A stretch of DNA of 46,418 nt from Rhizobiales bacterium CCH10-E5 (lineage in GTDB: Bacteria > Pseudomonadota > Alphaproteobacteria > Rhizobiales > Beijerinckiaceae), in the NCBI GenBank assembly GCA_001556125.1, contig LSIG01000103.1:1-46418 (forward strand), written 5' to 3'. Below the pieces are notes generated by a model, which was not told the DNA's origin, made no database searches, and saw nothing but the letters and a program-made list of their open reading frames with translations. The position numbers and the translations under genes were made by a program. How positions within the stretch are numbered: position 1 is the stretch's first letter; every line of letters starts with the position of its first letter. Positions 1 through 46,418 of this stretch are shown piece after piece.

Positions 1-439
1 GTGGAGGGTGAAGTGGCGACCGGCGCAGGCAGTCGGACATCCCCAGCTTCTCGCTCCGATCGGCCCGTTCCATGCCAGGTTTTGGGCCCTGCCCTCGAAA
101 GCGTGAGCGATGGGTCGGGAACGAGCGCGCAGCAGCACGACACACCGTAGCGGATGGCCGTGTGGTTTACGTTCACTCTCCAGACTGAGTTCGTCAGATC
201 TCACAATCTGCGCTGATCGGCGAGCCGTGGAAAGGTGTCTTCCCGACTCGATCATTGATGCTCCAGACGCGGGAAATAGCGGACCGTGTCCACAACCTGC
301 TCGAGTTTGCCACTGCGCATGCTCGCCGGAGAACCACCAATGCAAGATCCGCCATCCCTTGGGCCGGCGGATCCAATCCAGCTGCGGGTGCGTTGACCGT
401 TGCTTCCGGGCCCGTGCCGCTACGCAGCCCCGCCCCTCA
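1..439. other. Left-edge region without a recognisable gene
   Basis: I recognise no gene here. Short open frames exist on both strands, but their translations are Cys/Arg/Ser-rich, have no recognisable motif and look like chance frames. The right end is the region downstream of the chemoreceptor gene, which is read leftwards. I see no convincing hairpin terminator. The stretch could hold the edge of a gene lying further left. Confidence 0.4.
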
Positions 440-2521
440 TCAAAACTCTTCCCAGCCGGCATCGCCCGCGCGGCTATTGACGACCTTCTTGGTCGGCATG
501 GCGGATGCGGCGTGAGGTACCGGGGTGGCCGCCCGCGGGGCCGGGGCCTTTTTCGAGAAAGCTGCCTCGGCAAGGTGCCTCAGCCGCGCCGGCTCGGATG
601 ATGAGCGCGTGGATGGATGGCCCCCCTCATGCACATTGTCCTGCCCCGTCTTGAAGGCGGCGACGAGGTCGTTGAGCTGACGAATGCGTGTGGAGAGCGA
701 GGCCGCGGACGCCGCGCTTTCTTCCGACAGCGCCGCATTCTGTTGTGTCATCTCGTCGAGATGGGCGACGGCCTGGCTCATCTCGTCGATGCCGTTGGCC
801 TGTTCGCCGGAAGCCGCTGAGATGTCGGCTATGGTGGCCGCGACCTTCTGCGAGGCGGTAAGGATCTGGCTAAGCTGCTCGCCGGCCTGGCGCACCAGTT
901 TCACGCCCTCGCCGACCTCGCTGTTAGACGAGGAGATCAGCGCCGAGATGTCCTTGGCTGCCTCGCTGGAGCGCTGGGCGAGTGTCCGGACTTCCGAAGC
1001 GACCACCGCGAACCCCTTGCCGGCATCGCCGGCCCGCGCGGCTTCCACCGCCGCATTCAGCGCCAGCAGGTTGGTCTGGAAGGCGATGTCGTCGATCACC
1101 CGGATGATGTCGGAGATCTTCTGCGAGGCGTTCTCGATCCGGGCCATGGCATCGACTGCCTGGCCAGCAATGGCTCCGCCCGACTGGGCCGCCTTCATGG
1201 CCTCGTTGGCGATCGCCGCGGCGTTGCGTGAGGCCTGGGCCGAGGCCTTGACGGAAGCCGCGAGCTGTTCAGTTGTTGCGGCCGTCTCCTCCAGGCTCGA
1301 GGCCTGTTCCTCGGTCCGCTTGGAAAGATCATCAGCGCCGGTGTTGATCTCGCGGGCAGCCAGCCCGACATCGGCAGAGGTGAGCTGGATGGTCTTCACC
1401 GTCGAGGACATCCGCTTGACCGTCTCATTCAGAGCATTGGCCAGCTCGCCGAAGCGGCCCTGGTGATCGGCCTCGATCTGACTTGTCAGATCGCCGGCCG
1501 CCAACTGATTGGCCAGCTTCAGAATGTCAGAGGTTGCCGCATCGACTGTTGCATTGATGTTGTTGATGCCTTCTAGCAGAGGGCGGATCTCCTGGTCGGC
1601 GTCGGTCAGCGCGATGCGGGCGGAATAGTCGCCCCGGCTTGCCGCGGAGACAATGGCTCCCACCTTGCCGACGACGGCCTCCATGGCCTCCTTGCGGCTG
1701 CGCTCCTGCAGCCGAGCCGCATTCGTCCGATGCTCTTCTGCCAACTCGGCCTTTTGCCGAAGGGATTCGAGCGACTTCGCCATCATGCCGATCTCGTCGC
1801 CACGATTGAGGTAAGGCACCTTCGCTTTGAGATTGCCGCGGGTAATTTCCTCCATCGTGCCGGCAAGTGCCGCGGACGGTGTCGCTATGCTCCGAGCCAA
1901 GGCAACAGCACAACCGATCGCGGTCACCAGTGAACCGAGGATACCCAGAACCGTCGCAACGTTCGAACTCATGATGGCGTCACGTTGCGCCTCGCTGCGA
2001 ACGACGAGCAGCAACCGCTCCGCATCATCGATCTCTTTCAGCTTGGCACGGAACGCATCGAAAAGGCCCTTGCCGGCTCCCGAGCTTTCGAGCTTCTGAC
2101 CCTGTTCTCGGGTAGTCGGGTTGCCGATCAGGGCGACGGCCCGATCTGCGTGGTCCCGCTTCCAGGCCATGGCGACGCGCTCGAGTTCGGTCAAGCGGGT
2201 TTGCTGAGCCTGATTGTCGGATGTCAGCTGGCGGGCGCGCTTGAGCGAATCCTGGAACTTGATCGCCCCGCTTTTAAAAGGTTCGAGGAACTTCTCCTGG
2301 CCATCGATCAGGTATCCGCGCAGGCCGGTCTCCTGATCGACCATTCCTGCCAGCATCTCAGACGTCGTGCCGAGCACCTCATGCGTATGGGCCGTCCATC
2401 TGGCTGTTTCGCTGACGACGGAGAGGCGACTGACACTATAAAGCCCTGCCGCAGCTGCAATAAAAATGACGACACCGAAGGCGGCCATCAGCTTGCGTAT
2501 AACCTTGATGTCCTGCAACAT
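440..2521 (-). CDS. Methyl-accepting chemotaxis protein with CHASE3-like sensor domain
   Basis: Inner-membrane chemoreceptor of 693 residues that would signal to CheA/CheW. An N-terminal membrane helix (about 11-31) precedes a periplasmic CHASE3-like domain with VDQETGLRGYLI at 61-72. A second helix (about 188-208) leads into HAMP segments. The cytoplasmic coiled coil carries the nearly invariant receptor tip (IDDIAFQTNLLALNAAVEAA). The last five residues, GWEEF, fit the xWxxF pentapeptide that tethers CheR/CheB in high-abundance receptors. The ATG at 2521 is chosen because GAGGG lies 8 bases upstream; a TTG ten codons earlier has no such site. No che or flagellar gene is nearby, so it is an orphan receptor. 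The ligand is unknown. Confidence 0.93.
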   Translation of the reverse strand: MLQDIKVIRKLMAAFGVVIFIAAAAGLYSVSRLSVVSETARWTAHTHEVLGTTSEMLAGMVDQETGLRGYLIDGQEKFLEPFKSGAIKFQDSLKRARQLTSDNQAQQTRLTELERVAMAWKRDHADRAVALIGNPTTREQGQKLESSGAGKGLFDAFRAKLKEIDDAERLLLVVRSEAQRDAIMSSNVATVLGILGSLVTAIGCAVALARSIATPSAALAGTMEEITRGNLKAKVPYLNRGDEIGMMAKSLESLRQKAELAEEHRTNAARLQERSRKEAMEAVVGKVGAIVSAASRGDYSARIALTDADQEIRPLLEGINNINATVDAATSDILKLANQLAAGDLTSQIEADHQGRFGELANALNETVKRMSSTVKTIQLTSADVGLAAREINTGADDLSKRTEEQASSLEETAATTEQLAASVKASAQASRNAAAIANEAMKAAQSGGAIAGQAVDAMARIENASQKISDIIRVIDDIAFQTNLLALNAAVEAARAGDAGKGFAVVASEVRTLAQRSSEAAKDISALISSSNSEVGEGVKLVRQAGEQLSQILTASQKVAATIADISAASGEQANGIDEMSQAVAHLDEMTQQNAALSEESAASAASLSTRIRQLNDLVAAFKTGQDNVHEGGHPSTRSSSEPARLRHLAEAAFSKKAPAPRAATPVPHAASAMPTKKVVNSRAGDAGWEEF

Positions 2522-2579
2522 TTTCAAGCCCTCGACCGTGCCCGCTCGCAAATTGTCAATGGTATTTTATCGTTAACAA

Positions 2580-2597
2580 CCTAACGGTGTCCTAACG
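2580..2597 (-). promoter_or_regulatory. Tandem direct repeat upstream of the chemoreceptor gene
   Basis: Two copies of CGTTAGG (minus strand) are spaced 11 bp start to start, about one helical turn, 59-76 bases upstream of the chemoreceptor start. The pair reads TTAG-N7-TTAG, a degenerate form of the TTAA-N7-TTAA layout bound by CtrA in alphaproteobacteria. A TTGAC box overlaps the distal copy. A response-regulator site is plausible but unproven. Confidence 0.3.
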
Positions 2598-2848
2598 TCA
2601 AATCGCTTGGTGGGCGCGGTAATGGATGCCTCATCTCTCCCGTGAAGAGGTGCAAACCGCCGGTCTGGCGATAAAGCTGAAACTGCGCGTGCAGAGCCGC
2701 GGCCAGCAAGTCACGCCAACCTGCGTTTTGGACGGCCTCACCTATGAGGCAGCACGGCTTTCAATCAGCTTCTGGCCGAGGACCGTTGCGAGGACATGAC
2801 AGCTTTCCGCCCTGAGCCAAATGCCTGCTGTTGGCGCAAAGGGTCCCA
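2598..2848. other. Non-coding gap between chemoreceptor and BKACE remnant
   Basis: I find no supported gene in this gap. The open frames through it are short and lack recognisable motifs. It separates the chemoreceptor promoter region from the decayed BKACE fragment that follows, and it may itself contain degraded coding DNA that I cannot identify. Confidence 0.35.
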
Positions 2849-2986
2849 GCCTGCCTTTCCACGCACCTTCACCTCCGAAGTGCTGGCCGCCAGCCCGACG
2901 GAGGCCTCGACGAGCCGCAGCGTCTCGCCCCGATCGGCCTTCGTCCACCCGCTCCCAAAAGGAGCATCGCCCCTCAAACCCGCCTG
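2849..2986 (-). pseudogene. Decayed 3' end of a second BKACE (DUF849) gene
   Basis: Read on the minus strand, this stretch encodes a degraded copy of the last ~40 residues of the BKACE encoded at 4586-5467. DAPFGSGWTKAD then ETLRLVEA aligns with DAPFGCGRSNAD then ETVRLVEA in the intact protein, and both continue to an EV(R/K) segment. At DNA level a 23-base block differs by one base, followed by a 3-base gap. The metal-ligand Glu of the GLED motif is lost (GLRGD here) and the stop is changed to TGG. The fragment begins inside the last codons of the flavoprotein gene (stop at 2974). No start or N-terminal part remains. It probably reflects a partial duplication or an ancient second copy. Confidence 0.7.
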
Positions 2987-4578
2987 CGTCGCCAATCCGC
3001 CAGCACGGCGGTCGCCGCGTTATACCCCGGCGCGCCGGTGACGCCGCCGCCGGGATGGGCGCCCGAGCCGCAGAGATAGAGCCCCGGCACCGGCATGCGG
3101 TAATCGGCATGGCCGAGCACGGGGCGGGCCGAGAAGAGCTGGTCGAGCGTCAGCCGGCCATGGAAGATGTCGCCGCCGACCAGCCCGAAACGCGCCTCCA
3201 GATCGGCGGGGGAGAGCGCCAGCCGCCCGACCACCGCGGCCTTGAAGCCCGGCGCATAACGGTCGACCGTCTCGATCATCAGATCGGCGACCCGGTCGCG
3301 GCAGGTCTCCCAGTCGAGCCCCTCGGGCAGCACCGGCGCGACATGCTGGCAGAACAGGCTCGCGACATGGCAGCCGGGCGGGGCCAGCGTGTCGTCGAGC
3401 GTGGACGGGATCAGCATCTCGACGATCGGCTCCTGCGACCAGCCCGAGAGACGCGCCTGCGCATGGGCGCGGTCCATGTAGCCGAGGCTCGGCGCGATGA
3501 TGATGCCGGCGGTGTGATGGTCGCCGGGTTCCGGCAGGCTGGTGAAGCACGGCAGTTCCGACAACGCGACATTCATCCGGAAGGTGCCCGAGCCCGAGGC
3601 ATAGCGCGTCATCCGCTCGGTGAAATCCGCAGGCACGATCGCCGGATCGACCTTGGAGAACAGCAGCCGCGGATGGAGATTCGAGACGACCGCGCGCGCC
3701 CGCACCACATCGCCGGCCTCCGTCACCGCGCCGACCGCCCGGCCCTTTTCGCTCATGACCTCGGCGACAGGGCTGTCGAGCCGGATCGCGACGCCGGCTT
3801 CTTCGCAGGCCTTCGCCATCGCCTGCGTGATCGCGCCCATGCCGCCGATGGCGTGGCCCCAGGCGCCCTTGTTGCCGTTCACCTCGCCGAAGACATGGTG
3901 CAGCAGCACATAGGCCGAGCCCGGCGTGTAGGGGCTGGCATAGTTGCCGACGACGGAATCGAAGCCGAGCAGCGCCTTGATCGGCTCGCTCTCGAACCAG
4001 CCATCGAGCCAGTCGCCCGCCGATTTGGTGAAGAGGTCGATCACGTCGCGCTTGGCGGTGAGGTCGAGCCGCGACAGCCGCCGCGCCACCCGGCCGGCAT
4101 CGATCAGATCCGGCAGCGCCGCCAGCCAGCCGCCATCGCCGAGATTGGGCGGCGCCTGCAGCACGAGGTCGCGCAGCACGGCGGCCACCGTCTCCAGCCG
4201 CGCCTCATAGGCCGGCAGACGCTGCGCATCGCGCTCCGAGAACGCGGCGACGGAGGCCGCCGTCCGGCCCGGCCCGGCCGCGAGATGGCGCCCATCCGGC
4301 AGCGGCAGGAAGTTGGCCATGCGCCGCTCGACGATGCGCAGGCCGTGGCGGTGCAACTCCATCGCCGCGATGATCTCGGGCCGCAGCAGGCTGACCGTGT
4401 AGCTCGCGGTCGAGTTGCGGAAACCGGGATGGAACGTCTCGGTCACCGCCGCGCCGCCGACGACCCCGCGCCGCTCCAGAACCGTCACCGACAGCCCCGC
4501 CTGGGCGAGCCTGTGCGCGCAGACGAGGCCGTTATGGCCCGCGCCGAGGATCACGACATCGCAGGTCGTCGTCGCCAT
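2974..4578 (-). CDS. FAD-dependent oxidoreductase, PYROXD2/phytoene-desaturase-like
   Basis: A 534-residue flavoprotein of the amine oxidase/phytoene desaturase superfamily. The N-terminus has the FAD-binding Rossmann motif GAGHNGLVCAHRLAQAGLSV and an acidic strand end (LER) followed by GGAA. The C-terminus has the second FAD segment GLYLCGSGAHPGGGVTG. This pattern matches PYROXD2-type proteins more than carotenoid enzymes, and no other carotenoid gene is nearby. The start lies 7 bases after the BKACE stop, so the two are probably co-transcribed. Its last residues (RRRRV) are read from DNA that in another frame is the BKACE remnant, so the C-terminus may have been reshaped by that rearrangement. 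The substrate is unknown. Confidence 0.85.
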   Translation of the reverse strand: MATTTCDVVILGAGHNGLVCAHRLAQAGLSVTVLERRGVVGGAAVTETFHPGFRNSTASYTVSLLRPEIIAAMELHRHGLRIVERRMANFLPLPDGRHLAAGPGRTAASVAAFSERDAQRLPAYEARLETVAAVLRDLVLQAPPNLGDGGWLAALPDLIDAGRVARRLSRLDLTAKRDVIDLFTKSAGDWLDGWFESEPIKALLGFDSVVGNYASPYTPGSAYVLLHHVFGEVNGNKGAWGHAIGGMGAITQAMAKACEEAGVAIRLDSPVAEVMSEKGRAVGAVTEAGDVVRARAVVSNLHPRLLFSKVDPAIVPADFTERMTRYASGSGTFRMNVALSELPCFTSLPEPGDHHTAGIIIAPSLGYMDRAHAQARLSGWSQEPIVEMLIPSTLDDTLAPPGCHVASLFCQHVAPVLPEGLDWETCRDRVADLMIETVDRYAPGFKAAVVGRLALSPADLEARFGLVGGDIFHGRLTLDQLFSARPVLGHADYRMPVPGLYLCGSGAHPGGGVTGAPGYNAATAVLADWRRRRV

Positions 4579-4585
4579 GGCCGGC

Positions 4586-5467
4586 TCAGCCCACGGCCTT
4601 CAGCCGCGCCCTGACCTCGGCCACGCTGGCGGGGCGCCCGCCGGCGGCCTCGACGAGCCGCACCGTCTCCGCCACCAGATCGGCATTGCTCCGCCCGCAG
4701 CCGAAGGGCGCATCCTCCAGCCCGGCGCGCACATGCACGCCGCGCGCGACCGCGGCCGGGATCAGCCCGGTCAGATCCACGCCCAGCCCCGCGATCATCA
4801 CCGGCGCCTCGGGCGCATCCTCCGCCAGCAGCTTCAGATGCGCGTCGAGCGCCCAATCGCGCGGCGGGAAGCCCCAGGCGAAGGCGTCCGAGAACATCAG
4901 CCGGTAGATCGGCGTCGGCATGCCCGGATAGGCCTTGGCCAGCGCCGCGCCCAGCCGGGTGAAGCCGGGCTCGTAGATCGCATAGCTCGGATGGATCCCG
5001 TGCGCCTGCGCCACCGCCATTCCCTCGCGGATATGCTCGCCGGGGTTCTGGTAGATGAAGCCGGCCTCGCCTTCCGGGATTCCGTCGAACGTCGTCCAGT
5101 TGCAGGAGCCCGGATCGAGCACGCCCCATTCGACCAGCCCGCGCCTGGCCAGTTCCTCCAGATGCGTGTAGCGGCCCGAGCCGATGATGTCCCCGGCATA
5201 GCCCGAGCCGACGATGGGGATGGTCGGATAGACGATGGCGTCGACCTTCGCGCGGATGCCTTCGATCGCTTTTGCGTAGAGCTCCCAGTCGTCGCGCTGG
5301 CGCCCGGTTTCGAGGTCGTAGACATGCAGATGCACGATCGCCGCGCCGGCCTCCACCGCCGCGATCCCGTCCGCGACGATGTCGGGAATGGCGATCGGGA
5401 TGCCCGGCTGGCGCGCGACGCCCCAGGGCCCGTTGATCGCGGCCTCGATCCAGATGGGGTGGTTCAT
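4586..5467 (-). CDS. Beta-keto acid cleavage enzyme (BKACE, DUF849)
   Basis: A 293-residue TIM-barrel enzyme of the BKACE family. Members condense a beta-keto acid with acetyl-CoA and release acetoacetate and a new acyl-CoA. His46 and His48 in VHLHVYD and Glu251 in AGLEDAP correspond to the zinc ligands known in the lysine-fermentation member Kce. The start ATG overlaps the stop of the doc-like gene by four bases (ATGA), with AAGGA upstream inside doc, so translation is probably coupled to the toxin gene. The flavoprotein gene follows after 7 bases. Which keto acid is cleaved cannot be told from sequence. Two CoA ligases nearby fit a CoA-thioester catabolic route. Confidence 0.88.
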   Translation of the reverse strand: MNHPIWIEAAINGPWGVARQPGIPIAIPDIVADGIAAVEAGAAIVHLHVYDLETGRQRDDWELYAKAIEGIRAKVDAIVYPTIPIVGSGYAGDIIGSGRYTHLEELARRGLVEWGVLDPGSCNWTTFDGIPEGEAGFIYQNPGEHIREGMAVAQAHGIHPSYAIYEPGFTRLGAALAKAYPGMPTPIYRLMFSDAFAWGFPPRDWALDAHLKLLAEDAPEAPVMIAGLGVDLTGLIPAAVARGVHVRAGLEDAPFGCGRSNADLVAETVRLVEAAGGRPASVAEVRARLKAVG

Positions 5468-5859
5468 GCCGGCGCATCCTTCGGCCAGTTGTCGCGGATC
5501 CAGCGCGTCAGCCCGTCTTCCTCGACCTCGCCGGCAGCGAGCGCGAGGATGGCGGCGGCGGCGGCCGGCTCGGGCACGATGAAATCGACGTCGTTGATGT
5601 AGAGAAACGTATAGAGCGCCAGCAGGGCCGTGCGCTTGTTGCCGTCGATGAAGGGAGGGTTCTTCGCCAGGCCGAAGGCGTAAGCCGCCGCCAGCGCGGC
5701 GAGATCCGCGCCCTCATAGGACCATTTGTTGAGTGGCCTTTCGAGCGCCGACAACAGCATGCCGCGGTCGCGCAGACCGCTCCCGCCTCCGTGAATGACG
5801 AGTTGCTCGTCATGGATCGCGACGACGATCTCCTCGGACAGCCAGTTTGGCTCGGTCAT
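5464..5859 (-). CDS. doc: Doc-type Fic-fold toxin with altered catalytic motif
   Basis: A 131-residue protein of the death-on-curing (Doc) family. Phage P1 Doc is a kinase that inactivates EF-Tu. The Fic core reads NPPFIDGNKRTA at 67-78. It keeps the Asp, Gly, Asn, Lys and Arg of the HxFx(D)xNKR motif, but the expected His is Pro68 (codon CCT, one base from CAT). In P1 Doc that His is needed for toxicity, so the protein may be inactive or altered. It overlaps the antitoxin gene by four bases upstream and the BKACE gene by four bases downstream. Family membership is clear; activity is doubtful. Confidence 0.88.
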   Translation of the reverse strand: MTEPNWLSEEIVVAIHDEQLVIHGGGSGLRDRGMLLSALERPLNKWSYEGADLAALAAAYAFGLAKNPPFIDGNKRTALLALYTFLYINDVDFIVPEPAAAAAILALAAGEVEEDGLTRWIRDNWPKDAPA

Positions 5860-6128
5860 TTGGCGAGTTCGGACAGGGCGTTATGGTAGATCTTCATGCC
5901 ACGCCGAGCGGCTTCCATCGCCTTGTCGAAGTCAGGACGCTGCTTCACGAGACGGAAACCGCCCTCCGGCTGTTCGACGACATGGAGGCTGTCGCCCTCC
6001 TTCAGCCTCACCCGCGCCAGCAGTTCCTTAGGGAGAATGATGCCGAGAGAATTCCCGACCTTGCGGATCTGCAGCACATTCGTGCCGTCAGCCGGCTGGG
6101 CCTTCACGGTCTGGTCGATCTTGTTCAT
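5856..6128 (-). CDS. AbrB/MazE-type antitoxin of the Doc module
   Basis: A 90-residue antitoxin with an N-terminal swapped-hairpin AbrB DNA-binding domain (VLQIRKVGNSLGIILPKELL, about 19-38) and a charged C-terminal tail that would neutralise the partner toxin. The start has a GGAGG site close upstream. Its stop overlaps the toxin start (ATGA), the usual antitoxin-first coupled order. A near-perfect dyad lies 11-29 bases upstream of the start, consistent with autorepression. Pairing of an AbrB-fold antitoxin with a Doc toxin is common in proteobacteria. Confidence 0.9.
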   Translation of the reverse strand: MNKIDQTVKAQPADGTNVLQIRKVGNSLGIILPKELLARVRLKEGDSLHVVEQPEGGFRLVKQRPDFDKAMEAARRGMKIYHNALSELAK

Positions 6129-6138
6129 GGCGGCCTCC

Positions 6139-6157
6139 GTTATGCGAAACGTATAAC
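6139..6157 (-). promoter_or_regulatory. Probable operator of the toxin-antitoxin module
   Basis: Inverted repeat GTTATGCG-AAA-CGTATAAC, with 7 of 8 arm positions complementary around a 3-base spacer. It lies just upstream of the GGAGG ribosome site of the antitoxin gene. AbrB-type antitoxins bind such dyads alone or with the toxin to repress their own operon. The position fits; binding is inferred. Confidence 0.6.
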
Positions 6158-6188
6158 ATCATAGCCCGTCCGTGTCATGCCTCTGCCG

Positions 6189-7424
6189 TCAGCCCGTGGC
6201 AGCCACCGGCCCCTCGGCGCCTGGACGCCCCGCCCACGCCCCGTCGAACACCATCGTCGCGACCAGCCAGACCGCCAGCGCCACCGCCGCGACGCCCCCC
6301 AGTGCCAGGAAAGCCGGGCCGTAGCCGAAGGACTGCGCCACCCAGCCGCCCAGCGTCGGGCTGAGCGAGGCGCCGATGCCCTGTACCGTCATCACGGCGC
6401 CGAGTCCGACATTGAAATGCCCCGTGCCGCGCAGGATGCGGGCGACGAGGCCGGGCAATGCGACGCCGAGCAGCCCGGCCCCGACACCGTCGAGAATCTG
6501 AACGGGCACCAGCACCCAGAAGCCGGGGATCGAGGCCGCAATCAGCCCCCGCAGGGGCAGCGCCAGCAGGGCGAGCACGATGACGAAGCCATAGCCGCGG
6601 CTCTGCGCCAGCTTCGCCCCCAGCAGCGCCATCGGGATCATGGTGAGCTGCGCCACCACGACGGTCAGGGCCGTCGCGGTGCTGGGGTCGCCCTGCCCGC
6701 TCGCGACCATGGACTGGCCGAGCAGCGGCAGCATCGCGCCATTGCCGAGATGGAACAGCATCATGACCAGCGCCAGGATGCCGAGCGGCGCCGAGGTCAG
6801 CAGCATGCGCCAGCCCGAGCCCTCGCGCGCCTCCGCATCGCCAGCCTCGCAGCCGCGGGCCGCCTCATGGTCGATCGCGTCGGCCGGGATCATCAGCGCC
6901 GCGGCGATGGCCCCCACCGCCATCGCGGTCATGAACCAGAACACCGCCTGCAGCCCGAAGACATAGCCGAGCGCCCCGCCCGCCAGTGCAGCGAACATGT
7001 TGCCGCCATGGTTGAAGGCCTCGTTGCGGCCGAGCTGCTGCGCGAATCCCGCCTGCCGCACGAGGCCGAGCGTGATCGCGGCGATCGCGGGTGCGATTAC
7101 CGCCCCCGCCACGCCCTGCACGATCTGCGCGCCGATCGTGATGCTCAGGCTCGGCACATAGAGCATGGTCAGCGTCGCCGCGATGATCGCCAGCGAGGCG
7201 ACGATCATCACCGCCCGCTTGAAGCGGGTGTGATCGACCAGCGCCCCCAGCGGCGTCGTCGCCGCCATGCCGGCGAGCCCGCCCACCGTCATCACCAGGC
7301 CGATATCCTGCGGACCCCAGCCCTTCTCCTGGAGATAGACCCCGAGGAAGGGACCGAGGCCGTCGCGAACGTCGGCCATGAAGAAGTTGAGGGCATTCAG
7401 GGCAGGCAGCGACAAGGCTTGCAT
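6189..7424 (-). CDS. Major facilitator superfamily transporter
   Basis: A 411-residue integral membrane protein with about 12 predicted helices in two halves. The halves are joined by a charged central loop around 195-215 (HEAARGCEAGDAEAREGSG). The loop after helix 2 carries the MFS signature-like GALVDHTRFKRAVM. The substrate cannot be assigned. It lies upstream of the toxin-antitoxin module on the same strand with a 60-base gap, and it is divergent from the acyl-CoA ligase gene, with which it may share a control region. It could export or import an acid handled by the neighbouring CoA ligases and BKACE, which is inference from context. Confidence 0.88.
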   Translation of the reverse strand: MQALSLPALNALNFFMADVRDGLGPFLGVYLQEKGWGPQDIGLVMTVGGLAGMAATTPLGALVDHTRFKRAVMIVASLAIIAATLTMLYVPSLSITIGAQIVQGVAGAVIAPAIAAITLGLVRQAGFAQQLGRNEAFNHGGNMFAALAGGALGYVFGLQAVFWFMTAMAVGAIAAALMIPADAIDHEAARGCEAGDAEAREGSGWRMLLTSAPLGILALVMMLFHLGNGAMLPLLGQSMVASGQGDPSTATALTVVVAQLTMIPMALLGAKLAQSRGYGFVIVLALLALPLRGLIAASIPGFWVLVPVQILDGVGAGLLGVALPGLVARILRGTGHFNVGLGAVMTVQGIGASLSPTLGGWVAQSFGYGPAFLALGGVAAVALAVWLVATMVFDGAWAGRPGAEGPVAATG

Positions 7425-7561
7425 CTCCGGCGGCCCGATGGCCGGCGACGGAACGTCACCCGCCCCGGCTTTGTTCCGCCCGACAAACCTGCATGACTGG
7501 GTCTTGCCAGCGCTGCGCGGGGCACGCCAAATCCCGCGCCCCGATGAAGCAGGTGAAGCCC

Positions 7562-9193
7562 ATGCTCCAGCGCCATGCGACCTATCGCGAAACCGTCGAG
7601 CGGTTCCGCTGGGCCATTCCCGAGCGGTTCAATATTGGTGTCGCCTGTTGCGACCGCCATGCCGATGGCACGGGCCGACCGGCGCTGCTCTACGACGAAG
7701 CGGCGGGGCTCGTCACGCTCTCCTTCGACGACCTCAAGCGCGCCTCCAACCGCATCGCCAATCTGCTGCGCGGCCACGGCATCGCGGCGGGCGAGCGTGT
7801 CGGCATCCTGCTGCCGCAGCGGCCCGAGACGGCAATGGCGCATCTCGCCGTCTACAAGATGGGCGCCATCGCGCTGCCGCTCTTCATCCAGTTCGGGCCC
7901 GAGGCGCTGGAACACCGGCTGCAGCACAGCGGCGCCGCGGCGCTGATCACGGATGCCGAAAACCTGCCGAAGATCGAGGCGATCCGCCACGCCCTGCCGG
8001 ATCTGCGGCTGATCATCCTGGCCGACGGTCCCGGCCCCGGCGGCACGCTCGACCTCGCGAGCGAGATGGCGAAGGCCTCCGACGCCTTCACGCCGGTCGA
8101 CACCCGCGCCGACGATCCCGCCGTCATCATCTACACCTCCGGCACCACGGGAAAACCGAAGGGCGCGCTCCATGCCCATCGCGTCCTGCTCGGCCATCTG
8201 CCGGGCGTGCAGATGCCGCAGGCTTTCTTCCCGCAAGCGGGCGACCTGTTCTGGACTCCGGCCGACTGGGCCTGGATCGGCGGTCTGCTCGACGTGCTGC
8301 TGCCGAGCCTCTATTTCGGCGTGCCGGTCCTGGCCTCGCGCGCCCGCAAATTCGATCCCGAGGCCGCCTTCGAGCTGATGGCGCGGCACGGGGTCCGCAA
8401 CGCCTTCCTGCCGCCGACCGCGCTCAAGCTGATGCGCCAGGTCCGCGATCCCCGCCGCTTCGGTTATTCAATGCGCTCGATCGGCAGCGGCGGCGAGACG
8501 CTCGGCGCCGACATGCTGGACTGGAGCGCTGAGACCTTCGGCTTCGCGGTCAACGAGTTCTACGGCCAGACGGAAGCCAATCTGCTCGTCGCCAACAATG
8601 CCGATCTCTTCCCGATCCGCCCCGGCTCGATGGGCCGCGCCGTGCCGGGCCACCGCGTCGCGGTGGTCTCGTCCGAGGGCGAGCCCCTGCCCGCGGGCAC
8701 GCCGGGCCTGATCGCGGTGGCGCGGCCCGATCCCGTCATGATGCTGGGCTACTGGCGCCAGCCCGAGGAAACGGCGGCGAAATTCGCCGGCGACTGGCTC
8801 CTCACCGGCGACACCGGCCATTGCGACGAGGACGGCTATCTCTGGTTCCAGGGCCGCGACGACGACATCATCTCCTCGGGCTCCTACCGGATCGGGCCGG
8901 GCGACATCGAGGATTGCATCATGCGCCACGAGGCCGTGCTGATGGTCGCGGTCGTCGGCGTGCCGGACCCGATCCGCACCGAAGCCGTGAAGGCCTTCGT
9001 GCTGCCGCGGCCCGGCATCGCGCCATCCGAGGCGCTGGCCGCCGAGATCCAGGCTTTCGTGCGCAACCGGCTCGCCGCCTACCAGTACCCCCGTCATGTC
9101 GAGTTCGTGACGGAGCTGCCGATGACCGCGACGGGCAAGATCCGGCGCAAGGATCTGCGGGACAGGGAGATGGCGCGGAGCAAAATGACCTGA
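7562..9193 (+). CDS. AMP-forming acyl-CoA synthetase, medium-chain/ACSM-like
   Basis: A 543-residue adenylate-forming ligase that activates a carboxylic acid to acyl-AMP and then acyl-CoA. The phosphate-binding loop YTSGTTGKPKG lies near residue 191. EFYGQTEAN forms the A5-type motif, LLTGDTGH the Asp-containing A7 motif, and TATGKIRRKDLR carries the catalytic C-terminal lysine. The third in-frame ATG (7562) is chosen because AGGTGA lies about 6 bases upstream; ATGs at 7493 and 7544 are possible and would add 23 or 6 residues. It is divergent from the MFS gene and ends two bases before a palindromic repeat. The true acid substrate is not predictable here. Confidence 0.88.
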   Translation: MLQRHATYRETVERFRWAIPERFNIGVACCDRHADGTGRPALLYDEAAGLVTLSFDDLKRASNRIANLLRGHGIAAGERVGILLPQRPETAMAHLAVYKMGAIALPLFIQFGPEALEHRLQHSGAAALITDAENLPKIEAIRHALPDLRLIILADGPGPGGTLDLASEMAKASDAFTPVDTRADDPAVIIYTSGTTGKPKGALHAHRVLLGHLPGVQMPQAFFPQAGDLFWTPADWAWIGGLLDVLLPSLYFGVPVLASRARKFDPEAAFELMARHGVRNAFLPPTALKLMRQVRDPRRFGYSMRSIGSGGETLGADMLDWSAETFGFAVNEFYGQTEANLLVANNADLFPIRPGSMGRAVPGHRVAVVSSEGEPLPAGTPGLIAVARPDPVMMLGYWRQPEETAAKFAGDWLLTGDTGHCDEDGYLWFQGRDDDIISSGSYRIGPGDIEDCIMRHEAVLMVAVVGVPDPIRTEAVKAFVLPRPGIAPSEALAAEIQAFVRNRLAAYQYPRHVEFVTELPMTATGKIRRKDLRDREMARSKMT

Positions 9194-9194
9194 T

Positions 9195-9271
9195 CGTCAT
9201 TGCGAGCGCAGCGAAGCAATCCAGAGCCACGCGCACGCTTTCTGGATTGCTTCGCTGCGCTCGCAATGACG
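9195..9271. repeat. Palindromic repeat, family A
   Basis: A 77-bp interrupted palindrome with outer arms CGTCATTGCGAGCGCAGCGA and its complement, around a short unique centre. It lies between two convergent genes and could fold as a long hairpin in either transcript. Other family-A copies are at 26336-26425 (inside a gene) and 46288-46368. Confidence 0.9.
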
Positions 9272-9278
9272 GATGGCG

Positions 9279-10133
9279 CTACCCCACCTCCAGCACCAGC
9301 TCGAAGGTCATCAGCACCGGGTTGTCGCCGCGCCGGTAGCGCCCGGCGGCCATCGCCCCGGTGTAATCGACCAGCGCCACATCGATCTGCGCCTCTGGCC
9401 CGCCGCCATCATCCGCAACGGTCCCGCCCGTGATCGCGACCTCGGTGGCGAAATTCTCGACGATCCCGCCCTCCTCGAAGCGCGCCCCGATGGTCGAGCC
9501 GACGCCGCCATGGATCGTCGCCCGCGCGATGCCGCGCTCGGCGCAGAACCCCTCCAGCGCCCCGCAGAAGTCGATGTTCGGCTTGACGCGCAGCGCGAAA
9601 AAGCGGCCCTCGCGCGTGGCGCCGAGCGGCTCCGCCGGCCGCGGCCCGAACAGCTTGAAGTTCGTTTCCGGATCGACCTCGCCGAGGAAGGCGGCGCCGT
9701 CGAGCCCCACCGCCGAAAGCGTGATCTCCTCCGCCACCATCGTCTCGTCGGGCAGGATATGGCCGCCGCTGCGCCGCCCGTCGCCCTCGACCCAGAGCGC
9801 ATGGGCATGGAAGAAAGGCGCGCCGTCGCGCAGGCCGAAGGTCATCGCGCCCACCTCGATGCGGGCGACGCCCACAGGCCTGAATGTGCCGCTGTAGAAG
9901 GCCGCATGCTCCGGCGTCTGCGACAGCGCCGGCATCACATAGGCGAAGGGCGAGAGCGAAAGCCCGTCGAGCTTCACCGTCCCGCTGACGAAGCCGGCGG
10001 CGGCAAAACCGCGCCGGACGGCCTCGAGCAGCGTCAGGCCGGGTTGCAGCGTCAGCGGAAAGCGCAGGCCGTGGCACTCCGCCCATTGGATGCGGCCGGG
10101 CGTCTCCGGCCCGGGCTGCTGGATGCGCCTCAC
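9279..10133 (-). CDS. PPC-domain (DUF296) protein, probably two tandem domains
   Basis: A 284-residue protein. The first half resembles the plant and prokaryote conserved (PPC/DUF296) fold with PFFHAHALWV and then GGHILPDET. The second half (about 178-283) has the pattern ALEGFCAERGI, IHGGVGSTIGARF and EVAITGGTV, typical of a second PPC unit. PPC proteins often form trimers; some plant members bind DNA, while bacterial roles are mostly unknown. It starts with GTG, overlapping the stop of the upstream acyl-CoA ligase gene by four bases (GTGA), so the two are probably translated together. No enzymatic activity can be assigned. Confidence 0.8.
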   Translation of the reverse strand: MRRIQQPGPETPGRIQWAECHGLRFPLTLQPGLTLLEAVRRGFAAAGFVSGTVKLDGLSLSPFAYVMPALSQTPEHAAFYSGTFRPVGVARIEVGAMTFGLRDGAPFFHAHALWVEGDGRRSGGHILPDETMVAEEITLSAVGLDGAAFLGEVDPETNFKLFGPRPAEPLGATREGRFFALRVKPNIDFCGALEGFCAERGIARATIHGGVGSTIGARFEEGGIVENFATEVAITGGTVADDGGGPEAQIDVALVDYTGAMAAGRYRRGDNPVLMTFELVLEVG

Positions 10134-11767
10134 GAGCCCTGCCCCCTCAGCCAGTCGAGTTGCCCGCGCGCCTCGAGCTCATCGCGCACCAGCCGCTTCG
10201 GCACCTTGCCGTATCCCGATTTCGGCAGCGCCTCCCAGAAGAAGAAGCGCTTGGGCATCTTGTAGCGGGCGATCTTCTCCGCGAGGAAGCCGGCGATCTC
10301 CGCCTCGTCGGCCCGGGCGCCGCCGCGGCAGACGCAGACGGCGACCCCGATCTCGCCCCAGACCGGATCGGGCACCCCGAGCACCGCGACCTCCGCGATG
10401 GCGGGATGGGTCAGGATCTTCTCCTCGATCTCGCGCGGATAGATGTTCGAGCCGCCGGAGATGTACATGTCCGAGGCGCGGCCGGTGATGTAGACGAAGC
10501 CCTCCTCGTCCATATGGCCGAGATCGCCGGTGCGGAACCAGCCGTTCCGGAACGACTTCGCATTGGCTTCCGGGTTGTCGTAATAGCCGGCGAAGACGGC
10601 CGGCCCGATCACGCAGATCTCGCCTTGGACGCCGGACGCGACCTCCTCGCCGGCCTCGTCCTGGATCTGGACCTGCATCGCGGTGCGGGCATAGCCGCAG
10701 CTGCCGACGCGTGCCTGCGGCCCGTCCTCGGCGACATGCAGCGACGGCGGCAGCACGGTGATGTTGCCGGTGACCTCACCCAGTCCGAAATACTGCACGA
10801 GCACAGAGCCCAACGTCGCCAGCGCACGCTTCTGGTCCTCGCGATACATCGGCGCGCCGGCATAGATGACGTAGCGCAGGCTCGAATGGTCATGCTGTTC
10901 GACGGCCGGATGCTCGACCAGCATCTTCAGGATCGTTGGCACGGTGAACAGGCTGGTGACGCGGTGGTGCGCGATCAGCCGCCACGCCTCGTCGATGTCG
11001 AAGCGCTCGGTCGGCAGCAGGATCGAGGCCGCCCCGCGCGCCGCCAGCATCAGCTGATGGACGCCGGCGCCATGCGAGAGCGGCGCCACCACCAGCGAGC
11101 AATCGGCTTCCGTCGTCCCCGGCACGAGGTCGCAGAGATGGTTGGTGATGACGAAGCCCATCTGGCCATGGGTCAGCACCGCAGCCTTCGAGCGCCCGGT
11201 CGTGCCGGAGGTGAAGAAGAACCAGCAGGGATCGTCATGCTCGACGGCGACATCCGCGACGCGTTCGCCCTTGTGACGGGCGATGACGGCGCCGACCTCG
11301 TCCTCGCCGAAGGTGCCCGCCCCGATGCGCCAGGTGAAATCCGGTGCCGGCGCGGCCTTCGCCACGGCCGCCGCATGATCGGGAAAGTCGCCATGGCAGA
11401 GAAAGGCCTTCGCGCCGGAGGAGGTCGAGAGATAGGCGACCTCGTCCGGCAGCAGCCGGAAATTCGTCGGCACCCAGACCGCGCCGATCCGGAAGGTCGC
11501 GAACATCGACACGAACATCGCGTCGCAGTTCTTGGAATGGACCAGGATGCGGTCGCCCTTGCCGATGCCGCGCGCCCTCAAACCCGCCGCCAGCGCCGAG
11601 ACCTGCGCATCGAGATCGGCCCAGCTCAGCGTCAGATCGCCCCAGACGAAGGCGGGGTGGGCCGCCAGGCGCCGCCCGTTCTGCGCGACGATATGGCCGA
11701 GATTCATCACCCGTCGCGTCATCGGCACGACGCCGCCTACGGGGGCCATGGCTTGCTGTTGCATCAT
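10130..11767 (-). CDS. AMP-forming acyl-CoA ligase
   Basis: A 545-residue class I adenylate-forming enzyme with the ATP loop FFTSGTTGRSKA, the motif QYFGLGEVTGN, GWFRTGDLGH and the C-terminal lysine region KSGYGKVPKRLV. It would activate a fatty or other organic acid to its CoA thioester. GGAGA lies about 7 bases before the ATG at 11767; a second ATG follows immediately. Its stop overlaps the GTG of the PPC-domain gene. A repeat lies between it and the upstream IclR-type regulator, which is on the same strand and may control it. It is only distantly similar to the ligase at 7562-9193, so it is probably not a recent duplicate. Confidence 0.88.
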   Translation of the reverse strand: MMQQQAMAPVGGVVPMTRRVMNLGHIVAQNGRRLAAHPAFVWGDLTLSWADLDAQVSALAAGLRARGIGKGDRILVHSKNCDAMFVSMFATFRIGAVWVPTNFRLLPDEVAYLSTSSGAKAFLCHGDFPDHAAAVAKAAPAPDFTWRIGAGTFGEDEVGAVIARHKGERVADVAVEHDDPCWFFFTSGTTGRSKAAVLTHGQMGFVITNHLCDLVPGTTEADCSLVVAPLSHGAGVHQLMLAARGAASILLPTERFDIDEAWRLIAHHRVTSLFTVPTILKMLVEHPAVEQHDHSSLRYVIYAGAPMYREDQKRALATLGSVLVQYFGLGEVTGNITVLPPSLHVAEDGPQARVGSCGYARTAMQVQIQDEAGEEVASGVQGEICVIGPAVFAGYYDNPEANAKSFRNGWFRTGDLGHMDEEGFVYITGRASDMYISGGSNIYPREIEEKILTHPAIAEVAVLGVPDPVWGEIGVAVCVCRGGARADEAEIAGFLAEKIARYKMPKRFFFWEALPKSGYGKVPKRLVRDELEARGQLDWLRGQGS

Positions 11768-11794
11768 GTTGATCTCTCCAGGGCGGTAGGGCGC

Positions 11795-11896
11795 GGTCGT
11801 CCCGGGCGCAGCGAAGCGAAGACCCGGGACCCATTCCGGAACGGTTCAGGCATGGGTCCCGGATCGGCGCCGCTGACGCGGCTTGTCCGGGATGAC
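11795..11896. repeat. Palindromic repeat, family D (diverged copy)
   Basis: A 102-bp interrupted palindrome that starts GTCGTCCCGGGCGCAGCGAA and ends in a complementary TGTCCGGGATGAC, with an inner GACCCGGGACC / GGTCCCGGATC pair. It lies between the IclR regulator gene and the acyl-CoA ligase gene on the same strand. It resembles the family D copies at 21040-21146 and 27287-27433 but is the most diverged. Confidence 0.75.
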
Positions 11897-11942
11897 CCGA
11901 GCCACGACGGTCTGTCGGGCAACACGAAAAGGTCCGCGACCA

Positions 11943-12806
11943 TCACACCCGCCTCGCCTCGACTGCCGCCGCGACGGGCCGCCCGCCGCGGCCGGCAACC
12001 GTGCGACCCGGCCCGAACATCTCCGAAAGCCGCCGCTCCATCGCGGCGGCCTCGACGCGCAGATGGGCGGCCAGCTCCTGCTGCCGCTCCGGCCCCATGC
12101 GGCTGTCGATGGCGGCGAGGCTGAGCGCGCCGGCGACGCGCCCGTCCGGATAGCGGAAGGCCATGCCGATCCCCCAGGAGCTGGCGACCAGCCGTCCGGG
12201 GTTGAGGGCGAAGCCGCGCTGCCGCGCAGCCGCCAGATCGGCGCGGATGACCTCTGGCGCGAAGCCGGGATAGCGCGTCGTCAGGACGGGCGCATTGGCG
12301 GCCATGATGCGGTCCACATCGTCGTCCGGCATCACGGCGAGCAGCGCGAGCGAGCCGGCCCCGACGCCGAGCGGGTGCTGGTCGCCGGTCTGCAGCGCAT
12401 GGGTCCGCACCGGATAGGTGCCCTCCTCGCGATGCAGGCAGACGCAGTAATTGTCGCGCCGGACCGACAGGAAGCTCGTATCCATGGAGACGGCCGCGAG
12501 GCGGCGCAGGCTCTCCATCGCGAGTTCGAGCAGACCATGCCGGCGGGCCGCCAGCACGCCGAGCACGAAGGCTTCCTCGCCAAGGCAGTAATGCCGCGTC
12601 TGCGGCTCCTGCTCGATCAGCCCCGCCCGCATCAGCGCCAGCAGCAGCCGCCGCGCCGTCGGCTTGTTGAGGCCGCTGCCGGCGACGATGTCGGCCAGCG
12701 GAAGCCCGCCCGCCGGCTCGCGGCCGACGAGCGCGAGCAGTTGCAGGGCGCGGTCAACGCTCTGCGAACCGGATAGGCCGGACCGCGCCTCCTCGCTAGC
12801 TCCCAC
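11943..12806 (-). CDS. IclR-family transcriptional regulator
   Basis: A 287-residue regulator. The N-terminal winged helix-turn-helix is at about 15-75, with LADIVAGSGLNKPTARRLL as its recognition region. A C-terminal GAF-like IclR effector domain follows (about 90-260). The start is GTG with GAGG about 8 bases upstream. The gene is divergent from a TRAP transporter operon, and a 17-bp dyad lies between them close to its own start, so it probably represses itself and the transporter and responds to the transported acid. It may also act on the CoA ligase and PPC genes downstream. Confidence 0.9.
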   Translation of the reverse strand: MGASEEARSGLSGSQSVDRALQLLALVGREPAGGLPLADIVAGSGLNKPTARRLLLALMRAGLIEQEPQTRHYCLGEEAFVLGVLAARRHGLLELAMESLRRLAAVSMDTSFLSVRRDNYCVCLHREEGTYPVRTHALQTGDQHPLGVGAGSLALLAVMPDDDVDRIMAANAPVLTTRYPGFAPEVIRADLAAARQRGFALNPGRLVASSWGIGMAFRYPDGRVAGALSLAAIDSRMGPERQQELAAHLRVEAAAMERRLSEMFGPGRTVAGRGGRPVAAAVEARRV

Positions 12807-12823
12807 GAAGCGTCCTCGTTAAG

Positions 12824-12840
12824 GGTCCACCATATGGACC
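12824..12840. promoter_or_regulatory. Probable IclR-type operator
   Basis: Perfect inverted repeat GGTCCA-CCATA-TGGACC, 17 bp, located 18-34 bases upstream of the IclR-type gene start, in the divergent region shared with the TRAP operon. Size and position fit an autoregulatory operator of this family. A regulator-to-site link is inferred. Confidence 0.6.
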
Positions 12841-13004
12841 TTATTCTTATCCCGTGAGCCTAGATCGGGCTTTTGCGGATTGCAATGCGAGGGTTGTCGT
12901 GTAATCTCCGCGCCGTTCCATGGTGATCCCGATCACGATGTGGACCGCACCGCCGGCTGCCCGACAAGCCAAAACGAGCGCGATGCGACCGGGAGGACGA
13001 CGAC

Positions 13005-13085
13005 ATGCCGATAGAGCCCCTCATCGCGGGCAGCCGCCTCGTTTGCGCAGCGCTGCACCGCCGCGCCGCACGCCGCGTGGGCTGA
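13005..13085 (+). CDS. Small upstream ORF in the TRAP operon leader
   Basis: A 26-codon frame (starts MPIEPLIAGSRL, ends HRRAARRVG) preceded by a strong ribosome site, GGGAGGACGACGAC before its ATG. Its stop lies 8 bases before the ATG of the fused TRAP permease gene, which itself has only a poor ribosome site. Re-initiation after this frame could drive permease translation. The peptide has no recognisable domain and is Arg-rich at its end. It may be a leader peptide or simply a coupling device. Confidence 0.45.
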   Translation: MPIEPLIAGSRLVCAALHRRAARRVG

Positions 13086-13093
13086 GCCGCGCC

Positions 13094-14962
13094 ATGGTCG
13101 ACGTCGCCGACAGGATCGCCCTGCCCGAAACCATCGCCGAGCTCGAGGACGTCCGCCCGGGTTCGCCCTTCATGCGCCCGGTCGAGGCGATTGCGGCCGC
13201 GCTCGTCGCGCTCATCATCGGCGTGCTGCTGCTGGGCGTGACCTCGCGCTACGTCTTCTCTCTGCCGGTGATCTGGATCGACGAGGTCGCCTCGATCTCC
13301 TTCCTCTGGCTCGCCATGCTCGGCTCCGCCATCGCGATCGACCGCAACGAGCATCTGCGGCTGACGCTGTTCGTCGGCATGATGCCGGAGCGCCTGCGCG
13401 GCTTCGCCAACAGCTTCGCGCTGCTCGTCGTCGCCGCCTTCCTGCTGGCGATGATCTACCCGGCGATCGACTATGCGATCGAGGAGAGCTTCGTCACCTC
13501 GGCCGCGCTCAACATTCCCAACAGCTGGCGCGTCTCCGCGCTCGCGACCGGCATCGTGCTGATGGCGCTGCTGGCGCTGCGCCACGCCTGGCGCAGCTCG
13601 ACACTGCGCGACCTCGCCCTGGCGGCGGCGCTGATCCTCGCCCTCGGCCTCGCCTTCTGGTGGCTGACGCCGACCTTCAAGGGGCTGGGTTACGGCAACA
13701 TCCTGATCTTCCTCGTCATCGTCGTCGCGCTCTGCCTCGCGGCCGGCGTGCCGATCGCCTTCTGCTTCGGCATGGGCACGCTCTGCTTCCTCGTCTTCTC
13801 GACCAATGTGCCGATGCTGGTGATGGTCGGCCGCATGGACGAGGGCATGTCGAGCATCATCCTGCTCTCGGTGCCGATCTTCGTACTGCTCGGCTGCATC
13901 CTCGACGCCACCGGCATGGGCAAGGCGATCGTCGATTTCTTGGCGTCGATGCTCGGCCATGTCCGCGCCGGCATGTCCTATGTGCTGCTCGGCTCGCTCT
14001 TCCTGGTCTCGGGCATTTCCGGCTCCAAGGTCTCGGACATGGCGACCGTGGCGCCCGCCCTCTTCCCGGAGATGAAGCGGCGCGGCTACCAGCCCAAGGA
14101 GCTGATCGCGCTTTTGTCCACCGGCGCGGCGATGGCCGACACGGTGCCGCCCTCGATCGTGCTGATCGTGCTCGGCTCGGTCGCCGGCGTCTCGATCGCC
14201 GGGCTGTTCAACGCCGGCTTCGCCATCGCCATGGTGCTGCTGCTGGCGCTCGCCGTTCTCGCCCGCTGGAAGGCACGGCACGAGGACATGGCGGGCGTGC
14301 GCCGGCTCTCCTTCGGCGTCATCGGCAAGACGGCGCTGGTCGCGGGGCCGGCCCTGGTCCTGCCCTTCATCATCCGCGCCGCGGTCGGCGGCGGCGTCGC
14401 CACCGCGACCGAGGTCTCCACCATCGCGGTGCTCTACGCGCTGATCATCGGCATGGTGCTCTATGGCGGCATCAGCGGGCGCAAGTTTTATGCGATGCTG
14501 GTCGAGACCGCGGCCCTGTCCGGCGCGATCCTGATGATCCTCGGCACGGCGCTCGCCATGGCCTGGGCCCTGACGCAGACCGGCTTCGCCCGTGACCTCG
14601 CCGCCTTCATGACCGGGCTGCCCGGCGGCTGGCTGACCTTCATGGCCGTCACCATCGTCGTCTTCATGGTGCTGGGCTGCGTGCTCGAGGGCCTGCCGGC
14701 CATCGTGCTGATGGCGCCGCTGATGTTCCCGATCGCCAAGAGCCTCGGCATCAACGACGTGCACTACTCGATGGTGGTGGTCACGGCGATGAACATCGGC
14801 CTGATGACCCCGCCCATCGGCATCGGCTTCTACATCGCCTGCAAGATCGGCAACGTCTCGCCCGACGAGGCGATGGGCGCGATCTGGCCCTATCTCATCG
14901 CGCTGCTCATCGGCCTCGTCGTCATCGCCGTCGTGCCCGGCCTCTCGACCTGGGTGCTGTGA
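13094..14962 (+). CDS. TRAP transporter fused small and large permease (DctQM)
   Basis: A 622-residue inner-membrane protein. The first ~170 residues carry four helices of the small DctQ-type subunit (SRYVFSLPVIWIDEVA). The remainder is the large DctM-type subunit with repeated helices, GIPIAF-like AGVPIAFCFG, the SGSKVSDMA loop and the C-terminal segment NIGLMTPPIGIG. Together with a periplasmic DctP it would import an organic acid driven by a sodium or proton gradient. The ATG at 13094 is chosen because residues upstream of it in this frame are Arg/Pro-rich and show no homology. Translation may depend on the short frame ending 8 bases earlier. DctP follows after 44 bases. Confidence 0.9.
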   Translation: MVDVADRIALPETIAELEDVRPGSPFMRPVEAIAAALVALIIGVLLLGVTSRYVFSLPVIWIDEVASISFLWLAMLGSAIAIDRNEHLRLTLFVGMMPERLRGFANSFALLVVAAFLLAMIYPAIDYAIEESFVTSAALNIPNSWRVSALATGIVLMALLALRHAWRSSTLRDLALAAALILALGLAFWWLTPTFKGLGYGNILIFLVIVVALCLAAGVPIAFCFGMGTLCFLVFSTNVPMLVMVGRMDEGMSSIILLSVPIFVLLGCILDATGMGKAIVDFLASMLGHVRAGMSYVLLGSLFLVSGISGSKVSDMATVAPALFPEMKRRGYQPKELIALLSTGAAMADTVPPSIVLIVLGSVAGVSIAGLFNAGFAIAMVLLLALAVLARWKARHEDMAGVRRLSFGVIGKTALVAGPALVLPFIIRAAVGGGVATATEVSTIAVLYALIIGMVLYGGISGRKFYAMLVETAALSGAILMILGTALAMAWALTQTGFARDLAAFMTGLPGGWLTFMAVTIVVFMVLGCVLEGLPAIVLMAPLMFPIAKSLGINDVHYSMVVVTAMNIGLMTPPIGIGFYIACKIGNVSPDEAMGAIWPYLIALLIGLVVIAVVPGLSTWVL

Positions 14963-15006
14963 CGCCGACCCGAACACCCCATAACAAACCACTGGGAGAA
15001 ACGACC

Positions 15007-16026
15007 ATGACCATCTCACGCCGCACCCTGCTGCAGGGCACCGCCGCAGCCTCCGCCATCGGCACCTTCTCGATCGGCCGTGCCTCGGCCCAGAGCGCCG
15101 AGTTCACCTACAAATACGCCAACAACCTGCCGCTGACGCATCCGATGAACCAGCGCGCCAACGAGGCGGTGGAGAAGATCAAGGCCGAGACCAATGGCCG
15201 CGTCGTCATCCAGATCTTCCCGAACAACCAGCTCGGCTCCGACACCGACATGCTGAGCCAGGTCCGCTCGGGCGGCGTCGAGTTCTTCACGCTGTCGCCG
15301 CTGATCCTCTCGACGCTCGTGCCCAACGCCTCGGTCTCGGGCATCGGCTTCGCCTTCCCGAACTACGACGCCGTCTGGAAGGCGATGGACGGCGAGCTCG
15401 GCGCCTATGTCCGCGGCCAGATCCAGAAGGCCAACCTCGTCGTCATGGACAAGATCTGGGACAACGGCTTCCGCCAGATCACCTCGTCCAAGGGCCCGAT
15501 CAACACCCCCGACGACCTCAAGGGCCTGAAGATCCGCGTCCCGGTCTCGCCGCTCTGGACCTCGATGTTCACCGCCTTCCAGTCGGCCCCCGCCAGCATC
15601 AACTTCGCCGAGGTCTACACCGCGCTGCAGACCAAGATCGTCGATGCGCAGGAGAACCCGCTGGCGATCATTTCGACCGCCAAGCTCTTCGAGGTGCAGA
15701 AATATCTCTCGGTCACCAACCATATGTGGGACGGCTTCTGGTTCCTCGGCAACCGCCGCGCCTGGGAGCGTCTGCCGGAGGATCTGCGCGCCATCGTCGC
15801 CAAGAACCTCAACGCCGCCGCCGAGCTGGAGCGCGCCGACGTCGCCAAGCTCAACGCCGGCCTGCGCGACGACCTGACGTCCAAGGGCATGGTCTTCAAC
15901 GAGACCAAGGCGGAGGCCTTCCGCGACGCCCTGCGCAAGGCCGGCTTCTACGCCGAGTGGAAGAAGAAGTACGGCGACGAGGCCTGGGGCATCCTCGAGA
16001 AGGCCGTCGGCGGCTCGCTGAGCTGA
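15007..16026 (+). CDS. TRAP transporter periplasmic substrate-binding protein (DctP)
   Basis: A 339-residue solute receptor. The N-terminus carries a twin-arginine signal (SRRTLLQG) with cleavage likely after ASAQ, so it is exported folded by Tat. The mature part has the DctP pattern, including FPNNQLGSDTDMLSQV, the arginine-containing strand GLKIRVP and the helix FAEVYTALQT. The ATG at 15007 has GGGAGAAAC upstream; a start 16 codons earlier would spoil the signal peptide. It partners with the fused permease upstream. Ligand identity is unknown, though TRAP receptors usually bind carboxylates. Confidence 0.93.
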   Translation: MTISRRTLLQGTAAASAIGTFSIGRASAQSAEFTYKYANNLPLTHPMNQRANEAVEKIKAETNGRVVIQIFPNNQLGSDTDMLSQVRSGGVEFFTLSPLILSTLVPNASVSGIGFAFPNYDAVWKAMDGELGAYVRGQIQKANLVVMDKIWDNGFRQITSSKGPINTPDDLKGLKIRVPVSPLWTSMFTAFQSAPASINFAEVYTALQTKIVDAQENPLAIISTAKLFEVQKYLSVTNHMWDGFWFLGNRRAWERLPEDLRAIVAKNLNAAAELERADVAKLNAGLRDDLTSKGMVFNETKAEAFRDALRKAGFYAEWKKKYGDEAWGILEKAVGGSLS

Positions 16027-16046
16027 GAGCCTTCGACGACCGCGCC

Positions 16047-16123
16047 CGTCATTCTCGGGCGAAGCGCAGCGCAGACCCGAGAATCTCCAGCAGGAGATGC
16101 TCGGGTCGAGCCCGAGCATGACG
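16047..16123. repeat. Palindromic repeat, family B
   Basis: A double hairpin. GTCATTCTCGGGCGAAGCGC and ACCCGAGAATC form one arm set, and ATGCTCGGGTCGAGCCCGAG then CATGAC the other, so the outer ends also pair. It lies between dctP and the SDR gene, ending 34 bases before the SDR start. Very similar copies are at 24136-24211, 28325-28414 and 39128-39205. Confidence 0.9.
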
Positions 16124-16157
16124 GCGCGGTTCGACCGCGAGACGAAAGAAGACCACC

Positions 16158-16961
16158 ATGGCCGACCGGCTCAAGGGCAAGATCGCCGTCGTCTTCGGCG
16201 CCGGCGCCTCCGGCGAGGGCTGGGGCAATGGCAAGGCGGCTGCCGTCGCCTTCGCCCGCGAGGGCGCGCGCGTCGCCTGCATCGACATCAGCCAGGCAGC
16301 GGCCGAGGAGACCGCGGCGATCATCACGGCTGAGGGTGGTGTCGCCATCGCGCTCGCCGCCGACGTGACCCGGCAGGCCTCGATCGACTCAGCCGTGGCC
16401 GCGACGATGACGCGCTTCGGCCGCATCAACATCCTCCACAACAATGTCGGCGTCACCCATATGGGCGGGCCGGTCGAATTGTCGGAGGAGCAGTTCCAGG
16501 CCGCGATCGACCTCAATCTCGGCCCGGTCTATCGCTGCTCCAAGGCCGTGATCCCGCATATGCTGGCCGGCGGCGGCGGCACGATCGTCAACATCTCCTC
16601 GATCGCGGCGATCCGCTGGGTCGGCTATCCCTATTTCGCCTATTACGCGACCAAGGCCGCCGTGAACCAGGCGACCGTGGCGCTTGCCATGCAATACGCA
16701 AGGCAAGGCATCCGGGCGAACTGCATCATGCCCGGGCTGATCGACACGCCGATGATCTACAAGCAGATCTCGGCGCAGTACCCCTCCGTCGAGGAGATGG
16801 TCGCCGCCCGCGACGCGCTCGTGCCGATGGGCAAGATGGGCACCGCCTGGGACATCGCCAACGCCGCGGTCTTCCTCGCCTCCGACGAGGCGAAGTTCAT
16901 CACCGGCGTCTGCCTGCCGGTCGATGGCGGCCAGACCTGCGGCGCGAGCGGGGTGGGATAG
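16158..16961 (+). CDS. SDR-family NAD(P)-dependent oxidoreductase
   Basis: A 267-residue short-chain dehydrogenase/reductase. The cofactor loop is unusual (GAGASGEGWGNGKAAA rather than the common TGxxxGIG). The HNNVG strand, a catalytic Ser in NISSIAA and the Tyr/Lys pair in YFAYYATKAA are present, and the C-terminus has the usual VDGG. It would oxidise or reduce an alcohol/ketone in the cytoplasm. It follows the TRAP genes on the same strand across a palindromic repeat, so it may act on the imported compound. The specific reaction is not predictable. Confidence 0.88.
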   Translation: MADRLKGKIAVVFGAGASGEGWGNGKAAAVAFAREGARVACIDISQAAAEETAAIITAEGGVAIALAADVTRQASIDSAVAATMTRFGRINILHNNVGVTHMGGPVELSEEQFQAAIDLNLGPVYRCSKAVIPHMLAGGGGTIVNISSIAAIRWVGYPYFAYYATKAAVNQATVALAMQYARQGIRANCIMPGLIDTPMIYKQISAQYPSVEEMVAARDALVPMGKMGTAWDIANAAVFLASDEAKFITGVCLPVDGGQTCGASGVG

Positions 16962-16998
16962 AGGTCTGCCGTCATTCCGATCATGCTCTGAAACGCGC

Positions 16999-17103
16999 CG
17001 TCATCCTGGGCGGCCAAAGGCCGACCGGGATCCATCATCGGGCGCCGCGGAGCCCGATGATGGATCCCGGCCTGCGCCGCTGCGCGGCTTGTCCAGGACG
17101 ACG
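16999..17103. repeat. Palindromic repeat, family C
   Basis: A 105-bp element that begins CGTCATCCTGGGCGGCC and ends in a complementary TCCAGGACGACG. Its inner arms GATCCATCATCGGGC and GCCCGATGATGGATC are perfectly complementary. It lies between convergent genes and could act as a bidirectional hairpin. Related copies are at 25047-25083 (short) and 29498-29607. Confidence 0.9.
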
Positions 17104-17132
17104 CGGGTGGGGCTGAGGTGAACAGGAAGAGG

Positions 17133-17879
17133 TCACTCCCGCCTTGCAATCCAGTCCGCCAGCGGCCCCGCCAGCCCGACGCTCTCCTTGCCCGCCGGCC
17201 GCGCGAAGCTGCCCGTACGCGCCTTGAGCGGGCGCAGCAGCGCCAGCGTCTGCGCCTGCCGCACCGCCGCCTGGACCTGGTCGATCACCGGCACGGGAAT
17301 GCGCTCGCGCACCCTCAAAGCAAGCCCCGCCAGCGGCGCCCCGGCCAGGATCACGACATCGGCCTGCGTGCTCGCGACCGCCTCGTTGGCGAGCGCGACC
17401 AGCAGCTCCTCCTTCTCCTCCTGAACGTCCGAGATCGAGCGGAAGGCGCCGTCGAGCATGCGGATGCCGGCGCAGCGATCGGCCATGCCGTGAATCTCGA
17501 CGCATTCCTGGTACCAGGGCCCGAGCGCGCTCGCGAAGGTGACGATCGCAAAGCGTCGGCCGAGCATGCAGGCCGTCAGCATCGCCGCCTCCGCCATGCC
17601 GACCACCGGCACCTCGAACAGTTCGCGCGCTGCGAACAGGCCGGGATCGCCGAAGGCCGCGATCACCGCGGCATCGTAAGACCCCGCCCGCTCCGCCAGC
17701 ATCTCGAGCGCGATCGCGCCGCCGATCTGCGCTTCCGCCCGCGTCGAGATGTAAGGGACGCCGCGCGGCGCAGTGGCGGGCAGGATCTGCGTCTCCGGCC
17801 CGACGACCTGCACCGCCGCAGCGAGCAGCCGCGTCGTCAGGCTCTCGCTGGTGTTGGGGTTCAGCAGCAGGATCTTCAT
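17133..17879 (-). CDS. Asp/Glu/hydantoin racemase-fold protein lacking usual cysteines
   Basis: A 248-residue protein with the family start MKILLLNPNTSE and the pattern FGDPGLFAARE and PVVGMAEA. In cofactor-independent racemases two cysteines act as the acid/base pair. The first normally sits just before FGDPGL; here that residue is Ala75. The second position (LGC-type motif) reads LAGAP at 178-182. Classical racemisation is therefore doubtful and another activity in the fold is possible. The ATG at 17879 is chosen because the upstream extension in this frame is Arg/Pro-rich and without homology. It is divergent from the RpiR-type gene. Confidence 0.82.
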   Translation of the reverse strand: MKILLLNPNTSESLTTRLLAAAVQVVGPETQILPATAPRGVPYISTRAEAQIGGAIALEMLAERAGSYDAAVIAAFGDPGLFAARELFEVPVVGMAEAAMLTACMLGRRFAIVTFASALGPWYQECVEIHGMADRCAGIRMLDGAFRSISDVQEEKEELLVALANEAVASTQADVVILAGAPLAGLALRVRERIPVPVIDQVQAAVRQAQTLALLRPLKARTGSFARPAGKESVGLAGPLADWIARRE

Positions 17880-17977
17880 CGGGGATCGCTCTCTCGGCCT
17901 GGGCGCACCGCGCCTGCAGACTGCGTGCCATGGCGCGGGCCTCCGATCCATCCCGGATCGCATGCGCGGCGCAGCGC

Positions 17978-17993
17978 GTTCCATCGCTGGAAC
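17978..17993. promoter_or_regulatory. Dyad upstream of the RpiR-type regulator gene
   Basis: Perfect inverted repeat GTTCCA-TCGC-TGGAAC in the divergent region between the racemase-fold gene and the RpiR regulator. It contains TTCC-N6-GGAA, the same half-sites as the box in front of iolC but in the opposite arrangement. It may be an autoregulatory site; this is inferred. Confidence 0.45.
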
Positions 17994-18061
17994 ACTTGAT
18001 CCATTCCGCGCGCGCTGCCAGTAAGGGCTGACGCGCGGCGCGAGGCCGGGAGAGAGATGGC

Positions 18062-18940
18062 ATGACGGACGAGACGGCCCTTTCGGCCCCTCGCGATTTC
18101 GACGGCCTGAGATCGCTGATCCTCGCCCGCCGCCAGTCGCTGCCCAAGCGCATTGCCCAGGTCGCCGCCTATGCGCTCGACAACCCCGACGAGATCGCCT
18201 TCGGCACGGCGGCCAGCATCGCCGACGCCGCGGGCGTCCAGCCCTCGACGCTGGTGCGCTTCGCCCAGCATCTCGGCTTCGATGGCTTCACCAGCCTGCA
18301 GAGCGTCTTCCGCGAACGGCTGCGCGAGCGCAATTCGAGCTATGAGGAGCGGCTCAACGCGCTGCGCGCCGATGTCGGCGGCAACGGCGCCAATCACCGC
18401 ATCCTCGAAGGCTTCCTGACCGCATCCGGTACCTCGCTCGACCTGATGGCCCGCTCGCTCGACGAGGCACAGCTCGACCGCGCCATCGCGGCCCTCGCCG
18501 GGGCGGAAACGGTCTTTATAATGGCGCGGCGGCGCTCCTATCCGGTCGCGAGCTACATGGCCTATGCGCTGGGCAAGCTCGGCGTGCGCAACCAGCTCGT
18601 CGAATCGGCCGCCGGCCTGAGCCCGGAAATCCTCTCCTTCGCGACGCCGCGCGACGTCGCGCTCGCCGTCAGCTTCTCGCCCTATGCGGCCGAGACGATC
18701 GACGAGGCCCGCCAGCTCTCGGAGCGCGGCGTGCCGGTCGTCGCCATCACCGACAGCGCCTTCTCGCCGCTGGTCCAGTTCGCGACGCTCTGGTTCGAGG
18801 TGGCGGAGGCTGATTTCGGCGGCTTCCGCACGCTCTCGGCCACCATGGCGCTGTCGATGGCGCTCGCCGTCGGCATCGGCGACGCCCGCCGGGACCGCAA
18901 GCCCGGCAAGCCGCGCGGCCGCGCGCGCAACCCCGCCTGA
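18062..18940 (+). CDS. RpiR/MurR-family transcriptional regulator, probable IolR
   Basis: A 292-residue regulator. An N-terminal HTH_6 domain (about 15-90; recognition region AASIADAAGVQPSTLVRFAQ) is followed by a SIS sugar-phosphate-binding domain (about 125-265). GGGAGAG precedes the ATG. The gene directly precedes iolC-iolD-iolE-iolB on the same strand. In rhizobia an RpiR-type protein, IolR, represses inositol genes and is relieved by a pathway intermediate. The same role is likely here, supported by a GGAA-N6-TTCC box between this gene and iolC. The tail (RKPGKPRGRARNPA) is basic and probably disordered. Confidence 0.88.
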   Translation: MTDETALSAPRDFDGLRSLILARRQSLPKRIAQVAAYALDNPDEIAFGTAASIADAAGVQPSTLVRFAQHLGFDGFTSLQSVFRERLRERNSSYEERLNALRADVGGNGANHRILEGFLTASGTSLDLMARSLDEAQLDRAIAALAGAETVFIMARRRSYPVASYMAYALGKLGVRNQLVESAAGLSPEILSFATPRDVALAVSFSPYAAETIDEARQLSERGVPVVAITDSAFSPLVQFATLWFEVAEADFGGFRTLSATMALSMALAVGIGDARRDRKPGKPRGRARNPA

Positions 18941-18966
18941 CGCCCTCGGACCCGCCCTCCCAATCG

Positions 18967-18980
18967 GGAACGTCCATTCC
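18967..18980. promoter_or_regulatory. Candidate IolR operator (GGAA-N6-TTCC) before iolC
   Basis: GGAA-CGTCCA-TTCC, a palindrome of the type described, as I recall, for the RpiR-like repressor IolR of Sinorhizobium meliloti. It lies 99-112 bases upstream of the iolC start, in the gap after the regulator gene. Position and match are good; binding is inferred. Confidence 0.6.
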
Positions 18981-19078
18981 GAATTGACTGGAAAGTAGAA
19001 CTGTTATTTCGTAAGCGACGGATCGCCGGAGCGCGCAGCGCAGCCGGGACCAGGGGCAGGACGAGCCGGGAGAACGAC

Positions 19079-21013
19079 ATGGCGGCATCGCAGGGCGGAC
19101 CCGCGCCGTCGCTCGACGTCATCACCATCGGGCGCGCATCGGTCGATCTCTACGGCCAGCAGATCGGCTCGCGGCTCGAGGATGTCGGCAGCTTCGCCAA
19201 ATCGGTCGGCGGCTGCCCGGCCAACATCGCCATCGGCACCGCGCGGCTCGGCCTGCGCTCGGCCCTGCTGACCCGCGTCGGCGACGAGCAGTTCGGCCGC
19301 TTCCTGCGCGAGCAGCTCGCGCGCGAGGGCGTCGATCTCGGCGGGCTGAAGACCGACCCGACACGGCTGACCGCGCTCGCCATCCTCTCGGTCGAGAGCG
19401 ACAAGTCCTTCCCCCTGCTGTTCTACCGCGAGAACTGCGCCGACATGGCTCTGGAGGAAGCGGACGTCGATGCAGCCTTCCTCGCCACCGCCCGCGCCGT
19501 CGTCGTCACCGGCACCCATTTCGCGAAGCCCAACACCGAGGCCGCCCAGCGGAAGGCGATGCGGCTGATGCGGGCGCAGGGCGGCAAGGTCATCCTCGAT
19601 ATCGACTACCGCCCCAATCTCTGGGGGCTCGCCGGCCATGCCGCCGGCGACAACCGCTACATCGCCTCGGCCGCCGTCTCGGAGCGGATGAAGAGCGTCC
19701 TGCCCGGCTGCGACCTCGTCGTCGGCACCGAGGAGGAGGTGCTGATCGCCTCGGGCGAGAGCGAGTTGCTGCCGGCGCTCAAGACGATCCGCGCGCTCAC
19801 CCCCGCCACCATCGTGCTCAAGCGCGGGCCGATGGGCTGCATCGTCTATGAGGGCGCGATCTCCGACGATCTCGAGGACGGCATCGTCGGCAAGGGCTTC
19901 CCGATCGAAGTCTACAATGTGCTCGGCGCGGGCGACGCCTTCATGTCCGGCTTCCTGCGCGGCTGGCTCGGCGGCGAGAGCCTGCAGACGGCGGCGACCT
20001 GGGCCAATGCCTGCGGTGCCTTCGCCGTCTCGCGCCTGCTCTGCTCGCCCGAAAGCCCGACCTTCGCGGAGCTGCAGTATTTCCTGAAGAACGGCAGCCC
20101 GCATCGCGCGCTCCGCAAGGACGAGGCGATCAACCACATCCACTGGGCGACGACGCGGCGCCGCGACATCCCCTCGCTGATGGCGCTCGCCTGCGACCAC
20201 CGTGCCCAGCTCGAGGAGGTCGCGCAGAAGCTCGGGGCCGACCCCGCCCGCATCCGCGACTTCAAGGTGCTCGCCGTCAAGGCCGCAGCCCGCGTCGCCG
20301 CCGGTCGGCCGGGCTACGGCATGCTCCTCGACGAGAAGCATGGCCGCGAGGCGATGTTCGAATTCGCCCGCCACCCCTTCTCCTGGCTCGGCCGCCCGGT
20401 CGAGCTGCCGGGCTCGCGGCCGCTGCGCTTCGAGGGCAGCCAGGACATCGGCTCGGCCCTGCCGGAATGGCCGGTCGATCACTGCATCAAGGCGCTCTGC
20501 TTCTATCACCCGGACGACGAGCCCGCGCTCAAGCAGGCCCAGCAGGAGAAGCTGCGCACGCTCTTCGAGGCGGCCCGCAAGGTCGGCCGCGAATTGCTGG
20601 TCGAGATCATCGCCGGCAAGCACGGCCCGCTCGGCCCAGACACCATCGCCCGCGCGATGCAGGAACTCTACGATCTCGGCATCAAGCCCGACTGGTGGAA
20701 GCTCGAGCCGCAGGCCTCGCCCGCCGCCTGGGCCGCGATCGAGCAGACCATCGCCCGCAACGACCCCTGGTGCCGCGGCGTGCTGCTGCTCGGGCTCGAC
20801 GCCCCCGCCGAGGAGCTGGAGGCCGGCTTCGCCGCCACGGCCGCCACCCCCATCGTCAAGGGCTTCGCCGTCGGCCGCACCATCTTCATGACCGCCGCCG
20901 AAGCCTGGCTCGCCGGCCGCATGGACGACGAGGCGGCGATCGCCGACATGGCCCGCCGCTTCGGCGCGCTGACCGAGCTCTGGATCGCCACCCGCGACCG
21001 CAAGGCGGCCTGA
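19079..21013 (+). CDS. iolC: 5-dehydro-2-deoxygluconokinase fused to DUF2090 (IolC)
   Basis: A 644-residue two-domain protein. Residues ~10-335 are a PfkB-family kinase with the N-terminal GGCPANIAIGTARLG and the catalytic C-terminal motif NVLGAGDAFMSGF (Asp287 as base). It would phosphorylate 5-dehydro-2-deoxygluconate with ATP. Residues ~360-640 are DUF2090, resembling a class I aldolase and starting with LACDHRAQLEE. This domain is thought to split the phosphorylated product into dihydroxyacetone phosphate and malonic semialdehyde, replacing a separate IolJ. GGGAGAACGAC precedes the ATG. It is the first iol gene after the regulator, and a family D repeat separates it from iolD. Confidence 0.93.
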   Translation: MAASQGGPAPSLDVITIGRASVDLYGQQIGSRLEDVGSFAKSVGGCPANIAIGTARLGLRSALLTRVGDEQFGRFLREQLAREGVDLGGLKTDPTRLTALAILSVESDKSFPLLFYRENCADMALEEADVDAAFLATARAVVVTGTHFAKPNTEAAQRKAMRLMRAQGGKVILDIDYRPNLWGLAGHAAGDNRYIASAAVSERMKSVLPGCDLVVGTEEEVLIASGESELLPALKTIRALTPATIVLKRGPMGCIVYEGAISDDLEDGIVGKGFPIEVYNVLGAGDAFMSGFLRGWLGGESLQTAATWANACGAFAVSRLLCSPESPTFAELQYFLKNGSPHRALRKDEAINHIHWATTRRRDIPSLMALACDHRAQLEEVAQKLGADPARIRDFKVLAVKAAARVAAGRPGYGMLLDEKHGREAMFEFARHPFSWLGRPVELPGSRPLRFEGSQDIGSALPEWPVDHCIKALCFYHPDDEPALKQAQQEKLRTLFEAARKVGRELLVEIIAGKHGPLGPDTIARAMQELYDLGIKPDWWKLEPQASPAAWAAIEQTIARNDPWCRGVLLLGLDAPAEELEAGFAATAATPIVKGFAVGRTIFMTAAEAWLAGRMDDEAAIADMARRFGALTELWIATRDRKAA

Positions 21014-21039
21014 CCGTGCCGTCCTTGTTCCATCCGCGC

Positions 21040-21146
21040 CGTCATTCCGGACAAGCCGCGCCAGCGGCGCCGCTCCGGAATCCATCGTAGAGTACAGAGC
21101 CCCCCAATGGATTCCGGGCCTCCGCTTCGCTCCGCCCGGAATGACG
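21040..21146. repeat. Palindromic repeat, family D
   Basis: A 107-bp element with ends GTCATTCCGG and CCGGAATGAC and inner arms CCGGAATCCAT and ATGGATTCCGG. It lies between iolC and iolD, ending 41 bases before the iolD start. Related copies are at 27287-27433 and, more diverged, 11795-11896. Confidence 0.9.
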
Positions 21147-21187
21147 GAGAGGTTCCACCGCACAATCCGTGGCCGAAGAGACGTTTC

Positions 21188-23035
21188 ATGACCGCCACCC
21201 TCCGCCTCACCATGGCCCAGGCGCTGACGCGCTATCTCAGCCGCCAGATGACCGAGATCGACGGGCAGCGCCTGCCCATCTTCGGTGGCGTCTGGGCGAT
21301 CTTCGGCCATGGCAATGTCGCGGGCCTCGGCGAAGCGCTTTGGCACGATCGTGATCGCCTGCCGACCTTCCGCGCCCATAACGAGCAGGCCATGGCCCAT
21401 GCCGCCATCGCCTATGCCAAGGCCAACATGCGCCGTCGCTTCATGGCCGCGACGACCTCGATCGGCCCCGGCGCGACCAATCTCTTTACCGCCGCCGCGC
21501 TCGCCCATGTCAACCGCCTGCCCGTGCTGCTGCTGCCCGGCGACGTCTTCGCCAACCGGATCCCCGACCCCGTCCTACAGCAGGTCGAGGCGTTCGGGGA
21601 TGGCACGGTCTCGGCCAATGACTGCTTCAAGCCGGTCTCGCGCTATTTCGACCGCATCACCCGGCCCGAACAGATCATCCCGGCGCTCCATCGCGCCATG
21701 CAGGTGCTGACCGATCCGGCCGAATGCGGGCCCGTCACGCTCGCGCTCTGCCAGGACGTGCAGGCGGAAGCCTATGACTATCCCGAGAGCTTCTTCGAGG
21801 AGCGCCTCTGGACGCCGCGCCGCCCGCGGCCCGACCGGGCCGAACTCGCAGCGGCTGCGGCCGCGCTGAAGGCCGCGAAGAAGCCGCTGATCGTGGCCGG
21901 CGGCGGCGTGCTCTATTCCGGCGCCAGCGACGAGCTCGCCCGCTTTGCGACGCAGACCGGCATCCCCGTCTGCGAGACGCAAGGCGGCAAGTCGGCCCTG
22001 CCCGACGATGCGCCGCTGAACATGGCCGCCGTCGGCGTCACCGGCACGGGCGCCGCCAATCGCCTCGCGGCCGAGGCCGATCTCATCCTCGCGGTGGGCA
22101 CGCGCCTGCAGGATTTCACCACCGGCTCCTGGGCCCTCTTCGCCGCCGGCAAGAGCGTGATCGGCCTCAACGTTCAGGCCTTCGATGCCGGCAAGCACCG
22201 CGCCCTGCCGCTGGTGGCGGACGCCCGCGAGGGCCTCGCCGAACTGCGCGACGCGCTCGGTGGCTGGATGGCCCCTGAAAGCTGGACCAGCGACGCGAAG
22301 GCCGGCAAGGCGGCGTGGCGGAAGAAGGCGCAGGCCGTCACAGCCGCGACCAACGTGGCGCTCCCCTCGGATGCGCAGGTGATCGGCGCCGTCCAGCGCA
22401 GCCTCGGCGCGGAGGTCATCCTGCTGCATGCGGCCGGCGGGCTGCCCGGCGAGTTGCACAAGCTCTGGCAGGCGGGCTCGCCCGGCTCCTACCACGCCGA
22501 ATACGGCTTCTCCTGCATGGGCTACGAGATCGCCGGCGGGCTCGGCGCCAAGATGGCACGGCGCGAGCGCGAGGTCGTCGTCATGGTCGGCGACGGCTCC
22601 TATCTGATGATGAACTCCGAGATCGCGACCTCGGTGATGCTCGGCCTGAAGCTCACCATCGTGCTGCTCGACAATCGCGGCTTCGGCTGCATCAACCGCC
22701 TCCAGAACGCGACCGGCAGCGCCTCCTTCAACAACCTGCTCAAGGACGCCCGGCACGAGACCCTGCCCGAGATCGACTTCGTCCAGCACGCCGCCAGCCT
22801 CGGCGCGATCGCCGTGAAAGCCGCCTCGATCGCCGAACTGGAAGCCGCGCTGGCCCAGGCGAAGATAAACACCCGCACCACGGTCGTCGTCATCGACACC
22901 GACCCGCTGGTCTCGACCGGCGCCGGGGGCGCGTGGTGGGATGTCGCGGTGCCGGAGGTCAGCGAACGCGCCGAGGTCCGCGCCGCGCGAGCAAGCTATG
23001 ACGAGCGCCGCAAGCGGCAGACGATCGGGGATTAA
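21188..23035 (+). CDS. iolD: 3D-(3,5/4)-trihydroxycyclohexane-1,2-dione hydrolase (IolD)
   Basis: A 615-residue thiamine-diphosphate enzyme that opens the ring of the diketone made by IolE to give 5-deoxyglucuronate. The N-terminal domain has the catalytic Glu in FRAHNEQAMAHAAIAYA. The C-terminal ThDP motif begins GDGSYLMMNSEIATSVM and ends about 28 residues later at LDNRGFG. The ATG at 21188 is used; an in-frame start at 21107 lies inside the preceding palindromic repeat and would add repeat-encoded residues (LRSARNDG), so it is not credible. It is flanked by repeats on both sides within the iol operon. Confidence 0.95.
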   Translation: MTATLRLTMAQALTRYLSRQMTEIDGQRLPIFGGVWAIFGHGNVAGLGEALWHDRDRLPTFRAHNEQAMAHAAIAYAKANMRRRFMAATTSIGPGATNLFTAAALAHVNRLPVLLLPGDVFANRIPDPVLQQVEAFGDGTVSANDCFKPVSRYFDRITRPEQIIPALHRAMQVLTDPAECGPVTLALCQDVQAEAYDYPESFFEERLWTPRRPRPDRAELAAAAAALKAAKKPLIVAGGGVLYSGASDELARFATQTGIPVCETQGGKSALPDDAPLNMAAVGVTGTGAANRLAAEADLILAVGTRLQDFTTGSWALFAAGKSVIGLNVQAFDAGKHRALPLVADAREGLAELRDALGGWMAPESWTSDAKAGKAAWRKKAQAVTAATNVALPSDAQVIGAVQRSLGAEVILLHAAGGLPGELHKLWQAGSPGSYHAEYGFSCMGYEIAGGLGAKMARREREVVVMVGDGSYLMMNSEIATSVMLGLKLTIVLLDNRGFGCINRLQNATGSASFNNLLKDARHETLPEIDFVQHAASLGAIAVKAASIAELEAALAQAKINTRTTVVVIDTDPLVSTGAGGAWWDVAVPEVSERAEVRAARASYDERRKRQTIGD

Positions 23036-23042
23036 GCGCCGG

Positions 23043-23192
23043 GAACCCCTCTCCTGTAAGGAGAGGGGCAGGGGTGAGGTGCTGGCCCCCGGACCCGTTC
23101 GCACCCCCTCACCGCAGCCGGCGGTGAGGGCACGAATAAGACGTCCGGCGGCCGACCCCTCACCCTGCCCTCTCCCTACGGGAGAGGGTTCC
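23043..23192. repeat. Palindromic repeat, family E
   Basis: A 150-bp element built of nested palindromes. CCCTCTCC-TGTAA-GGAGAGGG is at the left end and CCCTCTCC-CTACG-GGAGAGGG at the right. CAGGGGTGAGG and CCTCACCCTG pair across the element, and a central CCCTCACCGC-GCGGTGAGGG hairpin lies between. It lies between iolD and iolE. It is the only family E copy in the window. Confidence 0.9.
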
Positions 23193-23243
23193 CCGCGCCC
23201 GATCCCATCACCCTGAGCCTGAAGACCCTCGAGGACCCCACAC

Positions 23244-24128
23244 ATGATCCGCATCGGCGCAAACCCCATCGGCTGGTCGAATGACGACATGCTGGAGATC
23301 GGCGGCGACATTCCGCTCGAGACCTGCCTGAGCGAGGCCCGCACGGCCGGCTTCACCGGCATGGAGCTCGGCAACAAGTTCCCGCGCAGCGCCGCGGCGC
23401 TGAAGCCGATCCTCGACGCCCATGGCCATGCGCTCGTCTCCGGCTGGTACTCGACCGAGCTTTTGATCCGCGACGTCGCCGCCGAGATGGAAGCCGTGAA
23501 GGCTCATGCCACCCTGCTGCGCGACATGGGCTGCACCGTGCTGATCGCGGCCGAGACCTCGAACGCCATCCATTCCGACATGGCCAGGCCGCTCTCGGCC
23601 CGCCCGGTGCTGGCAAAGGACGACTGGGCGTCGTTCGGCGCGCGCTACACGAACTTCGCCGAGGGCCTGAAAGCCGAATACGGCCTCCAACTCGTCTATC
23701 ACCACCATATGGGCACGGTGGTGCAGACCGAATCCGAGATCGACCGCTTCATGGCCGTCACCGGCGAGGCCGTCGGGCTCCTGCTCGACACCGGCCACGC
23801 CACCTGGGGCGGCGGAGATCCCGCCCGCATCGCCCGCCACTGGAAGCCCCGCATCCACCATGTCCACTGCAAGGACATCCGCGACGCCGTGATGTGTCAG
23901 TCCAACAAGGAGGACTGGTCCTTCCTGCAATCAGTGCTGGCCGGCGTCTACACCGTGCCGGGCGACGGGCTGATCGACTATGTCCGCGTGCTCAAGGAAC
24001 TGCAGGGCTATTCCGGCTGGATCGTCGTCGAGGCCGAGCAGGACCCGAAGAAGGCCGAGCCCAAGACATACGCCAAGCTCGGCCACGCCAATCTCAGCCG
24101 CTTCGTCAAGGAAGCGGGGCTGGGCTGA
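23244..24128 (+). CDS. iolE: Myo-inosose-2 dehydratase (IolE)
   Basis: A 294-residue TIM-barrel enzyme of the AP-endonuclease-2/xylose-isomerase-like superfamily. It dehydrates 2-keto-myo-inositol to the trihydroxycyclohexane-dione used by IolD. Motifs seen are GANPIGWSNDDM at the start, YHHHMGTVV, LLLDTGHATWGG, HHVHCKDIR and WIVVEAEQDP, which include the metal-binding Glu/Asp/His positions. GAGGA lies 8 bases before the ATG. It follows iolD across a family E repeat and precedes iolB across a family B repeat. Confidence 0.95.
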   Translation: MIRIGANPIGWSNDDMLEIGGDIPLETCLSEARTAGFTGMELGNKFPRSAAALKPILDAHGHALVSGWYSTELLIRDVAAEMEAVKAHATLLRDMGCTVLIAAETSNAIHSDMARPLSARPVLAKDDWASFGARYTNFAEGLKAEYGLQLVYHHHMGTVVQTESEIDRFMAVTGEAVGLLLDTGHATWGGGDPARIARHWKPRIHHVHCKDIRDAVMCQSNKEDWSFLQSVLAGVYTVPGDGLIDYVRVLKELQGYSGWIVVEAEQDPKKAEPKTYAKLGHANLSRFVKEAGLG

Positions 24129-24135
24129 CGACAGC

Positions 24136-24211
24136 GTCATTCTCGGGCGAAGCGCAGCGCAGACCCGAGAATCTCTTGCAGGAGATGCTCGGGTCGAGCC
24201 CGAGCATGACG
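24136..24211. repeat. Palindromic repeat, family B
   Basis: A near-identical copy of the element at 16047-16123, in the same orientation, between iolE and iolB. It starts 7 bases after the iolE stop and ends 21 bases before the iolB start, so its hairpins lie next to the iolB ribosome site. Confidence 0.9.
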
Positions 24212-24232
24212 AACCCGGATAGGAACCCACCC

Positions 24233-25030
24233 ATGTCCCACCTCAAGATCCGCCCCTCCGGCCGCCAAGGGCTCGTGACCCGCGTCACGCCGCAGAGCGC
24301 CGGCTGGACCTATGTCGGCTTCGAACTGCACCGGCTCGAGGCCGGCGAGAGCGTGTCAGCGGCGACGGGAGATCGCGAGGCCTGCCTCGTCTTCGTCACC
24401 GGCAAGGGCAACGTCGCCGCGGGCGGGCAGGCTCTCGGCGAACTCGGCCAGCGCATGAGCCCCTTCGAGGGCAAGCCCTGGTCGGTCTATGTCCCGCAGG
24501 GGGCGGACTGGTCGGTGACCGCGACCACCGATCTGGAACTCGCGGTCTGCACCGCGCCCGGCCTGAACGGCGGCCTGCCCGTGCGGGTGATCGCTCCCGA
24601 CGATCTCGGCCAGGAGGTCCGCGGCAAGGGCTCCAACACCCGCCACGTCACCAACATCCTGCCCGAGAACGAGCCGGCGGATTCGCTCCTCGTCGTCGAG
24701 GTGATCACGCCCGCCGGCAACACCTCGAGCTATCCGCCGCACAAGCACGACGAGGACGACCTTCCGCGCGAAAGCTATCTGGAAGAGACCTACTACCACC
24801 GGCTGAACCCGCCGCAGGGCTTCGGCTTCCAGCGCGTCTACACCGACGACCGCAGCCTCGACGAAGCCATGGCGATCGAGGATGGCGACGTCGTGCTGGT
24901 GCCGAAGGGCTACCACCCCTGCGCCACCTGCCACGGCTACGATCTCTATTATCTCAACGTCATGGCCGGCCCGAAGCGGACCTGGAAGTTCCACAACGCC
25001 GCCGAGCATGAGTGGCTGACGAAGCTGTGA
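24233..25030 (+). CDS. iolB: 5-deoxy-glucuronate isomerase (IolB)
   Basis: A 265-residue bicupin that isomerises 5-deoxyglucuronate to 5-dehydro-2-deoxygluconate, the IolC substrate. The metal-binding cupin motif is visible as YPPHKHDEDD with a later LEETYYHRLNPPQGFGFQ, and the second conserved segment is VLVPKGYHPC. The ATG at 24233 has AGGA upstream. A longer frame reading back to 23894 overlaps iolE in another frame and is not real. It is the last iol gene here. IolG and IolA are absent from the window. Confidence 0.95.
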   Translation: MSHLKIRPSGRQGLVTRVTPQSAGWTYVGFELHRLEAGESVSAATGDREACLVFVTGKGNVAAGGQALGELGQRMSPFEGKPWSVYVPQGADWSVTATTDLELAVCTAPGLNGGLPVRVIAPDDLGQEVRGKGSNTRHVTNILPENEPADSLLVVEVITPAGNTSSYPPHKHDEDDLPRESYLEETYYHRLNPPQGFGFQRVYTDDRSLDEAMAIEDGDVVLVPKGYHPCATCHGYDLYYLNVMAGPKRTWKFHNAAEHEWLTKL

Positions 25031-25046
25031 GCCCCACACGGTGATG

Positions 25047-25083
25047 CGTCATCCTGGGCGGCCGAAGGCCGACCGGGATGACG
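25047..25083. repeat. Palindromic repeat, family C (short copy)
   Basis: A 37-bp copy reading CGTCATCCTGGGCGGCCGAA and ending ACCGGGATGACG. It matches the outer ends of the family C elements but lacks the internal hairpin, which looks like a deletion of the middle. It lies between the convergent iolB and lipoprotein genes. Confidence 0.8.
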
Positions 25084-25115
25084 GCCTGAGGCGGGACAGT
25101 CAGCGGCGAACCTCC

Positions 25116-25433
25116 TCACGCCCCGCATTTGTAAACCGTCCCGGTCGTCGACGGCCCCTTCCACTTGATGTCGGCGACGCTGGTCAGGACATGGGTGCCG
25201 CCGAGATCGGCCGCCCGGATCTTCAGCCGCGAGATCGCAGCATCCCGCGCCTTGTCGAGGATCAGGACGGAATGCAGCTCGGAGGCGCCGTCGATCTCGC
25301 CGAGGCTGGTGCAGGATTCCACCACCGCCTTGTTGTCCGTCAGCACGACGATGTTGGACCGCGAGGTCGGGATCGCGCAGGCGCCGAGCAGTAGGGGCAG
25401 CGCCAGAGCGGGCAGCAGCGGGAGACGGGGCAT
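25116..25433 (-). CDS. Small lipoprotein, DUF4156-like
   Basis: A 105-residue putative envelope lipoprotein. The signal peptide ends in a lipobox (LGAC, Cys19). The mature part has VVLTDNKAVVESC and, near the end, AADLGGTHVLTSV, a layout seen in DUF4156 and RcsF-like lipoproteins in which two cysteines may pair (the last near the C-terminus, YKCGA). The ATG at 25433 has GAGGA upstream and gives a proper signal peptide; an upstream start does not. It is the last gene on the minus strand after the ABC ATPase, 84 bases away. Function unknown. Confidence 0.75.
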   Translation of the reverse strand: MPRLPLLPALALPLLLGACAIPTSRSNIVVLTDNKAVVESCTSLGEIDGASELHSVLILDKARDAAISRLKIRAADLGGTHVLTSVADIKWKGPSTTGTVYKCGA

Positions 25434-25517
25434 GAAGGCTGTCCTCGGGCGGTGGCGAAACATCATGCGCCATGATCCGCCGCTTTGCCGCAAATTCAAG
25501 GCGCGATCGCGGACCGG

Positions 25518-27257
25518 CTAGCGGGCGGTCGGCCCGCCGAGATGCAGCACGGCGTCGAGCAGCGTGCGCGCATAGTCCGTCTGCGGCGCGGCGAAGAGCG
25601 AGAGGCTCTCGCCCTGCTCGACGATCCGCCCGTTCTGCATCACCACGGTGCGCTCGCACATCATCCGCACGACGTTGAGATCATGGCTGACGAAGAGCAG
25701 CGCCAGATCATCCTCGCGCCGCAGCCGGTCGAGCAGTTGCAGGATCACCGCCTGCACGGAGACGTCGAGCGCCGCCGTCGGCTCGTCGAGGATCAGGAGC
25801 CGCGGCCGGCAGGCAATGGCGCGCGCGATGCCGACACGCGCCTTCTGGCCGCCCGAGAGCTGGTGCGGGAAGCGCTCCAGCAGGCTGCTCGGCAAGCCGG
25901 CGCGCTCGGCGCATTCGCTGACGCGGGCGGTCAGCGCCGCCCCGTCCTTCATGTTGAGCAGCCGGCGCAGCGGATGGGCGATGCAGTCGAAGGCGTTGAA
26001 GCGCGGATTGAGGCTGTCGGTCGGGTCCTGGAAGACGATCTGGATGTCCTTGCGCAGCGGCGAGCGGTGAAAGTCGCGCGCGGCTTGAGTCCCGATCGCC
26101 TGCCCGTCGAACAGGATCTCGCCCTCGCTGGCGTCGATCAGCCGGCAGACCAGCCGTGAGATCGTGCTCTTGCCCGAGCCGGATTCACCGACGAGGCCGA
26201 GGCTCTCGCCGGCCCGGATCGCGAAGGAGACGTCGTTCACCGCGACGACGCCGCGGTCATAGCGCTTCACCAGGTTCTGGACCTCGAGCAGCAGCGGCGT
26301 GCCGGGGGCGGGCCTGTTCGCGGACTGCTCCTCGCCGTCATTGCGAGCGGAGCGAAGCAATCCAGCCAGGCTCGGCGCCCCTTCCCCCTGGATTGCTTCG
26401 TCGGCTGCGCCTCCTCGCAATGACGACGGCGCCAGATCGGCGATCGTCGAGGTCGCTGTCGGGGAGGCTGCGACCAGGCGCTTGGTGTAGGGGTGCTGCG
26501 GCGCGCTGAACAGGGACAGCGGCTGCGCCTCCTCGACGACCTTGCCCTGCTCCATCACGCAGACGCGCTGGCAGTAGCGCGAGGCCAGCCCGAGGTCGTG
26601 CGTGATCAGGATCATCGCCATGCCGCGCTCGGCGGTGATCTGCGACAGCAGGTCCATCACCGTCTTCTGCGTGGTGACGTCGAGCCCCGTCGTCGGCTCG
26701 TCGGCGATCAGCAGCTTGGGTGCGCAGGCGATCGCCATCGCGATCATGACGCGCTGGCACATGCCGCCCGAGAGCTCGTGCGGATAGGCGTCGAGCCGCT
26801 TTTCGGGCTCGCGGATCAGCACCGCCTTGAGCAGCTCGAGCGCCCGCGCCCGGCCCTCGCCCGGCGAGATCGGCTCATGCGCCATGATCGCGTCCGCGAT
26901 CTGCTGGCCGACCGTGCGGATCGGGTTCAGCGCGCCGCGCGGATTCTGGAAGATCATCGAGATCGCCGCGCCATGCAGGCGGCGCAGCTGCTTCGAAGAC
27001 GCCGTGGTGATGTCCTCGCCGGCGAAGCGGATGCTCCCCTGGCTGACCCGGCCCGACGCATCGAGCAGCCGCGTCACCGCGAACGCCGTCACCGATTTGC
27101 CCGAACCGCTCTCGCCGACGACGCCGAGCGTCTCGCCCGCCGCGACGCAGAAGGACACGCCGCGCACCGCCTCGACCAGCCCGCGCCGCGTCGAAAAGGT
27201 GACGTGCAGATCGTCGATGGCGAGGAGGGGGGCGGTGCTGGCAGGCATAGTGTTCAT
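25518..27257 (-). CDS. Peptide-type ABC transporter, fused dual ATPase with repeat-encoded linker
   Basis: A 579-residue protein with two nucleotide-binding domains, equivalent to DppD plus DppF or to YejF/GsiA. Each half has a Walker A (GESGSGKS, about 48-55 and again near 352), an ABC signature (LSGGM, LSGGQ) and a Walker B (LLIADEPT, LLILDEPT). Residues ~278-307 between the halves are encoded by a complete 90-bp palindromic repeat, which keeps the frame open and explains a length above the usual ~540. The ATG at 27257 is chosen; an upstream start at 27302 lies in another repeat. It belongs with the two permeases and the binding protein upstream on the same strand. Confidence 0.92.
   Translation of the reverse strand: MNTMPASTAPLLAIDDLHVTFSTRRGLVEAVRGVSFCVAAGETLGVVGESGSGKSVTAFAVTRLLDASGRVSQGSIRFAGEDITTASSKQLRRLHGAAISMIFQNPRGALNPIRTVGQQIADAIMAHEPISPGEGRARALELLKAVLIREPEKRLDAYPHELSGGMCQRVMIAMAIACAPKLLIADEPTTGLDVTTQKTVMDLLSQITAERGMAMILITHDLGLASRYCQRVCVMEQGKVVEEAQPLSLFSAPQHPYTKRLVAASPTATSTIADLAPSSLRGGAADEAIQGEGAPSLAGLLRSARNDGEEQSANRPAPGTPLLLEVQNLVKRYDRGVVAVNDVSFAIRAGESLGLVGESGSGKSTISRLVCRLIDASEGEILFDGQAIGTQAARDFHRSPLRKDIQIVFQDPTDSLNPRFNAFDCIAHPLRRLLNMKDGAALTARVSECAERAGLPSSLLERFPHQLSGGQKARVGIARAIACRPRLLILDEPTAALDVSVQAVILQLLDRLRREDDLALLFVSHDLNVVRMMCERTVVMQNGRIVEQGESLSLFAAPQTDYARTLLDAVLHLGGPTAR
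26336..26425. repeat. Palindromic repeat, family A, inside the ABC ATPase gene
   Basis: A 90-bp family A element (left arm CGTCATTGCGAGCGGAGCGA, right end CTCGCAATGACG) lying wholly within a coding region, exactly 30 codons long and free of stops in the gene's frame. It encodes SSLRGGAADEAIQ at its start and GLLRSARND at its end, between the two ATPase domains. The right arm is the longer variant with TCGTCGGCTGCGCCTC. Confidence 0.92.
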
Positions 27258-27286
27258 GGTCTCGCGCCCGTGGCTCGGACCCTCTT

Positions 27287-27433
27287 CGTCATTCCGGGGC
27301 ATCGCGAAGCGATGAGCCCGGAACCCAGAACCGATGCCGGCTGGGCAGGAGGCGAAGCACGTCCCGTCATTTCCGCTTAAAGCCTGAGGTTCTGGGTTCC
27401 GGGCTCGCCCCTTCGGGCCGCCCCGGAATGACG
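27287..27433. repeat. Palindromic repeat, family D (long copy)
   Basis: A 147-bp element with ends CGTCATTCCGGGGC and CCCCGGAATGACG and inner arms CCCGGAACCCAGAACC and GGTTCTGGGTTCCGGG. It lies between the permease gene at 27459 and the ATPase gene, ending 29 bases before the ATPase start in the direction of transcription. Confidence 0.9.
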
Positions 27434-27458
27434 GAGAGGTTCCGGCATGAAACGACCA

Positions 27459-28307
27459 TCACGTCCGCATCCGCGGGTCGAGGATGTCGCGCAGGCCATC
27501 GCCGAGCAGGTTGAAGCACAGGACCGTCAGCATCAGCGCCAGCCCCGGAAAGGCGACGAGCCACCATTTACCGGTCGAGATGAAGCGCGCGCCTTCCGCG
27601 ACCATGATGCCCCATTCCGGCGTCGGCGCGGAGACGCCGAGCCCGATGAAGGAAAGCCCCGCCGCGTTCAGGATCGCCCATCCAAGATTGAGCGAGACCT
27701 GCACCGCCATGGCCGGCAGCACGTTGGGCAGCAGGAAGCGCAGCACCACCGAGACATGGCTGTCGCCGCTGGCGCGCGCCGCCTCGACCCAGCCGGCATT
27801 GCGCCGGACATTCACCTCGGCCCGCGCGAAGCGGATGTAGAAGGGCAGGTTGATGATCGCGGTCGCGATGACGATGTTCTCGACCCGGTTGCCGAGCGCG
27901 GCGACCATCGCCATCGCCAGCACGAAGAGCGGGAAGGCCATCAGCACGTCGACGAAGCGCCCGACATAGCGATCGAGCCGCCCGCCGGTATAGCCGCAGA
28001 GCGCGCCGATGACCGCGCCGAGCACGAAGGACAGGCTCACCGCCGAGGCCGCGATGGCGAGATCGAGCCGCGCCGCGACGATCAGCCGGCTGAACACGTC
28101 GCGGCCGAGCTGGTCGGTGCCCGCCCAATAGGTCGCGCTCGGCGGCTTCAGCGCATTGGCGACATCCGACGCGATCGGGTCGAAGGGCACGATCCACGGC
28201 CCAATGACGGCGAGCACGCAGAGGATGAAGGCGCCGGCGGCGGCGACCGCCGTGACCGGGTTGCCGCGCAGAATCCAGACGGTGTGGCGCAGCGTAGAGG
28301 AGGTCAT
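27459..28307 (-). CDS. Peptide-type ABC transporter permease (DppC-like)
   Basis: A 282-residue inner-membrane permease with about six helices. The N-terminal segment (WAGTDQLGRDVFSRLI) is typical of DppC/OppC subunits. The EAA loop that contacts the ATPase reads EAARASGDSHVSVVLRFLLP, and the C-terminal GDGLRDILDPRMR is the family ending. It pairs with the DppB-like permease upstream to form the channel. Repeats lie in the gaps on both sides, which is unusual for a compact ABC operon. Confidence 0.93.
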   Translation of the reverse strand: MTSSTLRHTVWILRGNPVTAVAAAGAFILCVLAVIGPWIVPFDPIASDVANALKPPSATYWAGTDQLGRDVFSRLIVAARLDLAIAASAVSLSFVLGAVIGALCGYTGGRLDRYVGRFVDVLMAFPLFVLAMAMVAALGNRVENIVIATAIINLPFYIRFARAEVNVRRNAGWVEAARASGDSHVSVVLRFLLPNVLPAMAVQVSLNLGWAILNAAGLSFIGLGVSAPTPEWGIMVAEGARFISTGKWWLVAFPGLALMLTVLCFNLLGDGLRDILDPRMRT

Positions 28308-28324
28308 GAGATGGCTCCTCCCCT

Positions 28325-28414
28325 GTCATTCTCGGGCGAAGCGAAGCGCAGACCCGAGACTCTCAACGAGGAGAGGCTCGTTTCCGAGATGGTCGGGTCA
28401 AGCCCGACCATGAC
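28325..28414. repeat. Palindromic repeat, family B
   Basis: A 90-bp copy related to 16047-16123 and 24136-24211, with GTCATTCTCGGGCGAAGCGA at one end and GACCATGAC at the other. It sits 17 bases upstream of the DppC-like gene start, in the opposite orientation relative to transcription compared with the copy before iolB. Confidence 0.88.
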
Positions 28415-28431
28415 GCATCTATGAAAACCCC

Positions 28432-29463
28432 TCATTCCACCGAGACCCTCGGATCGGCGATGCCATAGAGCACGTCCACGGTCAGGTTCACCACGACGAA
28501 GATCGAGGCCATCAGCAGCACGAAGCCCTGCACCGGCGCATAGTCCGACGAGAGCAGCGCATCGAGCGCATAGGAGGCGACGCCGGGCCAGGAGAACACC
28601 TTCTCGACGAGCACGTTCGCGCCGAGCATGGTCGAGAACACGATGCCCGCGATGGTCAGCACCGGCAGCAGCGCGTTGCGCAGCGCATAGGTGACGATGA
28701 CCTTGGCCGGCGGCAGGCCGAGCGAGCGCGCGGTGCGGACGAAGTCGCTGCCGAGCGAGGCCAGCATCGCCGCGCGCGTGATGCGCGCCAGCGGCGCCAC
28801 CACGAACAGCGCCATCGTCGTCGCCGGCAGCACAAGCTGCGCCGCGGCGGCGCGCCAGCCCTCCCAGTCCCCGGCCAGCGCGAAATCGATCAGCAGGAAG
28901 CCGGTCACGCGCGGCGGCAGCGAGGTGAAGATGTCGACGCGGCCGGTCGGGTCGGGCGCCAAGCCCAGCAGGTAGTAGAAGGCGTAGATCAGCAGCAGGC
29001 CGGAGACGAAGGTCGGCACACAGACGCCGAGCGCGCAGATGAAGCGCACGAGATGGTCGATCCAGGAGCCCTGCCGCAGCGCCGCCGCAACGCCGAGCGG
29101 AATTGCCGTCAGCAGCGCGATCAGCAGCGCCGAGAAGGTCAGCTCCAGCGAGGCCGGCAGCCGCGACTTCAGATCCGCCAGAACCGGCTGCCCCGTGGTC
29201 AGCGACCGCCCGAGATTGCCCGAGCCGATATCGCCGAGATAGCGCAGCAGCTGCTCGGGCACCGGTTTGTCGAGGCCCATCTGCTTGCGGATCATCTCGA
29301 TCTCCTCCTTCCCGGCGCTGGGGCCGGACGCGAAGAACACCGCCGGATCGCCCGGCAGCACCCGCATCAAGAGGAAGGTGAAGACCAGCACGCCGAACAG
29401 CGCCGGCAGCGACGAAGCGAAGCGCCAGCCGGCCCGTTTGGCGGTGGTGGAGAGTTGCGACAT
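28432..29463 (-). CDS. Peptide-type ABC transporter permease (DppB-like)
   Basis: A 343-residue inner-membrane permease. The first helix segment (FTFLLMRVLPGDPAVFF) and the EAA-type loop TARSLGLPPAKVIVTYALRN are typical of DppB/OppB subunits, as is the C-terminal DVLYGIADPRVSVE. It would form a heterodimeric channel with the DppC-like protein downstream. A family B repeat separates it from that gene, and a family C repeat separates it from the binding protein gene upstream. Confidence 0.93.
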   Translation of the reverse strand: MSQLSTTAKRAGWRFASSLPALFGVLVFTFLLMRVLPGDPAVFFASGPSAGKEEIEMIRKQMGLDKPVPEQLLRYLGDIGSGNLGRSLTTGQPVLADLKSRLPASLELTFSALLIALLTAIPLGVAAALRQGSWIDHLVRFICALGVCVPTFVSGLLLIYAFYYLLGLAPDPTGRVDIFTSLPPRVTGFLLIDFALAGDWEGWRAAAAQLVLPATTMALFVVAPLARITRAAMLASLGSDFVRTARSLGLPPAKVIVTYALRNALLPVLTIAGIVFSTMLGANVLVEKVFSWPGVASYALDALLSSDYAPVQGFVLLMASIFVVVNLTVDVLYGIADPRVSVE

Positions 29464-29497
29464 GAGTTGTCTCGCTCGCCCTTGATCAATTCCTCAC

Positions 29498-29607
29498 CGT
29501 CATCCTGGACAAGCCGCGAAGCGGCGCAGGCCGGGATCCATCATAGGGCACCGCAGTGCTTTATGATGGAGCCCGGGACTTCGCATGCGCGAAGCCCCAG
29601 GATGACG
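29498..29607. repeat. Palindromic repeat, family C
   Basis: A 110-bp element with ends CCGTCATCCTGG and CCAGGATGACGG and inner arms CGGGATCCATCATAGGGC and TTTATGATGGAGCCCGGG. It lies between the binding protein gene and the DppB-like gene, 34 bases before the latter's start. Confidence 0.9.
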
Positions 29608-29637
29608 GTGTGCGTTTGCGAGCCGATCAGCCCAACA

Positions 29638-31245
29638 TCACTTCCGGCTCAGATCCCGGAAGTCGATCTGGCGGTGGAACTGGTAGACATAGCCCTCGAT
29701 CGAGGGCGCCATCACCGCGTCCTGCGAGGGCTGCCAGAGCGGGATCTGCGGCATCAGCTCGAAATGCCGCGTGTTCAGCTGCTTGCCCAGGGCCGCATAC
29801 TTGGCCATGTCGGGCTCGAAGCGGGCGGTCTGGGCCCATTCCGTGATCTGCGGATCGTTGATCGAGGAATAGTTCCAGCGGATCGGGCCGATGTAGAAGT
29901 TGCGGTAAAAGTAATCCATCGAGGGCAGCCAGGCGACGATGCCCTCGGTGAAGAAAGGCACCTTCTTCTCGTTGATCAGCGTCGACATCTGCGCGTCCGG
30001 CAGCTTCTGGATCTCGACCTTGATGCCGATCTTGGCGAGCGCCTCCTTCAGCAGCGCCGCCATCGGCTCGGCCGTGCCGGCCTGGCCAACATTGAAGGAG
30101 AAGGTCGTCGAGAACCCGTCCGGGAAGCCCGCCGCGGTCAGCAGCTTCTTGGCCTCCGCGAGGTCGGTCTTCACCGGCTGCGGGATCGGGAAGGTCTCGC
30201 CCGTCGGCGCCTTGCCGTCCGCCCAGGTCGCGCCATAGAGCGGCTTGCCCCGGCCGAACAGCGCCGCCTTGAACATGTCCTCATAGGGCAGCGCATAGGC
30301 GATCGCCTTGCGCACCTCGAGCTTGTCGAAGGGCGGCATCTGGTTGTTGAACGAGACGAAGGTGATGGCGTTGTATTGCGGGGTCGAAATGACCTTGAGC
30401 TTGCCCTTCTTCTCGAGATCGGCGGCGTCGGTCGCCTGCAGGTCGATGGCGATGTCGGCATCGCCCTTCTCGACGAGGTTGGCGCGGGTCGCCGCCTCGG
30501 GGATCGTCTGGGTGATGATGCGCTTGAAGGCGGCGGGCTTGTCGGCCGAGCCGCGGTTCCAGTCCGGGTTGCGGCGCAGGATCGTGGTCTCGCCCGGCTT
30601 GAAGCTCTCGATGATATAGGCGCCGGAGCCGGCGGTGTTCTCCTTCAGCCAGGCCAGCGCCCAGGGGTCCTCCGGCGTCGCCTTCGACTTGGCGAGCTTG
30701 GAGTTGAAGATCACCGGATAGACCACGGCGAGATTGGCGAGCGCCAGCTTGTCGGGCTTCGGCAGCGTGACCTCGAAGGTGTGGGCGTCGACGACCTTGA
30801 ACTGGTCTGGGCTGGTCAGCGAACCGGTCAGGAGCTGGCCCTTGCCGAGCACATTGGCCGTGACGGCGCGGTCGAGCGACCACTTCACGTCTTCCGCCGT
30901 CACCGGCGTGCCGTCGTGGAACTTGGCGTCCTTGCGCAGCTTGAAGGTGATCTTCAGCCCGTCGGGGCTGACCGTGTAGCTCTCGGCGAGCTCGGGCTGG
31001 AACTTGTCCAGATCGAAGACCCATTTGCCGTCGAGTTGCTTCTTTCCGAAGGAGAGCAGGCGGTCATAGGTCAGGAGCGAGAGGCCGAAAGCCTCGCGGG
31101 TCGAGCCCGGAATGTTCGGATCGAGCGTGTTGATCGCGGCGCCGGTGACGTGGCGCAGCGTCTCGGCGCGCGTCTGCGCCAGAGCCGGCAGCGCCGTTGT
31201 CGTCAACAGTGCCGCCGCGAGGCAGGCGGTCCGCAGCATGCTCAT
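29638..31245 (-). CDS. ABC transporter solute-binding protein, family 5
   Basis: A 535-residue periplasmic receptor of the peptide/nickel/glutathione type (SBP_bac_5). A Sec signal peptide ends near LPALAQ (residue ~24). The mature N-terminus has NTLDPNIPGSTREAFGLSLL, and the conserved core follows as LRKDAKFHDGTPVTAEDVKW and GSGAYIIESFKPG. GAGGGG precedes the ATG. It is the first gene of the ABC operon, followed by two permeases and the fused ATPase. Family 5 receptors bind peptides but also sugars, opines or metal chelates, so the ligand is open. Confidence 0.93.
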   Translation of the reverse strand: MSMLRTACLAAALLTTTALPALAQTRAETLRHVTGAAINTLDPNIPGSTREAFGLSLLTYDRLLSFGKKQLDGKWVFDLDKFQPELAESYTVSPDGLKITFKLRKDAKFHDGTPVTAEDVKWSLDRAVTANVLGKGQLLTGSLTSPDQFKVVDAHTFEVTLPKPDKLALANLAVVYPVIFNSKLAKSKATPEDPWALAWLKENTAGSGAYIIESFKPGETTILRRNPDWNRGSADKPAAFKRIITQTIPEAATRANLVEKGDADIAIDLQATDAADLEKKGKLKVISTPQYNAITFVSFNNQMPPFDKLEVRKAIAYALPYEDMFKAALFGRGKPLYGATWADGKAPTGETFPIPQPVKTDLAEAKKLLTAAGFPDGFSTTFSFNVGQAGTAEPMAALLKEALAKIGIKVEIQKLPDAQMSTLINEKKVPFFTEGIVAWLPSMDYFYRNFYIGPIRWNYSSINDPQITEWAQTARFEPDMAKYAALGKQLNTRHFELMPQIPLWQPSQDAVMAPSIEGYVYQFHRQIDFRDLSRK

Positions 31246-31284
31246 GATGATCCCCTCTGTTTTTGTGGTTCGGTCGACAGGTTG

Positions 31285-31298
31285 GTTCCGAACGGAAC
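31285..31298. promoter_or_regulatory. Dyad upstream of the ABC operon
   Basis: Perfect inverted repeat GTTCC-GAAC-GGAAC, 40-53 bases upstream of the binding protein gene in the 85-base gap after the flavoprotein gene. This is a reasonable place for an operator of the ABC operon. Its arms resemble those of the dyad at 17978-17993 but with a shorter spacing. The regulator is unknown. Confidence 0.4.
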
Positions 31299-31330
31299 AG
31301 GATGCAAGCGGGGTGCCATGCGCGCCACGC

Positions 31331-32788
31331 TCAGCCCGCCGCCGCCGGAGGCCGGATCACCGCCTGCGGCTCGTCATAGGCCTGGAATTCCGCCCAGAGC
31401 CCTTCGATGTCGGCGCGGAACAGACCCCGGGTCAGCCCGCTCACCAACCGGGGCACGGCCGTCGTCATGGCGTTGATCGAGGAGCCCGAGGCGCCGAAGC
31501 TCATCGTCGAGGCGATGCTGAAGAGATGGATGTCGGCGATCCAGGGCGTCGCGCCGGGCACGCGTTCGGTCAGGGCGTAATCGTCGGCGAGATAGGGAAA
31601 GCGCGCCAGCCGCTCGTCGCGCTCGGCGACGGGCGGGGTGTAGCGATCGCCCCAGGAGGCGATGTTGCCGGCGAAGCGCGCGAGTTCCGGCCGCGCGGCG
31701 AAGTCGATCTCGATGCCGGAGGCACAAATCACGAAATCCACGGTCAGGCCGCCGGACGGCGTCGCCAGTTCGACCCCTCCTAACCCGTCGATGGCGCTCG
31801 CGACAGGCGATCCCAGATGCAGCCGAAAGGCGTCGTGGGTGGCGCAGCGATCATAGGTCGCCTGCGGAAACCCCTCGCGCAGCCCCATGATCGCGCTCAT
31901 GAAACGCCAGCGCCAGGCATCGTCGAGATCGCCGAGATGGCGCAGGAAGCCGCGGAAGGTCAGCCAGCGATAGGGCTGCACCACCTGGATCTCCTGGCGC
32001 CGGCAGAGCAGATGCACCTCGGCGGCCCCGGCCTCCAGCGCGGTCGCGGCATTGTCGAAGGCCGAGGCGCCGGCGCCGATGACGGCGACGCGCTTGCCCG
32101 CCAGCGCCGCGAAGTCGATGGCCTCCGCGCAATGGGCCCGGCGCGTCGGCGGCAGCGCCGCAATCACCCCCGGCAGGCTCCAGTCGCCCATGCTCTCCTG
32201 GCCGGTCGCCAGCACGACCTTGCGCGCATAGAGCCGGCTCTCGACGCCATGGCTGCGGACCGTCAGCGCCAGCAGCCCGTCCGCGGGCGCGATGTCGACG
32301 ACCTCGGCCTCGTTGCGGACGGGCAGGCCGGTGACATGGCGGAACCAATCGAGATAATCGGCCCAGTAGCCCTTCGGGATCAGCGCCAGTTCGTTCCAGC
32401 TGTCGGCGCCGTATTTCGCCTCATGCCAGGACTGGTAGGTCAGGCTCGGCACGTCGAGGTCGGGGCCGGTGAAGTCCTTCGGGCTGCGTAGCGTGTGCAT
32501 CCGCGCATAGCTCCGCCAGGGGCCCTCCTGCCCGGCCGGCGCCCTGTCCAGAACCAGGATGTTGTCGACGCGCGAGCGCAGCAGGCCGAAGGCCGTGGCG
32601 AGGCCGCACTGGCCGCCGCCGACGATGATCACGTCATGGGCCGGCTGGCCGTCCGGCCCCGTCTTCGGCTTCAGCCAGGGCGCACGCGGATGGGCGATGC
32701 GGGCGAGATCGGCCGCGACGCGGCTTTCGAGCAGGGAGAGACCGTCATGTTTCATGGCCGCCCCCGATGCAGCGTTCATGCCGTCCAC
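31331..32788 (-). CDS. FAD/NAD(P)-binding oxidoreductase, flavin monooxygenase-like
   Basis: A 485-residue flavoprotein with two Rossmann motifs: IIVGGGQCGLATAFGLL near residue 54 for FAD and VAVIGAGASAFDNAA in the middle for NAD(P)H. A substrate-side segment (RSYARMHTLRSPKDFTGPDL) follows the first. The arrangement fits class B flavoprotein monooxygenases and related reductases. The GTG at 32788 is chosen because GGAGAGGG lies just upstream; the ATG three codons later is too far from it. It is the last gene of an operon with an SDR (14-base gap) and an epimerase-like enzyme. Substrate unknown. Confidence 0.85.
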   Translation of the reverse strand: MDGMNAASGAAMKHDGLSLLESRVAADLARIAHPRAPWLKPKTGPDGQPAHDVIIVGGGQCGLATAFGLLRSRVDNILVLDRAPAGQEGPWRSYARMHTLRSPKDFTGPDLDVPSLTYQSWHEAKYGADSWNELALIPKGYWADYLDWFRHVTGLPVRNEAEVVDIAPADGLLALTVRSHGVESRLYARKVVLATGQESMGDWSLPGVIAALPPTRRAHCAEAIDFAALAGKRVAVIGAGASAFDNAATALEAGAAEVHLLCRRQEIQVVQPYRWLTFRGFLRHLGDLDDAWRWRFMSAIMGLREGFPQATYDRCATHDAFRLHLGSPVASAIDGLGGVELATPSGGLTVDFVICASGIEIDFAARPELARFAGNIASWGDRYTPPVAERDERLARFPYLADDYALTERVPGATPWIADIHLFSIASTMSFGASGSSINAMTTAVPRLVSGLTRGLFRADIEGLWAEFQAYDEPQAVIRPPAAAG

Positions 32789-32802
32789 GGCGCCCTCTCC
32801 GC

Positions 32803-33564
32803 TCAGGCCGCCAGCCAGCCGCCATCGACCACCATCGTGGTGCCCGTGCTGAAGGATGAGGCATCGCTGGCGAGATAGAGGGCGGCCTGCGCCACCTCTT
32901 CCACCCGGCCGAAACGCTTCATCGCATGGCGGTTGCGCGAGGCCTCCCGCACCGGCTCCGGATCGGCATGGCGGGCGAAGCTGCGCCGCAGCATCGGCGT
33001 GTCGATGGCGCCGGGCGCGATCGCGTTCACGCGGATGCCGTCGGCGGCGTAATCCAGGGCCATCGTCCGCGTCAGCGAAAGGATCGCACCCTTCGCGGCG
33101 ATGTAAGCGCTGTTGCCGCGCCCGCCGGCGAGCGCAAGTTGCGAGGCGAAGGTCACGATCGCGCCGCCGCCGCGGGCCTGCATCCGCGGGATCGCCGCGC
33201 GCGCGAACAGAAAGGTGCCGCCGACATTGGCGCGGAACACGGCGTCCCAGTCCTCCGGCGCCGTCGTCGTCACCGTGCCGCCGCAGGAGAACCCCGCCGC
33301 CGTCACTAGCACGTCAGGGCCGCCGAAACGGGCCTCGCAGGCCGCCACGGCTGCCTCGGCCAATCCAGGGTCACCCACATCGCCGCACTGGACGATGCCC
33401 GCGCCTCCCGACGCGGTGAGCTTCGCCAGCGTCTCCGCGAGGCCGGCCTCGTCGCGGTCGACCAGCGCGAGCTGCGCGCCCTCTGCCGCGAACAGGAGCG
33501 CGATCGCCTGGCCGATGCCAGAGCCCGCGCCCGTCACCAGGGCCGTCTTGCCGGCGAGCTTCAT
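32803..33564 (-). CDS. SDR-family oxidoreductase
   Basis: A 253-residue short-chain dehydrogenase. It has the classical cofactor motif VTGAGSGIGQAIA, an NNAG-like VTAAG, a catalytic Ser in TFASQLAL, the Tyr/Lys pair in SAYIAAKGA, and the C-terminal VVDGGW. The ATG at 33564 has GGAG upstream and overlaps the stop of the epimerase gene by four bases (ATGA), indicating coupled translation. It probably oxidises a hydroxyl of the same substrate handled by the neighbouring epimerase-like enzyme. The reaction is not assignable. Confidence 0.9.
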   Translation of the reverse strand: MKLAGKTALVTGAGSGIGQAIALLFAAEGAQLALVDRDEAGLAETLAKLTASGGAGIVQCGDVGDPGLAEAAVAACEARFGGPDVLVTAAGFSCGGTVTTTAPEDWDAVFRANVGGTFLFARAAIPRMQARGGGAIVTFASQLALAGGRGNSAYIAAKGAILSLTRTMALDYAADGIRVNAIAPGAIDTPMLRRSFARHADPEPVREASRNRHAMKRFGRVEEVAQAALYLASDASSFSTGTTMVVDGGWLAA

Positions 33565-34550
33565 CGTCCCGTCTCCATGCTTCGTCCGTGAGCCTGCCAC
33601 CAGACGGCCAGCCTGTCGGCCGACGCCAGCCCCTCGGTCTGAGCCGACCAGCCGATGTCATGCGCGATCCGGGCCACGGCCATCGGCGCGCGGTCGGACG
33701 GGCCGTGGAAATCGATGGTCGCCGCCTCGCCCGGCTCGGCCAGGCGGCAGACGAAACCCGGGAAGGCCTGCGCCAGCCGCTGCCCCCAGTCGAGCAGCGT
33801 GAAGCGCGTTCCCGTCGAGACATTGTAGAAGCCGTGCCCCAGCTTCTCGGCTGCGGCCACCGCCAGCACGGCGTCCGCCACGTCGGGAGCGTAGATCCAG
33901 TCCCGAAGACCCGGCCGCGGCAGGATCGCGGGCTCGCCCGCCACGGCTGCCGCCAGGATCTGGCAATGCGGGCTCAGCGTGTCGCGCACGCCCGTCGCAT
34001 GCTCCCAGGGGCCGAAAACCCCGCTCAGCCTGAGGCTCACCACATCGAGCCCCCAGAGGTCGCCGAGCCGCGCCCCGACGCGCTCGCTCGCCCATTTGGT
34101 GATGGCATAGAGCCCGACCGGATCGCCCGGCGTCGTCTCGTCGAGTTCGGGCAGGCGCTCGCCGGCGGCGCCATAGGCGGCGGCCGAGCTCAGATTGACC
34201 ACCCGTCGCACGCCGGTCGCCCGCGCCGCCGCCAGGATCGGCACCTGCGCCAGGAGGTTGACCTTCATCGTCGTCGCCGGGTCGCTTGCGTCCCGCTCGC
34301 GCCCGGCCGTGATCGCCGCGCCCATCACGACGAGATCGGTGCCGGGCTCGATCGCCGCCGCCACGGCGGCCTCGTCGGTGACGTCGCCCTGGATGGCGAT
34401 GAAGCCGCCCGGCAGCTTGGCGAAGGCGTGCAGTGCGGCCTCAGGGATCGGCGAGCGGTCGAAAGCCGTCACCGCATGCCCCGCGCGCAGCAGCGCCTCT
34501 GCGATGTTCAGCCCGACGAAGCCGGCCCCGCCGAAGATCAGAGTTCTCAC
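33561..34550 (-). CDS. NAD-dependent epimerase/dehydratase family protein
   Basis: A 329-residue extended SDR. The N-terminal NAD loop reads FGGAGFVGLNIAEALL, the catalytic Tyr/Lys pair is in GLYAITKWASE, and the Ser is in VNLSSAAAYG. The C-terminal half has GLRDWIYAPDVADAV, as in sugar-nucleotide epimerases and uronate or polyol dehydrogenases. GTG at 34550 is preferred (AAAGG about 7 bases upstream); a TTG one codon earlier is possible. It heads an operon with an SDR and a flavoprotein. Whether it acts on a free sugar or a nucleotide sugar cannot be told. Confidence 0.87.
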   Translation of the reverse strand: MRTLIFGGAGFVGLNIAEALLRAGHAVTAFDRSPIPEAALHAFAKLPGGFIAIQGDVTDEAAVAAAIEPGTDLVVMGAAITAGRERDASDPATTMKVNLLAQVPILAAARATGVRRVVNLSSAAAYGAAGERLPELDETTPGDPVGLYAITKWASERVGARLGDLWGLDVVSLRLSGVFGPWEHATGVRDTLSPHCQILAAAVAGEPAILPRPGLRDWIYAPDVADAVLAVAAAEKLGHGFYNVSTGTRFTLLDWGQRLAQAFPGFVCRLAEPGEAATIDFHGPSDRAPMAVARIAHDIGWSAQTEGLASADRLAVWWQAHGRSMETGR

Positions 34551-34855
34551 CAAGGGACCTTTCGTCGGGACAGGCGGCAGGGGGGCGATCTCCGGGAAGG
34601 CAGCGCATTCCCTCGGAGCTTGCGGCCCTCAGCTAAGGATGACGCCGTCGCGGCGGCAAGCCGCATCATGCGCGGAGGCCTGCGCGTTCTCGTCGGGGCG
34701 TGCCGCATTGCAAGGCGCGCCCTCATCGGCTAGGGCTCCGCCATCATCCTCCGGCCCCGTTTCACCGCAGCGGCCCGGCGCTTCGTCGCCGCGCCCCGAG
34801 GCGACCCTATCCCCGCGCGGCGCCGGTCCTGCCCATCGTTGCAGAGGAGCCTGTC
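34551..34855. other. Intergenic region between divergent genes
   Basis: About 305 bases between the epimerase-like gene (leftwards) and a small gene (rightwards). I see no gene. It must hold the promoter of the leftward operon, but no box is convincing. The segment around 34600-34670 (ATTCCCTCGG, then CTAAGGATGACGCC) resembles a fragment of the intergenic repeats but is not complete. Confidence 0.4.
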
Positions 34856-35113
34856 ATGGCCCGCAAGAAATCGAAGCCGCTCGAGGCCGAGTTCGTGATG
34901 TTCGACGTCGTCTATGTCGATGGCTCGCGCCGCTCCAACCGGCGTGTGCCCACCGCCCTGCTCGGCGGGCTCGACGGCGATGAACCGGCGCGCGACGCCA
35001 TCATGGAGCAGGACCGCCTCATCGCCGAGAAGTCCGGCATGCCGCCGCTCGAAATCGCCAGCCTCACCCGCTCGGGCAAGCCGGCCGAGAAGCCGGCCCG
35101 CAAGGCGGGCTGA
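34856..35113 (+). CDS. Small conserved-looking hypothetical protein
   Basis: An 85-residue protein of unknown function with basic ends (MARKKSK at the start, KPARKAG at the end). The centre is FVMFDVVYVDGSRRSNRRVP, followed by an acidic helix (DEPARDAIMEQDRLIAEKSG). It has no membrane segment or signal peptide. The ribosome site AGAGGAG sits at good distance from the ATG at 34856, and codon use matches the neighbours, so it is probably real. I do not recognise the family. Confidence 0.7.
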   Translation: MARKKSKPLEAEFVMFDVVYVDGSRRSNRRVPTALLGGLDGDEPARDAIMEQDRLIAEKSGMPPLEIASLTRSGKPAEKPARKAG

Positions 35114-35192
35114 AACGGCCGACGGCGCGAGACGAGGCGGGTGGTCGACAAGCAACGCGCACAGGGATTTAACCCAAAAGGCGCCCTTGTCC

Positions 35193-35221
35193 TTGACCTG
35201 CCCAAGCTCCTGCATTTTAGT
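35193..35221 (+). promoter_or_regulatory. Candidate sigma-70 promoter for the small lipoprotein gene
   Basis: TTGACC (5 of 6 to the -35 consensus), a 17-base spacer and TTTAGT (4 of 6 to the -10). It lies 39-67 bases upstream of the lipoprotein start. Initiation would place the hairpin at 35226-35244 at the very start of the transcript. Confidence 0.5.
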
Positions 35222-35225
35222 CCAA

Positions 35226-35244
35226 GCAGCCTTTGGGAGGCTGC
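35226..35244 (+). promoter_or_regulatory. Hairpin in the 5' leader of the lipoprotein gene
   Basis: Perfect 7-bp stem GCAGCCT-TTGGG-AGGCTGC followed by AAAAAGGGA, which includes the ribosome site. It is too close to the start to be a terminator for the previous gene without also affecting this one. It may stabilise the leader mRNA or affect initiation. Confidence 0.4.
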
Positions 35245-35259
35245 AAAAAGGGACAAGAA

Positions 35260-35559
35260 ATGCGTACCATTCTGATTGTCGGAGCTCTGGCGACTGTGCT
35301 CGCCGGCTGCCAGACGGCGCAGGAGTCGCTCGCCGATGCTGAGATCACCTGCGAGGCGCAGGGCTTCCGCCCCGGCACGCGCGCCTATCAGCAGTGCCGC
35401 TCCGCCAACTACGTGGAAAACCGTCGCGCCTCGAACGAGGCCGGCAGCGCGGTGGCGGCCGGCGTTGCCGCCGGCGTCGTCGGCGGCGCGATCGCGGCCT
35501 CCGCGAACCGCGGCTATTATCGCCGTGGCTACTATTACGGCCCCGGCTACTGGTGGTGA
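35260..35559 (+). CDS. Small Gly/Tyr-rich lipoprotein
   Basis: A 99-residue envelope lipoprotein with lipobox LAGC (Cys17). Two further cysteines follow in ITCEAQGFRPGTRAYQQC. An Ala/Gly-rich hydrophobic segment follows (about 66-82, glycine-zipper-like), and the C-terminus is aromatic (YYRRGYYYGPGYWW). Small glycine-zipper lipoproteins of this kind are common in Hyphomicrobiales, but their function is unknown. AGGGA precedes the ATG at 35260. It has its own candidate promoter and a strong terminator, so it is probably a well-expressed single-gene unit. Confidence 0.85.
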   Translation: MRTILIVGALATVLAGCQTAQESLADAEITCEAQGFRPGTRAYQQCRSANYVENRRASNEAGSAVAAGVAAGVVGGAIAASANRGYYRRGYYYGPGYWW

Positions 35560-35598
35560 GATCACGGCGTGCCGCTCGCGCGGCGCGCTGACGCAAAG

Positions 35599-35630
35599 AG
35601 CCCTGCCGCAGCGATGCGGCAGGGCTTTTT
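35599..35630 (+). terminator. Rho-independent terminator after the lipoprotein gene
   Basis: Perfect 12-bp stem AGCCCTGCCGCA-GCGA-TGCGGCAGGGCT followed by a run of T. It lies 40 bases after the lipoprotein stop and between convergent genes. The opposite strand has a weaker T-rich tail (TCTTT), so it may work in both directions. Confidence 0.9.
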
Positions 35631-35666
35631 CATTGCGGGTTTGGTGGTTCCGACCGTGCGTCGGGA

Positions 35667-36311
35667 TCAGCGCTTCGTGGAGCGCCGGCGCGGGGCCGGG
35701 TTGTCGCTCGTCGTCGCCGAGGCGATAAGCGAACCGATGACATAGACCGCGATGCCGACGCCGATCATGGCGGCGATCGGCTCGCGCTCGGCCCTGTGGG
35801 CGATCATGCGGCTGCCGTAATCGGCATAGTCGCGCGCCTGGTCCACATAGTCGCGAGCCTGGTTCCGCGCACTGCCGGAATGGCTGCGCAGCCACTTCTC
35901 ACCGCTCTTGAGCAGGCCTTCGCCCGAATCGATAGCCTCGCTGCCATAGCCCTGAAGCATTCGCGTCCAGCGGCCGAAATCGGGTTGGACACGCTCGAAA
36001 CGGGAAGGCGAGGGGCGCATGGCGGCCCAGGCGATCAGGCCAACGCTCAGCGCACCGAGCCCGAAAGCGGCCAGCGGATGCCGCTCCACCGCGTCGCGAA
36101 CCGCCTCGCCGCCCTCGCGCGCCATTTCCATGGGGTCGGTTTCGGTCAGCGCATCCTTGGCGCGCTGATAGCCGTCGCGAACGGTGTCGGTCGCCTTCTC
36201 GGCCAGATTGGAAGCCTTGGCGCGGACGGTACCGGCCAGGTTCTCGGCATCGTCCTGAGCCTCGTCGATGCTCTTGGGCACGTCGGGCGGGAAACTGTTC
36301 ATGGTCGCCAT
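35667..36311 (-). CDS. Membrane-anchored ElaB/YqjD (DUF883)-like protein
   Basis: A 214-residue protein of unknown exact role. A charged helical N-terminus (ENLAGTVRAKASNLAEKATD) is followed by a membrane helix (about 80-98, RHPLAAFGLGALSVGLIAW). A second amphipathic region and a C-terminal helix (about 179-198) come next, then a basic tail. The layout resembles ElaB/YqjD/DUF883 proteins, which anchor to the inner membrane and in enterobacteria associate with ribosomes in stationary phase. GAGGAG precedes the ATG. The similarity is structural rather than a firm family match. Confidence 0.7.
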   Translation of the reverse strand: MATMNSFPPDVPKSIDEAQDDAENLAGTVRAKASNLAEKATDTVRDGYQRAKDALTETDPMEMAREGGEAVRDAVERHPLAAFGLGALSVGLIAWAAMRPSPSRFERVQPDFGRWTRMLQGYGSEAIDSGEGLLKSGEKWLRSHSGSARNQARDYVDQARDYADYGSRMIAHRAEREPIAAMIGVGIAVYVIGSLIASATTSDNPAPRRRSTKR

Positions 36312-36551
36312 CGTCAGATCTCCTCATGCGGGGCGGCGAAAGGGAATGCCCGTGCGGGCGCCGTCGCCGGCGGCTCGGGCCGTTGCGGAGAGAACGACCC
36401 ATGGCCGGGAGTGTTCCCGACGAATCCGCTCGGCTGGCGCATCGAGGCGGACGGAAACAGAGAAGGCGGCATTGCGACGCAGCATCGTCACGAGGAGGCC
36501 GCGATTGGGTGCGATCTCTCGATTCCCATCCTGCAGAGAAAGGAGACGCGA

Positions 36552-36764
36552 ATGGATGTTCAGCACCTCCTCATCCCGCACCCCGGAATCCTCTCGGATC
36601 CGGAATGGATCGCCCTCGAAAGCATCGAAGAGCAGACCTCACGCTTCGTCTTCGACGATTCGATGCTGCATGTGCTGGCGGATCGCGGCCTGGTCGAATC
36701 CGCCGGCGAAAGCTGGCGCATCACCGAGCATGGCCAGCGCCGCCTGAACGAGCGCGACGCCTGA
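36552..36764 (+). CDS. Small hypothetical protein with winged-helix-like pattern
   Basis: A 70-residue cytoplasmic protein starting MDVQHLLIPHPGIL, with a C-terminal half (HVLADRGLVESAGESWRITE, then HGQRRLNE) that reads like the wing region of small winged-helix proteins. It has no obvious DNA-recognition helix of its own. AAAGGAGAC is well placed before the ATG at 36552. A terminator hairpin follows 26 bases after the stop. A much longer frame reading back to 35796 overlaps the DUF883-like gene on the other strand and is not real. Function unknown. Confidence 0.7.
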   Translation: MDVQHLLIPHPGILSDPEWIALESIEEQTSRFVFDDSMLHVLADRGLVESAGESWRITEHGQRRLNERDA

Positions 36765-36789
36765 CCGCTCGGCGCTGAGAGATCGAACC

Positions 36790-36820
36790 ACGGCCGGCCG
36801 CACCGCGCGCCGGCCGTTTT
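36790..36820 (+). terminator. Rho-independent terminator after the small winged-helix-like gene
   Basis: Perfect 9-bp GC-rich stem ACGGCCGGC / GCCGGCCGT with a 10-base loop, followed by TTTTCGTT. It lies between the small gene and the PHA-system gene on the same strand, so these are separate units. Confidence 0.8.
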
Positions 36821-36885
36821 CGTTCTGGAAATCGAGACCACCGCCCCCCATTCTCGGGGCACAGCCCGCCGCAGCAGGATCCGCC

Positions 36886-37206
36886 ATGGCCAAGCCCGTC
36901 AGCATCACCGTCTCCCACGAACTCGGCCGCGAGGGCGCCGTCGCGCGCCTGCGCGACGGGCTCGACCGCATTCGCGACCGGCTGGGCATGGTGAAGATGG
37001 ATCTCGTCGAGGAGCGCTGGGAGGGCGACAGCCTGCATTTCGGCGTGGCCGCTCTGGGTTATACCGTCCGCGGCCGGCTCGATGTCGAGCAGACGCTGGT
37101 CCGGGTCGAGATGATGCTGCCCTGGGTCCTCGCCGTCTTTGCTGAAAAGCTGAAGATCGGCGTCGAGAAGCAGGGACAGATCCTGCTCGAAAAACCGCGA
37201 GCCTGA
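36886..37206 (+). CDS. Polyhydroxyalkanoic acid system family protein (PHA_gran_rgn)
   Basis: A 106-residue protein matching the short PHA_gran_rgn family. It starts SITVSHELGREGAVARLRDG, has a central WEGDSLHFGVAALGYTVRG strand region and ends in LKIGVEKQGQILL. Members are found with polyhydroxyalkanoate genes and were proposed to act on granules, but the fold resembles a START/SRPBCC-like half domain and the function is unproven. AGGA lies 6 bases before the ATG. A PHB-degradation gene (3-hydroxybutyrate dehydrogenase) is only 4 kb away. Confidence 0.82.
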   Translation: MAKPVSITVSHELGREGAVARLRDGLDRIRDRLGMVKMDLVEERWEGDSLHFGVAALGYTVRGRLDVEQTLVRVEMMLPWVLAVFAEKLKIGVEKQGQILLEKPRA

Positions 37207-37359
37207 TCTCTTCGTCGCGAAACCTGCGCGAGACTGACCATCGCAGCCGCGTTTTCGGTCCGACCGCGCGTTTCACTGTTGAAATTGCATAGGGCAGCCG
37301 CCATGGTCGCCGCTCGCACCAGATTTGCCTCCGACGCCTTCTGACCGACCGGGAGACCC

Positions 37360-39120
37360 ATGCATCACGGCCCGCTGATCGCCATTCTCGTCGCGGGCCT
37401 CGGCCTGGCCTTCGTCTTCGGGGCGCTTGCCCAGAAGCTCCGCATCTCCCCCCTGGTGGGCTATCTCGTTGCCGGCGTGGCGGTCGGCCCCTTCACCCCC
37501 GGCTTTGTCGCCGACCAGAACCTCGCCAACGAACTGGCCGAGATCGGCGTCATCCTGCTGATGTTCGGCGTCGGCCTGCATTTCTCGCTGAAGGACCTGC
37601 TGTCCGTGAAGGCGATCGCCGTCCCGGGCGCCATCGTCCAGATCGGCGTCGCGACGCTGCTCGGCATGGGCCTTGGCCTGCTGATGGGCTGGGGCTGGAT
37701 CGCCGGCCTCGTCTTCGGGCTCGCGCTGTCGGTGGCCAGCACGGTGGTGCTGTTGCGGGCACTGCAGGAGCGCCGGCTCGTCCAGAGCGAGAAGGGCAAG
37801 ATCGCCGTCGGGTGGCTGATCGTCGAGGACCTCGCCATGGTGCTGGCGCTGGTGATGATCCCGGCCGTCGCCGACGCGCTGCACGGCGCCCAGCCCGGTA
37901 TCCCCTCGCCGCTCTCGAGCCAGTTCGACCTCGGCCTCTGGGGTGTTCTCGGCTTCACACTGATGAAGGTCGTCGCCTTCATCGCCTTCATGCTCGTCGT
38001 CGGGCGGCGCGTGATTCCCTGGATCCTGCACTGGGTCGCCCATACCGGCTCGCGCGAGCTGTTCCGCCTCGCCGTGCTGGCGGTGGCGCTCGGCGTCGCC
38101 TTCCTCGCGGCCAGCCTGTTCGGCGTCTCCTTCGCGCTCGGCGCCTTCTTCGCCGGAATGATCCTGAGCGAATCTCCGCTGAGCCAGCGCGCGGCGGAGG
38201 AATCCCTGCCGCTGCGCGATGCCTTCGCGGTGCTGTTCTTCGTCTCGGTCGGCATGCTGTTCGACCCCGCGATCCTGCTGCGGGCGCCCGGCCCGCTGCT
38301 GGCGACGCTGGCGATCATCCTGATCGGCAAGTCGCTCGCGGCCTGGCTGATCGTGCGCGCCTTCGGCAAGTCAAACGGGGTGGCGCTGACGATCTCGGCC
38401 TCGCTCGCGCAGATCGGCGAGTTCTCCTTCATCCTCGCCGGGCTCGGCGTCTCGCTCGCGATCCTGCCGCCGCAGGGCCGCGACCTGATCCTGGCCGGCG
38501 CGATCCTCTCGATCCTGCTCAACCCGGTGCTGTTCGCGCTGGTCGACCGCTTCGCCGGCGACGCTGCGCCCAAGCCCAAGCCGACGCCATCCCCCGCCGC
38601 GGGCGTTGGTGACGCCTCCCCACCGGTATCCGCGGCGGAGCCGGCGCCCGATCTCGACATCACTCCGACCACGCTCTCCGACCACATGGTCGTCGTGGGC
38701 TATGGCCGAGTCGGAGCGCTGCTCGGCGCCGGGCTCAAGGCGCGCGGCGAAAAGGTGCTGGTGATCGAGGAACAGGGCGATGCGGTCGCGACGGCGCGGC
38801 GCGACGGCGCGGAGCTGCTGCTCGGCAATGCGGCCGATCCGGCGGTGCTGGCGGCCGCTGGTCTCGACCGGGCGAGGCGGCTCTTCGTCGCCATCCCGCA
38901 GAGCTTCGAGGCGGGTCAGGTCTGCGAACAGGCGCGGCGCGACAACCCGGCCCTGCCGATCGTCGCCCGCGCCCATTCGGACGCCGAGGTGGCGCATCTG
39001 ACCCGCTGCGGCGCCACGCTGACGATCATGGGCGAAGCCGAGATCGCCCGCGCCATGCTGGCGCTCTGCGGGGCGGGAGAGCCGCCGCCGGCGGAAGGAG
39101 AGCCTCAAAAGCCGGACTGA
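37360..39120 (+). CDS. Monovalent cation:proton antiporter-2, Kef/YbaL-type
   Basis: A 586-residue K+ efflux-type transporter. The first ~390 residues hold about 12 membrane helices of the CPA2 exchanger domain (LRISPLVGYLVAGVAVGPFT at the start, SVASTVVLLRAL and FGVSFALGAFFAGMILSESP further on). Residues ~440-560 form an RCK/TrkA-N domain with the nucleotide loop VVVGYGRVGALLGAGL. This matches the YbaL branch. It probably exchanges K+ for H+ under stress. GGGAG precedes the ATG. No KefG-like partner is seen. A kup uptake gene lies 5 kb downstream. Confidence 0.93.
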   Translation: MHHGPLIAILVAGLGLAFVFGALAQKLRISPLVGYLVAGVAVGPFTPGFVADQNLANELAEIGVILLMFGVGLHFSLKDLLSVKAIAVPGAIVQIGVATLLGMGLGLLMGWGWIAGLVFGLALSVASTVVLLRALQERRLVQSEKGKIAVGWLIVEDLAMVLALVMIPAVADALHGAQPGIPSPLSSQFDLGLWGVLGFTLMKVVAFIAFMLVVGRRVIPWILHWVAHTGSRELFRLAVLAVALGVAFLAASLFGVSFALGAFFAGMILSESPLSQRAAEESLPLRDAFAVLFFVSVGMLFDPAILLRAPGPLLATLAIILIGKSLAAWLIVRAFGKSNGVALTISASLAQIGEFSFILAGLGVSLAILPPQGRDLILAGAILSILLNPVLFALVDRFAGDAAPKPKPTPSPAAGVGDASPPVSAAEPAPDLDITPTTLSDHMVVVGYGRVGALLGAGLKARGEKVLVIEEQGDAVATARRDGAELLLGNAADPAVLAAAGLDRARRLFVAIPQSFEAGQVCEQARRDNPALPIVARAHSDAEVAHLTRCGATLTIMGEAEIARAMLALCGAGEPPPAEGEPQKPD

Positions 39121-39127
39121 GGACGCG

Positions 39128-39205
39128 CGTCATTCTCGGGCGGAGCGAAGCGGAGACCAGAGACACTCTTGCAGGAGATGCTCGGGTCAAGGCCCGGGCA
39201 TGACG
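39128..39205. repeat. Palindromic repeat, family B (diverged copy)
   Basis: A 78-bp copy with CGTCATTCTCGGGCGGAGCG at one end and CCCGGGCATGACG at the other. The inner GACCCGAGAAT of other copies reads GACCAGAGACA here, so the first hairpin is weakened. It lies between the convergent antiporter and DUF3830 genes. Confidence 0.85.
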
Positions 39206-39228
39206 TCGCGCACGCCGAATGGCCCGAC

Positions 39229-39642
39229 TCAGACCATCTCGAACCGGATGTCCTGCGCGCCTTCCCAGAGCGTCTTGCGGCCGAGCGTGTAGAGGTTCTC
39301 CAGCCCCGAGGTCAGGGTGATGAAGTGGTTGCCGGCGAGCTGACCCATCTTGCTGGCGAAGTGCACGCCGCCATAGGCGAGGAGGATCTCGGTCTCGCTG
39401 ATGCCGCCCGGGTAGAGGATGATCTGCCCCGGCGCCGGATAGCTGGTGTGGTTCTCGTAGCCGACGCCGAAATCGAGATCGCCGAGCGGCATCCAGACGC
39501 CCTCACCGCTCCAGCGCACATGCACGATCTTGCTGGTGAACGGCATGTGCCGGAGGAAGGCGGCGCAGGTCTTGGGCGCGTTTTCGAGCTCGAGCTTGGC
39601 TTCGAAGGTGAAGGGGCCGGCGGTAACGATGAGCTGGGACAT
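39229..39642 (-). CDS. DUF3830 family protein (cyclophilin-like fold)
   Basis: A 137-residue protein with the DUF3830 pattern: FTFEAKLELENAPKTCAAFL at the start, HVRWSGEGVWMPLGD in the middle, then ENHTSYPAPGQIILYPGGIS. The ending AYGGVHFASKMGQLAGNHF is also conserved. The fold is cyclophilin-like, but the prolyl-isomerase residues are not evident and no activity is known. Members often lie near amidohydrolase or ABC catabolic genes; here it stands alone. GAGG lies 9 bases before the ATG. Confidence 0.8.
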   Translation of the reverse strand: MSQLIVTAGPFTFEAKLELENAPKTCAAFLRHMPFTSKIVHVRWSGEGVWMPLGDLDFGVGYENHTSYPAPGQIILYPGGISETEILLAYGGVHFASKMGQLAGNHFITLTSGLENLYTLGRKTLWEGAQDIRFEMV

Positions 39643-39714
39643 GCGAGTGCGCCTCTGAGATGGATGCCGTTACCGCCGGGAACGCCCTCGGGGGCCGCGC
39701 CGCGAGACGGTAGA

Positions 39715-39741
39715 ATAAGATTATTTGTGAAATGATCTTAT
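39715..39741 (+). promoter_or_regulatory. Probable ParDE operator
   Basis: An AT-rich 27-bp palindrome: ATAAGAT-T-ATTT-GTG-AAAT-G-ATCTTAT, with 11 of 12 arm positions complementary. It ends 30 bases before the parD start. Ribbon-helix-helix antitoxins bind such dyads to repress their own operon. The AT content contrasts with the surrounding DNA, which fits a promoter/operator. Confidence 0.7.
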
Positions 39742-39771
39742 CCCGATTACCCTAGCATAAGGAGGTGCGCC

Positions 39772-40041
39772 ATGGCGACAATGACGATTTCCTTGCCCGA
39801 TCCGATGAAGGAATGGATCGAGGCCCAGATCAAGCAGGGCGAATACGCGAGCACGAGCGACTATGTCCGCGACCTCGTCAGGCGCGATCGCGAGCGACGC
39901 GCGCATCCCGAGCTGACCCTGGCGGATCTCCAGCGCATCGTCGCGGAGTCGCGTGCCAGCGGCACCAGCGACAAGACGCTGCCAGACATTTTGGCTCAGG
40001 CGAAACGCGCGGCGGAGGGCAAGGCCAGCCGCAATGGCTGA
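39772..40041 (+). CDS. parD: ParD-like ribbon-helix-helix antitoxin
   Basis: An 89-residue antitoxin. The N-terminal strand and two helices (TISLPDPMKEWIEAQIKQGE, then YASTSDYVRDLVRRD) form a ribbon-helix-helix DNA-binding domain. The C-terminal half (TLPDILAQAKRAAEGKA) is the flexible segment that wraps the toxin. A strong AGGAGGT site precedes the ATG, and a 27-bp palindrome lies just upstream. It overlaps the toxin gene by eight bases. It would form a dimer that neutralises ParE and represses the operon. Confidence 0.93.
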   Translation: MATMTISLPDPMKEWIEAQIKQGEYASTSDYVRDLVRRDRERRAHPELTLADLQRIVAESRASGTSDKTLPDILAQAKRAAEGKASRNG

Positions 40042-40324
40042 TTTCAGGCTGACGAAAAGAGCGGAGGCCAATCTCTACGACCTCGCCTTGTTCGGCCTGG
40101 AGCGGTTCGGCGAACGGCAGGTCGAGGCCTATCTCGCCGAACTCGATCACGTCTTCGGCCTGCTGGCGGACCATCCACGCATGGGCCGCGTGGCCGAGGC
40201 GATCGCGCCGGGCGTGCGGCGCCACGAGCATCGCGCGCACGTCATCCTCTATGAAGAGATGCAGACTGGCGTCCGGATCCTCGCCGTCGTCCACGCCAGC
40301 AGCCTGCGCAGACTGACGCTGTGA
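40034..40324 (+). CDS. parE: ParE/RelE-fold toxin
   Basis: A 96-residue toxin of the ParE/RelE superfamily. It starts FRLTKRAEANLYDLALFGLE and continues RFGERQVEAYLAELDHVFGL, with HPRMGRVAEAIAPGVRRHEH and a C-terminal VRILAVVHASSLRRL. ParE members poison DNA gyrase; the RelE-type catalytic residues are not clear here. The start ATG at 40034 lies inside parD (8-base overlap), giving coupled translation. The next gene is convergent and ends 13 bases away. Confidence 0.92.
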   Translation: MADFRLTKRAEANLYDLALFGLERFGERQVEAYLAELDHVFGLLADHPRMGRVAEAIAPGVRRHEHRAHVILYEEMQTGVRILAVVHASSLRRLTL

Positions 40325-40337
40325 CGGCGCTCGGCCG

Positions 40338-41408
40338 CTACGAGAACGCCGCCTTCAGGTCGAGCGTCCCGACCGTGCCGATCGCCTCGTAATTGCGCTT
40401 CAGCCAGCGCCTGGCCGCCGCACGACCGATGTCGCGCAGGCGCAGCAGGAAATCCCAGTCCGCATTGAGCCGCGAGGAGGAGGTCATCTCCGCCAGCGGC
40501 GGGCCGCCGTCGATCCGGTGCATCAGCACGCGCTTATACTCGTTCCGGTCGAGCTTGCCGCTGTCGACCAGCCGGTTGACGAAGTCGATCGCGCGCAATT
40601 CGCGCAGCAGCGAAGCGTTGAAGGTGATCTCGTTCAGCCGGTCCTGAATGTCGCGCGCCTTGGTCGGCAGCTCCTTGCGCAGCAGCGGGTTGATCTGGAC
40701 CAGCAGGATGTCGTCGCCCGCCGCCTCGTAAAACAGCGGGAACAGCGCCGGATTGCCCATATAGCCGCCGTCCCAATAGGCCTCCTTGCCGATCTCGACC
40801 GCCTGGAACAGCATCGGCAGGCAGGCCGAGGCCATCAGATGGTCGGCCGTTAGCTCCGGGCCGTTGAACAGCTTGATCTTGCCGCTGCGGACATTGGTGG
40901 CGGCGATGAACAGCTTCACCTGCGTGCAGGCGCGGACCTTGTCGAAATCGATCAGATCCGCGATCACCCCGCGCAGCGGATTGATGTTGAGCGGGTTGAT
41001 GTCGTAGGGGCTCGCCACCTTCGAGAACATTTCGAACCAGAGCATACCCGGCGGCACGCCGTTGCTGCCGCCCCAGGCGCCCAGCAGCGTGTCGATCAGC
41101 GAGCGCTCGGAGCCGCCATACTTGCCGTCGACGCTGATCGCCCGCCAGAAGGTCTCGAGCTTGCTGCGCGCGCCCTCGGGCCCGCCCTCGATCCAGCCTT
41201 CCGCCAGCACGACGGCGTTCATCGCCCCCGCGCTGGTGCCCGACAGCGCCTCGATGGCGAGCCGCCCATCCTCCAGGATCGCGTCCAGAACGCCCCAGGT
41301 GAAGGCGCCATGCGCGCCTCCGCCCTGAAGCGCGAGCGAGACCGATTTCTGCGCCTTGGGGCCGGCGAGCCCGAGAACAGGAGAGGCGGCTTTCTTGCGG
41401 CCGGTCAC
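40338..41408 (-). CDS. Patatin-like phospholipase
   Basis: A 356-residue patatin-family esterase/phospholipase. The oxyanion loop is LALQGGGAHGAFTWGVL, the nucleophile Ser lies in LSGTSAGAMNA (GxSxG), and the Asp of the dyad is in YWDGGYMGNPA. The C-terminal ~150 residues (RLNEITFNASLLRELRAIDF) match the region of such proteins annotated as DUF3734. It starts with GTG, overlapping the stop of the 3-hydroxybutyrate dehydrogenase gene by four bases (GTGA). This gene pair recurs in alphaproteobacteria and suggests a link to PHB or lipid turnover. A frame extending to 44198 is antisense to other genes and is not real. Confidence 0.92.
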   Translation of the reverse strand: MTGRKKAASPVLGLAGPKAQKSVSLALQGGGAHGAFTWGVLDAILEDGRLAIEALSGTSAGAMNAVVLAEGWIEGGPEGARSKLETFWRAISVDGKYGGSERSLIDTLLGAWGGSNGVPPGMLWFEMFSKVASPYDINPLNINPLRGVIADLIDFDKVRACTQVKLFIAATNVRSGKIKLFNGPELTADHLMASACLPMLFQAVEIGKEAYWDGGYMGNPALFPLFYEAAGDDILLVQINPLLRKELPTKARDIQDRLNEITFNASLLRELRAIDFVNRLVDSGKLDRNEYKRVLMHRIDGGPPLAEMTSSSRLNADWDFLLRLRDIGRAAARRWLKRNYEAIGTVGTLDLKAAFS

Positions 41409-42190
41409 GCGGCGGTCCAGCCGCCATCCATCGGCAGCGTCGTGCCGGTGATCGACTTGGCCGCATCGGTGCAGAGGAAGACGGCGAGCGCCGCCACCTG
41501 CTCGACAGTGACGAATTCCTTCGTCGGCTGGGCCGTGAGTAGCACGTCGTTGATGACCTGCTCCTTGGTCAGCCCGCGCGCCTTCATCGTGTCGGGGATC
41601 TGCTTTTCGACCAGCGGCGTCCAGACATAGCCCGGCGCGATCGCGTTCACCGTGATGCCCTTGGTCGCGACCTCGAGCGCCACCGTCTTGGTGAAGCCGG
41701 CGATGCCGTGCTTGGCCGCGACATAGGCACTCTTGTAAGGCGAGGCGACGAAGGCATGCGCGCTGGCCGTATTGATGATCCGGCCCCAGCCCTTCGCCTT
41801 CATCTTCGGCAGCGCGGCGCGGGTCGTGTGGAAGGCCGAGGACAGGTTGATCGCGATGATCTGGTCCCACTTCGCCAGCGGGAACTCGTCGACCGGCGCG
41901 ACATGCTGGATGCCGGCATTGTTGACGAGAATGTCGACCGCGCCGAACTCGGCCTCCGCCTGGGCGATGAAGCCGGCGATCTCCTCGGGCTTGGTCATGT
42001 CGGCGGCCGAGAACAAAACCTTGACGCCGAACTCGTTCGACAATTCGGAGCGCAGCGTCTCCGCCTCGTCGGCGGGCAGGATGCCGTTGATGACGAGATG
42101 GGCGCCCTCCTTGGCGAGAGCCCTGGCATAGGCGAGCCCGATGCCGGAGGTGGATCCGGTGATGGCGGCCGCACGGTCTTTGAGAAACAT
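41405..42190 (-). CDS. bdhA: 3-hydroxybutyrate dehydrogenase
   Basis: A 261-residue SDR enzyme that oxidises D-3-hydroxybutyrate to acetoacetate with NAD+, the last step of PHB breakdown. The cofactor motif is AITGSTSGIGLAYARALAKE, the NNAG strand is LVNNAGIQHV, the Ser is in INTASAHAFVASP, the Tyr/Lys pair is in SAYVAAKHG, and the end is LPMDGGWTAA. Length and motifs are typical of bacterial BDH. The ATG at 42190 is chosen, with AGGAG 11 bases upstream; a TTG seven codons earlier lacks a site. It is coupled to the patatin gene. Confidence 0.92.
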   Translation of the reverse strand: MFLKDRAAAITGSTSGIGLAYARALAKEGAHLVINGILPADEAETLRSELSNEFGVKVLFSAADMTKPEEIAGFIAQAEAEFGAVDILVNNAGIQHVAPVDEFPLAKWDQIIAINLSSAFHTTRAALPKMKAKGWGRIINTASAHAFVASPYKSAYVAAKHGIAGFTKTVALEVATKGITVNAIAPGYVWTPLVEKQIPDTMKARGLTKEQVINDVLLTAQPTKEFVTVEQVAALAVFLCTDAAKSITGTTLPMDGGWTAA

Positions 42191-42316
42191 CGGCGTCTGG
42201 GCTCCTGACAATCGCTCGAAAAGTGCTTAGGTTCGGCCGGACAGGGCAGCGCCGCCGCGGCGGGACCGCCCGGACAGGATCGCCGCACGTTGCCCGATGA
42301 CCCTTCGCAACGCAAC

Positions 42317-42859
42317 ATGACCAAAATGCAGCCGCACGCCCACAGCCATGGCGACCATGCCCATGCCTCGCACGAGGCCGGCGAATGCCGCCATGCCCAT
42401 GACCACCGCGCCCATGCCGAGGAAGCGCTCGCCCGCGCCGAGCGGATCTGCCGCGAGCGCGGCCTGCGCCTGACGCCGATCCGTGCCAAGGCGCTGCAGG
42501 CGCTCCATGCCGATCACCGGCCCGTCGGCGCCTATGATCTCGCCGACCGCATCTCGCCCGCCGGCGGGCGCCGGCTGGCGCCGATCTCGATCTATCGTGC
42601 GCTGGATTTCCTGGTCGAGCAGGGCTTCGTCCACCGGCTCTCCTCGCGCAACGCCTATGTCGCCTGCCTGCACGGCCATGGCGCGGGCGATGTGGTCGCC
42701 TTCCTGATCTGCGAGGCCTGCGGCGGCGTCGACGAGGATTCCTCGCCGGCGATGAAGCAGGCCGTCGCCGCCATCGCCCAGTCTCGCCAGTTCGCCCCCT
42801 CGCATCAGGTCGTCGAGATCGTCGGGCGCTGCGAGCATTGCCGGAACCTGCAGTCATGA
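42317..42859 (+). CDS. zur: Fur-family regulator, Zur-like, with His-rich N-terminus
   Basis: A 180-residue metalloregulator. The winged helix (about 47-120; [20 protein letters not shown] and [16 protein letters not shown]) is followed by a dimerisation domain with two structural zinc pairs (ICEACG and CEHC). The first ~35 residues hold ten histidines ([12 protein letters not shown], then HAHDHRAH), probably an extra zinc-binding tail. This favours zinc (Zur) over iron. The start is uncertain: ATG at 42317 or 42326, both with weak ribosome sites. ispG follows 28 bases downstream. Confidence 0.85.
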
Positions 42860-42887
42860 ACGGAACGCGCGAGACGGAGCACGGCCG

Positions 42888-44162
42888 ATGAACGAGCGGG
42901 CCCTCCCCTGCCTCGGCGCCGAGCATTCGGGGCCGCAGCCGCGCCATCTCACCGTGCCCGTGCGCGTCGGCAATGTGCTCGTCGGCGGCGGCGCGCCGAT
43001 CGTCGTCCAGTCGATGACGAACACCGACACCGCCGACATCGCCGCCACCGTGGCGCAGGTCGCGGCGCTCGCCCGGCAGGGCTCGGAACTCGTCCGCATC
43101 ACGGTCGACCGCGACGAGGCGGCGGCTGCCGTGCCCAAGATCCGCGAGCGTCTTGACCGCGTCGGCATCGACGTGCCGCTGATCGGCGATTTCCACTATA
43201 TCGGCCACAAGCTTCTGGCGGAGCATCCGGCCTGCGCCGAGGCTCTGGCGAAATACCGGATCAACCCCGGCAATGTCGGCTTCAAGGACAAGAAGGACCG
43301 CCAGTTCGGCCAGATCGTCGAGTTCGCGATCAAACATCGCAAGGCCGTCCGCATCGGCGCCAACTGGGGTTCGCTCGACCAGGAACTGCTGACCGCGCTG
43401 ATGGACGAGAACGCGCGCCAGCCGCGCCCGCTCGATGCGCGCGCGATCATGCGCGAGGCGATGGTCCAGTCCGCCCTGCTCTCGGCGGTTCGGGCGGAGG
43501 AGATCGGGCTCGGCAAGGACCAGATCATCCTCTCCGCCAAGGTCTCGGGCGTGCAGGACCTGATCACGGTTTACCGCATGCTGGCCCAGCGCTCCGACTA
43601 CGCCATCCATCTCGGCCTCACCGAGGCCGGCATGGGCTCCAAGGGCATCGTCGCCTCCTCGGCGGCACTCGGCATCCTGCTGCAGGAGGGCATCGGCGAC
43701 ACGATCCGCTTCTCGCTGACGCCCGAGCCCGGCGGCGACCGCACACTCGAGGTCAAGGCGGCGCAGGAACTGCTGCAGACCATGGGCTTCCGCGCCTTCG
43801 TGCCGCAGGTCGCCGCCTGCCCCGGCTGCGGCCGCACCACCTCGACCGTGTTCCAGGAACTCGCCCGCGACATCCAGGACTGGATCGCCGGCTCGATGCA
43901 GGACTGGAAGACGCGCTATCCCGGCGTCGAGGCGCTGAACGTCGCGGTGATGGGCTGCATCGTCAACGGACCGGGCGAATCGAAGCATGCCGATATCGGC
44001 ATTTCCCTGCCGGGCACCGGCGAGGAGCCGACGGCGCCCGTCTTCGTCGACGGCAAGAAGGTCAAGACCCTGCGCGGTCCGGCGATCGCCGCCGAATTCA
44101 AGGCGATGGTGGCCGACTACGTGACCCAGCGCTACGGCCGGCGCGCCGATGCGGCCGAGTGA
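42888..44162 (+). CDS. ispG: 4-hydroxy-3-methylbut-2-enyl diphosphate synthase (IspG/GcpE)
   Basis: A 424-residue iron-sulfur enzyme of the MEP isoprenoid pathway. It reductively opens the cyclic diphosphate MEcPP to HMBPP using flavodoxin or ferredoxin. The TIM-barrel start is [20 protein letters not shown]. The [4Fe-4S] site in the C-terminal part has Cys in [12 protein letters not shown] and in [13 protein letters not shown], with the conserved Glu. GGAG lies 9 bases before the ATG. It follows the Zur-like gene closely, so the two may be co-transcribed. Confidence 0.96.
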
Positions 44163-44278
44163 CACGACGGCGCAACGCCTGCCCTGTTCCGGATGCATGA
44201 CGGTGCCTTTGCGTGAGGACGCCGTTATGCTAGAGGCCCCGGCCTTTCGCTGCAGCGCAGCGCGCGCGGAGATCCCCG

Positions 44279-46279
44279 ATGGGGCATGACCTGACGAATC
44301 CCCCGACCCAGAGGACGGAGGATTCCCGTTTCGGCCTGGACAACGGTCACAACGGACATCACGGCCCGGCCAAGCATGGCCATGGCAGCTACGCGGCGCT
44401 GGCGCTGGGCGCGCTCGGCGTCGTTTATGGCGACATTGGCACGAGCCCGCTTTACGCCCTGCGCGAAACCGTGCTGGCTGCGACGGGCGCGGCCTCGGGC
44501 GGCCATGGCGGCGCGTCCGACATCGTGCTGGCGGCCCCCATCCCGCGTGAGATCATCATCGGCGTTCTCTCGCTGATCCTCTGGTCGCTCGTCATCGTCG
44601 TCACGCTCAAATATGTCGTGCTGCTGCTCAGCGCCGACAACAACGGCGAAGGCGGCACGCTCACCCTCGTCGCCCTGGCGCAGCGGGCCCTGGGCCGCAT
44701 GCGCGGTGGCGTCGTGCTCTTCCTCGGCATGGCCGGGGCGGCGCTGTTCTACGGTGACGCCGTCATCACGCCGGCGATTTCCGTGCTGTCGGCGGTGGAG
44801 GGCATCAAGCTCGTGACGCCGGCGCTCAACGACTACGTCGTGACGATCGCCTCGGGCATCCTGATCGCACTCTTCCTCGTCCAGAGCCGTGGTACCGCGA
44901 AGGTGGCCAATTTCTTCGGCCCGATCATGATGGTCTGGTTCCTGACGCTCGCAGGCTTGGGCATCTATCACATCGCCGACGATCTCGGCGTCTTCGCCTC
45001 GATCAACCCCTATTGGGGCTTCCGCTTCTTCTTCGACCATCCCGGCGTCTCGCTCGCCGTGCTCGGCTCGGTCTGCCTGGCGGTGACGGGCGCCGAGGCG
45101 CTCTATGCCGATATGGGCCATTTCGGCCGCGGGCCGATCCGCAGCGCCTGGATCTGGATGGTGTTTCCGGCCCTCTGGCTCAACTATCTCGGCCAGGGCG
45201 CGCTGATCCTCTCCGACCCCACGGCCATCGACAACCCCTTCTATAAGCTGGCCCCGGAAGGCTTCATCCTGCCGCTCGTGGTGATGGCGACGGTGGCGAC
45301 GATCATCGCCAGCCAGGCCGTGATCACCGGCGCCTTTTCGCTGACGCGCCAGGCGATCCAGCTTGGCCTGCTGCCGCGCCTCGAGATCCGCCACACCTCG
45401 GAACAGACTTCGGGCCAGATCTACATCCCGCGCATCAACGTGATGCTGCTGGTCGTGGTGCTGCTGCTGGTCTGGACCTTCCGGACCTCGTCCAACCTGT
45501 CGCATGCCTATGGCATTTCGGTCTTCGGCGCGATGATGGTGGATTCGCTTCTGGCCTTCATCGTTATCTGGAAGGGCTGGCGCTGGTCGCTGGCCGCCAC
45601 GCTGGCGGTGGTGACGCCCTTCCTCGTCATCGACGTCGCCTTCTTCGCGGCCAACATGCTGAAGCTGTTCAGCGGCGGCTATGTGCCGGTGCTGCTCGCG
45701 ATCATGCTCATCGTCCTGATGTGGACCTGGGTGCGCGGCACCAAGATCCTCTTCGACAAGACCCGCAAGACCGACGTGCCGCTGCTCGAACTCGTCGGCA
45801 TGCTCTCCAAGAGCCCGCCCTATCGGGTCAAGGGCATGGCCGTGTTCCTCACCAGCGATCCCGAAACCGCGCCGGCCTCGCTCCTCCACAACCTCAAGCA
45901 CAACAAGGTGCTGCATGAGCGCAACGTGATCCTGACCGTGCGCTCGGCCGACACACCGCGCGTCGCCGAGGAGGAGCGCGTGCGGCTCTCCCGCATCACG
46001 GACGATTTCTGGCGGGTCGATCTGGTCTATGGCTACATGGAGAGCCCGAACGTCCCCAAGGGGCTGGCCGTTCTGCGCAAGCAGGGCTTCAAGTTCGACA
46101 TCATGTCGACCTCCTTCTTCCTCTCGCGCCGCTCGATCAAGGCCTCGCCGCAGTCGGGCATGCCGGTCTGGCAGGACAATCTCTACATCTCGCTGACCAA
46201 GAGCGCGACCGACGCCACGAGCTTCTTCCAGATCCCGACCGGCCGCGTCGTCGAGGTGGGAACGCAGGTCACGGTGTGA
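44279..46279 (+). CDS. kup: Low-affinity potassium uptake transporter Kup
   Basis: A 666-residue K+:H+ symporter of the KUP/HAK/KT family. The signature [18 protein letters not shown] is in the first helix. About 12 helices extend to residue ~480, including [19 protein letters not shown] and [16 protein letters not shown]-terminal cytoplasmic domain follows ([20 protein letters not shown]). GGAG lies 8 bases before the ATG. The gene stands alone between ispG and a convergent gene at the window edge. The N-terminus is His/Asn-rich ([15 protein letters not shown]). Confidence 0.96.
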
Positions 46280-46287
46280 CGGCTCGC

Positions 46288-46368
46288 CGTCATTGCGAGC
46301 GTAGCGAAGCAATCCAGAGCCGCAGCGCTCGACGTCCCCTGGATTGCTTCGCTACGCTCGCAATGACG
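46288..46368. repeat. Palindromic repeat, family A
   Basis: An 81-bp copy with arms CGTCATTGCGAGCGTAGCGA and its exact complement at the right end. It lies directly after kup, starting 9 bases after the stop, between convergent genes. The compensating base (T here, C at 9195) is matched on the other arm, so pairing is kept in each copy. Confidence 0.92.
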
Positions 46369-46376
46369 GCCTAAAG

Positions 46377-46418
46377 TCAATCCATCCGCGCCGCCGTCTC
46401 CGGCACCTTCCGCACCCG
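46377..46418 (-). CDS. C-terminal end of an unidentified protein (partial)
   Basis: The last 13 codons plus a TGA of a leftward frame (ending VPETAARMD) cut off by the window edge. It fits the pattern of a gene convergent with kup across a repeat, but it is too short to identify or to be certain that it is coding. Confidence 0.3.
   Translation of the reverse strand, partial: RVRKVPETAARMD

Follow-up and report, generated by a model that had tools for sequence, protein, structure and literature searches.

Rickettsia palindromic elements (RPEs) are dispersed palindromes of about 100 bp which, according to the accessible parts of two reports, lie in frame in conserved genes (PMC3767692, PMC2229807). 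The gmk product carrying an RPE is described in the available text of the second report as translated and active (PMC2229807). The accessible portion of the first leaves open whether an RPE site attracts different insertions as a hotspot or holds one insert that has diverged (PMC3767692). Another described group, the CGTC-tagged REPs, is presented in the available part of Di Nocera et al. 2013 (PMC3733652) as predominantly alphaproteobacterial and mostly intergenic, with some copies inside genes. By definition they have a stem of 8 or 9 bp and a loop of 4-5 nt; they occur predominantly as HH dimers, often form inverted pairs foldable as one large hairpin, and have no known dedicated transposase. 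According to the same partial text, recB carries different REPs at nearly the same position in two Xanthomonas species, and REP pairs with unequal partners may escape hairpin clearance (PMC3733652). In-frame palindromes as a kind are already known from Rickettsia and from CGTC/GTAG REPs. In E. coli, Bachellier and co-workers reportedly found that intergenic BIME sites vary between strains, by excision or by insertion of other repeats. Those sites are intergenic, whereas the Bosea palindromes analysed here also lie inside a protein. The new part is the presence of unrelated, swappable palindromes in one protein tether, together with sites that appear to outlast their occupants. Among the literature matches listed, which covered few subscription papers, we found no description of multi-family occupancy of one protein tether combined with swapping in place.

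The window is the whole stretch of 46,418 nt that was analysed, from a Bosea-like alphaproteobacterium. Genomes, DNA loci and homologous proteins are labelled G, L and P, respectively, and G001 is the nearest genome compared with the window. The minus strand at positions 25518-27257 encodes a fused ABC ATPase of 579 aa with a NikD-like and a NikE-like half, assigned by NCBIfam, Pfam and its open frame. The protein scores above the cut-off for both TIGR02770 and TIGR02769 (NCBIfam). The Pfam analysis revealed two ABC_tran stretches and oligo_HPY at residues 256-288 of 594, the numbering of the longer open frame (25518-27302) that starts at the first ATG. We favour the 579-aa start, since the ATG upstream of it (27302) lies inside another palindrome, at 27276-27444. 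A family A palindromic element (state A1) occupies positions 26336-26425, inside the gene. It is exactly 90 nt long and consists of a 30-nt short arm (26336-26365, plus strand) with the uncommon middle CGGAGC, a 22-nt loop (26366-26387), and a 38-nt long arm (26388-26425, minus strand) with the rare middle GAGGCGCAGCCGAC. In the protein it corresponds to residues 293-322 in the 594 numbering and to residues 278-307 in the 579 numbering. In an AlphaFold model based on an alignment of 50 sequences (mean pLDDT 82.3), residues 294-330 in the 594 numbering had a pLDDT below 50, which places the element in a predicted disordered tether. On the gene strand, its predicted fold has an energy of -50.1 kcal/mol (z = -4.8), and 0/200 shuffles were as low. 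An insert of identical type is present in G001 and in eight more listed homologues (P0002-P0009), some of which may represent one genome.

These data agree with the original prediction, which placed a whole, stop-free copy of a dispersed palindrome in frame between two ATPase domains at the same residues, and described it as a family A element matching the copies at 9195-9271 and 46288-46368, as its arms do. Two of the three frames on each strand of the element are free of stops, so a copy with a length divisible by three survives readily in a tolerant stretch. The open frame through the element is a low bar and unremarkable. As a possible artefact, a frameshift or an assembly error could have joined two separate genes. 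Many genomes and proteins in which the two halves form one open frame, linker included, contradict this explanation; we found no point in its favour, and its probability is negligible.

The tether element resembles RPEs in its mode of insertion. It is also a palindrome in frame in a conserved gene, at an exposed or flexible part of the product, and the Rickettsia parallel drawn at the outset is apt. In the Bosea tether, the occupants A, B and C show no sequence relation, and A is found in both orientations. The two hosts also differ in lifestyle, Rickettsia being obligate intracellular and Bosea not. Several features of the CGTC-tagged REPs are also present. As in that group, the units are often arranged as inverted pairs foldable into one large hairpin, and most copies lie between genes. 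Both family A arms begin with CGTC, which is unpaired in single-unit folds; the first two stem pairs are A-T (the stem begins AT and ends AT); and the arms end in ATCCAG, with CCAG unpaired, which provides the CCA tail. The 39 two-armed family A elements counted in the G001 flanks carry their CGTC tags outward. The stem differs, because a unit stem of 5 + 2 bp with an internal loop and a 3-nt loop is predicted, and 5 + 1 + 3 for the long arm, versus the 8-9 bp of CGTC-tagged REPs. The arms of the window element are unequal, like the unequal REP pairs in the available text of PMC3733652; systematic swapping in place was not found in that text. The claim that this family had no description in the group can be kept only in part: CGTC-tagged palindromes, alphaproteobacterial and in some cases inside genes, are described in the accessible text (PMC3733652), and family A fits them only partly.

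The occupancy of the tether was compared in homologues, of which 120 were listed among the 7995 past the threshold. A tree that disregarded the linker took in 92 of the 120. The remaining P0093-P0120 were left out of the tree, and no element was noticed in their linkers, some of which were missed by the search motif. By protein motif, no element was recognised in 37 of the 92 listed homologues, and the others had B (25), A (15), A reversed (6), D (4), E (3) or C (2). The tree requires no fewer than 28 state changes, a figure that is not a count of insertions because the branches are short and only 19/83 inner branches are starred. At the DNA level, family A is found in L001, L008 and L009 in addition to the window, and reversed in L036 and L170, whose sequences are identical. 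Family B is present in L002, L003, L005-L007, L169 and L171, with a shortened copy in L004 and a remnant in L168. L043 carries a C type, L172 a decayed D-like hairpin, and L010-L013 and L173 are free of elements. Families D and E, known mostly from protein, are putative palindromes there, and the hairpin of L172 is the sole DNA of family D. Parts of the C type of L043 recur elsewhere in the same genome, with 98% over 43 nt in the best case. Pairwise local alignments of A, B, C and F were no better than those of shuffled sequences (68-208 of 300 shuffles scored as high). A single diverged ancestral insert cannot explain a tether that is occupied by unrelated palindromes, one of which is found in either orientation. 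In the linker of P0014, family A is reversed and one of its arms contains additional residues, perhaps a further small insertion. The length of the longest inverted repeat separates element-bearing linkers poorly (16 in L001, 14 in L010) and was not used. An Rfam search with seven loci gave three sub-threshold matches to eukaryotic microRNAs, which were taken as chance.

A match at E <= 1e-200 was found in 19 of the 67 Bosea genomes, and 13 of these 19 carry A or B in the tether (one as a remnant, one shortened); L172, with its D-like hairpin, was counted among the other six. Of 40 paralogous fused-ATPase loci, picked non-randomly from a match list, 39 had readable linkers and one of these (L191) carries an A or B element. 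The difference between 13/19 and 1/39 gave a Fisher p of 1e-7 for strains that are related. In this exception, from G005, the linker element belongs to family B. Three matches to paralogous fused ATPases each contain one TGA (G001:C2:3792559-3794283, G015:C44:135225-136937 and G011:C13:934127-935827). All four A-type tethers are in genomes with more A than B; B-type tethers are in genomes with more B than A in 6/9 cases and not in 3/9. A link between the state of the tether and the commoner family of the genome is suggestive only (one-sided Fisher p 0.049, strains non-independent), and the family A count of G001 in this test came from a narrower pattern than that of the other genomes.

The original prediction described the element as exapted and named repeat-free orthologues with the same linker residues as the observation that would count against it. 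The linkers of orthologues without a repeat are in fact shorter and consist of other residues, 24 of them in some close relatives, so this objection does not arise. The word exapted itself is not supported, in that close relatives carry another, unrelated palindrome at this place, family A in reverse, or no palindrome at all, and any role is putative. Selection of the 30 added residues as an improvement of the fused transporter would agree with the linker lengths, which are multiples of three in 19/19 loci compared, and with the retention of the insert in several lineages. An open frame is predicted equally by selection on the second ATPase domain alone, the segment is predicted to be disordered, and nearly identical domains in relatives are joined by unrelated residues or by the 24-residue linker. 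We regard such exaptation as very improbable. Judged from these sequences, the tether reads as a tolerated, replaceable parking place for palindromes and not as a part made useful, with its role remaining putative.

The explanation that we consider probable is that a dispersed REP-like palindrome landed in the disordered tether of a NikDE-like protein and was kept as an open insert with a length divisible by three, tolerated and not exapted. A copy would have inserted between the two ATPase domains, and it would have been kept because both domains were still made. New states of the tether may have arisen by insertion and loss, aided by recombination between alleles, and the tether would be one more swap site like the intergenic ones. 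The family A allele of the four loci would go back to one old insertion with its arms preserved at the nucleotide level.

Evidence on this turnover and on the share of recombination in it came from about 1480 nt of flanking sequence. L001 (A) and L005 (B) have a flank identity of 0.9595, as do L008 (A) and L010 (none), against 0.9432 for the window and L001, both with A; different states can thus lie between flanks that are 96% identical. The A alleles of the window and L001 have both junctions in common, the four B loci L169, L003, L005 and L002 have a related left spacer, and these A and B alleles interleave on the flank tree. Such sharing and interleaving may mean that recombination explains many of the 28 state changes, and the sequences point to it as a serious part of the turnover. 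In its strongest form, this account holds that A, A reversed, B and the empty state arose once each and were shuffled through the conserved ATPase domains. It also agrees with the confinement of the rare A haplotype, described below, to the tether among genomes with a match at E <= 1e-200. Against it, bins of 200 columns revealed no clear rise of same-allele identity beside the tether, where differences of 0.01-0.02 are below the resolution. The sequence immediately to the right of the element differs among the window, L008 and L009, the tether B copies have three different inner hairpins, and the C and D-like occupants are left unexplained. Few insertions with much shuffling are a possible account, which we hold with low confidence.

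The four A tethers (window, L001, L008 and L009) have a rare arm haplotype in common. With one variable position allowed, a search of 67 Bosea genomes found five copies of it, three in this tether and two elsewhere (G013 and G087). The latter two are apparently between genes, and neither genome has a match at E <= 1e-200, so that among genomes with such a match the haplotype is found in the tether only. The core arms differ at 0/46 positions in every pair of the four loci and the arm middles at 0-2/20, whereas four-fold flank sites differ by 15-35%; the loop sequences vary, and in part so do the loop lengths. In three distant pairs, four-fold codons ending in A or T were changed in 7/7, 6/7 and 18/20 cases in the flanks, versus 0/8, 0/7 and 0/7 in the arms (counted by eye). 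Arm residues are changed in P0043 and P0044, known as protein only, which goes against arm conservation. These comparisons suggest that a single old insertion gave rise to the family A allele of the four loci and that its arms have been preserved as nucleotide sequence; as a less preferred alternative, the rare haplotype arrived later and separately in each lineage. Two points weigh against the account of a tolerated insert. If the A allele is old, the B and empty states of sister strains require its loss, and the conservation of the arms at synonymous sites is more than pure tolerance predicts. The two intergenic A copies, compared between the window and G001, differ at 1/166 nt, versus 44/288 four-fold flank sites, so what is conserved is the element as such and not just its copy in the ATPase gene.

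An alternative is that the hairpin itself is selected in mRNA or DNA, for slower translation at the domain boundary or for mRNA stability, with any palindrome family serving. Its support comes from arms unchanged at synonymous sites and rare A/T-ending codons beside diverged flanks, from intergenic copies that are equally kept, from the strong predicted fold of the element, and from different families at one place that all give a hairpin. Even the element-free linker of L013 is predicted to fold at -57.7 kcal/mol over 90 nt, and in L002, L006 and L007 three to four pairs of one B inner hairpin were changed on both sides with pairing kept. However, the element-free L010, L011 and L012 fold weakly (-22 to -35 kcal/mol), being also shorter, and 38/39 paralogous linkers lack a recognised element. 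In addition, five of the six other tether B copies have one to three broken pairs relative to L171, and conservation that is shared with intergenic copies is not specific to the ATPase gene. Selection for a hairpin at the domain boundary is unlikely in our assessment, and a tolerated insert is the reading that we retain.

The palindromes between genes were compared in 13 stretches over 46 kb of synteny between the window and G001. The kind of element agrees between the two genomes at 9195, 17025, the tether, 29495 and 46286. At the same G001 sites, the intergenic family A copy at 9195-9271 is identical (77/77 nt), and that at 46288-46368 is identical at 88/89 nt over 46284-46372. Six stretches have another kind in G001. 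Family F palindromes (CGTCATTCTCGGGC) occupy 16047-16123 (intergenic), 24135-24211, 28324-28400 and 39128-39204 of the window, where G001 has, respectively, family A, a CCGG-type palindrome, a CCGG-type palindrome with family A nested in its loop, and a CCGG-type palindrome. A C-type palindrome between genes at 23040-23230 corresponds to family A in G001, and the palindrome at 27276-27444, which separates the ATPase gene from the next upstream frame, is of CCGG type in both genomes with a different make. The stretch at 21041 differs in its variant, and that at 11830 had weak anchors. The family B core word CCTCATCCTGAG was not found in positions 1-46418 of the window with up to one mismatch; G001 has 58 B arm hits.

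A comparison of G001 with G085 over about 200 kb gave a similar picture. At 25 scored G001 sites, G085 has another family in 12, the same in 5, an unrecognised insert in 5, and nothing in 3. One of the five unrecognised stretches (58-117 nt) is the tether, with the B remnant of G085, and the others may be diverged copies. From the G085 side, 24 sites, largely the same ones, were scored as same (5), different (13), unrecognised (2) or empty (4). The scoring relied on seed words, with C-type seed hits omitted as mostly short and likely false, and it excluded four G001 and five G085 sites for which collinear anchors were lacking. Since the seed families are broad (one lumps CCGG-type palindromes), the class "same" is if anything overstated. 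We take these data as a sign that palindrome sites in Bosea outlast their occupants. A similar picture would result if permissive sites were saturated and gained and lost elements independently and fast, so coupled replacement is not proven. A tentative extension, to which we give limited credence, is that the sites are lasting and their occupants are swapped in place for unrelated families and seldom left empty, with arms kept even if translated with rare codons and the tether as one of few sites inside proteins. An active process, either hairpin-directed exchange or repair or selection for any hairpin, would then maintain them.

The original prediction also proposed a search for further in-frame copies in the genome and a test for linker preference. 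In G001, 3/59 family A and 1/39 family B clusters, 4/98 in total, are open within one gene; of the four, the ATPase copy lies in an interdomain tether. The count used exact seed patterns, so degenerate copies were missed. Frames were assigned with a coding-frame model that learned first from ATPase genes whose frame is known and next from the genes that it called itself; the best frame was right in 459/469 segments, a self-consistency figure. The four genes are this ATPase and CobN-like, CobG-like and XdhA-like genes. Family A is in frame in the CobN-like cobaltochelatase gene (L123, ~1492-1572; residues 477-503 of the 1000 read) and in the CobG-like gene about 2.5 kb from it (L122, ~1525-1605). 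The family B copy of the XdhA-like gene (L229, ~1479-1580; residues 341-375) directly follows the first of two stretches that match an FAD-binding domain.

Copy numbers differ widely, with 0-243 family A and 0-178 family B arm hits per genome (21 genomes counted for each family). A search for the Y1 transposase (PF01797) in 20 genomes gave no match in 16, G001 included, and matches in 4. A RAYT-type Y1 enzyme as the mover is unsupported on this count. G020:C1:3105870-3106888 holds three adjacent matches to the Y1 transposase, one of which contains a stop. In G001, family A was also found in the loop of another palindrome (L162, ~3498) whose outer arms match exactly over 22 nt. Such nesting was seen around 1/58 two-armed elements, and insertion of palindromes into the loops of palindromes was rejected as a general route.

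The tether bears on the question raised for Rickettsia in the accessible part of PMC3767692, whether such a site is a hotspot or holds one diverged insert. The set of Bosea strains lets the gain, loss and swapping of protein-coding palindromes be followed, and the synonymous sites in the arms provide a test of whether DNA, RNA or peptide is kept.
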